From positions 15,737,485-15,801,484 of the forward strand of contig NC_088296.1 of the NCBI RefSeq assembly GCF_032854445.1: a stretch of 64,000 bases of DNA, written 5' to 3'. This DNA comes from Liolophura sinensis (lineage: Eukaryota > Mollusca > Polyplacophora > Chitonida > Chitonidae). The position numbers and the translations under genes are program-made. Under the pieces are notes generated by a model, which saw only the letters and a program-made list of their open reading frames with translations, made no database searches and was not told where the DNA came from. This document shows, piece by piece, positions 1 through 64,000 of this stretch; within the stretch, counting starts at the first letter, position 1; every line of letters starts with the position of its first letter.

Positions 1-254
1 CTCCCACCTTTGCTGTTACAGGGACAATGTGTCATGTATCGAGTATGGTACACATTAAGAGTCGCAGTACAAGGTTCATATCTATACCTGTATATATATA
101 ATAGCAAAACTGCGTATTTTTTTAGTTTTGGAGACCTTTGACATGTTGGTTTAATTCCGGCTTTAAACGAGAAGTATTTTGTATCCGCCAACTATCCTGG
201 ACATTGGAGCCTTGTTTGGTAACAATAAGGAAAATTAGATGAAATCTCTACAGG

Positions 255-545
255 TTAAAAAAAATCCTACTGTACCATGTGACCTATCAGAAATGTTAGG
301 CAATTATTTTCGATTCCATTTATACTGTGAAATGGGATTTTGAAGAAGTTTCAGAAAAAGATATTTAGAGTTGAAGAAGTATGGAGAAAGTTTGTCAACT
401 TAAAAAGTTCCCGAAGCATAGGACTACCATGTGTGCCTCCTGACCACGACAAGACATGATCGCTAAATTAATTTGAGCAAGTGTGGCGTGATATTTTTGA
501 TGAGTCACATGACACGATATCACTTTTTATACGCTCCCCGCCAGT
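255..545 (+). repeat. dispersed repeat R, copy 1
   Basis: Shares its order of motifs (TGTACCATGTGACCT, TTAGGCAA, a hinge around TTGAAGAAG, AGTTCCCGAAG) with copies near 28236 and 58956. No coding frame and no terminal repeats are clear. Confidence 0.5.
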
Positions 546-734
546 TGATTCTCCAACTGAAGGTGTGTGGGTTTGCCCTCAGATTTCGCACGGCACTTAT
601 ACACGTATGTGTGGTCATCATATATTTAGATATAATTTTGCGCACGCTAATAAATCGTTGAATCAATTACCTAAGAAATCGTCCATTAAACCCGTTCCCT
701 GAGCTCTGACTGATAACATTTTCGTCGAACTAAC

Positions 735-832
735 GGGTTAATCCGTTATAGATAACGGATTATTCCGTTCCTGAATACGGATTATTCCGTTCCTGAATAC
801 GGATTATTTCGTTAACAGGAACGGAATAATCC
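735..832. repeat. short direct and inverted repeat cluster
   Basis: ACGGATTATTCCGTTCCTGA occurs in tandem and is followed by its near-complement AGGAACGGAATAATCC, so the block can fold into a hairpin. It may be a small foldback element. Confidence 0.6.
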
Positions 833-899
833 ATTTGATACATAAAAATCGAATCCTCCGTCACTCAGGGAACGGATTTAACGGACCATTTCTTTGAGG

Positions 900-1011
900 G
901 CGATCAGTTAATCAACCAGTCATCCAACCAACGAACAAACCAATCAACCACTGCCCATGACCAAATCAATCAATCAATCAACTATATCAGTTAGTAAATT
1001 TGTATTTACTC
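900..1011. repeat. degenerate (CAAT)n-like stretch
   Basis: Loose repeats of TCAATCA and related tetramers. The same composition continues beyond the SINE at 1318-1460, so the SINE landed inside it. Confidence 0.6.
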
Positions 1012-1317
1012 ATTTATTTTTTTTATTTGATTGGTGCTTTACGCCATACTCCACAATATTTCACTTATACGACGAGGGCCAGCATTTTGGTGGGAGGAAA
1101 CCGGGCAGATCCCGGCCGAAACCCACGACCATCCGCAGGTTGCTGGAAAACCTTCCCACTTACGACGGCAGAGGAAGCCAGCATGAGCTGGGCTTGAACT
1201 CACAGCGATAGCATTGGTGAGGGGCAGCCCTCTCTCATGAAAATTTTTTTTTTCATGGATACACCTGGGCCATTACGCTGCGCTAGCGCGCTAACCAGCT
1301 GAGCCACGGAGGCCCCC
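1012..1317 (-). mobile_element. SINE1, near full length
   Basis: Reverse copy of the tRNA-headed SINE1: the head at the right holds GGCTCAGCTGGTTAGCGCGC (A box) and the GTTCAAGCCC-type B box, the body holds CCATCCGCAGG, and the tail at the left ends in an A/T-rich run. An extra stretch with a CATGAAAA...TTTTCATG hairpin interrupts the head near 1236-1257. Confidence 0.88.
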
Positions 1318-1989
1318 TAGTAAGTTAGTAAGCCAGCCAAGCAGTTTCATGAATCAGTCAACCATTCAGTCAATCAGTCACTCAATCATATAGCCAATCA
1401 GTTAGACCTTCAGTTACTCACGTAATCAGTCAATCAGTTTCATCAGTCAAACCGACACTTACACATACCTCGCTCAGTCTCTTTCAAGACTCTTATAAGA
1501 ACAAAACAGAACAATGTTAGATCGTTTGTACTTTTTTTATTCCCCAATTAACCTGGTGTAGGCATTACAAAGGGAACGGAATGTATTCGAGTTCGTTCTT
1601 TGAGTATCAGTTAGGGTCACACTGATGGTCATACTGGTTTGGATTAAATATAGTTTATATAACTGTGTAATAATCCACCTTAGATGACACACTCAAACGT
1701 AAAGGATTCTGGGTACTGTACATTGCACTGACAACATTGTCACATTAAAAAGTGGAACTGTATCGTGATCGTTTTTTTTTTTTCAACTTTAACATTTAGA
1801 CATTTTCACCTTAAAAATATGGTCTTTGGAATGTTTCTGACCACTCACTGTCACAGGCATATTATATTTAGAATTGCTAAGCATTTTCACATAGGGCTCT
1901 GACTGTACAATACTCTTTAAACACATGATCAAAATCTGACAATCTTTACGACTCAATCTCTAACAATTTTCGTTACCAAGATCATCTTT

Positions 1990-2420
1990 GACATGCGGAA
2001 AATCTTTAACAGTCTTCAGAGTTCTTAACAACCGCAAAATCTCTAACCATCTTTACAAGTCTTGACTACTGAAAAATGTCTGACTGTCTTCAGAGTTCTT
2101 ATCAACCGGAAAATCTCTAACCATCTTTACAAATCTTGACTACTGGGAAATCTCTGACAGTTTTCAGAGTTCTTAACAATTGGAAAATCTCTAACAGTCT
2201 TCAGAGTTCTTAACATCCGAAAAAACATCTAACAGTTTTGAATTCTTAACATATATATAATATCTAAATGTTGTCACAATTTATAATATCTAAAATATCT
2301 AAAAAGTCGTCAGAATTGTTTACATCCGGTAAATATCTAATAAGTTTTCACAAATCTTTACAATATGGAAATCACCATAATTCCGGAATATATCTCAGAG
2401 TCTGCACTAATCTAAACATC
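1990..2420. repeat. degenerate tandem repeat, about 40-bp unit
   Basis: Repeats of GGAAAATCTCTAACAGTCTT and CAGAGTTCTTAACAAC with drift, about eight units. No coding frame. Confidence 0.6.
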
Positions 2421-2919
2421 AAAACAAGTCCCTAAAACTCTTCACACGTCCAAGCTTTTGCAGATTTCCATCCATATCATCTCAATTTTAACGCATAAAT
2501 ACAATTTTGGACATGACTTTTCGCACATTTAGAAAACTTTTTCACAAATAAATACATTGCATTTCTTCATATATAGCGAATATGTAGTAGTTAAATACAG
2601 GCAACGTTCATTCACAACATCTTTACAGTTTCCGAACTTCGGAAGAGAATAAAAACTTTCCATGAGGATTTTAAATGCCACTAAACTTTGAATATAACCT
2701 TCGAAACATTACAAAGACGTCTAAGATTCTCTTAAACAAATGAAACGTAGATTATGTATAATGTATAACTCGATGAACTTACACAAAACACAAAACAGGT
2801 GGTAAATACAGATCAGGAATACAACAAATAATTACATGTGGGTAGGCCAAAAAAACAGTTAACTGTCCGACAGTTAAATGCATATAAAGCATAAGAAACA
2901 AAAGGTTGCCATGCAAATA

Positions 2920-3370
2920 TACATTGGGTAGAAACTTAAAGGTAGTCTTTCTTAGGAAATTTTAAGGATTGAATTTCATTGGTTTTCCAATTTTCTACTG
3001 GGTAGAAAATTTTGACAAATGTACTTTGGGAAATATCAAGCGGAGATATTTTTCTTCAGATTTTGACGGCAATACTTAATTTGAGTAGAAAAAAATTGGA
3101 CATAATATGCCTTGAAAATATATCAAGGAAGAGTATTCTTTTGGTTTTCCATACAAATACAATGGTTAGAAAGAGTAAACAGTAGGAAATTCCAAGCTAA
3201 ATATTCCTTTGGGTTAACAAGCAAATACAGTGGGTGGTACAACTGGGCAAAATGTACTGGTGGAAGGAAACATACCACCTGGAGCTATATCTTGCTAAGT
3301 AAAACATGCGGAGATCTGTCCTTTTAAATACCAATCGGAATTATTACTTTGGAATACAAATACCTTTTGA
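2920..3370. repeat. degenerate tandem repeat with TGGGTAGAAA motifs
   Basis: Loosely repeated blocks sharing ACTGGGTAGAAAATT, GGAAATATCAAG and ACAAATACA. Strongly diverged. Confidence 0.4.
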
Positions 3371-3427
3371 TTAATTTACTGATATCTACTTGACGTATTA
3401 CGACACACGTAATTGATGATGTGGTGA

Positions 3428-3466
3428 TGGCGGGGGGTGGGGGCGGGGGGCGGAAGCGGGGGGAGG
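3428..3466 (+). other. G-rich tract, possible G-quadruplex
   Basis: Five runs of four or more G within 39 bases. Confidence 0.5.
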
Positions 3467-3662
3467 TAGACAATATTACATGACGATTGACAGTTGTATA
3501 TGACTAGGGTGTATATAACATGGCGAAAAAGAGGACCTGAAAATGTAGGTGACAAGCCGCCATGTGCCATGGATTGGTTTTCTCAATTTCAAACATATTA
3601 TTTAAATAAATATTAAATATTAAGTTAAAATTACCATTGCCATTTTATCCCATCGTTCACCT

Positions 3663-3897
3663 GGCCCAATATTCTCGAAGCTGTCTAAGACTTTAGTCAC
3701 ACTTAGTCTTAAATTATGGGATTATTTCTGAACTTATATTTGAAGTTAAACGTTAATACTTAAGATTACCACAAAAGGAAACTCTAAGTATTAAGATTAA
3801 GAAAATCCCAAATTTAGTCATAACTTTAGCGCAGAAAACTGTTTTTAAAGTCAACACTAAGCCTAAATTAAGTCTTAGACAGCTTCGTGATCCCGGA
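3663..3897. mobile_element. MITE with about 22-bp terminal inverted repeats
   Basis: CGAAGCTGTCTAAGACTT at the left faces AAGTCTTAGACAGCTTCG at the right. About 235 bp, AT-rich, no coding frame: a non-autonomous DNA element. Confidence 0.65.
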
Positions 3898-4324
3898 ACT
3901 TGGTATTTGTCAAACTATATAATCAAGGCTTTCTTAAAACATCAGTATTTCACAGTTTTTAATTGTGCACATTATAGACAATGAAATACTGAATATTACA
4001 TATAATCTGGGTGAAAAATAGCAGATAGTTTATGGGACGGTTTTAACGTTGCTGGGCAAATTTAACACCGTTTCACATGAGTATATAGGTACAAAACAAA
4101 GTTACTGGGCTATATATTCACATGTGCGTGTGCGATTGGCATGCTGGGAATTTGCCCGCATGGCATGGTATTACAACCATAACATAATTAACTCTTCATG
4201 ATTATGACAAATAGCGGCATAAGTTATAGGGGTTGGTAACGGCAGCATCAGCCACAGGTGGAACCACACACTCTAAAATAAGCGTCAATTGCGCATGTGT
4301 CACTTTTGAAAGCGAGGCTTTCAT

Positions 4325-4340
4325 TGAATGACGTCACAGG
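4325..4340. promoter_or_regulatory. CRE palindrome TGACGTCA
   Basis: A single perfect CREB/ATF site. No transcript start is visible near it. Confidence 0.3.
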
Positions 4341-4432
4341 GGGCCTTGCCTAAGACCAAGTCGTCATGCTAACATTTCACAAAAGGCACAGTAAAACATG
4401 ACACAAATGCATGGCTCACTATGTGTTTAGTC

Positions 4433-4721
4433 TGCAGTTACTCCAACATTTGGTATTGTTAAACAACTATATGAAATGTGTCTTAGTGATTTAAGTGGGA
4501 AGCTCTTACTTAATAATGATGTAGGTTGTAAAAATGTATATGTACACCAGATTTCCCTTGGTGTACCTAGACTGGATGCTTTAATACAAAATTTCAAAAA
4601 ACATAAATATATAAAAAAAAAAAAAACGCACTGGAATGTCGGTGGTTTCTGGAATGTTTTATTGTTCATTGTTGTTTCTCTCTGCAATGTATCAATAAAG
4701 ATGAAATTTTCCCCCATTTAA
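4433..4721 (+). pseudogene. possible retrocopy or last-exon fragment with internal A-run
   Basis: After CTGCAG, an open frame gives TFGIVKQLYEMCLSDLSGK and continues through GVPRLDALIQNFKKHKY into a run of 13 A (about 4613-4625), then on to a stop by 4721, with AATAAA near 4692. The first 55 or so residues look like protein and the A-run looks like an old poly(A) tail. It may be a 3' fragment of a processed copy. I do not recognise the parent. Confidence 0.22.
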
Positions 4722-5756
4722 TCCAGATAGTCGTGTGTGGATAACTATAAGAAATCATGACGGGCTATACACAACGAGGTTCAAATCTCAGTGGAAACAC
4801 AACGTAGTTTCCTGCTATAACGCTACCGTGTTTGTGTCCTTTCCATAACAGTGTTATGAATTCACGTACACCAAAATGCATGGCATTAAAACAGAGCAGT
4901 ATTAATACTATAGATTTTGTAAAAGATGATATAACACGGAAGTAAAATGTACTACAGGTTATGTAATACGTTAAAATGATAATTGTACTAACTAGTAAAA
5001 GAACTGCTTTAGGATAAAAACGTTTAAACAAATTTGTTTGAAAAGGTTACCCCAATATGTGCAAGCATTGTATATATCTTTGTTCTGGAATGTGTAAGTA
5101 ACAGAAAACATATAAATAAACAAAATACACACCATTGTCTCTAAATACACAAATTAAAGACAGGCACCCTTCAAATAAGTGGGCTGTAGATTCCTACCTT
5201 GCAAAACGACAAAAAGTGGAATTTCACATCAAAATGTGAAAACGTCTATCATAACAGGCAACAAACTCAGGGAATTTACTTGAGGACAACCGAGGAAAAA
5301 AATTGCATTTTTAAACATGCAAATGAAATTACATTGTTTAGGGAACATAAAAATAATTGCTTTTACACGTCCGCATATACTGATTTGCGTAAGTAGAAAA
5401 TTAGTTAAAATCAAATTACAACCGACATATATGTACATATAAATAATTTGTATATTATACCTGAATGGTATTGTTCAATCCGGATGGTTTTCTTACTGGG
5501 ACAATTTAAGATTCAGTATTGGTATTCTTCTACAAGTGACTAGTGTTCTTTATACGCTTTGCTTGGATTGACAGGTGGGACTTGTAGTCCGAAACAGGAA
5601 GTGTAGGCTTTTTGTCATCTGATGACATCCCTGAAAAATTCATTTGTCAAAACAATTTTTGCTTTTTTTGTTTTTTAAATCTTTTTTCTGTTTAACACAT
5701 GCGGCATTGCGCTTTAATTTAGTTTTATACCACAGACGTAATTTGACCAGTAGTGA
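4722..5756. other. no gene recognised
   Basis: AT-rich sequence. A frame at 5199-5396 ends close to a donor-like GTAAGTAG but has no start or partner exon that I trust. Confidence 0.5.
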
Positions 5757-6098
5757 ATGAAAAGCTATCGCGAGAGTTGGCTATCGCGAGAGTTGTCACG
5801 GGAATTAGAGTATCTGCAAAAAATTCGTCGCGTTATGGATACGACTTACCCTCCAGGTGGCTGGCCGATTTTGAATGTGCTAGTTTTTGTGAAAGTCCTT
5901 GGTATGTAAATGTCAGAAGAGATGTTCAGATTTACAGTATTGCTGCTCTGAACTGTGAAAATCGTGTGTGTCCTTCCTAACAAGCACTATTGCAGTTCAA
6001 AACCGTGAACGACTGGCTTGGTCCTATACACGAAACCCTAGTGAGCAGTACTATACATCACAGCTGTTCACGCAGGCCGTGGCACTTCTATCACACCA
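5757..6098 (+). CDS. weak candidate small two-exon gene, function unknown
   Basis: ATG at 5757 follows in-frame TAG and TGA and opens MKSYRESWLSRELSRELEYL, with a frame of 51 codons unspliced. A donor CCTTG|GTATGT ends it in phase 1. An acceptor CACTATTGCAG near 5995 starts a second open stretch whose two leading bases fit, reading QNRERLAWSYTRNPSEQYY, up to a TGA near 6098. A second frame of the same exon is also open. The duplicated GAGAGTTG/TATCGCG motif within the first exon is odd. Composition is coding-like, but nothing else supports it. Confidence 0.22.
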
Positions 6099-6227
6099 AT
6101 GAATGTACTGGATGAAGAATCAGAACTGCTGTTCAATGGTTAGTCATGTCTGATCGTTATACAAGTGCAAACGGAACTGTGTCAAAAACCTGAACGTACG
6201 ATGCCCTGTAACACATTTGATATACCA

Positions 6228-6273
6228 TATATGTTCGCTATATATACACATATATACACATATATATATATAG
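6228..6273. repeat. TA/CA dinucleotide microsatellite
   Basis: Alternating TATATACACATATA. Confidence 0.8.
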
Positions 6274-6460
6274 ACATAAGTGTCTGGTACAGATGTAATG
6301 TAACCGTGGGACCTAATCAAATTGCTCCAGTGGGAGTATACGCCGGGACTTTGATTCCAGATACTTTGCATCCAGTGAAGCTCACAATCAGATCTCAGTC
6401 ATTGGGTATCAAAAGAACACATCGAGTGGAATAATGGAACGGTCTGTCTGGTATTGAGAG

Positions 6461-6466
6461 TTTATT
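6461..6466 (-). terminator. possible poly(A) signal of the cytokine-like gene
   Basis: This is the first AATAAA hexamer on the minus strand that I found below the stop at 7457, and it would imply a 3' UTR of about 1 kb. No other support is visible. Confidence 0.25.
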
Positions 6467-7456
6467 TGCTATTTGTAATGGTTTAAAGTTTTAACTGTCA
6501 CAATATTGTAAACTATATGAGCCCATGTCATGCTGTATAAATGAAAGTGAGTAACGCCTTCAGTTTTAAGTGGGCTCGTCTGCACATAAGAAAAAGATAG
6601 AGATGTGTATGGAGTAGTCAGTCGTCATTCGGTGTTCGTCATGTCGAAATGTGAGATACTGTGTTCTCAGCCGTCACTGGAAATGCTGAAATGTAAAGTG
6701 ACAGAAGAATAAAAGTGACAATGAAACGGAATCAGATTTTTTGATATAGTTCTTGGCTCCAGTGTCCATTATAGTTGTGTGGCGAACAGCTCTACAGAAG
6801 GACGGCAATGTTGATCATGTTGTTGTTGGTTTTTCATGGAGGGCTTTTTTGATCGTAAACAGGTCATTTTTTTTGTTCTGTGTTGTCTGAGCATAAAATG
6901 AGAGTTTTCGGTTCTTTTCAGGTTCCGCTATCAATCGTCGTGCAGTTGAACTTCCGTAGTTCTTATTCTCCGCAGCTTAACCACTATCAGCAGGTGTTAA
7001 ACTTCACGAGGACAACACATGCCGGTGATTCAAAAAGAGAAAATTCAAACAGGCAAAATTCACGATGACAAGCAAAACAGAACGGATAACGGAATCACAC
7101 GAAACACCTTTAAACATTTAGATCAAAATTGGCGTTGTTGAAGGCTTTTAGGTCACATGCATGGATGTCACAGTTGACTGATTTTCACGCGCAAAGTAGG
7201 TGTGTTTTCTGCTTTGTGTTTTGAAACTCTGATATTTTCGCCAATTCATCAAATGACGTGATACTCTGAGCCAAAACACTGTACTGATACATGGCGTTCT
7301 TAAAACTACTTTGAATTTGACAAATTTACAGTTCTACATTCCTTGTCTTGTAGAAAACTGAATTCCAGACCATCAAAAGAAATCTAAACAAATTCGATTG
7401 TCTCATAGGCCTAGCTTACAATTTACGAAGAACTGAGATGACGTATAAACGTCAAT

Positions 7457-7822
7457 TTACCTTTCTTCTCCAGAAACAGACGCCACAAATTCCTCCATTT
7501 TCTGCAGGTAATTATCAAGGTCCCGAAAGAGCAAGTAGACCCAGACGTCCAATGCGCCTGCGTGGTGCACCCGTCTCATCTGTGCCAGTTCTCGTACAAG
7601 TTGCGTGAGAGCCTCGATGTCGATCTGGACGGTCTCTTCCAGCGCCGCGTGCAATGTGCACAGAACGTTGTTAAGATGGCCGCGAACAAAACAGAGTTTT
7701 CTCTCGAGCGTATTGAGCCTGTGGTCTCGAAGGGCAATCTCATGTTGCTCTGCTTCATTCACAGACACGTAGAAACGTCTGAGATCATCCGCCATGAGAT
7801 GGAATGGTCTGTGATCCGTAGG
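7457..7822 (-). CDS. terminal coding exon of the cytokine-like gene (helices B, C, D)
   Basis: The exon follows the acceptor TGTTCCAG and runs in frame for 121 codons to TAA at 7459-7457. It encodes residues 144-264. Helix B begins near MADDLRRFY, helix C contains C187 and C198 in LERKLCFVRGHLNNVLCTL, and helix D contains W237 and Y248. Holding helices B to D in one last exon matches the CNTF/CLCF1 type. The stop sits inside AAG|GTAAAT, which also looks like a donor at 7461/7460, so an alternative C-terminus from another exon is possible. Ending just after helix D, as here, is normal for the family. Confidence 0.72.
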   Translation of the reverse strand, partial: PTDHRPFHLMADDLRRFYVSVNEAEQHEIALRDHRLNTLERKLCFVRGHLNNVLCTLHAALEETVQIDIEALTQLVRELAQMRRVHHAGALDVWVYLLFRDLDNYLQKMEEFVASVSGEER

Positions 7823-10800
7823 CTGGAACAGAGTAACAGTTAGGTATTTATTGTTTAGATTAGTTTGAATCCGACTTTATTAGCGGACTGATGGCGGTTT
7901 TAAGGCGTGATATTTAAGTACATACATGGTACAGCAGACTGCTCCAGACTGTAGCGAATTCTGAACTATTGTGTTGCTGNNNNNNNNNNNNNNNNNNNNN
8001 NNNNNNNNNNNNNNNNNNNNNNNNNNNNNNNNNNNNNNNNNNNNNNNNNNNNNNNNNNNNNNNNNNNNNNNNNNNNNNNNNNNNNNNNNNNNNNNNNNNN
8101 NNNNNNNNNNNNNNNNNNNNNNNNNNNNNNNNNNNNNNNNNNNNNNNNNNNNNNNNNNNNNNNNNNNNNNNNNNNNNNNAACTATTGTGTTGCTGTTAAG
8201 TGAAATATTCTTGGGTACGGCGTAAAACCGCAATCAAGTAAATAAACAATTAAAAAAAAGTAAGTAACAATCAAACCATAAACTTTACCACCGTCACATA
8301 AGGGAACTATTTTCTATGTATGGTGAGGGAATCAGACCGAACTCGCAAGGAACTACATTATACTTCGCCAGGTAGCCAACACATCTCATGACAGCAGCCT
8401 GTAACAGGCGAGAGCTGGGTTCGAACACACGTTCTCGTTGGCCCAGAACCATAAAGATGGCACAGAGTATAACGGTGACAACCACGACTTACCACGGACT
8501 GTTCTCTCAGATCTACCGGAAGTCTTGTAAGATTGACGACACTAGCTGCACCTGAGTAAGTGAGGTTCACTCGACTCTCCTAAAAAAAAAGATTGATTGA
8601 TTGTTGTTTAATGGCCCGGGCACTCAGCTGTTCAAGCCCGGAGCAAAACCCCAGGCTTTTGATAAGTTACTGACCAACTTTCTGACGACGTACCATTGGA
8701 CCGTCACCGAAAGTAATGTAATTAAGACTTACAGCATAGATAAAAAAAAACAAAAAAAAAAAAAAAAAACAGAGAACCGACGATAGTGTGATAGATGTCA
8801 AATGGTCACGAGTAACCGGCGAAATACGGCCTCTTTTTTTTAAATTTTAAATTTTAAATTTACCTCATTTAGTGTTTTATTCTAACTCTTCATGTAAATA
8901 AATAAATAGTAGCAAATTACACACCCTCTAGCACCATGGCTTAAGCAGAATTAGGTAAAAAAAATGTAGTGAGAATATATGCAATTTATTAGATGTTAAT
9001 AGTCTAGAATTACTCAAAACTTATAGCGGTTGTGAGACGCCTTGAGATCTTGACTTTCTGCTATTTAGAAGGACTTTGAGAATAACGACTCTTAAAACAA
9101 AGTATTTGTGTTGTACAGTGGCCACGGAAAAGAAATATTTACTTCTTGTTTGTTTTATGAAGTACATATGGTAAAATTAGAAGGGCATGCTTAAAAGTAT
9201 ATTATTCTCCGCCTTGCCAGGTAACACTGATACACAGTACAGAGGTATTTGGTATTGTTTTTATAAACGAAAACAGTTTTCACAAGAAGTATAGGGACGG
9301 AACTTGCGAACATGTGCTCAGTTTCTTTTTTTTATTCACATTCATAGCAATGAACTTTAAAAACGTAACAACACATTGTTTTATTGGCCCTCAGAGTTTA
9401 GGGACTACCTTAGACTGTACTGTGAGAGCAGGCATATGGGGCTGATTTCACAAAGACATCTCTGATTTAAGTAAAAATTTAAAACATTGTCACAATGTTA
9501 AGTTTTCGGCACTTGAAGTTGACATTTTGACACAGTTGTCTTAAGACAACATTGATGTGGCGGTCAAAATTTTAATTTACAGGAATCAAAAATAAGCTCT
9601 AAAATCATATTTCAAATGTTTGATTTCAGTCAAAACTGGCTTTTTTGGAATCGGCCCCTGTTTAATTGATTAATGCTCAACACCGACCGCAAAAACTTTC
9701 CTTTCCATGAAGCAGGTAAGGTTTATAGGTGGTTGAAAAATTAGCGCTCCTAGAGCTGCTGGAAAACCTTCCCACGTACAGCCGGAGAGGAAGCTATCAT
9801 GAGCTGGACTTGAACTCACAGCGACCGCATCGATGAGAGGTTTCTTTGTCATTATGCTGCACTAGGGCGTTAACCAACTGAGCCACGGAGGCCCCTGGCG
9901 CCCGTAGCGAACCATAAACCTTCCCTGGGTACATTACAACCCTCCTGACAAAGCCACAACAAAAGCAACAACGGCTAGATTCGAACATGCAACCTCACTG
10001 GTCAAAGGCCTGATAGTTACAACATTTCAACGACTAAACTATCTACACAGAAGGCTTCGAGAATAATATTTTACCTTTAGAAATATAAGTACATCTAAAC
10101 CTTTGAGGTTATGGTCAATGAAACTGGAAAAAAGTTTATGAAAATGGAACTTTGTTTTTAGTGAATGAACAAAACTGTGCCAATAGCTTTGGGTCTTTTC
10201 GAAAATAGACGACATATAAATCCTACTATTATGGAATTTTAAAACAAAACTCTATAAAGTGTTATGACCTGACACACAATATATGAACTGTAGAGCTCTC
10301 ACGGCTGTAGCAGTCAGGGATAGGTTCCGATTAATTGTCATAAAATAAGACTAAAGATTGTAAAAAATAATTTAGTTTTAAAAAAAAATTTTTTTCATTG
10401 CTAAAGTAAACTAAATTAGCTAAAGTTTGAAATTATATATCAGTCTGAAACTTTTTTCTCAATGCACTTTACTTTCTCAATTTTTTGAAATCATAAATAA
10501 CTTACATAAAGGGATTTCAGCTCTCTCACTGCTTGGCGCAAGTAACCCAAGTTCCAGTGCAACGCAAACGATGTCGCTAGAGTTGTCGCCCTTGTTCCAG
10601 GAGGAAGTCTCGTGACGTTGCATGGCGTGACGGACTCGTGGGTCGCCTCAAATGGGTCTCTGCCAGCCTGGTCATGACATCTGTGACGAGAGTTAGCTCC
10701 ATGGCGACGATCCCTCAAAAACTGAACTATAGGCGGATAACTTCCGAGAAAAAATCCGGACGCGGACGACGATGTGAGAAAATGGTTTGTTATAATGCTT

Positions 10801-12596
10801 AGCGCTAAAAGAATCCAAAAGTTTCCTGGGATGAAAAAAGAAAAAAAGAAGAAAGAAATTAAAGAAAATAACCCCTAATTTCCCATAAAGCCAAGAATTT
10901 AACTTCAAACAGGACATGAACTCAAAGAGATCATGAATCCAAACAAGGAAGCATCGTGTTCATTTTTATTATATTTAACAGTAATAAGGGCAAAGCTAAA
11001 ACTCCTCAAAACTAAAGTAAGTCAATCATTTTAAAACAGTTATAAGCCAGATAACAGAAAATAATAATGAATATACAGTCAAATGTTTGACTGATAATTT
11101 GATAAATCTGACTCTTAGTTACCAATCACTCCATCGATTTAACACATGTAACATTAACCCTTTCCAAGATTCCTCGTAATATACTAAATATAACCTTAAA
11201 CAAGAAATTCACAGACTAACTGGGCAAAGTTAATCTTAACTGTTTCCCGGATCTACTGAACAATTCCAATAATAACACGTAGTTTCACACATACACTCTA
11301 TTCTTCATTTTGGATACCAATTTTAATTGTCAACTTGTTCCAACAAGACCCAACTTAATTGTTTCATTGACTAAGCAAACAAGACCCAACTTAATTGTTT
11401 CATTGACCAAGCAAACAAGACCCAACTTAACTGTTTCGTGAACCAAATGAATAAAACTAAACTTAATTGTTTCATAGAATACGTGAACAGAAGACCAAAC
11501 TTAATTGTTCCATGGATTAAGTGGACAGAAGTCCAAACTTAATTGTTTCATGGATTAAGTGAACAGAAGACCAATCTTAATTGTTCGATGGATTAAGTGA
11601 ACAGAATACCAAACTTTTATTGTTTCATGTATTAAGTGAACAGAAGACCAATCTTAATTGTTCGATGGATTAAGTGAACAGAAGACCGGACTTAATTGTT
11701 TCATAGATTAAGTGAACAGAATACCAAACTTAATTGTTTCATGGATTAAGTGAACAGAAGACCAAACTTAATTGTTCCATGGATTAAGTGAACAGAAGAC
11801 CAAACTTAATTCGTGGAACAAATGAACAAAGCCAAACATTTTATTATCAATTTTTTTATTCTCTTTTAACGTCTTGGAGGGTATTTTTTCTATAAACACG
11901 AAATCGAAAAATCATAATGCTTGAATATATGCGATAGTTCTGCGTCATATTGGTGGAGGGCAAGTGGTCTCCAGGAAACATCACAAGGGAACACCGTCAA
12001 CTATATCGCTATTAAGAACCCAAAACATAGTGAATTTAAAAAAAATTCCCGTCATGACTTAGAGTCCAGCTATAAGTCCAGCTGGTTTGTTCTCCGGTCG
12101 TACATGTGAAGGACTGTGAACAGCCTGCGGATTGTCGTGAGTTTCCCCGGGGCTATGCCCTCTTTTCTCCAACCATAAAGCTGATCGCCGTCGTAAAAGT
12201 GAAATATTCTCGTAAAATACTAATAAAATAATTACATGGCTAGAAAATTTCCCCTATGAGAATGAAACTGGTCTTATGTTGGTGTGATTTAACGATTAAT
12301 CATTCACTAATCAAATAAAGCGCATTAACAACTCTTCTGTACAGCTTATATAGAAATCTAAATTCCCGCATATTTCCTAAACGTACATATAATATTTTAA
12401 ACATACATGTACTATTTCTAAGGGGAAAATATCTTCTACACTTACAAGGTAGCTTACACTGGATTTCCGAATCAGAGATGGTAAATACCAATAAAACTAC
12501 CTCATATTCCAAAACTCTAAGCACATGCAGACAAGGATCAAATAGTAGTGAAATCATAAAACCTCTATACTTACTGAAACCAGGAATAGGTGACAT
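7457..12596 (-). CDS. secreted helical protein, candidate class-I cytokine (CNTF/CLCF1-like), four coding exons
   Basis: The join of 12596-12575, 10825-10506, 8579-8493 and 7822-7457 encodes 264 residues with intron phases 1, 0 and 0. Residues 1-30 form a signal peptide: a short polar start, a hydrophobic core FWILLALSII, then a Ser/Ala-rich cleavage region. Sequons lie at N77, N119 and N130, and cysteines at 57, 76, 187 and 198. Amphipathic helices are expected at about 90-118 (A), 152-176 (B), 179-206 (C) and 229-259 (D), with a further helical stretch near 207-228. A long A-B loop contains RLPVDL. The helix D pattern LFRDLDNYLQKMEEF resembles by eye the closing helix of CNTF, CLCF1 and cardiotrophin-1, whose precursors are about 200-225 residues. 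The family role would be signalling through a gp130/Dome-type receptor. Signal peptide, splice sites and phases are seen; the family is inferred. It could be another four-helix secreted protein. Confidence 0.72.
7980..8179. other. assembly gap of 200 N
   Basis: A run of exactly 200 N lies in the last intron of the cytokine-like gene. The 16 bases AACTATTGTGTTGCTG occur on both sides, directly against the gap, so the flanks may overlap and the true gap may be shorter, absent, or an unresolved SINE insertion. A SINE tail begins just to the right. Confidence 0.98.
8195..8250 (+). mobile_element. SINE1 tail next to the gap
   Basis: AAGTGAAATATTCTTGGGTACGG followed by CGTAAAACCGCAATCAA is the 3' end of SINE1. 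The head is lost in the N gap, so an intronic SINE1 may be what broke the assembly. Confidence 0.75.
8493..8579 (-). CDS. coding exon 3 of the cytokine-like gene (A-B loop)
   Basis: This 87-base symmetric phase-0 exon lies between a T9 acceptor ending TAG and the donor GTG|GTAAGT. It encodes 29 residues (115-143), the end of helix A and the first part of the A-B loop. Two sequons, N119-L-T and N130-L-T, lie 11 residues apart, then RLPVDL. Because it is a multiple of three and in phase with both neighbours, it could be skipped without a frameshift, giving a form with a short A-B loop. Confidence 0.65.
8590..8700 (-). mobile_element. SINE4-like fragment
   Basis: Shares TTGATTGATTG, CCGGAGCAAAACC and AAGTTACTGACCAACTTTCT with the copy at 27905-28048. 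Sits directly upstream of exon 3 of the cytokine-like gene. Followed by an A-rich run at 8742-8770. Confidence 0.45.
8831..8863. repeat. AAATTTT simple repeat
   Basis: Five repeats of TAAATTT. Confidence 0.7.
9438..9660. mobile_element. MITE in intron 2 of the cytokine-like gene
   Basis: GGGGCTGATTTCACAAAGA at the left faces the complement of TTTGGAATCGGCCCC at the right, imperfect terminal inverted repeats about 220 bp apart. Confidence 0.5.
9753..9894 (-). mobile_element. SINE1 fragment (tRNA head and part of body)
   Basis: Holds the reverse of the SINE1 head up to GCCACGGAGGCCCC and the body up to CTGCTGGAAAACC; the tail is missing. Lies in intron 2 of the cytokine-like gene. Confidence 0.8.
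10506..10825 (-). CDS. coding exon 2 of the cytokine-like gene (signal peptide core, N-terminal region, helix A)
   Basis: This 320-base exon is open through 106 codons in one frame. It follows a strong acceptor: a pyrimidine tract of about 30 bases ending CATCCCAG. It ends at TTTAT|GTAAGT. It encodes residues 8-114: the signal-peptide core, a basic Arg/His-rich stretch at 45-58 with a dibasic RDRR that could be a processing site, Cys57 and Cys76, the sequon N77-V-T, and helix A with W98 and the pattern YLRQAVRELKSLY. GC content is higher than in the flanking introns. An alternative acceptor at 10722/10723 (TATAGTTCAG, phase 0) would give a shorter exon but would drop the signal peptide. Confidence 0.7.
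11335..11815. repeat. minisatellite, 36-39 bp unit, about 13 copies
   Basis: Tandem copies of ACCAAACTTAATTGTTTCAT followed by GGATTAAGTGAACAGAAG. The left copies form a second subtype (GACTAAGCAAACAAGACCC). It lies in intron 1 of the cytokine-like gene. Confidence 0.9.
12120..12216 (+). mobile_element. SINE1 fragment (3' part)
   Basis: GCCTGCGGATTGTCGTGAGT, the proline-like GC block and GTCGTAAAAGTGAAATATTCT are SINE1 body and tail. Confidence 0.7.
12575..12596 (-). CDS. coding exon 1 of the cytokine-like gene
   Basis: The exon holds ATG plus six codons and one base, then a perfect GTAAGT donor. The ATG has A at -3 and is the first in its frame after a TGA near 12702, so it is the natural start unless another coding exon lies upstream. 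The exon reads MSPIPGF, and the leftover A joins GA of the next exon to make Arg8. A coding exon this small, ending before the hydrophobic core of the signal peptide, is common in helical-cytokine genes. The 5' UTR runs to higher coordinates and may be spliced at TTTGTTCCAG, just upstream of the ATG. Confidence 0.6.
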
Positions 12597-12599
12597 GTT

Positions 12600-14264
12600 C
12601 TGTGTCTCTGGAACAAATCTCTCCGTCTTTGCCCTGTAGTCTGGTGAAAACTTTACTGAAAATCTGCCTAAAATACTTTTCCAAAGCGCAGTGCCCACGT
12701 TTCAAAGTGAAGCCATATCACCGGGTTTAATATTTCACGACATTTCATTGGTTTCTTTATTCGCCCAATCACCTTTATCTTTCACAGTTTCACCGGATCT
12801 GTATTCTGTTCTCTGTTTCATCTACCAGCCTCACTTCAGATTTTCCGACTCACTAATCAGCCGTGCTCATGAACTGGTCAAGCGTTGTGTATACGGATTA
12901 TTAAATATGACATCCGCAAGATATCCAACTTTTCTTAACAGTTGATTCTAACACGCATGTCTCGTGTTTTCAAAAACGCCGCTTTGATTTAGCTGAGCCG
13001 AGTGTGGGCAGCTTATTACTCTATCCTCCAGTGATGCGCAAGTGCAAGGACACAGCAAAGCTCTATTTAGGTATATTTTCTTCAGCATAACCCAGAGTTT
13101 GACCCAGTTTTCTGCTTTGTTCGTTTCCATTTTTGCACTTTATCGTCATAAAGTTATTCATCTTAATTACAATTGCATATAACATCATATTCAGCGTGTC
13201 ATTGTCCAAGTTTTTTTTTAAATGTACAAATTGCGTCCATAATGTAATAATGATAAATTTCTGACGTAAGTCGTTTTTTTAAACGCGAAATTTACTTCAT
13301 TTGCACACTCCTTAAAAAATACATGAAAAGTTTGGTTTTTATTTGTTAATAAACAGTTTTGTGGGTGTTCTAACTTATAAAGGTACAAAAAGCTTGTCAG
13401 GGTTCTTCTTGGCGCGTAAAAGTGGCTTTCAATTGGATATTTCTGACAGGGTCTCAACGGTCAGGCTGCAAAGTGAGCAGTCAAACCAACTTTGTTGGAG
13501 GGTGTGGGTGAGAATGTGATGTAAAATTTGCCTCAGAAAAGAAATTTGCCTCAAAATATCTTTTTTTTTTCACTTTTCGCATGGCTTTCTTCACTTTCAA
13601 TAAAATTATAATCTTTGTTCTAGAATTGCTCCCCATGTACCCTTAAGAAATCAGATGCGCTTCTCTTTGCAACAATTTCATTCTGCAAGTATTTCTATCA
13701 AAAGTGTCTTATCGCTGTAGGGCGAGTCCAGGCTGCCACTGAAATATCATGACGAAGACTCCAGACATGACACCGCACCCAGTCAGATTATTCGGACCAA
13801 CCAGTTCTGTTCCCTTGATTTAACCATTTGACATTTTCCAAAATGGTATACGTTGTAATATATTTTTAAATTATCGTACATGCACTAAAAGGGGACTCTG
13901 GAGGAAGCGTACCAACGGCTATTGCACGGTGAAACTCTACTTGCTGAAAAATACCCTACATGGTTCTGAGAAACCTTGCCTTCAACTGAAAATCTGAAGA
14001 AAGTAACCCAGAGTTCTTCGCTTACCTGTAATCACAAACTATGCTGAGCATTAAGACATTTTAGGGAGCAATTCGAGATGCTTTTCCTCGCTTTGGCCGA
14101 TTTTATAATGCTGAACTGCATGGTGGTGCTCTGACAGCATGTAATAGTTGGACTGGTATGACGTAATTTGGCCGAAAATATTCATAAAATCAGCTTCATT
14201 AACTATCAGTTTTTGTCATAGCACTGGTCAGACTTATGTGCCCCTCTTTTAATTTATTTCAACA
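12600..14264. other. upstream region of the cytokine-like gene
   Basis: Holds the 5' UTR and presumably the promoter. A strong minus-strand donor ATTACAG|GTAAGC at about 14028 could end a non-coding first exon. A SINE3-like stretch lies at 13720-13835 (GAAATATCATGACGAAGAC). No coding frame is convincing. Confidence 0.35.
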
Positions 14265-14450
14265 GCTCCTCTTCGGACCTACGTGGGAAGGTCTGCTAGC
14301 AAAACCTCCAGATGGGCATGAGTTTCCCCCTGGCTCTGGCAAGTTTCCCGGCTCTCACCATAATGCTGGCCGCCATCGTGTAAGTGCAATATTCTTGAGT
14401 AGGGCGTAAAACAGCAAAGAAACGAATAATTAAATAAATAAATAAAATCC
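14265..14450 (+). mobile_element. SINE1, 5'-truncated
   Basis: Starts in the body (CTCCTCTTCGGACCTACGTG) and ends with AATATTCTTGAGTAGGGCG and a TAAATAAATAAA tail. Confidence 0.85.
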
Positions 14451-15207
14451 TTTACCTAAGTGTGACAATACATACAGAGCTAATTAATTATGAACGAAAA
14501 TAAACCTGCACATCCTTCGAATGTATTTCTTACACAGTTGTGTTTTAAACGACGTAGACCTGTTCTGTAAGTAGGTTGTTCGTCTTCTACGCCTGACTTG
14601 CCTATAGACGCCATGTTCCTATTCTCTTTACCAGGGAAGAGCCCACAGGGGCCAACTGTACTACAGTCTAGTCTTGGAATGTAAATATGACGCTCGTAGA
14701 CATTAACCAACTGAGTAATTACCTAGCTGTTACAGAGATAGAACTAAACATGTTCCTTCTGTCTTGCCTTACCGTTTAAATCTCAGAACAGCCAGTGTCT
14801 TGATAATAGTGCTCATAAATTTGCATATTCGGTGAAGTCGACAATGAAACTGTATAGTTTTAATCAGTTTTTTCAAAGAAAAGAAGAATATGGTGTATAA
14901 TGAAATAAAAATTTAAGTCTCCTACATTTTTTGGACTTTGATTCAAAATACATGGGTTAATGAACTTGTGTATTGTTACATATAATTGCCGTAAACAAAA
15001 TAAGGCCTTATAGAGGTATATAGAAATTAACAGAGTATACCGTTACCAAGTTTCTATATGGATTTCCGGATTTATTTCTTGTTACTTCGGACATTTTGTT
15101 ACAAGAATAGTTTCCATCCACAACGTACAGATATGGCGACTGTGTAGGGAAAATGCGTGCCACGTTTGCATTCTGGCAAATACTGTATATGACTACATAC
15201 CCTCTAC

Positions 15208-15470
15208 AGGGGCCTCCATGGCTCTGTCGGTTAGCGCCCTAGCGCAGCGTAATAACCCAGGAGTCTCTCAACAATGCAGCCGCTGTGAGTTCAAGTCTAG
15301 CTCATGCTGGCCGTAAGTGGGAAGGTTTTCCAGCAACCTGCGGATGGTCGTGGGTTTCCACCGGGCTCTGCCCGGTTTCCTCCCACCATTATGCTGGAAG
15401 CCGTCGTATAAGTGAAATATTCTTGAGTACGGCGCAAAACACCAGTCAAATAAATAACTAAATAAATAAA
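15208..15470 (+). mobile_element. SINE1, full length
   Basis: Starts at the tRNA-like head GGCCTCCATGGCTCTGTCGG with A box, has the B box GTTCAAGTCT, the body and the tail AATATTCTTGAGTACGGCG plus AAATAA repeats. Confidence 0.92.
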
Positions 15471-15654
15471 CATACCTTGTACACAAAACACGGTCTTTAT
15501 ATATGCATAGTTTATTTCAATATTTAAGTTTCTGTTTTAAATAATTTGTTTCTTCGGATATATAAATGTAAATCTAACCAACCAGTTTTCGCAGTCAAGT
15601 TTGTATTGTTAAGCGATGTAGACTGTACCTGATGAAAACACTTCCTTGTCGAAC

Positions 15655-15775
15655 TGTTGTACGTGAATTGATATTTACTGACAAGTGCATAACTGTTGCG
15701 CGTGAATTAGTATTTACTGACAAGTGCATGGAACTATTGCATGTTAATTAGTAATCACTGACAGGTGCTTGACTT
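15655..15775. repeat. three tandem copies of about 45 bp
   Basis: TTGCGCGTGAATTAGTATTT followed by ACTGACAAGTGC recurs three times with small changes. Confidence 0.65.
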
Positions 15776-16212
15776 ATTATTTATTTATTTCATTGTTGCT
15801 TAATCCCAAACTCAAGAAAAATTTGCATTAATATACCAATAGTGTTATGGGTATAGATCAAGGGGGGGAGGGTGCCCAGGGGTAAACCACAGACCTCTGG
15901 CAAGTACTAAGGAACGTTTTCACGTTTGCTGTACAGATATTTAACCCTTTGATTGCATTATTAGTTTTTTTTTCAAAAATTCTTCTCCATGTATACAACA
16001 AGAAAGTTTCCCTTCTAAAAAACCTCCTGTCCAAGTTGCATTGTTCAATAAAGACATTCACGATGATCATTTGTGAGCAAATTATAGGCTACTGATTGAT
16101 TACAACAATTACAATGATCAACCAGGTATGGGCCAGAGTCACCTTTGAGTGTCTAACATTCGGTTGATAAGTTCAGGCAACTGAGTATTTCACAGCTGCC
16201 ATGAAGTCAGAA

Positions 16213-16235
16213 ATTAGAAAGGGTTACTTTCTAAT
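16213..16235. repeat. ATTAGAAAG hairpin, array unit 1
   Basis: Nine-base perfect stem with a GGTTA loop. The neighbouring GGCAAC stem has one mismatch here (GCTGCC). Confidence 0.6.
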
Positions 16236-16529
16236 CTAAGCACAGTAGCTCTGGATTCCCGCGTGTGCTTTTCAAGACAACACATGTTCGATTAAATGAC
16301 CCTTGATATTTGTATATTTTTTCCAACCAATGCTCACGTCAGTTTTCCTTCGAACGCATTTCAACTAAATAATGAATTTAATTTTCATTGGTGCAAGGGA
16401 TGTACCATATTTCATATGCATTTCACATTTTAAGCTGATGAGGTCAAGTTAATGCTTTGCGGAAATCCCCCAAACGTGAATTATGACATTAAGAGTTTGA
16501 TAAACCTGGATCTGAATATCTGGCCTGTT

Positions 16530-16550
16530 TGTGCAAGGGATTGTGGGATA
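16530..16550 (-). promoter_or_regulatory. Staf/ZNF143-like site, array unit 1
   Basis: On the minus strand, ATCCCACAATCCCTTGCA fits the published Staf consensus as I recall it (YWCCCRNMATSCMYYRCR) at nearly all positions. Confidence 0.4.
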
Positions 16551-17034
16551 CATTGATTCCACTCAAATTACATCAAAAGTGAATTTATTTCATTTGATAC
16601 GTCTTACATTAAATTCATTGTTTTTTTTCATTAAATGATCCTGGTTTAGTGCCGCTCTTGAAAATACTTCACCCTTTTTACCCAGACCCTGGTTACCTCC
16701 CCTGATCTGACATCATGCGGCCTAGTACTGACTACCTCCATTGCTCAACTTGCCGCTGTTTCAATAGGCTGAGAGCTTCTCTAGGCATTGGTGCTACAGT
16801 CAAAATTTAAGATTGCCAGGGAGGGCGCAATTGCCTGAGAATTCTCCTTGCAGAAGCATTGCAGCGCTAGAATACCACCTCTGCGAAAAGAGTGCGTCTC
16901 GTTTCCATTGTGAGGAAAACCTTTCTTGGTATGACTCAAGGCGGGAAACAAGGAATCCCGACAGTTCACACGATGCCGCCGAAATGTCTGGTCGGAAGAA
17001 TTCTAGACTGTCTAACATTTATTCTTGTGTGTTA

Positions 17035-17094
17035 GGCAACGGAGTATTTCACAGTTGCCACAAAGATAGAAATTAGAAAGGGTTACTTTCTAAT
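17035..17094 (-). ncRNA. double hairpin block, array unit 2, possible structured RNA
   Basis: Two perfect stems lie side by side: ATTAGAAAG/CTTTCTAAT with a 5-base loop and GGCAAC/GTTGCC with a 13-base loop. An octamer (17167-17174) lies about 75 bases upstream on the minus strand. No transcript evidence; it could equally be a cruciform or a protein-binding palindrome. Confidence 0.25.
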
Positions 17095-17428
17095 CTAAGC
17101 ACAGAAGTCCTGTTTTCCCGCGTGGGTTATTTCACACTCTCCCTGTTCGATAAAATGACCCTGAATATTTGCATATTTTTGTTCTGCCAAGGCTCAAGTA
17201 ACTGTTACTTCAAACACCATTTCAACTCATTACTGGTTTTAATTTTATTTAGGAGAGAGGTTTTTCTATAGTTTCGACCACACTCCACATTTTAAGTTCA
17301 TATGTTGCCAAGTTTATGCTCTGGAGAAATAAGCAGAAATGACGAATCTCTGAGAACGTGAAAATTCTCTAAACGTGAATTGTCGCAGTAGAGTTAGAAG
17401 AACCTGGATCTGAACATGTGACCTGTTT

Positions 17429-17448
17429 GCGCAAGGGATTGTGGGATA
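17429..17448 (-). promoter_or_regulatory. Staf/ZNF143-like site, array unit 2
   Basis: ATCCCACAATCCCTTGCG on the minus strand, within a block of about 45 conserved bases. Confidence 0.45.
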
Positions 17449-17724
17449 TATTGAATCGCCCCCTCTATATGCATCAACATACTGTGAATTAATTCCATTT
17501 GATACGACAAATACATTCAATTAGTCTTGGCTCAGCGCCGCACTTCAAAATACTTCACTCATACAACACCAATCATGATGGGATGTGAAGTGAAGCTATA
17601 AAACCAAGAGAAACCATTGTCATTTGTTAGATATTTGGCTGACTTACAACCGCAGTCAATCCGTGTTCTATATGTATGTATCTTGGGTTTTCACATTATT
17701 CCGACCAATTTTTCACATGACGAT

Positions 17725-17925
17725 GAGGAGCCATTAGGTGTGCTCCAGCCACCGAAATATCATGGCGAATAACGTCACCCACCCAGTCACAATACATTCT
17801 GACAGCGGATAAACTATATAGATCTGTTTCCTTGGTCAAGCCTCTAACAGCGCTGAGTGCAGAGAGGCAGTAACAAGTACCTTTTTTCATGTCTACGGTA
17901 TGACCTGAACCGACAATGCACCGCT
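17725..17925 (-). mobile_element. SINE3-like fragment
   Basis: CCACCGAAATATCATGGCGA, CACCCACCCAGTCACAATAC and the GCGCTGAGTGC stretch match the reverse of the copy at 23464-23790. Confidence 0.5.
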
Positions 17926-18020
17926 GGAGAAACGAATCTCTTTCGTATGCAGACACGATACAGTTAAAACTGGGTGGTTGGAAGGCTTCAGGACTGTGTA
18001 ACGTTTATTCTTGTATATTA

Positions 18021-18080
18021 GGCAACGGAGTATTTCACAGTTGCCACAAAGATAGAAATTAGAAAGGATTACTTTCTAAT
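18021..18080 (-). ncRNA. double hairpin block, array unit 3
   Basis: Same two stems as unit 2, with one loop change (GATTA for GGTTA). Confidence 0.22.
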
Positions 18081-18413
18081 CTAAGCACAGAAGCTCTCTA
18101 TTTCCGCTTGAGTTCTTTAAAAAAATCCGTGTTCGATTAAATGACCCTGGATTTTTGCATATTTTTGTTCTGCCGAGGGTCAAGTAACTTCACTTACAAA
18201 CACAATTTGACAAAATACTGATTTTAATTTTATTTGGGAGAGATGCTTTTCTATAGTTTCAACCACATTCCACACTTTAAGTTTATATGTTGCCAAGTTT
18301 ATGCTCTGAAGAAATAAGGGGAAATGACGAGTCTCTGAGAACGCGAAAATTCTCCAAACGAGAATTACAGCAGCAGAGTCAGAAGAACCTGGATCTGAAC
18401 ACGTGACCTGTTT

Positions 18414-18433
18414 ACGCAAGGGATTGTGGGATA
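18414..18433 (-). promoter_or_regulatory. Staf/ZNF143-like site, array unit 3
   Basis: ATCCCACAATCCCTTGCG on the minus strand; the core is unchanged although the rest of the unit has drifted. Confidence 0.45.
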
Positions 18434-18942
18434 TACTGAATCGACCGTATATATAGTCCAGTACCCAGACCATTGTTACCTCCCCTGATCTGACAACATA
18501 CGGTCTAGTACTGACTACATCCATTGCTCAACTTGCCGTTGTTTCGATTGGCTAGGATCTTCTCCAGGCAGTGGCGCTACAGCCAAAATTTAAGACTGTC
18601 AGGGAGAGGGCAATCGCGTGAGATTTCTACTATCAGAGGCATTGCTGCGCTAGAATATCGCCTCTGTAAGGAGAATGTGTCTCGTTGTCACAGTGAAGAA
18701 AACTCTTCTTGGTTTGACATAAATGACGGATATGTAGGCCTACGTGAACATGACGGACAACACAACCATGACAACCTCACGAAATAAAACTGAGAAGCTT
18801 TTCCTTCTTCAGGTAGGGAATAATTTCGAAAATTTTCCGTGTCCCGGCCGTTGGCCAATGTGCGCAGCGCAATGTTATCCAAACTCATCTTTAAACAATC
18901 CGTCCGTGTGGGTTGAAAGAAATCAAATTCTGAGTTTCTTAC

Positions 18943-19082
18943 TTTGTTAATGCACAACAGATTTATTTTAGTGTTTAGGACAGATGCTGGGTCACGGGTG
19001 GATGAATCTGATAACGATGATACGGCGTACGGCGCCATGTCAGTGAGCGATTCCCCAAAGCCTTCATCCATATATAACTGAC
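18943..19082 (-). CDS. candidate internal coding exon within the tandem array, function unknown
   Basis: An open stretch of 140 bases lies between a strong acceptor (CTCCTTTTCCCAAACAG) and the donor AACAAA|GTAAGA. The frame gives 46 residues starting QLYMDEGFGESL and ending INLLCINK. The same frame stays open on both sides for 139 codons (18688-19107), unusual for this region. I recognise no domain. It sits between units of the 16-25.6 kb array; in phase with it, I saw no partner exon. Confidence 0.35.
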
Positions 19083-19329
19083 CTGTTTGGGAAAAGGAGA
19101 CTATCATGATTTAAAGAGAGATTTGCCAACAGTCAATCAGAAAGCCATTTCCGAAGTAATGGCGGTGGCGTGTACTTGACGCTACATGTCAATCGGGTCA
19201 AGCCTCTGGACTACCCCTATACATATCAACAGACTGTGAATTTGTTTCATTTGGTGTCTTACATTAAATTCATCTTTTCATTAAGTGATCCTGGTTAAGC
19301 ACCGTTCTTTAAAATACTTCACCTATACG

Positions 19330-19440
19330 ACGGGTGCGAGCAAACCATATAGACATGTTTCCTTGTACTATCTTTTAACAACGCTGAGTGCCAAGCGAGG
19401 CAGCAACAAATACCATTTTTAAAGCTTTGGTTTGACCCGA
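19330..19440 (-). mobile_element. SINE3-like fragment
   Basis: Holds AACGCTGAGTGCCAAGCGAG and GCAGCAACAAATACCATTTT, the head side of the SINE3 family. Confidence 0.45.
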
Positions 19441-19539
19441 ACAGGGAAACAAGGAATCCCGACAGTAAGTTGACGCGATGCCGCCGAAATGTCTGGTCGG
19501 AAGAATTCTAGACTGTCTAACATTTATTCTTGTGTGTTA

Positions 19540-19599
19540 GGCAACGGAGTATTTCACAGTTGCCACAAAGATAGAAATTAGAAAGGGTTACTTTCTAAT
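19540..19599 (-). ncRNA. double hairpin block, array unit 4
   Basis: Identical to unit 2 in both stems and loops, with an octamer at 19672-19679. Confidence 0.25.
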
Positions 19600-19936
19600 C
19601 TAAGCACAGAAATCTTGTGTTTCCGCGTGGTTTATTTCTGACTCTCCCTGTTCGATAAAATGACCCTGAATATTTGCATATTTTTGTTCTGCCAAGGCTC
19701 AAGTAACTGTTACTTCGAACACCATTTCAACTATAAATATTGGTTTTAATTTTATTTGGGAGAGAGGGTTTTCTCGAGTTTCAAACCACACTCCACATTT
19801 TAAGTTTATATGTTGCCAAGTTTATGCTCTGAAGAAATAAGCCGAAATGACGAATCTCTGAGAACGTGAAAATTCTCTAAACGTGAATTGTCGCAGTAGA
19901 GTTAGAAGAACCTGGATCTGAACATGTGACCTGTTT

Positions 19937-19956
19937 GCGCAAGGGATTGTGGGATA
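19937..19956 (-). promoter_or_regulatory. Staf/ZNF143-like site, array unit 4
   Basis: ATCCCACAATCCCTTGCG on the minus strand, same context as unit 2. Confidence 0.45.
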
Positions 19957-20809
19957 TGGTGAATCGACGTCTTCCATTACATTTATATTTTTCGTCAACT
20001 CATCATGGTTTAGCGCCACTTTTCGCAATTTTTTCCACTTAGGACAGTGATCTCATTTTGAAGTGGATCAAACGTATAAAGCACGCAGGAAACCACTACC
20101 ATTTGCTGGATACTTGGCTGACTTAGAACCGCAATCCGACCAGCTGTACATATACGTGTTGTACAGCACGCGACCTCATTGCTCAAAGACCCGCAGCTGT
20201 GACCAATTAAAGGCCTAGGTCGAAGTGCACAATGGTATTACCTGCTTAGAAATATCAGTATGTTATACTAATCTTCCAATCTTAATATAATAATCACCTT
20301 CACAATGTCGACGGTTCTTTTCGCTTGGTTGCAGGCGATCGCACCAATGAATTCAGTTTTATGACAACCTTTCCTGCCTGAAGAACCTCAGGGCCAAGTT
20401 GTACAGTGTATTGTTCAATCACGCCCTTATGATGACCATTTGTGGACAAACTGGGAACACAGTAGGCTACTTATTTGTTATAATAAGTACAATGGTCAAT
20501 CAGGTATGGGCTCTAGTGACCATTTCGCGGGTTTACGGCATTAGTCAATTTAAACGTTGCACTATGTGTTCGGTTGATCCCGAAATTCTAACATTTTTAT
20601 GCGTTAGACAACTGAATATTTCACCGTTGCCTAGAAGATAGAAATTACAAATTAGGTTAGTTTCTAATCTAAGCATACATGCTCTATATTTCCGTGTGAG
20701 TTTCTTAGGACTATAGATGTTCGATTAAAATACCCTGTATATTTGCATATTTTTGTACTGCCAATTTTTAAGTTAGTTTTACTTCAAACACATTTCCGCT
20801 AAATAGTGA

Positions 20810-21176
20810 CCGGCCCCGATAGCACAGTTAGTAGAGCGCCCGCTTCTGGGGCAGCAGATCCAGGGTCAATCCTGGGTCAACTCACACCTAAGACCTTAAA
20901 AGAGGAAGTTGTATCTTCCGCGCTCGGCTCGTTCGGTATGAAGGGGATAGTGCAACGAGTGGTTGATCCGTATCAGTATAATGCCTCTGACGGGGCCGCT
21001 TACTTGCCTTAGGTAAATCGTCTCAGTGAAGCATCACTAGATACAAGAGCGGTGGAAATCCGTCCTGCAACAAGGAGGCACATTACACGTACATACACCC
21101 TAAGGATTCCTTCGTTGCCATATGACTGAAAAATTGTTGAGGACGACGGTAAACCCCAAACACTCGCTCACTCACT
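20810..21176 (+). mobile_element. SINE2, full length with target-site duplication
   Basis: tRNA-like head with A box (TAGCACAGTTAGTAGAGC) and B box (GGGTCAATCC), a body with GGGGATAGTGCAACGA, and the tail ending CACTCACT. The 14 bases CCGCTAAATAGTGA flank it at 20796-20809 and 21177-21190, so the ends are certain. It landed inside array unit 5. Confidence 0.95.
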
Positions 21177-22034
21177 CCGCTAAATAGTGAATTTAAAATT
21201 CAAAATATTTATATTTGTTCGCAATCGAATTGGCAAGTTACCTTACCACGTGTGACGTACAGATATGCACACCATTCTTAGTTACGGAAGACAAGTGGTC
21301 TGCAACGAAACTCACGGGTGTCAGACTAAATCCACGCGCGTTATCGTCCTCTTATTGTCAGGAAGGACCTACAAACAACGATAGAAAAACCCGGCCTGTC
21401 CTAGCGATTGAAAGATAAGTGCCTTAAACAACTAGACGATGCCTGGCCTATTCCCGACTACAGTAGATGTACGGACCTACAGAGTAGATCGTCTATGATT
21501 TGCATGCACCTACCTTTATCGCTATGGAGTAAAGAGGAGTATAAAATACCCTGGTGCTGGAAATCTTCGGATGTGGAGATCTTTTCGCTATTAATTATGG
21601 CTATTGTGAGGCAACAGTATGAAATTCAACTGGCAATATGATAGTTTAAACACAGGGGTTACTTTCTAATCAAAGCTCAAGTGTGAAAACGTTTCCCGCA
21701 AGATATAATCCCTATGAACCGTGTATGATACAATGGCTATGCGTATTTGCATATGCTGTAGTCAACAAAAGCACACTGTCGTACAAATACTAAAAATGAA
21801 TGTCTATTGCTTATAGCCGTATTTGGTAATAACTTTTATGATATTTTTTAAAGTTTTTATTTACAAACTATTCAAGACTTCAGAAAAAAAACAAACAAAC
21901 AAAAAACAAAATCTCACCACTTTCGGGTTCGCCATAATTCATAAGACGCTTTACTCCGGGCATTCCGTTTTCCATCATCACCCATAAAGCTGACCACTGT
22001 CATCTTGAGTTCGATTTTTTGGTTTATTTTTTTT

Positions 22035-22155
22035 AATGGTGTTTTACGCTCTGCTCATGCATATTTCACATATACCACGGCGGCCATGACCATCCGCAGG
22101 TTACAGGCGTGCCTTCCCATGTAACGCCGGAGATGAAGCCAACATGAGCTGGACG
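22035..22155 (-). mobile_element. SINE1 fragment, reverse, part of a cluster
   Basis: Tail and body of SINE1 in reverse (CATCCGCAGGTTACAGGCG), joined head to head with the next fragment. Confidence 0.7.
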
Positions 22156-22417
22156 GCGTCGGGCTGGTTTCCTGCCACCATAATGCTGGCCATCGTCGTA
22201 TAAGTAAAATATTATTGAATATGGTGTAAAACACCAAGTCCAGCTAATGTTGGCTTCTTCTCCGGCCGTACGTGGGAGGTATGGTGGCAACTTCCGGATT
22301 GTGGTGGGTTTCTATCGTGTTCTGCTCGATTTCCTCTCACCATAAAGCTGTCCGTATAAGTTAAATACTCATGAGTGCGGCGTAAAACACCAATCAAACA
22401 TATAAATGAAATAAATA
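22156..22417 (+). mobile_element. two SINE1 fragments in tandem
   Basis: A short tail piece (22156-22240, ATGGTGTAAAACACCAA) followed by a longer body and tail (22241-22417). Together with the reverse copy on the left they form a large imperfect palindrome. Confidence 0.7.
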
Positions 22418-23008
22418 AGCTTCTTCATGGACAAAATACAGAACATAATTAATAAACACATGCCTTGTCAATACTCCCATTTGAACTTTTGTTAGTATCT
22501 TTTCAAAATGTTTGAACATCGAACTTCTAACTTTTTAGTTTCACGTTAACGGATATGACAAAACCCGAATCATGTATTAGTCGTTACTTGCAAGTAAACA
22601 CGATTCCTCGCTTGTATACATGCACGTGCATTACAGAACGCTACAAGTAGTCTTTGAGACATGGTATGTTTTCTACTAGCATAGCTACTATCCTCACAGT
22701 TAGGTAACTGAATTCATCCAAGCTGCCATAAAGACTGAGATAAGTAAGCCCATATGTGATTAGATGATCTCGGATATTTGCAAATTTTATGGTAAAGTTA
22801 CAGCTTTACTTTAAAGCTAGGACTGATATAACGTAGTATTATGCGTTTCATTAGTGTCTTGAGTAAAACTATGTGTATACGTACTTTTACATGGATGCAT
22901 TCTATATTTTACATGCACATGGCGTGCAAAGCTCCGGGTTATGAATGGACAAAGATTTGTAAAAAGAAAAGTAATTAAGCAACTGGGAAATCGTATGTTG
23001 ATGCTCGA

Positions 23009-23368
23009 GTGAGTGAGTGCTTGGGGTTTAACGTCGTACTCAACAATTTTCCAGTCATATGACGACGAAGGAATCCTTAGGGTGCATGTACTTGAAATGT
23101 GCCTCCTTGTTGCAGGACGGATTTCCACCGCTCTTTTATTTAGTGCTGCATCACTGAGACGACTTACCGAAGGCAAGTAAGCCGACCCGCCCGAGCCATT
23201 ATACTGATACGGGTCAACCAGTCGTTGCACTATCCCCTTCATGCCGAACACCAAGCGAGGAAGTTACAACTTCGTCTTTTAAAGTCTTAGGTGTGACTTG
23301 ATCAAGGATTGATCCTGGATTTACCGGTCCCGAAGCGGACGCTCTACCAACTGTGCTATCCGGGCCGG
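23009..23368 (-). mobile_element. SINE2, full length with target-site duplication
   Basis: Reverse SINE2 flanked by TGTTGATGCTCGA at 22996-23008 and 23369-23381 (13 bp). The open frame that spans it is element sequence. Confidence 0.95.
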
Positions 23369-23463
23369 TGTTGATGCTCGAAAACTTGATTCTTCCTGTG
23401 ATATGTATCTACCTGCTCGTCAACAAGGAGTCGAATACGTGACCTTAATTGTATAATGACCTC

Positions 23464-23790
23464 TTCGGTGGCCTAATTGTGATAGCGTCCGGCTCGCAGT
23501 CGGGGCCCCGCGGACTTTAAAAATGGTACGTGTTGCTGTCTCTCTTATCGATCAATGTTGAGAGGCTAGAGCAAGGAAACGAGACTGGCTGACCCGGTGT
23601 CAGTGTAATGTAACTGGGTGGCGTGTCATGTCTGGTGTTTTCAGCATGATATTTCAGTTATGGCAGCGCTTTGGCGGCATGGACTCGCCCACAAACTGAA
23701 GAGACAGTATATGTGCCCATACCCAATGATTCCATGTCGGCATGTGACTGAAAAATTGTTTTGTTCGACGTAAAACCCAAAGCAGACATA
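23464..23790 (+). mobile_element. SINE3, near full length
   Basis: A tRNA-like head (GGCCTAATTGTGATAGCGTC), a body with GACCCGGTGTCAGTGTAATG, and a tail TGACTGAAAAATTGTTTTG plus CGACGTAAAACCC that is shared with SINE2. Head and body differ from SINE2. Confidence 0.7.
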
Positions 23791-24904
23791 CATTTATCCC
23801 ATAAATGTTCATTTTCCCGGGTAATAAAGGCATGACATATCGTTTTGAAATGCACCACGTGTAATATAAATTCCGACATTTTGATTGGCCCGTGTATCTA
23901 TTCATTCATCAAACTGACCAATCCAAAATTACAACTCGGCTGTATAGGCACTACTTTTTTTTTACCAGCTTTTTCTTGTCGTCTGCAAATGTCAACATGG
24001 TCGACTTTCGACCAAGAGATATCATAAAAACTGACAAAAAAGGACGCGATAGTTATAAAAAGTGACAACAGATAATAAGATCAATGTTGAACATCCTCGG
24101 CATTGATTACGACATAGAGCTATCGCCATGAAGGCTCAGTAAAATCCCCAGAACGGAAATATCGGGTAGGCCATTTTTTTTTCTTAACATTATTCTATGG
24201 GCCTAAAACTTTGTGCTGCGCTAATTTTGACATTATCCAGATGGAACCAAATGAATTGTCAACCAAATCTTCACACGAACACTGGCTGATGCTTAAATTT
24301 CAATTAGCCGTTACAACCCTGTAGACTGTTTCGCTTGTTCAACCTTCGTTAAGTTAAACTGTCAGTTGTTTTTTGAAAGTTGCACGGCGTGTACTCGGCG
24401 CACTTGAAATTTGTCTATTTTTAGACCGTAATTGACTGTAGACTGTAGTAAAATGTAATATTCTTGTTATAAATATTAACACATTGAACGATGTATTGTA
24501 TAAAGCAAACTTTTGACGTGTCTATGGTATAAAGAAAGTCGTTATGTAAATAAATTTTGTCTGTACTATATTATACTCCGCCATGTTACTTGTCACTTAC
24601 TGCTGATGCTTCACTTGACGTCTATATGTGATATCATTACGCGGTTAGAAGGCGCAATTTCTGAAAGGTTCAAATTGTAATGATTTTTTCCGCTATAAAT
24701 TTACAATAAGGCATTTATGGGATAAATAGGATACGAAATTCTTGACCTTCGGTATCAAATTATTACACTCGAGTAACAGTTTTCATTTCATTACACATCC
24801 TCTATATATGTATGCTTTGGACATATTGGCCTCCAGAGAGTCTTCACTTATTGTATCACCGATCGTGGGCCTGCACATGCATGAGGCGGGCAGTTATGTA
24901 CGGA

Positions 24905-25180
24905 CATTTCACTTGTACGACAGCGGACAGTAACCCTACACAGCCTGTCGCCAACAGACGACGATAAGCAGGTTGCTGAGGACCTTTCCACATACGACCG
25001 AAAGAGGAAGCCAGCATGGACTGAAGGAGAACCAACAGTGATCGCATTGGTGAGAGGCTGAACTAGCATGATACAACTCTTACTCCTCAACAGCGCATGC
25101 CCCGCACTCTTAAGCGAAAGGTATAGAGCGGCGCATGCGCTGTTGAGGAGTATGGCTACTACTAGGCCACAGAGGCCCCT
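24905..25180 (-). mobile_element. SINE1 copy interrupted by a 72-bp palindrome
   Basis: Reverse SINE1 from the body (CAGGTTGCTGAGGACC) to the head GCCACAGAGGCCCC, split near the head by the foldback element at 25081-25152. Confidence 0.75.
25081..25152. mobile_element. 72-bp foldback element with perfect 20-bp arms
   Basis: TACTCCTCAACAGCGCATGC at 25081-25100 is exactly complementary to 25133-25152. The outer TA at each end fits a TA target duplication, as for Tc1/mariner-type MITEs. Confidence 0.7.
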
Positions 25181-26169
25181 AAGAACGTGAAGTTAATATC
25201 AATATATGCTCAATGCTCTTACGTATACATCATGTGTGATTTACATGGCGTGTAATTCTAAATGTAAACGCAATGACAAATTATCCGAGTTCAATTTTAT
25301 GAATTTCACACAGATAGCACATCTGAAATATCAGTACATGGTCCCCACGAGAGTTATTTGAAACCGAAGTGAAGCATTCGACAGAACACAGTGTTCAATC
25401 ATTTCCCACCCATTCCTGCTCTTAGTCACAGAAAGAAGCTTAGGCCTTGCTATTTATTACATGAGACAACAGGGACGTACCCGTGTTGCCTATAAGAGAG
25501 AAAGTAGAAAGAGTTTCTTTCGTTCTTAGCACTTAACTGCTTACGGAAGATGAACTTATAAATAAGCTTTGTATACGCAAACACAGAAAAGGCAGCTAAT
25601 TTGCATACACAAAAATTAATTGACTATGTTATTACGTAGTTAATTTAAAAACCTCATAAAGTTTACGATATTTAACCAGACTGTTAATTTTTCCGAGTTG
25701 TAATATTATATTTAGCCCAAATCACTGTCGTTTTTGCATAAATATTGGAAAAAAATTTAACCAAGATTAACAAAGAATGAGTTACGATACATGATACTTG
25801 AGTTACCTCCCCTTACCTGGGCACCGCTTGAAAAGCTAACAGCCGGATCGTTGGAGCTGAAACTGGACAGGCCGCTCAAGCAAGGATATGCAGAACTTTA
25901 AACTGAATTCACCGTTAACTCTACTTTATTTATTTATCTAATTTGACTGCTGAATTTTCACTTCTACAATGGCATTCAGAATATGGGTTCAGAAACCGGT
26001 TTAAATCACTCCCATCTGTCAAGTTACTGATGAACTTTCCCTTAGGACGTAAACATAGCTCCACAGTTTGTACTAGTGGAAGAGTAGTAGTTTTTAACAA
26101 ACGTTACACTGGGCCAAATAAGTATTGCCACCGGCTTAGTTGTCATCAAGGAAACCTTGAGTATTGATT

Positions 26170-26274
26170 ATTTATCTATTTATTTGATTGGTTGTTTTAA
26201 GACGTATAGTCAAGAATATTTCACTTATACGACGGCGGCCAGCATTATGGTGGGCGAAACCCACGACAATGCGG
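26170..26274 (-). mobile_element. SINE1 fragment (tail and part of body)
   Basis: TTTATTTGATTGGTTGTTTT and ACTTATACGACGGCGGCC mark the reverse tail; the copy stops before the head. Confidence 0.8.
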
Positions 26275-26489
26275 AGTACTGATTAAATGTAGGTATCTGG
26301 AAGAAAATAGATAGAAATGCGAGTGGAGAAGAGAGCTAAAGCATGGCTGCATATAAATGTCTTCTGATTGGTGAAAATATAAAACATCGTAGGCGTTAAC
26401 CATTTTTGACATGACTATAATTTTATAGGCTGTAAGTCTTGTTTGTTAGTGGTTTGTGTTGAACGCTGTTTTGCATGTCGGGATTGATT

Positions 26490-26885
26490 ACTGGATAATG
26501 GTCTTGGGTTTTGTTATTGGTCTTGGGATTGTTTGCTGGATAATGGTCTTGGGATTGTTTGCTGGATATTGGTCTTGGGATTGGTTGCTGGATATTGGTC
26601 TTGGGATTGGTTGCTGGATATTGGTCTTGAGATTGGTTGCTGGATATTTGTTTTGGGATTTGTTACTGTATATTGGTTTTGAGATTGGTTACTGGGTATT
26701 GGTTTTGAGATTGGTTACTAGGTATTGGTCAAAGGATTTGTTATGGGGTATTGGTCATGCAACTGATTACCGGCTATTGGTCTTTGGGTTTTGTTACTGG
26801 ATATTGCTTTTGAGATTGGTTACTGAGTATTGGTCTTGGGATTTGTTACTGGATATTGGTCTTGGGATTGGTAACTTCGGCGTGG
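26490..26885. repeat. minisatellite, 26-bp unit, about 15 copies
   Basis: Units of TACTGGATATTGGTCTTGGG plus ATTGGT. The unit lacks stops on the plus strand, so a 155-codon frame (26456-26923) runs through it; the repeating WILVLRL-type protein is a by-product. Confidence 0.9.
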
Positions 26886-27734
26886 GTGTCGAGGTGAAAA
26901 CTGACGCTCAGACCTGGTTTTAACCAGGCCTATTAGGTTGATCACATTAATGCATTTGATTATAATCTGCCAGTGATATAGGCCTATTACTGTTAGAAAA
27001 CATAGGCTTCATCTCGTCTATTACAAACTACACATGATTTACGGCAGCTCTGGGACTTCTATATTATTCGAGTACCTGGCTCCCATTATAGCCCGGTGTT
27101 TGCCTCGCTAGGCATTGACAAATAATTCAATATCTCATAGATCACCAGAACACGCCGAACCGTACCACGTGACAGTTAAACAGACTCTCTCTCCGAATAA
27201 TCGATAATATCCAGATTTTATCAGTTCGATTAGAACAATAGCGTTTATATGTACGCTTACCGGCTGTGATATCTCACAGTGAAATCAGCTTCACAGGTAC
27301 ACGATTAGTCTTCACTGAGCATGCGCGCATATTCCACAACAGCATGAACCCAGTCAATAAGCCTCCTTGTGACACCTGCTTGCAGATATATGGACATGCA
27401 GGGTCCTGTTGCTGTAACTGTACAATAGTATTTACGCCCGAAATCGACTTTACAAATCAATTTTGAATTAACAACCGGCGCCAGACCTCACTATTATATA
27501 AAATGTATAGTTCAGTTATTTTTAGCACTAATTTGGGGGATTTATGTTATGGCCCATTTCTTGTGCCCATCAGGGGGTGTCATTTTAAAAGCGCAGATTT
27601 TGAAATTTACGGCCTGGTGCTTGCGTTTTGGTGACCTATATTGGTAACATAAGGAGGACAAAAGTACTTATTTACTCGGTGTTTCCTTTTCTCCTTGTCA
27701 TTTGCTCACCATTCCAAACACCGATGTATGCAGA

Positions 27735-27850
27735 GTGCTGTCTAAATGTAAGGTCATGTTGATGACACCAGACGTGACACTGTGTCCATCCACAGTATAT
27801 ACTGAAGGACAGCTGACCGAATAGACTGAACCGCCAATACGGCAAGTTAA
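27735..27850 (-). mobile_element. SINE3-like fragment
   Basis: GATGACACCAGACGTGACAC and GACAGCTGACCGAA match the reverse of SINE3 loosely. Confidence 0.35.
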
Positions 27851-27904
27851 GCAAATAAGCCAGTTTTAAAGATTTACCACTCGGGCTTGAACCCTTTATT
27901 TTTT

Positions 27905-28048
27905 AATCTGATTGTAATTGCTTAACGCCGTACCCAACAATATTTCACATGCGATGACGGTCAGTATTATGGGCGAAGGAAACCGGAGCTCCCCGTCTAA
28001 ACCACCGAATTTTGGGAAGTTACTGACAAACTTCCTAACACGTGACCT
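27905..28048 (-). mobile_element. SINE4-like element
   Basis: TAACGCCGTACCCAACAATA at the left is a tail like those of SINE1/2; the body GGGCGAAGGAAACCGGAGC is its own. Confidence 0.5.
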
Positions 28049-28107
28049 AAATATATGCTCACCATATTGGTCGAAGATACGTATTTAACGAATGTTTGGG
28101 CGTCTAT

Positions 28108-28162
28108 TGTGCAAATGGCCTCAACTGTGCAAATGGCCTCAACAATGCAAACGGTCTCACTA
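28108..28162. repeat. three copies of an 18-bp unit
   Basis: TGTGCAAATGGCCTCAAC repeated three times with few changes. Confidence 0.75.
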
Positions 28163-28235
28163 GAGCGGTCACCTACCGCTTTTTGGCACCTTGGTCCAAT
28201 AGTCGAGTGTCGAGTTTGCACTCTTTTATCGCTGG

Positions 28236-28560
28236 AGCTAAAAACGTCTTACTGTACCATGTGACCTGTCCGAAATCTTAGGCAACTACATTTGATCACA
28301 TTTACTATAACATGGGCGTCTGAGAAAAGCTTCATAAATAGTTATTTAAGGTAGACGGTGAAGAAAAGTGAGGAGACGAACTTTTGTGAAGTTATGAAGT
28401 TCTCGAAGTAAAGCGCTGTTATGTGTGTTAATGAATGACAACAAAAGTTGCGTAATATTTTTGAGAAGCTATATGTCAATTGGAACTACAGAAATATTTT
28501 CACATTTAACGATAAAAAGAGCTCCAACTTGAAACCCCCGTACTGTCACATGGAATGGAC
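28236..28560 (+). repeat. dispersed repeat R, copy 2
   Basis: Contains TGTACCATGTGACCTGTC and AACATGGGCGTCTGA, in the same order as in copy 3. The end at GAAACCCCCGTACTG also matches copy 3 (GAAACTCCCCTACTC). A donor-like AAAAG|GTAAGC follows a short ATG frame at its end (28552-28574), probably by chance. Confidence 0.55.
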
Positions 28561-28574
28561 ACGAGCAAAAGGTA

Positions 28575-29270
28575 AGCGTCCTTAATATCTTCACCACTGC
28601 TCGCTCCTTCTGCAAATCGGTATCACTTAATGGGCGAACTCTTGATTACGTCACAAGAATCTGTACACGAGTGCTCATAAAACATATATAAAGTACAAAA
28701 GCGCTGCAACGCCACAGCAGAAAACGAGTTGTACCAAGATTGGGGCCTTCTGTGTTCTGCATTTGTCCACACATTGTGGATGATGAGTGAACAAAAAAAA
28801 AAACAAAATACCACAAGAAAAAGAAACATCAAACGACCTTCGTGACAAACAAGAAAAATAAGAAGTGCACAAAATCTAATGATTCTAGAATAATTTATTT
28901 TGTACTTTTTCAATCGTGTTATAATTGCTATATAAACCGTCGTGTTAGAGAGCAGGGATTAGTCAACACATGATTTTGTTTTCTACAAATAAAGTCTCAA
29001 ATCAGCCAAATAACAAGCGCCTATAACTCTACAAAGCTGAAAAATCGTTTGGTGCAATAGCTTGTAATTGATGCAAAACACTGTTTCAGAAAAACACACA
29101 ATAACAATTAACTATAACAGACATACTTTCTATTTAATGGAAAAAGATAATTCCAAATTACGCCGAGCTTCCCAAGAAAGACCAGTAAAGACTACAATGC
29201 AAAATACCTTCAAACATTTTTTCACTAAACTATATGCAATGACTTGTGTGAATCTTGTCATGGGTTTATG
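28575..29270. other. no gene recognised
   Basis: AT-rich. Overlapping short frames near 28623-28913 lack splice support. Confidence 0.5.
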
Positions 29271-29273
29271 CAT

Positions 29274-29505
29274 ATGACGTCACTGTGTTCACCACTGTCC
29301 GATGTTACGTTACTGCGTTCAAGATTGTTAGATGTAACATCATTGGACTCAACACTGCCAAATGCAGTGTCAATGCTGTCTACACTCTGCCAATTGTAAC
29401 GTCAATATTTTCAACAGTACCAAATGTAACGGCAATGTGCTCAACACTGTCAGAAGTGACGCCGTTAAGCTCGACACTGTCAGATGTGACGTCATTGTGC
29501 ACAGG
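29274..29505. repeat. tandem repeat rich in CRE-like TGACGTCA sites, 31-36 bp unit
   Basis: About seven units of CTCAACACTGTCAGATGTGA plus CGTCATTGTG. Perfect TGACGTCA occurs in the first and last units, with variants between. Confidence 0.75.
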
Positions 29506-29509
29506 CAAC

Positions 29510-30740
29510 ACAGCCGGGATCGTCTAAAGCCCCCAACAACATTCACAACACGTATGACTGCATTACTAGTATTTTGGGGGGAAAAAACAGAAAGGTACAT
29601 TACGGTATAGTTTTCACTGGTCTTCGAGTGTCTGATGACGATTGGGACAATTTTGAATGTTTCTTACCATAAATATAGTCGCCTCTAGAGACAACTCTAC
29701 ACTGGACAAAAACAATAAATTCTAAGCATAAAATTAACAGCGTGTTAATAATTAATTCACCCGATATAATAACAATCGTAATAAAAGTTAGTATTTTATA
29801 GTCAACTACAGACTTTTATGTAAAAAGGACACTTTCACGTTATGATAGATATAAATGACTGATCAACACAATACAAATGTAATAATAATAATAAATATGC
29901 ATATCAAGAATTCTTGACTGAAAGATGAAACATTCTTTGATCAAATGAGAATTGGAACAACATATCCAGGCATAAAATGACCAGTAACAATCATTCACAA
30001 ATCCATGATGCAAATATTCTGAAGGAAAACCACTGTATCTTTGATCGAGATACGTTTAATCAATTATCTTCAACTCAGTCAAGTAAGTGATCAAAACCTC
30101 GCCCATAACATCTAATAAGGTCTGTCAGAAAAACCTGATTTCAGAAGAAGTAGCTGAGTAGATGTACTCGTGAATCAATGATCCTGATTGGATAGGAAAA
30201 AATTACGATTTGAAATTGAAAATATTGACGAATCAAACAAATAATTGTGCAATTATTAATATTTCCATTTGTGTTGAATGGACAATACTGAAATCATTAA
30301 CAACACTTCATCTAAACCAAATTCGGTCGTACCGTTACATATTTAAAAAAATATCAACAACAACAACAACAAAACCCCCCAACAAAACTACATACCTCAT
30401 GGAGACATGTCTACACTCTTATTTCAACACATATACCACTTGACAAAAACCTTGGTCACTGCTTTCTAAAATTTGAGTGTCCACGGTTCAAATAATTTTC
30501 AAACTTTTGTTCAACTATCTTTTAACACACGCTTTGCATGTTTTCGGCCTCCGCACAAAATACTTATTAAACTGATCCTACACGAAGTTGGTCAGTCAAG
30601 AGCGCGTCTTATAACAAATGATAACAAGGGGGAAATCACACTAATACTACACAACAGCAACTAAATCGCCATGAAGTATACAATAATATCACAGTGTAAA
30701 ACAAAAGTCAAAATCATTAAGCTACTCAAAAACCACCACG
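29510..30740. other. no gene recognised
   Basis: AT-rich sequence with a short CAA repeat near 30355. Confidence 0.5.
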
Positions 30741-30764
30741 AGAAGCGGAGTTCAATGTTGAACA

Positions 30765-30805
30765 ACCGACCGGAAGTACAGAGGCAACGCTGCATTGTGG
30801 GTTAA
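30765..30805. promoter_or_regulatory. promoter-like cluster: ETS site and ZNF143-like site
   Basis: CCGGAAGT (30770-30777) is an ETS site. CCCACAATGCAGCG on the minus strand, about 10 bases away, fits the ZNF143/Staf core. Such pairs mark TATA-less promoters in animals. No coding exon is clear nearby. Confidence 0.4.
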
Positions 30806-31379
30806 TCTGTTTGTGTTTTCGTGCTGTTCGTTGTATTAGAATTACGTGGTTAAAATCTACCAATTATCACCTCTATGATTGTACCAGCAAGAAAGCAGTT
30901 GATACACAGCAGTAATTTCACTTTAAATAAAAACCGAAGAAAACGGAAAATTCCGTGACCTTCTATATCAGGTATAGACCCAGTTGAACTGTACTTAAAT
31001 TTGGTGAATTATATACAAGTACAGCGGATAATTAAACCAAAATAAACACTGCCTGAATTTCCCAGGATAAAATATATTGCCAACTGCAGATTCTGTACAA
31101 AAACTTTAGGTCTACTGCGGGTCAAACCTACCGGCCCATACGGTGAGTTTTATCAACTGATCAACCCTACGTACTCTAGCGCTCTATTATATCACATTTT
31201 CTCATCAATTCAGTCTAGATTGTCGTTCTATCTATCAGCAGACCACACTAAAATCCATAAATAAGGAGATGAAAGAAAATAAGTATAGTAATTTTACATT
31301 CTAAACAACCGCATGATACACAAGGCGTAAGAAACACATTATCAGTTAAAAACCACGCACAAACCGGGCAGTTCTCACG

Positions 31380-31396
31380 AATGACGTCACTTCCTG
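31380..31396. promoter_or_regulatory. CRE plus ETS composite site
   Basis: TGACGTCACTTCCTG joins a perfect CRE to an ETS core within 15 bases. Confidence 0.4.
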
Positions 31397-31779
31397 TACG
31401 AGTCCGAGAGTCGGCTTTGTTTCTTACACATATACGCACACTGCTCAAAGAGCAAAAGTGACCAACAATTTACAAGATATGTGGTTTAATAATAAGAAAA
31501 AAACAACAACAAGCCTTCGAGTTACAAGGATTCGATTCTACAGGGCAATTTTAGAACTGTCAAAATATAAATTTAGCAATAAACGTAATATAGAGTTCCA
31601 ATATCACCTTTAAGAACTTGACAGTAGTCCATTCTGATCTTAGTAATCTAAAAACTGTATGTTACAATTCTAAGTACTGTACAAGGCGTTACTTATGACT
31701 CAAAATAAATAGTGCTTTGCTGAATACGAAAGATACTTTTAGCTGATCGCTTAGAGCTTAAGGGTAGGGATACGTCAGT

Positions 31780-32090
31780 AATACAGATAATGACTAACTG
31801 AGCTCTATTATTCACTTGTACAGGGTGTGACTTACACACACCGAGATGAATTGAGTTCTACAGTTTACACGTAGCTGTACACACACTGACTAATTAAGCC
31901 CTAGAGTCCACTTATACAGACTGTGAGTAATTGAGCTCTGTACTGCACGTATACAGACTGTGACTAATTGAGCTCTGTACTGCACGTATACAGACTGTGA
32001 CTAACTGAGCTCGATAGTAAACTTGTAGAATGTGACTGAGCTCCATACCCCTCGTATACAGACTGTGGCTACTTGATCTTTATTGTCCAA
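31780..32090. repeat. tandem repeat, about 42-bp unit
   Basis: CAGACTGTGACTAATTGAGC plus TCTGTACTGCACGTATA recurs about seven times; the two central units are nearly identical. Confidence 0.8.
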
Positions 32091-32099
32091 GCATTTGAA

Positions 32100-35000
32100 C
32101 TGTCAATAATGCATAAAACTCATAAATTAAACAATACAGTCTACTTACACAGTTTCTGACAAGTTGAGACCTTTAGCCCGACAAGTGCATTAAAAGTATT
32201 AAAAAAGCTACGGTTGTAATGGACACTAAATCAGAATACATTACGTGAGTATACCCGTGATTGTGACCAAGGCACCAGTCTTAGATCATATATATAGCAC
32301 ATATGTCTTTTACAAATCTTACTAATGTAAGATCTAGTGGCCTCTTCCTATACAGGCACCTACATGGTTTACTAGATCTGAAGTAAATGCAGCTCCCTGG
32401 CAGTCCGCTTACCAGAATTAAATTTAATGCAAACCCTTTTAGAGAACAGGCTAAGTACTTTTTGTCATTTTTGACGAGCTCGAACGTGTTGACAGTTAAA
32501 AAAATATAATCATAATAACCCCATGCGTATATATATAGGAATGTATAAAATTCCGTGTTTATGGTCTTAAACTGCCAGGGTTTTGAGCCACAAAATTCGA
32601 AAATTTAAGTTTTATGCCTGAATATGAAAATTTTACACAGAGTCAACGCGTACTTTTGCGCCTCTGTTATAGTTTGGAGTTATAAAATCATAGGTACCAA
32701 GATAAAACCGACTATTAGCACGAAGCGCTATGCTGTGGTTCAATCGTATTAAGTTGGAGAGCTATTTATAGCCATGGTACTAGGAAGGGTGGGGGAGCGG
32801 GGAGGGTTTTGTAATTTGCTACTGTTAAGGCATTTACATGAACAGTTCGAATGAAACCCTAACTGAGGTAAAATGGCAAGATGCCGTATATCTCAACGGT
32901 CACGTGTGACCACTTGCAAGCTATTACACTGTCATAATTATGTTATATATGTTTGAGTTAAACTACGGCTATGACTGGATACAGCCAGCGAGCTCTAATG
33001 TTGGAGAATGACAGGCGGTGTAACACAGAGGAAATTAAACGTTTGTCACAAATGATCCGGATCGCCATACTGATACCCAATATCCACATGCAGACAAAAC
33101 TGTCACACCGCACAGGTTGCTAGATGTCATTTATAATGGCCGAATTCGAGATTATCACACGAGTACCTTATCCAGATCCACGGTTAACACTGATAGTGCA
33201 CGGCTTGAAAGCACATCTGTGCGACAGACATGGCCCTGACCTGAGCCGCTTATGACCCGCCACATCAGATAAAATGAAAAACACAAGACAAAGGGCTGTT
33301 TGTTTTGGTTTCAACATCGGTTTCAACAGTATTTCCGATCATATCACGATAATACCTTGGGCCTGTCCCAACACCCAAGAACTTCTTAAACAAAACTGCA
33401 TAAGATTAAAATGTGGTGTGCAAACAAGGTCTAAATAATTAACTAAGTTCTTGAAGGCCCTGGAGACGACAATGCCTGCCTTCGGAGTTAAGTCCTCTGT
33501 TGGAACCTTGCAATTAGTTTTTTTTATGGCAACAGAGAACTCCAAACGCCTAGAGCTGTATAGAAATACTACTTGAACGTCGTGACGAGAGCCCTGTACA
33601 ACTACCGCTGGGTCAACTTGTACACAGTCTGCTTTTCATACGTTTATGCGGACACTTCTCCATGCGTATTCTCCAGTTGTAGTGCGCTTTAGCCCTTGGT
33701 TTGACGGGATGTCGCTGTGATGCCCATGGCAGTCTTGGGAACTGTAAGGCTAACGAAGCTTGCCATACACAATTTTCGCTCCAAGGAAATTTTCACACAA
33801 CATTGTACCGCTTTTGAGCACAACGGAAGCTAATCTGGGAATAGGCCATTTACGAACGAATTCCTTCAAGCTTAAGCTCTAAACAAGATCTAATGCTGGC
33901 GCATTGAGCGGTCCTTTCACGCCTTGGTTGGCGGGCACGTCGCTCACGGAAAAAAGCCATCTGCACTTGAGTGTCATTTCTAAAGCCACTCTGATGTCAA
34001 GTTACGGTAATCGTTATTCCACTCATGTGGTACTGCGCGTACAGGGCTGTCTAGGGCTGTCACTTGGCAATTGCTGTTAACACCACTGGACATTGCAAAA
34101 AAGGAAATATTGAACGCGAAAGACGTCCTATTCAGCTGTCACTTATAATCCAATCTCGATATTCGATTTCCAACTTCATGTTTTTTCCCCCCTCGTCAGT
34201 CCATCATGATAATGTCATATAATCTCATGTGGTAGGATTGCAGGCTAAAAAAGGGAGACAGCAGGAAAGGAACATAAAAATGCAATGCTTCCCAATTTGG
34301 GACTGTCAACTTGTGCGTGAAAATAACAACTTCAAAATTTCAACAAAAAAAACGCAAAGAAATCAGGATTAGAATTATTTTAAAAAAAAAAGCATTTAGA
34401 AACCCCAGACAGCTCAACACATCAAGCTTCATGAGATAAAATTCTATGAACGTTCTAGTAGCTACCTATGATAAATACATTTCGACAAACAATAACATAC
34501 CGAAACTGAGGCAGTATCAAAATGTCGATGAGAAACGGAAAAACAACATCATCAAGATTACACACCTTCTAATGAGAATACTGAGCCCTCAGAGAACACG
34601 GCTCTGCTGCAGCCATGGAACCCAGAGTCGTCATTTTTTCGGCGCTTTCTTCAGTTCGCTAATATAACATTCAAATACTTCACCAAGTCACTGCGTGAGC
34701 ATCCCAGTTCAAAGGGAAATTTAAGTTCTCAATCCTTAATCGATAAAGGACATGGAAAACGGTGTTAAACTGGCTGACAGCATTTGCACGAAACCAGCGA
34801 TCAAAATAGGAGGGAAAAACTCAAGTCCAGACGCACTCTGAAAATGTTAATACAGAGGCTTGAGGTGTGAGTGTAGAAGGGTAGGGGGGGGGGGGGGGGG
34901 GTGCACCATAACAAGGATAGGGATGGTATACAAGTACACAGAATGTGACACAGTAGGAGACCAACAGCGAGTGCAGCAGAGTTGCTCCAATAAGCTCATC

Positions 35001-38000
35001 AGAACGCAGAACAAATAATTAACACACAGTTTAAGGGCAATATTAGACGACTTCGAGATGCTGTAAGACAGCCGACACGCTGAAACCACTTACTTCTTGA
35101 CAGAAGGTTTTGGAGCTCTGTCAATGTCCGGAAATACCCTTCCACTGCTTTACAATCCTTACAAGTTAACTAAACATAGAGTTCAACAAAAGGCACACAT
35201 AAGCTTTGTGTTACACTGAATGTAGGCACAAGTAGCTAAGGACTGTTATACCCTTAGGAATCCGCGCGAAGGCAAAAACCAACTGCGTTACTCACAGTAC
35301 GATTATGCTTTAGACAGATTCCCATGTCTTTTGCAGTTAAACGGCAAGCACATCACTCGCTATCATTGTAGACATAGGAACGGGCTCTCAGTAATGATTA
35401 AAGCTATCTGGATCTCATTAGGCACAGTGTCAGGCGCTTTGTTGACGAAGCCAGTGAATGTACTTCCTTCAAGACAAACAGTTACTGCATTGGACGTAAC
35501 GTTGCAACTGTTGTGTTGATACCACCCCGAATACAACTCGATTAGGCAAAACGTCAGGTTCTACGACAGCAGTTTACATTATTTCGAAGGGCACAAAAAT
35601 CGGCCCCTTAAGACGCAGACTCAACACGGGTTACCTAAAGGCATTAGGACTTAGTGTCGTCAGGTACTCAGGCTCCATCGGGACGTATACAGTACTTCAG
35701 CCAGGCACAGACCTTCACAAGCCGCCCAGACACAGATCTAGGCTCAACAGGTATTCAGGTATGGAGACAAAATTTACAGTGAATTAAAGGGTAAGGCCCT
35801 TGTGGGACGGGACTTCCCACAAGAAACCGCAGCGAAAATTGACATTCCAGTCAATAGGGCCAAGACAATAGTACAGAGCATCAATGCTTATACACAGAAT
35901 AAATTACCTCTGCAAAGTTACAGATTTAGCTCAAATAAAAACCTAAGCAGTTAGACTTACGAAAAGTTATACAATTTCAGGATTTCAGCAGGTTAGCGCT
36001 CCATCGTAACCATTACAGCAGGCTGACATCAAATTATACAATACAAATTGTGTTTAGCTTCGACACACAAAATAGAACATATACTGTGACTATCTGTCAA
36101 GCAACCATTTAAGCCTGCGATGCTAGCATCGATTCCGTAATCACAATTTCATGTCCATAATTACAGATGAACTGAAATCTTAACGAAGGAATTCCCAACA
36201 GACATGATTTCTGCCTCATCTCCTCATCTTTAAACACACATACAGTTTATCTACTGTGCTTTCGGGAATAAAAATTAACCGAGAGTTACAAGAAACACAA
36301 ACATATCATGATTTCTTCCAACCGCCTGACAATCATCCGCCCTCACGTCCCGCCCAAACCCCAACTTGATTATTCCCCACAGTCTGACCTCTCTGAAATG
36401 CGTCTCTTTGTTCCACGATCTACTATCCTCGTTACTACCTCGTTACTATCCTCAACGTCAACAATATAATGATTCTTGAGCTTGCATCATCACCAAAACA
36501 ACACCCAAACTGAAGTCTTCTTCAGTACGGGAGTTTTGAGACCAAACTCTCATCTCTGATGGTAAAAACATTCCAAAAATGTCCGGCAACATTTGATGCG
36601 ATTAATTTAAGGATCATCTATCTCTCTGTGTTGATGACACTCCTCCAGGCACCCCTTAAATTTACAAACGTACAGCTACTAAATTTCGTCCAATATTTGT
36701 CTAGGCTAAGTAACTTTTTGTGAAACTTTTTTCAGACACCTACTTTTTAACAAATACTATTTAAAATAGCTGCCCAACATATCTGACAGGTAAAATGGTA
36801 CAAGAGGACTTCTTTTACCTTCAGTGATAAAAGAATACGAACTCGAAACTCACTAATTCATCAGAAGATGACAATATCTTCCTCTAGGCAAGGTACAAGT
36901 CTCCTTACAATCAAGCCAGGAATTCTTTGATTGGCTGCAGCAGTAATCATAAAGTACGATGATTTGTCAAGGACGTTGACGATTAGACACTGACACAAAA
37001 AAGGGCACAGTAAGCACAAGATATCTACCAAAACACAGCAAGAGAAGATTTAGCCAAGAAACATCTCGAAACTACCAAAAAACGGCCGAATATCTTGTTG
37101 AAAATGACCATACTATTGGTAATCAATACACGAGACCTAATACAGATACGAATATAAACTAGCAAAATCAATTAACTCCCCATACTGAAACCTAGTCCGA
37201 CACTATCTTGCCAAAACATATATTTTGCTATCAACTATCAATCCTTATTAGAAAAGGTAAACGTAAAAGAAGTCTATATTTCAGCGATAATATGACGATA
37301 CCTTTGGTAAAAAGTCAAACCTTATTTCTAAAAGTAGGGCCTCAAACATAATGGATGAGGTAGAAACCATATGGTGACATGTAAGAGCTTTACCATTACT
37401 GAAAACAAAATCAGATAACGTTGTCTAACATAGAGCTGTTACTTTTGCCCAATCCTTACACCGAAACACTGTCCTTCAAGAAAGTATACATTTATCGGAA
37501 GAAGGCGGGCTATTCCTTAGAACTCCCATAGTATGTTTTGTTTTTTCAAATCACAGAGATAAGAAAACTGAAAGAGCATTTTTTTTCTCTCATTGATGGC
37601 AGAAAAAATTACGTTATGAATACAAACTACATTGTTGTAGATGACAGACATGTTCTGATGTTCAAATAGACCATTTTCGCTGGAGTTTCTATGACAGTAT
37701 CTATTCTCACACCTATCAGAAAATACAACATTATTTTGAATTTAAAACAGGGTTTGATTTGTATAACGGTTTTCTGATCAATTGGCCTTTGGTCAATTTC
37801 TGTCGCCACAGGCAACAAAACCATCGTATATACCCTACAGCAACAAAAAAACCTTCACACCCAAGTAGGCACAATGGTTCCTTCTGGCTTGTTTGAAGAT
37901 GGCAAGAAAAGTTACAGTGAACAGTTGCAAGGCGACGAATCCAATATGATAGGAGGTGATATATAGGCAACTTCATGAACAGCGATCAGCAACAGCCAAA

Positions 38001-38480
38001 CGGTAAGTGTAGACATCAGTTTTGAGAAAAGACACGTTTCTGGTGGGTTTTAACCGGTTATTTTTCGGCACAGCGGAATCAGCATCCTGAACCAGGAGAT
38101 TTCATCTAAAGATTAAACATCTATGAAAGACTAATCAGCAAGAAAAGATTTACAAGATGAGATTGTCAAACGGTCACACACAAACACTTGGAAGTTTAAG
38201 TAACACCATCGACAGAAGTGGACAATAACACATAGGGTGGACAGGGACGATTGCTCATGCACAGAAATTATTGCCGTTGAATTCACGAATTGCTCCAATA
38301 TTTTTCTTTTCATTTCCACACACTGCATCAGGGTCATTCTTTATCCTATTAAACTAGCTCAGCAGATAAAGGCCCTTTATCGTGAAGATCAAAGTCAATG
38401 TACATATTGCTGAAGAATGAAGTCAGCAGAAAGGATTTGGTAGAGTTAAAGTAGCTGCGCATCATTTGCTGTGGTAAGTA
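32100..38480. other. no gene recognised, probably 3' UTR and intergenic or intronic sequence
   Basis: AT-rich, no SINE, few long frames. It includes G-rich runs at 32787-32809 and 34882-34901. An AATAAA for the adaptor gene is not obvious until about 32082, so its 3' end is not placed. A minimal ATG exon with a good donor at about 37974-37998 (plus strand) is probably chance. Confidence 0.45.
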
Positions 38481-38524
38481 TTACAAAACATGAGTAATGT
38501 TGCGGAATATGAAGGAACTCACGT

Positions 38525-38678
38525 ATGTTGACGTCCTAATAAAGCCTGAAGATATGATGTGCTGATGGTCAACATATACCCCATGTACTACACGCCTCTT
38601 CTTCCGATCGATGATGTTAACGCCCCATAAGAATGTCTTAAATGATCCGAAACACGTTGGAATAAAGACACATATCAC
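38525..38678 (-). other. open stretch ending at a donor-like site, downstream of the adaptor stop
   Basis: A 51-codon stretch reads GSFKTFLWGVNIIDRKKRR and on to SGFIRTSTY, ending at ACATAC|GTGAGT. It is 200 bases past the adaptor stop codon. It may be an exon of another gene or a chance frame in the 3' UTR. Confidence 0.2.
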
Positions 38679-38882
38679 TCGTACAATACCATTGTAGCTT
38701 GTTCATAACACACACTGCCATGCACACAATATGTCGTTAGTCACATCAGACGATGTAGAATTATTTGGCAATCATTGGATTTCTTAAGAATTCGGAATCG
38801 TTGCGTCGATGGTTATTTTCCTTCCTTCAAAACTGCACTGTATGTTTTGACACAGGAAATATTTCCTACCAAGAACCAAGAT

Positions 38883-41800
38883 TCACTTAAAAATTTTCCG
38901 CGCGAACCTACGCAGCCCATTCAAAATTCGCCTACCCCTTGATCTTCGAACAGGCGAATCAGAAGGAGAATGATAGGACAATTCGTCATGGCTTCTCCCC
39001 CCAGAAGCGTTGAAGACCGCGTCATCGTAAGCGGGCGGAGGATTGGAAAGGTACTCCTCTCCGGGTGGTCCCCAAGGTAGCTGTAAAGACAACCTGTTAT
39101 TGACTCTATGATCTTGAAAACTTGCATAGTCGAAGTGGTCTTGGTGAACGGATATGGGTCTAACGGCATCGTCATACGAAGGCGGCATTTCCGGTAGGCC
39201 TGGCATCCCGACGGGAAATAGATCAGTGTAGGAAGGCGGGTGCTCTAAACCGTAATCTTCCAGGTTGAGAATTTCGAATTCCAGGAAATCCTGCTCCGTT
39301 CTACTTCGGACTGGTAGCGGCGGACGCCTGTGATGATCGGGCGTTTCTAACGTGCCAGATTCCCGTGTGGATCGGCTGCGAACTTCGAACAACGTCGAAA
39401 TGGACAGAGGATGTTCGTCGTCGGATGAGTCGCCGAGACCGGGATATGGCGAAGGAGGACGGTCACACATTCGGCTCGGCGCAGTCACTGGCAGCAGCAG
39501 CTCCTCTTCTTCTTCGTCGTCACTGCTGTCCAAGAACCCGTCTTCATCGTCGGCGTCCCCATCTTGCGCCGTAACAACACCAAGGCGTGTCAACAGATCG
39601 TCCATTGAGATCGTATCGCTTGAATCCTCGCTAGAACCCGCGTAGTTATCTCCTGAGTCCGACTCATCCTCAGTCTCCGAATCGAAAGAGTCAGAGTTGC
39701 CGAGATTTGGACGTTCCTCCATGATGCAATCCTCCGAGGAGGAATCACTGTCAAGAGAATCTGAACTAAAGCTGTTGTAAAAATCCTCATGAAAACGTTC
39801 TGCTGTACGATCAGAAAAAGAAGTCTTGGGAACTGTCACAGCTTCGTCCACAGATAGGTTCATGGGTTCATCGCCTGTGGATTCCCGGGTTTTGGTGTTT
39901 GCAGCTTTAACATTTTCGTAAGTCGCTAAAGCGACGGACTGCGCTTCCGATGAACTTTCTGCTGGTCTGCACTGCATGTTTTCAAACTCAATCCTATTCT
40001 CTGTGGTGCGAGGCAAGTTTTCGTAGATGATGGCTGGGTGCTCAGTCATCAAAGTGCTCGCCAACTGACTAACCCGATCATCACAACGGGCAACGGGCTG
40101 TGAACAATTCTTCATGTGCGGTTCACTGAGAGATCTGATCAGGAGAATCTTACCGCTCAAACTTGCACTACGTCTTGGAGGTTGTGGTAAAGAGTATGAA
40201 GGGTCCGACAAACGTCGTGCAAATCGTTTCACTCGGTTACTCGAAGGGTTGCGTCTTTCAACATCGTCTGCAGTAGGCTTTGCTATAGAGGCTTGGTTGC
40301 GTTCAGATATCTGGTTGAGAAAGTCAGGCACATTGTTTTTTGTTCTGGAAGACCCAAACCTTGCATGCTTAATAAAAAGGCCAGAGTCCGAAACGGGTCG
40401 TGTGTAACGCCATCCTGTTTCGCGTGACATGGGCGATTCGAACTGGCCTCGCCTCTTCGACGGACAGTTCATGCGGCACAATCCCACGAAACTTGGCGTG
40501 CTTTGGCTGCTTCCCAAGGCATTTACAACCCGGAGATTTTCTGCAGTTTGAGAGGTAGGGAAACTCAGACCGGGTTGTCTTCTTACAACAGGATAGGCAC
40601 TGCGGAGTGATGAGACACCAAGGTTCACTTTACTTCCTGTTTTAACGCCCTCGCGATGATCATCTTGTCTACGACCCCACCACGAGCTACTTCCAGGCAT
40701 TGCGGAGAAGCTATTACTTTGTCTTAGCATGTACGGTCTTCCGTTTTCTGTCTGCGTTTGCCGTGAGGTACAAGAACATCTCGGACTTCCACTTTCAAGG
40801 TGACCAGAGCTGGATTCCCCTGGGAAAAAGTTAGACCGCTGTTCAAGTTCGTGAAGGCTTAATGGTCGTTTAGTGCGTCGGCACGTATGAAGAGGCTCTG
40901 ATGACTGCTGCCAGCAGCAAAAACGATCAGCAGACACCGGTAAAGCCTGAGGACGATTAGAAACTGTAGGAGCACTTTGAAGTGGTCTCTGTGGAGACGC
41001 TCCTTGCACTGGGTCTAAAAAGCCTTGCAGGCTTACGAAGCGCTCTGCTGGAGTGGAAGAACACTTATAATTCTGGGAGCTTCGTGATTTAACCATACCC
41101 CGATTCCGATCAAAATTTTGTGGAAGCCGGGGTTTTACATGTTGAATCAAACGTGCTTCTCGGTCTGCGTTCTTGATCTCAGTGTTCCTGGACAAGTCGT
41201 CTATACCAGCAGAATGACCTGATGGTAGGACCTGGGGGGCTAATGAATTTGACCCTGTTGAAGATGCGCTTGAATCTGAAAAAACGTCACCCATATTGTC
41301 AAAATCAACATTTGCAAAAGGCGTCACATTGAGGGCACTGACAGAACTCACAGACAATCGCGAAGTGTCATAAGGAGACATGGCAAGATTGTTTAGCTTG
41401 ACATGTGTGTCTTCAGGCCTTACAGGAGCACCTGAATTTTGTACTGGGGTAGAGGTCCCATAATCTCCATCGGTAACACTATCAGGCAACACATCCCGTA
41501 AACATCCAGTCTTGTTGCTGTTCAATATTTCAGAGGATGGACTCAGCATGGCTTCATCTTTCTGAGATGCATCATTGAGCAAGAAGTCAGATTGAGATTG
41601 AGGACTGCAGACTTTATCCGAGTCCCTCAAGGCGAGGTACTGGGTAGAACCAAAGCCGTCATCTTCCTCTGAGAGAGAGTCAATGCTGCCTTCGCTAAGC
41701 ACAACATTGGGAGAGGCCTCAGATGATGGCGAGGGAGTTTCTTCGGAAGATTCCATTTGTTGTTCAGCAGTCCCATACTTCAGATAGAACTGCCAGGCAC

Positions 41801-42373
41801 TCTTTGACTCACATGGTGTAGGACAGTCTACAATGGGGCCCTTTAAGATAACCAGATCTTGTGATCTGGAGCTGCCAGTAGAAGTTGTAGAGAATGGAAT
41901 GGTTTCAGTGTTATTATTTGGAGATGTTATGAGAACTATCTTTGATGATTTGTCCGTAAGCCCTTGACCGGAAGAAGATCCAGCTGAACTCGATGGCCTA
42001 TTGGAAGAACTGTCCATTACCCTGACAGACGATAATTGGTCTGTGCCAAGGGAACAAGGTCTTCTGCCATTGAATGCATCAATATTTACATACGCATTTT
42101 CCGGAAGTGTGTCCAGGGATAGAACCGGTTTCTTCCTAGGCATGGGATCTATAATCGTACTTGCATTGACATACTCGTTTTCAGTGGCACTTTGGCTCTG
42201 ATGGTAGTTCACGCCTTGACCGTTCTGTGGGGTTATGTTAGAAAGGTTCCTGTGTCCCTCCATACTTCCCGGTGGTTGCACACCTGACCCGTCTCTCTGA
42301 ATCCCTCTATCCACTTCAACCACAGGGTAAAAGTCACAGGGAGCTTCCAAGTCTGAGGCACTGTCTGTATTGC
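38883..42373 (-). CDS. main coding exon of the adaptor-like gene
   Basis: An uninterrupted frame of 3491 bases ends in TGA at 38885-38883. The frame can be read back to a TTG at 42386, but that is intron sequence: the acceptor AG lies at 42375/42374 and the exon starts with GC, completing a Gly codon. The frame is far longer than chance allows at this composition and its GC content is clearly above the flanks. Open frames on the opposite strand here are shadows. Confidence 0.93.
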
Positions 42374-43339
42374 CTGAGGATTGCAAACAAATGTATTTTT
42401 AACAACATAAGTCAAAAGCAAAGGCAAACTATTGAAGAAGAAAGACTTGGGCAGACTGTGGCGCACAAGGGAAACGATTACATCATAGGAAGTGAACCCA
42501 CAGCAGTGAGTGTTTGTAATATGTAAACTTAACTGATGAGTGAGTGAGTGAGTGCTTGGGGTTTAATATTATACTCAACAATTTTTCAGTTATATGACGA
42601 CGAGGGAATCCTTAGAGTGCATGTAATGCGCCTCTTTGTTGCAGGATGGATTTCCACCGCTCTTTTATCTACTGCTGCTTCCCTGAGACGACTTACCAAA
42701 GGCAAGTAAGCCGCCACGCCCAAGCCATTATACTGATACAGGTAAACCAGTTGTTGCACTATCCCCTTCATGCTGAACGCCAACCTAGGAAGTCACAACT
42801 TCCTCTTTTAAGGTCTTAGGTGTGATATCGGTGCTCCCGAAGCGGACTGATGAAACTGATGACAAACAGGCCTAGTCACTTTTCCTCAGGTATGTTTTTT
42901 TTTATAGATGTTCATACAGGTAAATGCTTAAATACTAGTATGTAACAATACACACCTCTCTCCCCATGGCTTAGGAAGAATTTGGTTAAAAAAAAAAAAC
43001 GCAATTCATGCACTGGTCTAGACTTAGTCAGATGTTATCGACATCCAAATTAACAAACAATAGAATAAAACCAATGCAAAGTGTGTCAAAAGCTGAGTAC
43101 GGGAACAATTAGAGTCTCATTTCATTTCTTCATTTCAACAGGTAAAAAAATTAAGCATTCGGCCACAATGGTCTGTGTCATGAGAAAACTTTCAGCCGAA
43201 CTCAGCAGGAGTCAGCAGGAGTATTAAAAGATTGATGAAAAGAACTTGCAAGGCAATACACAGCATGCTATACTCCTTACTCTGTATTACTATTATTTAT
43301 CTTACCATTGTAAGTATCAGAGCTCCACCTCTTTTCCAT
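38883..43339 (-). CDS. large disordered adaptor-like protein with YxN and PPxY motifs, two coding exons
   Basis: The join of 43339-43306 and 42373-38883 encodes 1174 residues in phase 1. The first exon reads MEKRWSSDTYN plus one base, with a TGA upstream in frame; the donor is AATG|GTAAGA and the acceptor of the big exon is AATCCTCAG. The protein is rich in Ser, Pro and acidic residues, with no membrane segment or folded domain that I recognise. YxN motifs, which bind Grb2-type SH2 domains when phosphorylated, lie at Y79, Y106, Y795 and Y830. RSLSEP (758-763) is a 14-3-3 mode-1 site and PMNLS (848-852) resembles a CtBP ligand. An acidic, Ser-rich tract covers about 885-972. PPLPVRSR (1029-1036) is an SH3 ligand. 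PPxY motifs at 1057, 1085 and 1124 should bind WW domains of NEDD4-type ligases. The last 16 residues are basic and amphipathic. This points to a signalling or trafficking scaffold. I do not recognise the family, and upstream alternative exons are possible. Confidence 0.85.
42540..42845 (-). mobile_element. SINE2, 5'-truncated, in the adaptor-gene intron
   Basis: Reverse SINE2 lacking its tRNA head. ACTGATGA flanks it at 42532-42539 and 42846-42853, so it inserted already truncated. Confidence 0.88.
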
Positions 43340-43424
43340 AGGGTATCAGGTCACCTCAAAGCTGTCAATCACATTGCCATAGTAACTACCTCATCATGGC
43401 CACACCAAGTCCCAACTTGCACCA
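43306..43424 (-). CDS. first coding exon and 5' UTR of the adaptor-like gene
   Basis: The exon follows the acceptor TTTTTCATTTCAG and ends AATG|GTAAGA. Coding starts at ATG 43339-43337; the 85 bases before it have stops in all frames and two earlier ATGs in other frames, so upstream short ORFs may lower translation. The phase-1 end (G) joins GC of the next exon as Gly12. The match of phase, splice sites and upstream stop supports it. An alternative is that the main exon is fed by other upstream coding exons. Confidence 0.6.
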
Positions 43425-43799
43425 CTGAAATGAAAAACAAGACCTGTTTATAAACAACACGAAAGCATTGTTTATGTTCACAATAAACTCCATAAAGAAC
43501 ACCTCTGCCTTTCACAAAGGACTTCCAAAGCAATTGCCAATCCTGCCTGAGCTGCTTAGCACATGTATTAAAAATACATGCAAATTTAGCCCTATAAACT
43601 TGCAGTTTTAGATGAAAATACATGTAATAAAATATTACTTCTGTTATTGACACTTACATATTTCAAGTAGAATTGCATCCTACCATCCTACACAAAACTT
43701 CAAAACACCTTTAAAGACCAACAGAGCTCTCATAACAAGTGCGACATTTACATCGGCAAAAAATCATTTATCACAGTGTGTCAGGCCTCTTGCAGAGGC

Positions 43800-43848
43800 T
43801 TCCTCTCCTAGCTGAAATATTCTTGAGTATGGTGTTAGCCAGTAACCA
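43800..43848 (+). mobile_element. small SINE1 tail fragment
   Basis: GAAATATTCTTGAGTATGG preceded by GGCTTCCTCTC. Confidence 0.5.
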
Positions 43849-43979
43849 ACAAACACAAAATTAAATTGTCTGCATGCTTGGGACAATACAGCCCTGTTGC
43901 TCCTAATGTACCACACAGCTTTGGTCGCCTGCATCTCTACCTCAACCATTATTCCTCAGCTGGCATGCCAAGTGCCAAC

Positions 43980-44195
43980 CCCAGCCACAGTCACTGTGAG
44001 TTCAAGTCCAGCTCATGCTGGCTTCCTCTTTGGCTGTACGTGGCAAGGTCTGTCAGCAACCTGCAGATGGTCATGGGTTTCCCATGGACTCTGCCCGCTT
44101 TCCTCCTACCATAACGCTGGCCACCGTGGTATAAGCGAAATATTCTTGACTGAGTACTGTGTAAAACACCAATCAAATAAATAAATAAATAAATT
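43980..44195 (+). mobile_element. SINE1, 5'-truncated
   Basis: Starts just before the B box (GTTCAAGTCC), then body and tail with AAATAAATAAATAAA. Confidence 0.88.
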
Positions 44196-44199
44196 ATTT

Positions 44200-45640
44200 C
44201 TCACTGCGATTTATGCACCTTTTTAACTTGATTTTTGGAGACAAAACTCTCCTGGTCGCTGTGCATATTCAGGGAATAAAAAAAACCCCTCTGATTGCGC
44301 TTGAATAAACATCTTGCAAACATGCCAAAAAGTCTAAAGACCTTTGATGAAGACATTCTTCACAATTTGTACCTTGCATTCTGTATTCTAGCATTATGAG
44401 TCTTGTTTCTGTACTTTGTCACTGAAGCCTGTCGTATCATACTGGTTTAGTGGACAATTAACCACAGGACTTAAGAATTCATTTGGGAGAAAAACTAAGC
44501 TGTTGTAGAAAGTCTGACAAACACCTTAATAACCCCTGGGCAACCTGAATGAGCCATGGGTATTATAAGCCAACAGTGCCAAAACTAATTACCGTACGGC
44601 TTATGTTGATCACAACAAACAGAGAGCAGCAGGCAAACTTTTCCAATCCTGTACTCACTACTGAAGGTCACTGGTAATGTTAAACTAATTAAACCGATGA
44701 CAGTGTGTCCATGGAAATTGTGTCAACATGGTCCTAGTGATTACTTTCACGCTGACAAACCGGCGCTCAGGAGGGAATTTATTAGTTCCGCAGAAATCAG
44801 AACAGGTCAATTAACAAATAAAATCTGAGTTACTTTTAGGTACAGTTGTAATGCATCTTTGCTTACCATGGATGTAACATAAATGTTAAAACAGAAAAGA
44901 TACATGTGCGAAAAAAACATAATTCCCCCCATGTATCATTGTTAATGGACATAAACTAAATGTTAATATGCAAAAGATCTTATTTGCCTACAGGCACATT
45001 ACCCCATATCAAACCAAAAAATTAAGTTGTTGTGTACAGCATTAAACATAAATGAAACCAGAACTGCCTGCAGTTTTACGGCTTCCAAGCAGTTTTCATG
45101 GATGTTTTTTCAGCTTCTGCTTCCGCACTGTTAAGTTTCAAGACATAAACAGTCACGAACAAGCGCGTATTTTAAGATGCACGACCATACAACTGCTGTC
45201 ACCTTAATGGCATTTGGTTGAGCTGAAGAACCTCTGTTTCTTCCACCCACTGACTGCTATACACATATAGCAAATTGAAAGGTTAAAACAACTGTAACAA
45301 CAACACTACTCTAGCCACTGCAAACATAAACTTCGTAGCAACACATCAAAACCTTACACTAAAAAACACTAAAAGAAATTTACAGAAAAACTACACATGG
45401 GTGGAAAAAGCAGATTCATCTTCACCAAGCCAAAGTGCATCTAACTGCATACTTCCATTTCACATTACGTGACTTTATCAATCAACAGTGAATCTCCAGT
45501 TTACAGCAAAATTTGAATAATTTTTTTCAAATTTTACAGGCGGAATAGGTGTGCATTGACTCATTAAACACAAATGGTTAACTGGTTCTGGAGAAAAAGC
45601 TAAATTATGAAGGGATATCTGTATATCTCCAATATGGAGG
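44200..45640. other. no gene recognised
   Basis: AT-rich. A minus-strand donor ATCCATG|GTAAGC near 44867 could end a non-coding exon of the adaptor gene. Confidence 0.35.
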
Positions 45641-45648
45641 CTGGCTAA

Positions 45649-46226
45649 GTATTGTGGTGAGTACTAGTCCAGTAGAGTTGTGATGAGTACTAGTCCAGTA
45701 GAGTTGTGGTGACTACTAGTCCAGTAGAGTTGTGGTGAGTACTAGTCCAGCAGAGTTGTGGTGAGTACTAGTCCAGTAGGGTTGCAATGAGTACTAGTCC
45801 AGTAGGGTTGTGGTGAGTACCAGTCTAGTAGGGTTGTGGTGAGTGATAGTCTAGTAGGGTTGTGTTGAGTACTAGTCCAGTAGGGTTCTGGTGAGTACTA
45901 GTCCAGTAGGGTTGTAGTGAGTACTAGTTCAGTAGAGTTGTGGCGAGTACTAGTCCAGTAGAGTTGTGGTGAGTACTAGTCCAGTAGGGTTGTGGTGAGT
46001 ACTAGTCTAGTAGGGTTCTGGTGAGTACTAGTCCAGTAGGGTTGTAGTGAGTACTAGTTCAGTAGAGTTGTGGCGAGTACTAGTCCAGTAGAGTTGTGGT
46101 GAGTACTAGTCCAGTAGGGTTGTGGTGAGTACTAGTCTAGTAGGGTTGTGGTGAGTACTAGTCCAGTAGAGTTGTGGTGAGTACTAGTCCAGTAGTGTTG
46201 TGGTGAGTACTAGTTCAGTAGAATTG
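45649..46226. repeat. 26-bp minisatellite, left part
   Basis: About 22 copies of GTTGTGGTGAGTACTAGT plus CCAGTAGG. Five units (130 bp) at 45881-46010 are repeated at 46011-46140, a higher-order duplication. Confidence 0.95.
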
Positions 46227-46485
46227 ATTTTGATTTTTTTGATTGGTGTTTTACGCCGTACTCATAAATATTTCACTTATATGATGGCGGCCAGCATTAG
46301 GGTGGGTGGAAACCGGGCAGAACCCGGGGGAAACCCACGACCATCCGCAGGTAGCTGGCAGAGAAAGCGGCCGGAGAGAAAGCCAGCATGAGCTGGACTT
46401 GAACTCACAGCGACCGCATTGGTGAGAGACTCCTGGGTCATTACGCTGCGCTAGCGCGCTAACCAACTGAGCCATGGAGGTCCCC
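46227..46485 (-). mobile_element. SINE1, full length, inserted in the minisatellite
   Basis: Reverse SINE1 with its tail at the left. CAGTAGAATTG (46216-46226) and CAGTAAAATTG (46486-46496) are the target duplication with one change; the target is a minisatellite unit. Confidence 0.92.
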
Positions 46486-47377
46486 CAGTAAAATTGTGGT
46501 GAGTACTAGTCTAGTAGGGTTGTGGGGAGTAATAGTCCAGTAGTGTTGTGGGGAGTACTAGTCCAGTAGGGTTGTGATGAGTACTAGTCTAGTAGGGTTG
46601 TGGTGAGTACTAGTCCAGTAGGGTTGTGGTGAGTACTAGTCCAGTAGGTTTGTGGTGAGTACTAGTCTAGTAGTGTTGTGGTGAGTACTAGTCCAGTAGA
46701 GTTGTGGTGAGTACTAGTCCAGTAGGGTTGTGGTGAGTACTAGTCCAGTAGGGTTGTGGTGAGTACTAGTCCAGTAGATCTGTGGTGAGTACTAGTCCAG
46801 TAGGGTTGTGGTGAGCACTAGTCTAGTAGAGTTGTGGTGAGAACTAGTCCAGTAGGGTTGTGGTGAGTACTAGTCCAGTAGGGTTGTGGTGAGTACAAGT
46901 CCAGTTGAGTTGTGGTGAGTACTAGTCCAGTAGGGTTGTGGTGACTACTAGTCCAGTAGTGTTGTGGTGAGTACTAGTCCAGTAGGGTTGTAATGAGTAC
47001 TAGTCCAGTAGAGTTGTGGTGAGTACTAGTCCAATAGGGTTGTGGTGAGTACTAGTCCAGTAGAGTTGTGGTGAGTAGTAGTCTAGTAGTGTTGTGGTGA
47101 GTACTAGTCCAGTAGAGTTGTGGTGAGTACTTGTTTAGTAGGGTTATGGTGAGTACTAGTCTAGTAGTGTTGTGGTGAGTACTAGTCCAGTAGATCTGTG
47201 GTGAGTACTAGTCCAGTAGGGTTGTGGTGAGTACTAGTCTAGTAGGGTTGTGGTGAGTACTATTAGTCCAGTAGGGTTGTGGTCAGTACTAGTCCAGTAG
47301 GTTTGTAGTCAGTACTACTCTAGTAGGGTTGTGGTGAGTGCTAGTCCAGTAGGATTGTGGTGAGTATTAGTCTAGCA
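46486..47377. repeat. 26-bp minisatellite, right part
   Basis: About 34 copies of the same unit as on the left of the SINE. Each unit holds GTGAGT, like a splice donor on the plus strand, and ACTAGT. Confidence 0.95.
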
Positions 47378-47960
47378 CGCATCCCAAGAGGATTATTAGT
47401 CTTAATTTACTCGAGAACAATATGGCAAAGCAAGATACAAGAGCCGTTTTCATTAAAATTACTATTACATGTAATTGTTCGTTTTCATATTTTCTTATCT
47501 AGGACGAGTGTTCACCGTTCATGAACTGTGTTTACAATACAATCAGCTGTGACTGCTGTGTGCCCTGTAACCAATCAAACATGTCAAGTCAATAGCTCAG
47601 TCCAATGCTTGTATTCAGCATGCCCAGTAACAGTATAATAACCTACCAAAAATCAATAAGCATACATTTTACATGAATCTGTCAGGTAAATATGGAATAA
47701 CATGAAAAACAAAATACTTCCTATTTTCGTATTAGACTGTTACTGGTAATGATGACATATACTGAAACACTTTTAAAAAAGCATACACTGTAAATGACAA
47801 ACAAGTAGTATTAACTTATTTTTAACGGTAAACAGGTTTATCAGTCGACAAACCACAGAAGACCAGGTATCACACCAGAATTTACCACTCATAAATGCTA
47901 TGTTTATCTCAATATTCTTTTTTTCTTCTGCAGAGTTACATATAAATTTCACAGACCCCT
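47378..47960. other. no gene recognised
   Basis: Ordinary AT-rich sequence with no feature that I can support. Confidence 0.5.
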
Positions 47961-47977
47961 AGCTTCAAACAAAATGG

Positions 47978-48251
47978 AGGGGCATCCGTGGCTCAGTTGG
48001 TTAGCGCGCTAGCGCAGCGTAATGACCCAGGAGTCTCTCACCAATGCAGTTGCTGTAAGTTCAAGTTCAGCTCATGCTGGCTTCCTCTCTGGCCGTACGT
48101 GGGAAGGTCTGTCAGCAACCTGCGGATGGTCGTGGGTTTCCCTGGGGCTCTGCCCGGTTTCCACCCACCATAATGCTGGCTGCCGTTGTATAAGTGAAAT
48201 ATTCTTGAGCACAGCGTAAAACACCAATCAAAAAAAAATCAAAAAAAAAAA
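47978..48251 (+). mobile_element. SINE1, full length with target-site duplication
   Basis: Begins AGGGGCATCCGTGGCTCAGT and ends in an A-rich tail. TCAAACAAAATGG flanks it at 47965-47977 and 48252-48264 (13 bp), which fixes the element ends and direction. Confidence 0.96.
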
Positions 48252-48608
48252 TCAAACAAAATGGGCAATGTCGCATTTTTCCAAAAGAACACTTTTTAGC
48301 CTGAAAACTAGTTTTAAAGTTCACGGTTTTCTGCTTGCGTCTTTAACGATAAATGTGATTAATAAACATTCTACATATATTTAGCAGTAAAAATAATGCA
48401 CTCAGCACTAACCTATGCATTTGTATAGGGTAATCCTCCTGATTTTCAGGATATGTTAAATGAAGAACTATATATGTTGTTTGCTGGATGTACTAACCAT
48501 GTGGGAAAAATATTTGTCCCTTTTACAATTAGGCCTACAATGTATATTGGTTAAAAAGTGTAGGCAAGATGTCCCAAAAAATAGAAGAATTGTAATAAAT
48601 TCACTTAC

Positions 48609-48734
48609 TTCAGTGTTATTCATTTTCAAGGTGTGTGGGTATACATGCACAGCTAGGAGCACTGTGCAGTCGTTGATTAATTCACAATCTATGACATAGC
48701 AGATTTCGGCGACAGGCCTGATTTTAGTTAAGCT
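48609..48734 (-). CDS. candidate internal coding exon (phase 0-0), function unknown
   Basis: The 126-base exon follows the acceptor AATAAACAG and ends ACTGAA|GTAAGT. It is open for 42 codons and contains CELINDCTVLLAVHVYPHT, which alternates like beta strands. It lies upstream of the adaptor gene on the same strand and could be an alternative 5' coding exon of it or part of a separate gene. The exit phase (0) does not fit the adaptor main exon directly, which needs phase 1. Confidence 0.35.
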
Positions 48735-48991
48735 CTGTTTATTTATGTTGCATACAGAATAAGTTTTTGACTTATTACATGATCCATTCAAGTTTCAGTT
48801 GTCAAAGAAATTGGCATGAAACCAGTAGGTTTATTACAAGGTCAACAGCTACCTGTAGCATACACTACTTCTTTACAAAACTGCCCAGGTAGCTGCCTAC
48901 TTTAATAAAAGCTCCAAAGTTTATTCACTTAATTCTCGGTCAGGTAGTTGGTCACTATTCCAGGGTAGACTATTCCTCAAAAAGATAATGA

Positions 48992-49353
48992 GTGAGTGAG
49001 CGCTTGGGGTTTAACATTGTGCTCAACAATTGTTCAGTCATATGACAACAAAGGAGTCATAAGAGTGCATGTATGTATAATGTGCCTCCTTGTTGCAGGA
49101 CGGATTTCCACCGCTCTTTTATCTACCTCTGCTTCACTGAGACGACTTACCGAAGGCAAGTAAGCCGGCCCGCCCAAGCCATTATACTGGTACGGGTCAA
49201 CCAGTCATTGCACTATCCCCTTCATGCTGAACACCAAGCAAGGAAGTTACAACTTCCTCTTTTAAGGCCTTAGGTGTGACTTGACTCAGGACTGATCCTG
49301 GATCTACCGCTCCCAATGCGGACGCTCTACCAACTGTGCTATACGGGCCGGTT
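48992..49353 (-). mobile_element. SINE2, full length with target-site duplication
   Basis: Reverse SINE2 flanked by AAAAGATAATGA at 48980-48991 and 49354-49365. Confidence 0.94.
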
Positions 49354-49428
49354 AAAAGATAATGAAAGCCATGTGAAAAGCCTGTAATTTGCAGAATTGT
49401 GTGTGGTGGCAAAGCTTACAACACTTAC

Positions 49429-49475
49429 TACAGGAAGAAATGCACCAACTGCTGCATCAACGTGCACACTCAAAA
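49429..49475 (-). CDS. candidate short coding exon upstream of 48734, function unknown
   Basis: The stretch is 47 bases from a weak acceptor (CTGATAACAG) to the donor CCTGTA|GTAAGT. It reads LSVHVDAAVGAFLPV and ends in phase 0, which matches the start of the exon at 48734-48609. Support is the phase match only. Confidence 0.22.
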
Positions 49476-49807
49476 CTGTTATCAGGTTTTTTTTAATATT
49501 TTTTAAATTACTCCCACCTACTTTATTTCTTCTAATTTTGGGGACACCTGGTCTTGCACATTTTAGCCAATATAATTTTCTATGTAACTGTACCAGGAAT
49601 ACTGGGTATGGTTAGACCATCTAATGAACAACATACTCATATCTTTACTTTTCCAAAAGGCTGGTAAAGAAATGTGATATTCTACTTTCAACACTACTAA
49701 TATCTGTCCCAAATATTAGAAGAATTAGGTACAAGCTTTACTCACATTGACATGGCTGTGAAAACATTGTCTTGATAAATGGAAGAAAATACACAACTAC
49801 CTCAAAT

Positions 49808-49846
49808 TTTTTTTGGGGGGGGGGTGATGGGGGGAGGGGGGAGACA
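49808..49846 (+). other. T-run followed by G-rich tract
   Basis: Four G runs of four to ten bases: possible G-quadruplex. Confidence 0.5.
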
Positions 49847-50439
49847 TAATTTACGTATAACATACCAGTACTATAAGTTCTAGTTACTATCAACTGTGGT
49901 TCTCAGAATATCATTCATTGTGTTTCCCTTCCTGTTATCTTCCACCTGGTTTCCTGTTAGCTCAGCCATTTCAAGACAGAGGTAACTTGACATACCTAGA
50001 ATTGTGCAGTTTCGAATTACATGTACTTTTGTAATTAAACTTGCTAGCATCACACCACACATCACATTACACAACAACATCTACACTATGTAAGGCCGCT
50101 TTACTGTAAGCTAAGACGTAGAGGAAAATTTATCCTATAACATTTAGTGCACGATACTGTGGAAAGCATTCAGTCAAATAAAACTGATAATGACGGATTC
50201 CATTATAACACTCACCATATCACAACAACACAATTTCCTTCTCCAGAAAGCCTTGGTATACACAAACTAAAGTTGTTACAGCATTATAAAGCAACTGAGA
50301 AGGCCACATAAGCAGTCGCTGACATACGTCTAGGAAGCCATACTAAGTCTACGCGTCATACAGACGCCAAATTCCGATACATATAATACAGAACATTAAA
50401 ATATGATCGCATTTTTTTATCTACAAAAAACAACACTAA

Positions 50440-50700
50440 TATCTAATCGCTCACCACGTCAAAACGTCGATCCTCACATCGCAATGGCAGGACTCGGGGT
50501 GGAGGAGACAATTAACTTGGTTATGTGACAGTGAAATTTAACACGATCAACAAATTTCACGCTCAATTGGTATATTTTTACGTCAAATTGCAGCTTTTCC
50601 GGTTTGGGAATATTTGCGTGACGTCATTAAAGGGAGATAATAGGGGGCGTAACGTTGTAAATCTTGTCTCTACAACAGTTGTCCGCCCTTCGTCGGTGTT
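50440..50700 (-). promoter_or_regulatory. possible promoter and first non-coding exon of a minus-strand gene
   Basis: GC content rises here. There is a TGACGTCA at 50620-50627 (read with its flanks) and a donor GACGTG|GTGAGC at about 50456. Another donor-like GATATG|GTGAGT lies at 50213. This may be the 5' end of the adaptor gene or of the exons at 49475-48609. Confidence 0.3.
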
Positions 50701-50799
50701 TGCCAATTCATGGATTTTAACTGCACGGGTTCATTAATAAATATAGTAAGCCTGAAAGAGTAAAGTGTATGGAAGAGCAGCGGCCACACGTGATAAATT

Positions 50800-52850
50800 A
50801 TTACACGGAATCACTAGTCATCTAGGTTGATGGTTTGGGGTTGATGGTTGGTATACGAATGACGTCTTGATTCACTTTCAGATCAGAGTGCACATTTAAC
50901 AATCTAATATCTCGTTTCAGGATGTTTTGAATTTAACTTTTGAAACATTTTCCAGGTGATAGATGGATTGCGATCAGAATGCATGAACATGAAATCTGAA
51001 ACGAAGAATAAGTTTTTCAGGGAAATGCCCCTCCACCCAAGAAGAAGGGAGTCCTTCTTGAGATATGTATATGTATCTTCTTATATACCTGAAAAACCTG
51101 TAGCTCTACTTTATACATATTTTCCGTCAATGGTTGGGAACGTTCTGAAATAATCCCGTCGACGAACCTTCTACAGGAACTCGCGACCAGTTCAGCGCCC
51201 CCTTCCCCTTCCCTCAGACCCTGTCGTGCTCTTCCTCCCACGAGGTTGTTTTGGTAGTTTCAAATATCACCGTTAACGTCACGACTGCAGGCAACATAAT
51301 TACATGTCTAATTTATGGACTTACCCACTGGGACCATAAAAAAACTGTAGTTTAAAGCTTATAAGGTTTATTGTATTGTTGTGTGTTGTGACACATTCTA
51401 AACAGCATAATAAGAAATATTTTGAGTTCATTAAAAAGCTGGTTTTAGCAATTGTTTTCGCAGATTAATAGCCCAGGAGGTAAAAACGTGCTTAACTAAG
51501 CAGAACTCATGGACTGACGTCATTGTTGAGAGATATATTCCTAGGAGATATTCTTTTGATTTACGTTGGTTTACATCACTCTTTTTAATGATTTTTGGCC
51601 GGATGCCATGAATCAAAATTTTGACAAAAAAAAAAACAACTCCAAATATTAAAGAAAAATGTCGACATTACGACCCTCACTTCGGGCGCCATTATTGCCC
51701 AACCATGACACCATATCCAGACTTTCATACCAAGGCCCCAACTTTCTAAATGAAATTGTATACAGTACATACAATGATGTTTAACACAGACACACATTAA
51801 TAGTGAAAAAAATTTACACGACCATTATACTGAGTAGCTTGCATACATCATCTTTATGCATGCCTACACATATACACATCTTGTTGACATCGCGGGCTGC
51901 ACAAATAAATGTGTACCTGTGATACACGTCTTGTTTACACCGCGCGCTGCACAAACAAATGTGTACAAAATATGATATACATTTGTAGTAATCTAATATC
52001 AGTATCGTAACTATATTTTTAGTGCACAGGTTTTTTTTCTTTGATCAGTGTGTGAGTGTTTCAAATTGTAATATTATAGTATAGGCTATTATATATATAC
52101 TTCTTAGAATGCTCGCAGCAATGGTGTGCTTGGTGTCTTTGAAATGGCGATCCAGTGAGTCAGCGCAATGCGCCACCATTAAATCATATCTTGTAGCACG
52201 GTTTGAAATACGTTGTCAGCACTAATCTCAACACCAACAAGAATGGCCCATAAATTAGATTCGCCTATACTCGCAGGCTAATTCAACACAGTCCTGTATT
52301 CTGGAAAAAACTGTGAATTTTTGACTAAACTAGTTTACGACGCTGAAGTACAGATCGCAACTGCCAAGAGCCTGGGACAATAATGGCATCCTAATCTCAC
52401 ACACTTTTTTTTTATAATTTTGATAGCAAAATTTTAAACGCAGCCAGCAACCACCAAGTTCCCACATTATTCACCTATATGCAGAAAATGGCAAGAATAT
52501 GATGCCTGGATGGAAATCAGCGAAGTGCCTCATCTGATTACAAGAAGACTACTAACAGAAGGCGACTAACTTCACCAGTAATCTGGTAAGGTGGCTCACC
52601 ACGCGTAATATCTACGGAATGGCCATGTCACGTCTGCATGAGCCTGAACTCTCGTCTGCAAGTCTCGTGTGAATAACAGGAAAACCAGGTCTGATTTGTG
52701 ATAAGCGGATATGGCATTTGAAGGGAGTCCACTTGAAACGTTAACTTTATCACAGAAAAATAGCATGAATTTAAAAAAAATGTTACAAGCACTCTATAAG
52801 ATGATGTCATAATACCAGTGGCTTATCTAATCAGTTTTAGCGGATCGAAT
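50800..52850. other. no gene recognised
   Basis: AT-rich. Two copies of a 50-bp unit (CTTGTTGACATCGCGGGCTG plus CACAAATAAATGTGTAC) lie at 51872-51968. Confidence 0.5.
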
Positions 52851-52855
52851 GAGTG

Positions 52856-53055
52856 TGAGTGCTTAGGGTTTAACGTCGTACTTAACAATTTTTCAGTCAT
52901 AAGACGACGAAGGAGTTCTTAGAGTGCATGTGAGTGCATTTCTTTGCTCAAACCTCTCTTCGCTGAACGCCAAGCAAGGCAGCAACAAGTACCATTTTAA
53001 GATTTTTGGTACGACCTAGACCGAGTTTGATCCCAGTCCCCAGTCTCCCGGGCAT
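52856..53055 (-). mobile_element. composite SINE: SINE2-type tail with SINE3-type head
   Basis: The left end is the SINE2 tail (TTAGGGTTTAACGTCGTAC). The right part holds AACGCCAAGCAAGGCAGCAA and GGTACGACCTAGACCGAG, seen in SINE3. So the two families share a 3' module. Confidence 0.6.
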
Positions 53056-53891
53056 TACACGCAGAAATAATGATAGGGAGCCGTTATTAAAATATTGGGT
53101 TGGCCCATCAAAAATTTGATAAAAGGACCAACTTAAAACTTTTATGAGAAAAAATTTAAAAAGATACAAGGGTGGTTTCCATTTCCAATACCAGTCATAC
53201 CAACTATCGAGGGAAGTTTTACGTCAGCTGGTTTGGGAGTTGTTTAGTGAGATGCATCTAGTTTCGGCTGCGTGGACGGTTTCCTCCACCTATATATGTG
53301 AAATATTTCGGAGAATGGCATTAAAACAACAAATAATATCACCTGAGTTATTTAGACGCAATGGGGCACAGACTTCAAACCTGCTTGGTAATTTTGAATC
53401 AGAAATTTTTACACTACATAATTACTAATTAATCTAATTTTTAGGACCGATGTAAGAAATGCTGAAACAAAGAATAACATTTCTCTCCTAGTTTTTAAAC
53501 AAAGTAAAGATATGTCTGTGTTGTTCATTTGATGGACTAACATCATGAAAAAAAAGAAACTAAATATTCTTACTGCAATTACATGTACATTAGTCAAAAA
53601 GAGCAGAAAATTTGAAGGATTAGTGTGCCTATAAACACATTATGTGGGTACGTTATATGAATAAATAGCGCTCTGTTACATCCATGGTGATTTAGCTGTT
53701 CAGCTAAAATGTGACACAGGCCTTTAATATAATTCAGATAAGCGTGTATTTTAAGACATGTCCTGTTTTATAGGACATTAGTGAAGTGCTATAGGGGTTT
53801 GGTATTTCAAGCGGAACAAAAGACATGATCCGTATGAACACTGAGATGACGTATGTGCGTTTTTCCTTCGGCAAATATAGTTCATTTACTT

Positions 53892-54168
53892 ATTTTATTT
53901 GATTGGTGTTTTAGTATACAAAAATAATAAAATAGTATATATAAGTATATTTCACTTACGCGACGGCGGCCAGCATTATGGTGGGTGGAAACGGGGCAGA
54001 GCCCGGGGGAAACTCACGACCATCCGCAGGTTGCTGCCAAACCTTCCCACTTACGGCCGGAGAGGAGGACAGCATGAGCTGGGCTTGAACTCACAGCGAC
54101 CGCATTGGTGAGAGACTCCTGGGTCATTACGCTTCGCTAGCGCGCTAACCAACTGCGCTATGGCCCCC
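53892..54168 (-). mobile_element. SINE1, full length with an internal insertion
   Basis: Reverse SINE1; an AT-rich insertion of about 30 bases (TACAAAAATAATAAAATAG) sits in the tail. Confidence 0.9.
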
Positions 54169-54599
54169 GGCGTATATAGTTAATCCATACTATGATTAAA
54201 GGTTAAATTAGAAAGCACTGTTACAGCACTGCCACTTTATGAATTTCGTGAATAAGACGCGATTTATCTCTATGGCCCAAGAGGGCAGGTGTTCCCGCTA
54301 GGGGGCGTACCACGTGTATGTAAGAATACATGTTTTGGACACCCATTCGACTGCTGCGTCGAATTACTCTTTTACAAGCTTCTATATACAGCACCTTAAA
54401 CAGCATTGTGAAAAGCTTATATAATAATAATAAGCAGTAGTTTTGCGACATCTTCGTGCTTCGTGAGACCTTTTTCTTTCTTTATTGTACTCCACGGTTC
54501 AATCTAACCACCAATTACAAACTCTAGATTTGCTTGTCAACCTGTCGAGATAATGAAATAATATTCCTAAAAATTCCTTCCTTCTCTTGCACATCAGGA

Positions 54600-54668
54600 A
54601 AAAATGTGATGTGACGTCAGAAAAAAAGGTGATGTGACGTCAGAAAAAAAGTGATGTGACGTCAGAGT
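54600..54668. repeat. three copies of a 24-bp unit, each with a CRE
   Basis: GTGATGTGACGTCAGAAAAA repeated three times, each with a perfect TGACGTCA. Confidence 0.85.
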
Positions 54669-54959
54669 TCTACAAGCCGTCTGTGTGGCTCATAAAGCCC
54701 GCCATATTTTTCAAATATTTGAATGCTTTTCAACACTCTCCCAAAAAAATCTCAAAAAAATAAATGAAAGTACTTTCAGCCATAATTTTCAGTTGTTTTT
54801 ATGATGAGCCTTACTTTGCATTTCAGCTTTCTTTTACTTTAAACCCATACAGCTGTGTCACACCACTTGGCCAACACGCACACAACACATCTTTTTATAA
54901 ACAAGATATATTCTGTAACCAGTGTAGAGTTAAATTTATTCAGTAGGTGGGAAATTGTT

Positions 54960-55780
54960 CTGATTTTTATTATTTTTTCTTCGTTTTCACTTTTTTATTT
55001 ATTTATTTTTTTTTTTTTGAAAACTTTTTGAAAGCTTTAAGAGTTGTAAAAAGAAAAGTTTTTATCGGATGTTTTTGAAATTTGGAGGTTTTTAGGAATA
55101 AGGTTACCAGGCAAGTCCAGGCTACTTTTGGTAACTTTGGTCCACGTGACATGGTGGCCATCTTGGATTGTGATCAAAAGCTTTAAAAATCTGCTTCTCA
55201 AGAACGAACGGGTTCGTCTGGAATTTTATATACTTGTAGAGTGATTCCAGTTAGAACAAGTTCGAAAAAATCTTGGACATGCATTGAAAACTTTGGAAAC
55301 TCGCCACTGGTCGAACTTATGACGTCATAAAAAGTGTACAAGCTCGATAAAGTATATTCTGGTGTATTTGGCAATGCTGATTCCGAATCTGCTTTCGGGT
55401 TTTGCCTATCTTTGTAACCTTTTCAGGCATGGCCAAAAACTTTTTCAGTTAGGTATTTTGGCATGGTTTGTAACTGGAGAACTATGAAAGCTACAAATTT
55501 GAGACTTGCGCCAAATTGTAGCCCAAGACATGTAATTTCTGATGCATGCCAAGGGATTTGCGCTACGGTCTATAGTTTTCTCGCAAGAAATATTAAAAGA
55601 ACACCACCCTACTTCAGAAATAGAAATGTAAAACTGTACATTTAACATAGACTTTGCAGGTATCTGTGTATTACTGTAATTGTGCTTCAGGTAACCTACC
55701 CCCGTAGGTCGGCCGCCTGTCACTCAAACCGAGATATGAACAACTCTCCCTCCTCTCCACAACTATCAACGAACAATTTT
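54960..55780. other. no gene recognised
   Basis: T-rich tract near 54990-55018, then ordinary sequence. Frames on both strands at 55445-55723 lack splice support. Confidence 0.45.
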
Positions 55781-55985
55781 CAATGTTTGCACATAAATTC
55801 AGCCCCGCTCGCAAAGCACCATGGGTAATTCTCGACAATTCCTACGGCATTCTCCCGTACCCCCGTGCTATCAAGAATATAAGTCCAAACAAATACGTAA
55901 AGACGGGCTTTGGGATGCCGCATGGAGATTTAACTACCTTACTAAAGCGTATGTCATGGCTTTGGGCTGAAGATCCTTTTATTTT

Positions 55986-55988
<3 letters not shown>

Positions 55989-56020
<32 letters not shown>

Positions 56021-56022
56021 CA
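55989..56022. repeat. (CA)n microsatellite
   Basis: Sixteen CA repeats. Confidence 0.95.
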
Positions 56023-56215
56023 CCGCTTATTCCTTCCACCTATTTAGACCAAAATTCCATATCATTTATAGTCACCTAACATTTCCTGTCACCTACATTC
56101 ACACTCTGTCCTCGCCGCTCTCAAAACTCAATTGAGCTAAGGCAAACCAGATGGGATAATAGTGTAGGGTGACTGCACACGATGTGTCGAGCAACGTGAA
56201 ATGTACATACTTAAC

Positions 56216-56332
56216 CAGGTGATCGCCAAGGCCTAACCCGATCAAGACGTCGTGGTGGTTTTCAGCACTTGATGCACTGTATATGATATCTGGTAGTGTG
56301 GAGTTTTCATTTTTGTCATGCTTTTTCTCCAT
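56216..56332 (-). CDS. candidate coding exon, function unknown
   Basis: ATG at 56332 opens 39 codons ending GDHL at a donor CACCTG|GTTAAGT (phase 0). The segment NSTLPDIIYSASSAENHHD looks coding-like. A possible acceptor lies 21 bases before the ATG (CTGTAACAG), so it could also be an internal exon. The donor is not ideal and no partner exon was found. Confidence 0.25.
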
Positions 56333-56603
56333 GTTCCTTTTTTGTAAATGCTGTTACAGTTTGTACATGCAGGTTGAATGTGTTGCATTTTCCATAGTCT
56401 ATGTACTTCGGCAGTTGAATAAAGCTCTTCGTCGTTATGTGTGTAAGCGACTGTTGGTAAACAGATGTTTTCCAAAGCTTAATTTTTCCGATCATGGCAA
56501 ATCAGTTCAGTGCATTACTTCGATAGTGCTTCCTTATTTCACATCCAATTGGGCCTTGCTACTTGGCCCCCGGTATCGCTGTAAGGAATGTAACAGCTTT
56601 AGT

Positions 56604-56830
56604 TTATTTATTTGATTGGTATTTTATGCCGTACTCAGGAATATTTCACTTATACGACGACGGCCAGCATTATGGTGGGAGGAAAGCGGGCAGAGACCTG
56701 GGGAAACCCATGACGATCAGCAGGCTGCTGCAGACCTTCTCACGTACAGCCGGAGAGCAGGCAGTGGACTTGAACTCATAGCGACCGGATTGGTAGAGGG
56801 CTCCTGGGTCATTGCACGTGCTGGCGTGTG
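56604..56830 (-). mobile_element. SINE1, head truncated or decayed
   Basis: Reverse SINE1 tail and body up to GGCTCCTGGGTCATTGC; the A-box end is missing. Confidence 0.85.
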
Positions 56831-56999
56831 TAGAGCTAAAGAACACCTTAACTATTTTCCATACATGCGTTGCCATCGAAAGTAAATCGAGGAGTAAACC
56901 TAAACAGGCTTACTCCTCCAGGTGAACATAATCAAGCTCCGTGAGTATCTTTATTTGAATAAAGATAAATTAAATGGGGATCAAGCCGGTTACCATATA

Positions 57000-58540
57000 T
57001 GGCCTTCTTTCGGCCATTTGTACACACCAAAGAAAACCACCCGCCAACCGCTTTGTCTTGTTCTTGGAAACAGCGTTGTTGTCAGCGTGGAAACTAGAAA
57101 AGCAAAATTTGATGAATGGGCGCTCTGTGTAAAGGGTATTCAGTTTGACGTTTAAAAAGATTAAATCAATCAATCGATCAATCGGTCAATAAAAATTAGT
57201 AATCACATGTTATGACTGGGTGACTTTATCCTGCTACCGTACTTGAACAAAGAAGCTTTCGCAACAGGTTTTTCCAGCTTCCATACTTGTACAGGAGGGA
57301 GGTCGCTGACCGTGGAGAAAGAAGAACGAGTAAAAGAAAATGTTCAGTGTTACATACACCTCGGGGTTTAAGACTTTGGCGGTTATACCATGCGTGACTG
57401 ACTTTGAATTAAGGGCATACCGTGTGAAATACTATCGTCCCATTATCCCCCCTCCCGTCCGTCAACCCTACCCAATAACCTATTTAAGACTCCCCCCCAC
57501 CCTCCAAGATATTCTATCTGCCACGTAAAATGCATTCCCAGAGCGTGACCGACTCTCCTTAAACTTCTTCTTCTGTTGCACTCGGTGCTTTGAATTACTT
57601 TATTTGACCCAGAATTGTGTCCAAGACGGTGTTTTTCATTTCGGCGGATTCTAAGATTTCTGGATTGACCCTGAAGTAGCACACAAGCACCACAAGTTCT
57701 CCTGAACTAAACATGCCATCATGACTCGGCCTTTTTTTTTTGGATTATACCCTGCTACAAAACATGCAGTTAAGGGGCAGCATCTGAAGTAATATCTCAT
57801 GACCTTTACTTGCTTCTTAAAATGCATTTTGCTGGGAGACTTATTATTACCAGTGCCGTATGTGTCTTCTCCAGGGCAGAATATAATTTAGGCCCTCTTT
57901 AAACTGATGGCCGTGTCGCTCTGCTGTCAATCTGCCTTTGACCAAAGAAGAGTACTTTAGATCAACTCCAGCTCTCGCTCATTTTTAGTCAGAGCGTTTT
58001 TCCTGGTATCTGTCGAAGTGGGGTGGTTTGCTCTGGGGTCCTGTCCGGTTTCCTCAGTCGATTCTCCAAGGTAGTCAGTTTATTACTTTCATCAGTTTAT
58101 TTGCTTTCATCACTGACGTTTGCCACCGTGTGACGAACACACCACTCACCCCCCCCCCCCCCCCGCTCCAACGCCACCCCAAACAATTTGCCCCCAGCCC
58201 CAAACATTACACCTGACAAGTAATGGGATACCTTTTATCATGCAATGGGGATTCGGGTCGAAGTCGCATTAACCACTGGTACCCTGTTGTACATTGCAAC
58301 CGATGATGTGAAGTGTGCAAATGTATAGACAACAGACTTTCTGTTAACAGATGCAATTCTTACACGCCACGGATGACGGCATATATTCTTAGTGAAGAGT
58401 TGTATAAAGCGATGAGATCCATACACCCGCAGCCAAACGTATACAGGTGACTTAAAGGGTTGAAATAACTTCTCTCGGGTCATATTCCCTCGTGAGTAAT
58501 TTGTCGGGTGGACTTTACTAGATAGAGCGGCGCATTTGTG
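57000..58540. other. no gene recognised
   Basis: Includes a run of 17 C near 58150. The last 100 bases are the upstream side of the exon candidate at 58544. Confidence 0.4.
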
Positions 58541-58543
58541 GTG

Positions 58544-58655
58544 ATGGCGTCAAATAGCTGGACGAAGTTCTGGCCGCAGGTCCTAGAAAAACTTCGAGGA
58601 AGTAAAAAGAAGGACTGGAAAGAAAGACACATGATGTCTGTGTATAACATATCAG
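58544..58655 (+). CDS. candidate first coding exon of a plus-strand gene, function unknown
   Basis: ATG at 58544 opens 37 codons plus one base, ending at a strong donor ATCAG|GTAAGG. The peptide starts MASNSWTKFWPQVLEKLRG and continues with a basic Lys/Arg/Trp stretch, typical coding composition with higher GC than the flanks. No signal peptide is seen. The next exon would start in phase 1. I could not find it with confidence in the remaining 5 kb, so the gene probably runs beyond the window. I do not recognise the protein. Confidence 0.4.
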
Positions 58656-58955
58656 GTAAGGACAGCATGCATTCCCATGGTTTACATCTAAATCGGTGAA
58701 ATATTGTTGAAAGCGACGTTAAAACTTTCACGCACTCATCTAAATCGGTGAGTTTGTGCACGTTTGTAACTTACAGCATATCAGTTATCTCAGAAGCGGA
58801 CAAGTTAACAATTTTCTTTAATAAGTTGGATGGCGCCCCAATCATGTATAATGTATACCGTTTTGTTATATCAATAACCGAAGTGTATGGGTGCGAAAAT
58901 CTGCGATTGCCGTCGACTACATACATCTTATTAGTTAGTTGTATTGAAGAGAATC

Positions 58956-59240
58956 TGAAAGTCATTCTGTATCATGTGACCTGTCAAAAGTGTTAGGGAA
59001 CTATTTTGGATCACATTCACTATAACATGGGCGTCTGAAAAAAGTGTCACAAAAAGTTGTTTAGAATAATCGAATGGTGAACAAACTTGATGTGCTCAAG
59101 GTTTGTGAACTTCAAAAGTTCCTTGAGGAAAAAAAGTGTCATTGGTGCTTGTTTTTTTGTTCAAAAATCACATGGCACAGTGAGACTGTAACGACAATAG
59201 ACTTCCAGCTCGAAACTCCCCTACTCCGACGTAATAAAGG
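58956..59240 (+). repeat. dispersed repeat R, copy 3
   Basis: Contains TGTATCATGTGACCTGTC, AACATGGGCGTCTGA and the closing GAAACTCCCCTACTC, matching copy 2 across about 280 bases with indels. Confidence 0.55.
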
Positions 59241-59799
59241 GAAGAATTGATGAGTCTACAGCTTTAGGTCGTCTTGATAGAGGCCGGGAGGAGTTCTATG
59301 AGTTCCCCATTGTAGCTGTGTTTGAATGTTTGAAATCTTAAGATTAACATGGGCCCTGCAGAACAACGCTGTAGGCGAACGAGCAACCCTAGGCCTTTCA
59401 GGTATAACATTATAACTTTCTAAGTGGGAGTAACTTATAAAATCGACCCATTTTACGAAAGATAGGTTTAACGTCTGCACGTGAACTGGAGACCACATGG
59501 TCTGGTGTCATGTTATATACTGGAACGCTGCATCCAGTTTTACGGTACTTCTTAAAGGATACTTGAAACGATTTTTTAAATTTCTTAATGTGCAGATTAT
59601 GATGTGTAATAAAATGTAACAGTACAGACAAATTTTTGGCCTTGCTTTGGCTTTCGCTTTGGGGGGTGGTGGTGGGGCTCAAAAATGGCTTGAATGTACA
59701 GTTTTCTTAAAGCCCCAGCGGTCAGTCCGGTAAATAAGTAGCTTGTAGCTGTGGTGTCAACGATGATTCTTGTTTAAAGAGAAATCTGTGGGAGACAGA

Positions 59800-59870
59800 A
59801 CGGATGGGGGCGGGTGGGTGTGGAACAGACCGATTAGGGGCGGGTGTAGGGGCACGGAGGTGGGGCTAAG
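59800..59870 (+). other. G-rich tract
   Basis: GGGGGCGGGTGGG and further G runs: possible G-quadruplex. Confidence 0.4.
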
Positions 59871-59975
59871 TGGGTCTGAAGAAACGATGCGGTATTAGAT
59901 CTCACCTTGCCCACACTGTATATGTACCTGTAGGGCTAGCAGCCCTAAACCAAGACCAAGGTAAATTCCCACACC

Positions 59976-60257
59976 ATGGGAGGCCTGTCATTCAACAAGC
60001 AACGGTTTAATTTTGAACCAAAAAAATCAGCCATTTATTGGAGGAGTTTGACAGTGACAGCTCAGATTATTCTGATCAGGTTATTTGTGGAAAACTTGGA
60101 TCGCTTCATTGTCTTTGCCCATTCTTGTAGAAATGTCACATTAAGAAGGAATCGGAAGAGGCGGATGTCCCAAACCGTACCATTCTTTTTGGAACAACTA
60201 AAATGGCACAAGAAACCATCTCTGAACTTAGGGGAATGTCTATTAATAAATACATAG
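59976..60257 (+). other. 93-codon open frame, uncertain
   Basis: ATG opens MGGLSFNKQRFNFEPKKSA and ends NLGECLLINT. Basic, with no motif I know and no splice sites that need it. The opposite strand is also open. Could be an old transposon remnant. Confidence 0.15.
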
Positions 60258-60364
60258 TGCGCTTGAGGAAATCTCAACGAAAAACAAAATGACCTCGACC
60301 GATCAGTTAAATGTACCCGGGCTCGTGACTATAGCGACTAAGGTTTACGGGGCTCCCGGTACTT

Positions 60365-60389
60365 CGGGGGGTGGGGGGGGGGGGGGGTG
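60365..60389 (+). repeat. poly-G tract
   Basis: G5, T, then about 15 G. Confidence 0.9.
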
Positions 60390-60565
60390 CACGGAGCTCC
60401 GAGCAAGATCAACGTTGACGGAAAATATGCACAATATAGAGGGGGTAATTAACAAGTTTAAAAATATTCCGAAATTTTTTAACAAAGATTTTTTAGACTT
60501 CCTTTTCATGTATCCTTGAGGCTCAATGAATTTCTCAAGTCGGAGGTTTTTGCCTAAGTCCTACA

Positions 60566-60688
60566 TGGAGTGTTTCACGAAAAAACTTAAGTCAAATACT
60601 ACATAAATATAGTATTATTTTGCTTAAGCCAAACACACCTGCTTAAGCCAAACAACTTATGTTTCGTGAAAACGGGCCATACGTCGCT
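60566..60688. mobile_element. small MITE
   Basis: GTTTCACGAAAAAACTTAAG at the left faces the complement of CTTATGTTTCGTGAAAAC at the right, about 120 bp in total. Confidence 0.5.
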
Positions 60689-61129
60689 GTTAACCCTTTT
60701 AAAGGTGATCAGAGAATTTGGGATACTGCGTGTTTCCAGAACAGCTGATTGTCCATCACGCCGTGATGTGCCATGCGCATGCGCAATGCAGCGACGTCCA
60801 GTTACTGTACACTACTGAAATGATAGTTTTCGTTTATTTACTTTATTTATTTATTTTATTCAATTACATTTGATTTATTTAATATTTTTTTTTCAAAATT
60901 AACCTGTCGCAAACGCTTCCCTGGTTCTGCAGACAATCCAGTTAAATGTGTAATACCTATATTATATAACACATAGGAGTCATTTACGACAATACTTGTA
61001 GTGGTTCTTATTTATTTATGTCATTGGCGTACAGGAATTCAACTGACACTCTTGCAAGCAATAACGATATGCTCCCTACGTAACGTCCATAGCATCATGT
61101 AGTAAAGATATGTTAAAATGGCTTTATTT

Positions 61130-61250
61130 TTTTAAGTTTCCTCCGGGCAGCCTTCGGTTTCCTCCCTCCATAATGATGCCCGCCATCGTATAAGTGAAAT
61201 ATTCTTGAGAACGGCGTAATACTCCAATGAAATAAATACATAAATAAATA
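61130..61250 (+). mobile_element. SINE1, 3' fragment
   Basis: CCTCCATAATGATGCCCGCC and AAATATTCTTGAGAACGGCG with an AAATAAATA tail. Confidence 0.8.
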
Positions 61251-61813
61251 AAATTCCTTGAACAGATGCAGTATGTAAAAACACACATAAATAAATAGTT
61301 TAAAAAAATAATAAATCGAGGTTTCATTTGAACACACTGAAAACAATTTTCTAGATTAGCCATTAATCACTGCAAGCAATAAAAGGCTGTTTGTTGCCCA
61401 TAGCCTCACCACACCATTCCGAGACAACCGCTTCAATACTTCTTACAGCGCATGCGTCGTTCTCTACCTTCAGCATACTTCATTGCCACCACTGAAGTCA
61501 TGTTTGACCCTTCGGCTCTGAACACTGCACACGGGTCCGTTTTCATCAAGCAACTTAATACTTCAGTCATAAATTACAAGTGCAAGCCAAACTCAAAACA
61601 GAAAAAAAAAACTGAAACTGTGGTGGGTGCAATGTCGTGCAACAAAGAACCAGTGTACAAATTTTAAGCTTCCTTAAGCAAACAATTTAATTGTAGCTGG
61701 GTTTTTAATTTTGGAATTAAGCTTCAGACATTTGATAAGTATTGTTCCTGGGCTTGTTTATAGGCGCGCCTAGCGTCATCACTAATATATTGGTGGGACC
61801 TCGATGACAATTT

Positions 61814-61976
61814 GTTTTATTTATTTATTTGATTGGTGTTTTAAGCCGTGCTCAAGAATATTCACTTATACGACGGCGGCCAGCATTATGGTGGGAGGAA
61901 ACCGGACAGAGCCCGGGGAAACCCACGGCCATCCACAGGATGCTGGCAGACCTTCCCACTTACGGCCGGAGAGGAA
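61814..61976 (-). mobile_element. SINE1, head missing
   Basis: Reverse SINE1 tail and body up to TACGGCCGGAGAGGAA. Confidence 0.85.
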
Positions 61977-61999
61977 ACTCTTGTACTCTCTCTTGTACT

Positions 62000-62960
62000 C
62001 TTCCGTTTGCACAGTCAAACGTTCCTTAAAGACCACCTGTCTTCCACTAATATGGAGTGCCTGTCTGTGCGTCGCACGTACGAAAATTCGTTAGAAATTT
62101 GCCAAAGGTCGATGGTTTTATGCGTTGTGCAAATCAATTACACACCATAAATAAAACCGTGAGAACAAATCAGTATTGTAAACGACAAACATCATTATTA
62201 AATCAGTAATCAGTGAAAAATCAGTATCATCTTGAACAAGCCTGGCATTTTGTAGAATGATATATGTAAATAACAGTAAATCGACATCACTACATAACAG
62301 CTGGCCTATATATCACGTACACCTTATGTATACATCGCTAATTATTCATGCTTGTGTTGTTTACCGATTGTACTCAAAATCCATGGAGCAGAAACTTGAA
62401 AGCAAGCAGGACACGTGAAGCTGGCACACATATACTGTGATAACACAAAAGTGAAATCATCCACCCCTAAAGACAACAGGCAAAGCGTAACAGTAGAGAA
62501 GAATTAAATGTATATTTCACTAATTTTTACTCGGTCACGCAGTGTGTTTCTTTATTTGATTAGGTCTACATTATTGATATATTTGTTGATGTCTTTATTG
62601 ATACATCGAAATATTTACTTATTTCTTTTCCCGGCTTCCCACTGCGTTACTCGTACAATAAAAACCGACAACAAAGTTCTCGAATTTCTGCATTTTAAAC
62701 AACCATGAACCCCGTAGCTGTCTTTCATTAATTATATCCACCAAGCCGCAATCATTATTGACATGTCAAACCTGACTACAAAGTTTTGCACTTTCTTCGT
62801 TTTAAGCAATGATGAATGTTGCAGCTGGCTTTTCATTAATCACGATCATCTGTCCCTTAAACACGTAGCTGAAAAACTGGTGTTTACATGACTTTACCAA
62901 CATGTAACAATTGTATCTATTATAAAAAAAACTAGCAGTTACGCCATGCATAGTTAATGC
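62000..62960. other. no gene recognised
   Basis: AT-rich, no repeat family recognised. Confidence 0.5.
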
Positions 62961-62976
62961 TTGAAGGTTCCTGGTA

Positions 62977-63138
62977 ATGAGTGAGAGTGAGTGAGTGAGT
63001 GAGTTTTTGGGGTTTAACGTCGTGCTCAACAATTTTTCAGTCATATGACGACGGATCAACAATCGTTTCACTATCCCCTTCATTCTTAACGCCAAGCGAG
63101 GAAGTTACAACTTCCTCTGTTAAAGTCTTAAATGTTCC
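62977..63138 (-). mobile_element. SINE2 with internal deletion
   Basis: Tail (GGGTTTAACGTCGTGCTC) joined directly to the region CACTATCCCCTTCATTC; the middle 150 or so bases are absent. Confidence 0.85.
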
Positions 63139-63366
63139 CAACAACGAGCCATGCATGAAAAGGCCTGATACGCTCAATTTAATCACTGTTGCTTGTTTGT
63201 TCGGATGTTTCTGGGTTTTTTTTTTGTCGAAGACACTAGACACCTCTCCCAGTCACAGTTGTTACGGCCCAAACTGTCTGTATTATAAAGAGACGGTTTG
63301 TTCGAAATACACGACAGTTTAGCCGCACAAAAAACTAACCAAAACCAGTAGATTGTATTTTTCAAC

Positions 63367-63372
63367 AATTTA
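63367..63372 (-). terminator. possible poly(A) signal
   Basis: AATAAA on the minus strand, downstream of the candidate terminal exon at 63848-63522. Confidence 0.3.
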
Positions 63373-63378
63373 TTAGGT

Positions 63379-63476
63379 TTAACAAGAACAGATAACAAGA
63401 CTTATACAAATACTAAAGTACTTAATTTTAACAAGAAAGGATAGCAGTATCTATACAAATACTAAAGTACTTACAT
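63379..63476. repeat. two tandem copies of about 50 bp
   Basis: TATACAAATACTAAAGTACTT occurs twice with similar flanks (AACAAGAA...GATA). It would lie in the 3' UTR of the exon candidate at 63848-63522. Confidence 0.7.
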
Positions 63477-63521
63477 GTACAACGGTGTCAAGTACAAATG
63501 GACGCATATACTCCACAATGC

Positions 63522-63848
63522 TTAAAAATGCACAGAGGCAATATTCACAAGAGGGAAAATCCACAGTATAACTGAGTGTATGACGAAATATACACAAAAT
63601 TCCACAGACATGGTCCATGTACTAATAAGCACTGTGTACACAAGAGCACAAATTAAATATATAAGTTCAGACTGAACAAGTACTAGGTGGAGATATGATA
63701 TAACAAAGCCATAGGCTATAAAGACACCAAAATTCAGCACAAAAGGCCTACTAAAGTAATACACAGCGAAAGCATCCAAACTCTCAATAATTCTCCTTTC
63801 TTCCTTTTGACTTGCTTTCATAGGTCTTGTATAGACTGGTGGAAGTTT
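63522..63848 (-). CDS. candidate terminal exon of a minus-strand gene running past the right edge
   Basis: A good acceptor (AATTTTCTTATTCTAG) precedes an open frame of 108 codons. The first part reads KLPPVYTRPMKASQKEERR and looks coding. The later part is very hydrophobic and AT-rich and may be membrane segments or an untranslated tail in a lucky frame. An AATAAA hexamer lies at 63372-63367, about 150 bases beyond the stop, as expected for a last exon. Upstream exons would lie beyond 64000. Confidence 0.3.
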   Translation of the reverse strand, partial: KLPPVYTRPMKASQKEERRIIESLDAFAVYYFSRPFVLNFGVFIAYGFVISYLHLVLVQSELIYLICALVYTVLISTWTMSVEFCVYFVIHSVILWIFPLVNIASVHF

Positions 63849-64000
63849 CTAGAATAAGAAAATTCTTGAAGACTTGTCGTAACAAACAGGCCCCGAACTG
63901 AGCGTATTCTGGAACATTCTACGGTAGAGGCAGACAGCAGGCCCCGAGCTCAGCATATGTAAACAGTGGCAAGCTAAATTTAGAAGCTAACGGCAGTTGT

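Follow-up and report, generated by a model that had tools for sequence, protein, structure and literature searches.

Does the minus strand of this locus carry a spliced gene that no single reading frame reveals, and is its product a helical cytokine? The question has some weight in a mollusc: the extracts of a 2026 survey (PMC13203501) describe molluscs as having IL6R, JAK and STAT together and no IL-6-type ligand, and suggest other ligands.

Four exons on the minus strand and their product

The window, the whole stretch of 64,000 nt that was analysed (contig C2, 15737485-15801484), carries on its minus strand four exons that splice in frame to give 264 residues and a TAA stop. The exons are 22, 320, 87 and 366 nt long, all introns are GT-AG, and the intron phases are 1, 0 and 0; the hidden four-exon gene with matching phases, as originally predicted, does join. 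The features of the gene and its product are as follows.

12575..12596, minus strand: proposed exon 1, seven codons (MSPIPGF) and one further base, with a donor in phase 1; one of seven candidate first exons
10506..10825, minus strand: exon 2, with the leader, two cysteines and one sequon ahead of the helix, and predicted helix A; phase 0 donor GTAAGT
10767..10823, minus strand: hydrophobic leader, residues ~9-27, from hydropathy
10509..10601, minus strand: helix A (residues 83-113), predicted with low confidence from exon 2 by itself
8493..8579, minus strand: exon 3, putative A-B loop with two sequons; phase 0-0
7980-8179, no strand: 200-N gap inside intron 3, separating exon 4 from exons 1-3
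7457..7822, minus strand: exon 4, with predicted helices B, C, a short helix and D; stop TAA
7634..7810, minus strand: residues 148-206, expected helices B and C, a single continuous helix in the exon 4 model
7568..7618, minus strand: short C-D loop helix of the exon 4 model, residues 212-228
7472..7558, minus strand: helix of the exon 4 model where D is expected, residues 232-260

The acceptor of exon 2 outranks 99.9% of all minus-strand AGs in the window (exon 3, 97.6%; exon 4, 94.5%), and GTAAGT is the donor of both exon 2 and exon 3. A scan of both strands for exon candidates of 250-450 nt with good splice sites, whose cut-offs were fixed once the model was already known, gave three on the plus and four on the minus strand; the acceptor cut-off was 0.80, and the exon 4 acceptor, at 0.79, lies slightly under it. 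The exons fare unequally. Three stand out beyond chance: of the seven candidates exon 2 alone has a leader, no candidate but exon 3 preserves the frame between exons 2 and 4, and the place of exon 4 has the second-highest coding score in the window. Exon 1, however, which supplies residues 1-7 in the original prediction, is one among seven first-exon candidates within 5 kb. We conclude that the gene itself is likely to be real. Intron 1 also contains a 38-base tandem repeat of 12.4 copies (11345-11811).

The product is likely to be a secreted helical protein. The signal peptide that had been proposed is seen as a 10-residue stretch with a mean Kyte-Doolittle value of 2.78, a measure of composition only, just past the exon 2 acceptor; the three expected sequons are at N77, N119 and N130, and the cysteines are at 57, 76, 187 and 198. 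Exons 2 and 4 were each modelled alone by single-sequence AlphaFold2. The exon 2 model (pLDDT 61, pTM 0.27) has helices over the leader, after it and at 83-113, and the last of these, helix A, ends one residue ahead of the second intron. The exon 4 model (pLDDT 70, pTM 0.38; the four remaining models score 47-54) lacks the B-C turn, residues 148-206 forming one helix with a pLDDT of ~90. Helices A to D are therefore predicted, exon by exon, in the order originally claimed, but with B and C fused. Were the chain to turn within the polar residues around 175-178, a long loop would follow helix A, a short link would connect B to C, and a second long loop, containing a short helix, would lead to D, an arrangement that matches the up-up-down-down cytokine pattern; as modelled, the unbroken, high-scoring helix counts against a cytokine. 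Searches with the exon 4 model returned no cytokine, whether by Foldseek (six chains up to E 10, none at 0.001) or by VIA-align (seven chains, the best, Z 5.4, to a long helix).

A gp130-like receptor in the same genome and the choice of reading

Genome-wide searches covered an assembly of 609,464,459 bases in 632 contigs. A gp130-type receptor, which the original prediction had proposed to look for in related genomes, has a gp130-like counterpart encoded in this one. A weak PF09240 match on C7 (E 9.5) led, on inspection, to a gp130-like gene in which it is a single exon; five exons of this gene were assembled.

C7:10121053-10121328, 10122413-10122545, 10134420-10134604, 10136061-10136218, 10137099-10137261 (loci L007 and L008): receptor exons, GT-AG introns of phases 1, 2, 1 and 0

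Together these exons encode an Ig-like domain and two CHR domains and end in YWSEPSE, a WSXWS-like motif. In the PDB, gp130 is the best match (E 2.3e-15), with further class I receptors ranking after it, and the Pfam matches are IL6Ra-bind at 26.4 bits (cut-off 24.3) and fn3 at 42.6 (cut-off 25). Further FN3-like stretches were recognised by eye downstream of the CHR domains; the membrane segment was not found. Beyond the FN3-like stretches lie two large repeat arrays that are open in several frames (C7:10144369-10148433 and 10154203-10158119; loci L009, L010 and L011). Another PF09240 match, on C12 (E 1.67), was read at its locus and shows nothing receptor-like. Two STAT_alpha matches above the cut-off are located at C1:88.91 Mb, one of them reading through a TGA; the same search also matched E. 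coli, under the cut-off. The search of the genome for JAK with PF18377, run without a positive control, gave no match. Since molluscan gp130-like receptors have already been reported (extracts of PMC13203501), we regard the receptor as context rather than news. A gp130-like receptor of Ciona is described, in the part of the paper available, as having a splice structure similar to that of GP130 (PMC1963337).

We suggest, tentatively and at a little under even confidence, that the chiton gene is best explained as encoding a divergent long-chain (class I-like) four-helix cytokine. We prefer it to each alternative because the receptor is present in this genome, the gene layout agrees with it and the protein is claimed by no other family. 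The loop pattern, the intron layout and the presence of the gp130-like receptor gene together with STAT speak for a cytokine role. With the exons modelled singly, a long loop separates helix A from B/C, and a loop that contains a short helix separates B/C from D. The first intron lies within the leader in phase 1 and the later introns are in phase 0; a phase 1-0-0 layout with the first intron in the leader is also found in the GH, IL-6, LIF and EPO genes. Our search of the literature on intron phases of vertebrate class I cytokine genes found no paper. A class I-type cytokine, as had been predicted, is thus plausible on loop lengths, phases and receptor gene, but it finds no counterpart by sequence, the protein having no significant match to any cytokine.

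If the gene does encode such a cytokine, the leader would be cleaved off and helices A-D would form an up-up-down-down bundle whose long A-B loop is glycosylated; the product is probably secreted, mostly helical and N-glycosylated. Disulfides may join the cysteine pair ahead of helix A to the pair in helix C. The ligand would bring together gp130-like receptors of the type found on C7 and so turn STAT on. It is possible, though we are less assured of this than of the cytokine reading as such, that the protein is the first class I helical cytokine of a lophotrochozoan and serves as the ligand of the molluscan gp130-like receptor, for which none is known. No molluscan class I ligand is reported in the open-licence literature, among the matches listed. 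If our proposal is true, the ligand and its intron layout would be no younger than the ancestor shared by protostomes and deuterostomes, a ligand-receptor pair would predate the chordates, and what activates the molluscan receptor would become directly testable.

The chief competitor is a real gene whose secreted product is helical or a coiled coil but of another kind, such as a structural or carrier protein particular to the lineage, and unlinked to cytokine receptors; we consider this doubtful, but a serious contender. It would account for the continuous helix at 148-206 and is in keeping with the weak Pfam matches to the coiled-coil families CCDC92 and HAUS-augmin3 (E 0.04-0.11), which all, however, fall under the curated cut-offs. 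Up to E 10, with filters on, such coiled-coil noise is all that Pfam returned for the spliced protein or the exons. NCBIfam gave no match with either, and the PDB sequence search gave no match below E 0.2. A paralogue search of the chiton's own genome recovered the gene itself and one chance match (E 1.14) among the best candidates scored. Prokaryote genome contigs and viral contigs, examined as a check for stray mollusc DNA, gave 38 and 4 pattern matches, none of which was confirmed. Pairwise tests against 13 cytokines and two other helical proteins, which have weak power as cytokines of different branches often score ~0, placed LIF first (score 43, equalled by 8 of 300 shuffles) and GH next (38; 18 of 300), and the two non-cytokines, ferritin (39; 56 of 300) and apoE (39; 60 of 300), equal the level of the second-best cytokine. 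Against a structural or carrier protein, the leader, the long-short-long loops and the intron layout suit a cytokine, and the genome has a receptor without a known ligand.

Coding signal, strand and the assembly gap

The codon model was trained on 28,452 nt from the same genome, namely the longest ORF at each of 25 kinase loci; these ORFs, chosen by length, are presumed to be the kinase exons. Exon 4 scores 21.1 bits, exon 3 1.7, exon 1 0.7 and exon 2 -4.1. Exon 4 is a coding place: the best minus-strand stretch, 7463-7831 (22.1 bits), nearly coincides with it, and only a 1171-codon ORF ranks higher in the window. On the opposite strand, an antisense stretch (7502-7837) reaches 22.8 bits, and the plus-strand frame at 7442-7840, free of stops over 133 codons, equals exon 4 in codon score. 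Codon usage, as scored by the kinase-trained model, thus gives no support to exon 2 and does not distinguish the strand of exon 4 from its antisense frame. We have therefore assigned the strand of exon 4 by its splice sites, and exon 2 by its splice sites and leader.

These values bear on whether the model is wrong, exon 4 being part of a different gene or coded on the plus strand, or exons 1-3 having arisen by chance. The antisense frame and the negative score of exon 2 would agree with such an error, as would the choice among seven first exons and the 200-N gap that cuts exon 4 off from the rest. We nevertheless consider it unlikely, since the leader occurs in exon 2 alone of the seven candidates, exon 3 has no frame-neutral competitor, the phases agree, and the edges of the gap have bases in common. 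At those edges (region 7964-8195) 16 identical bases are found, with no third occurrence in the window; 46 of 200,000 random pairs of places in the window share at least 12 such bases. The shared bases are in keeping with assembly pieces that abut, or with short repeats on either side of a small insert.

The 1171-codon frame with the top coding score runs uninterrupted at 38886-42398 on the minus strand; it has no Pfam match and carries three PPxY-type motifs near its C-terminus. The Pfam scan of 10 neighbouring ORFs in the window put none above the cut-off, and hence no synteny argument can be drawn. A minisatellite array with a 26-base unit occupies ~1.7 kb at 45652-47372.

The LIF branch and other helical cytokines

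The original prediction was more specific than a class I fold, placing the protein with CNTF, CLCF1 and cardiotrophin-1. A phmmer search with human LIF retrieves, below E 0.1, LIF only, so that an absence of matches is weak evidence, and for this reason we built a family profile. It comprises LIF (human and mouse), OSM, CNTF, CLCF1 and CT-1, each non-LIF member being left out in turn. The members left out score 21.9 (OSM), 38.2 (CNTF), 35.7 (CLCF1) and 52.3 bits (CT-1), values reached by none of the 280-294 reported pattern-keeping shuffles. The chiton protein scores 3.8 bits, which is matched or exceeded by 48 of 976 reported shuffles, and its reversed sequence scores 1.2. An hhalign run in global mode yielded a 2-column alignment and was discarded. 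F-x-x-K, the site III signature with which helix D begins in the CNTF/CLCF1/CT-1/LIF/OSM branch, is absent from the entire chiton protein. Pfam searches of the protein gave no row up to E 10 for the families of the CNTF/LIF branch, the CNTF family (PF01110) that had been singled out for comparison included; the PF01110 and PF01291 profiles run against the genome, without a positive control, came back empty. The profile score, the missing F-x-x-K and the lack of a Pfam match together leave the assignment to this branch unsupported. True membership of it is very improbable, even though LIF leads the pairwise comparisons and, by eye, chiton VRGHLNNVLCTL is like LIF LRGLLSNVLCRL and OSM LGLRNNIYCMAQL, RGHLNNVLC like LIF RGLLSNVLC and TDHRPFH like LIF TDFPPFH, for the best pairwise LIF alignment falls elsewhere and leaves the helix C look-alike uncovered.

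What the chiton protein has in common with LIF/OSM and CNTF/CLCF1/CT-1 is a leader (CNTF, which has none, excepted), size, helicity and the motifs seen by eye, in a genome that also has a gp130-like receptor. It differs from them in lacking profile similarity and F-x-x-K and in having its putative A-B loop on a separate 87-nt exon. With GH/PRL, EPO/TPO and IL-6/G-CSF it shares the phase 1-0-0 start of the gene and the long-short-long loops; it has no significant pairwise score with any of them, GH being the best, and their genes have more introns than the chiton gene.

Among invertebrates, GH-like and other type-I helical cytokine candidates are described from amphioxus in the available portion of a 2022 review (PMC9010856). 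They too would be divergent helical cytokines of an invertebrate, but of a chordate one, and the likeness is by description only, as it is for the insect Upd ligands of Domeless, which are protostome ligands of a gp130-like receptor. The oyster CgIFNLP is reported as a molluscan helical cytokine with a link to JAK/STAT (extracts of PMC9756803 and PMC8218723); at ~15 kDa and class II-like, it is set apart by description from the class I-like protein we propose here. Type I interferon genes of fish and amphibians have four phase 0 introns according to the part of the paper available (PMC4929537), and we set a type I interferon aside on intron phase, as the chiton gene has three introns, the first in phase 1.
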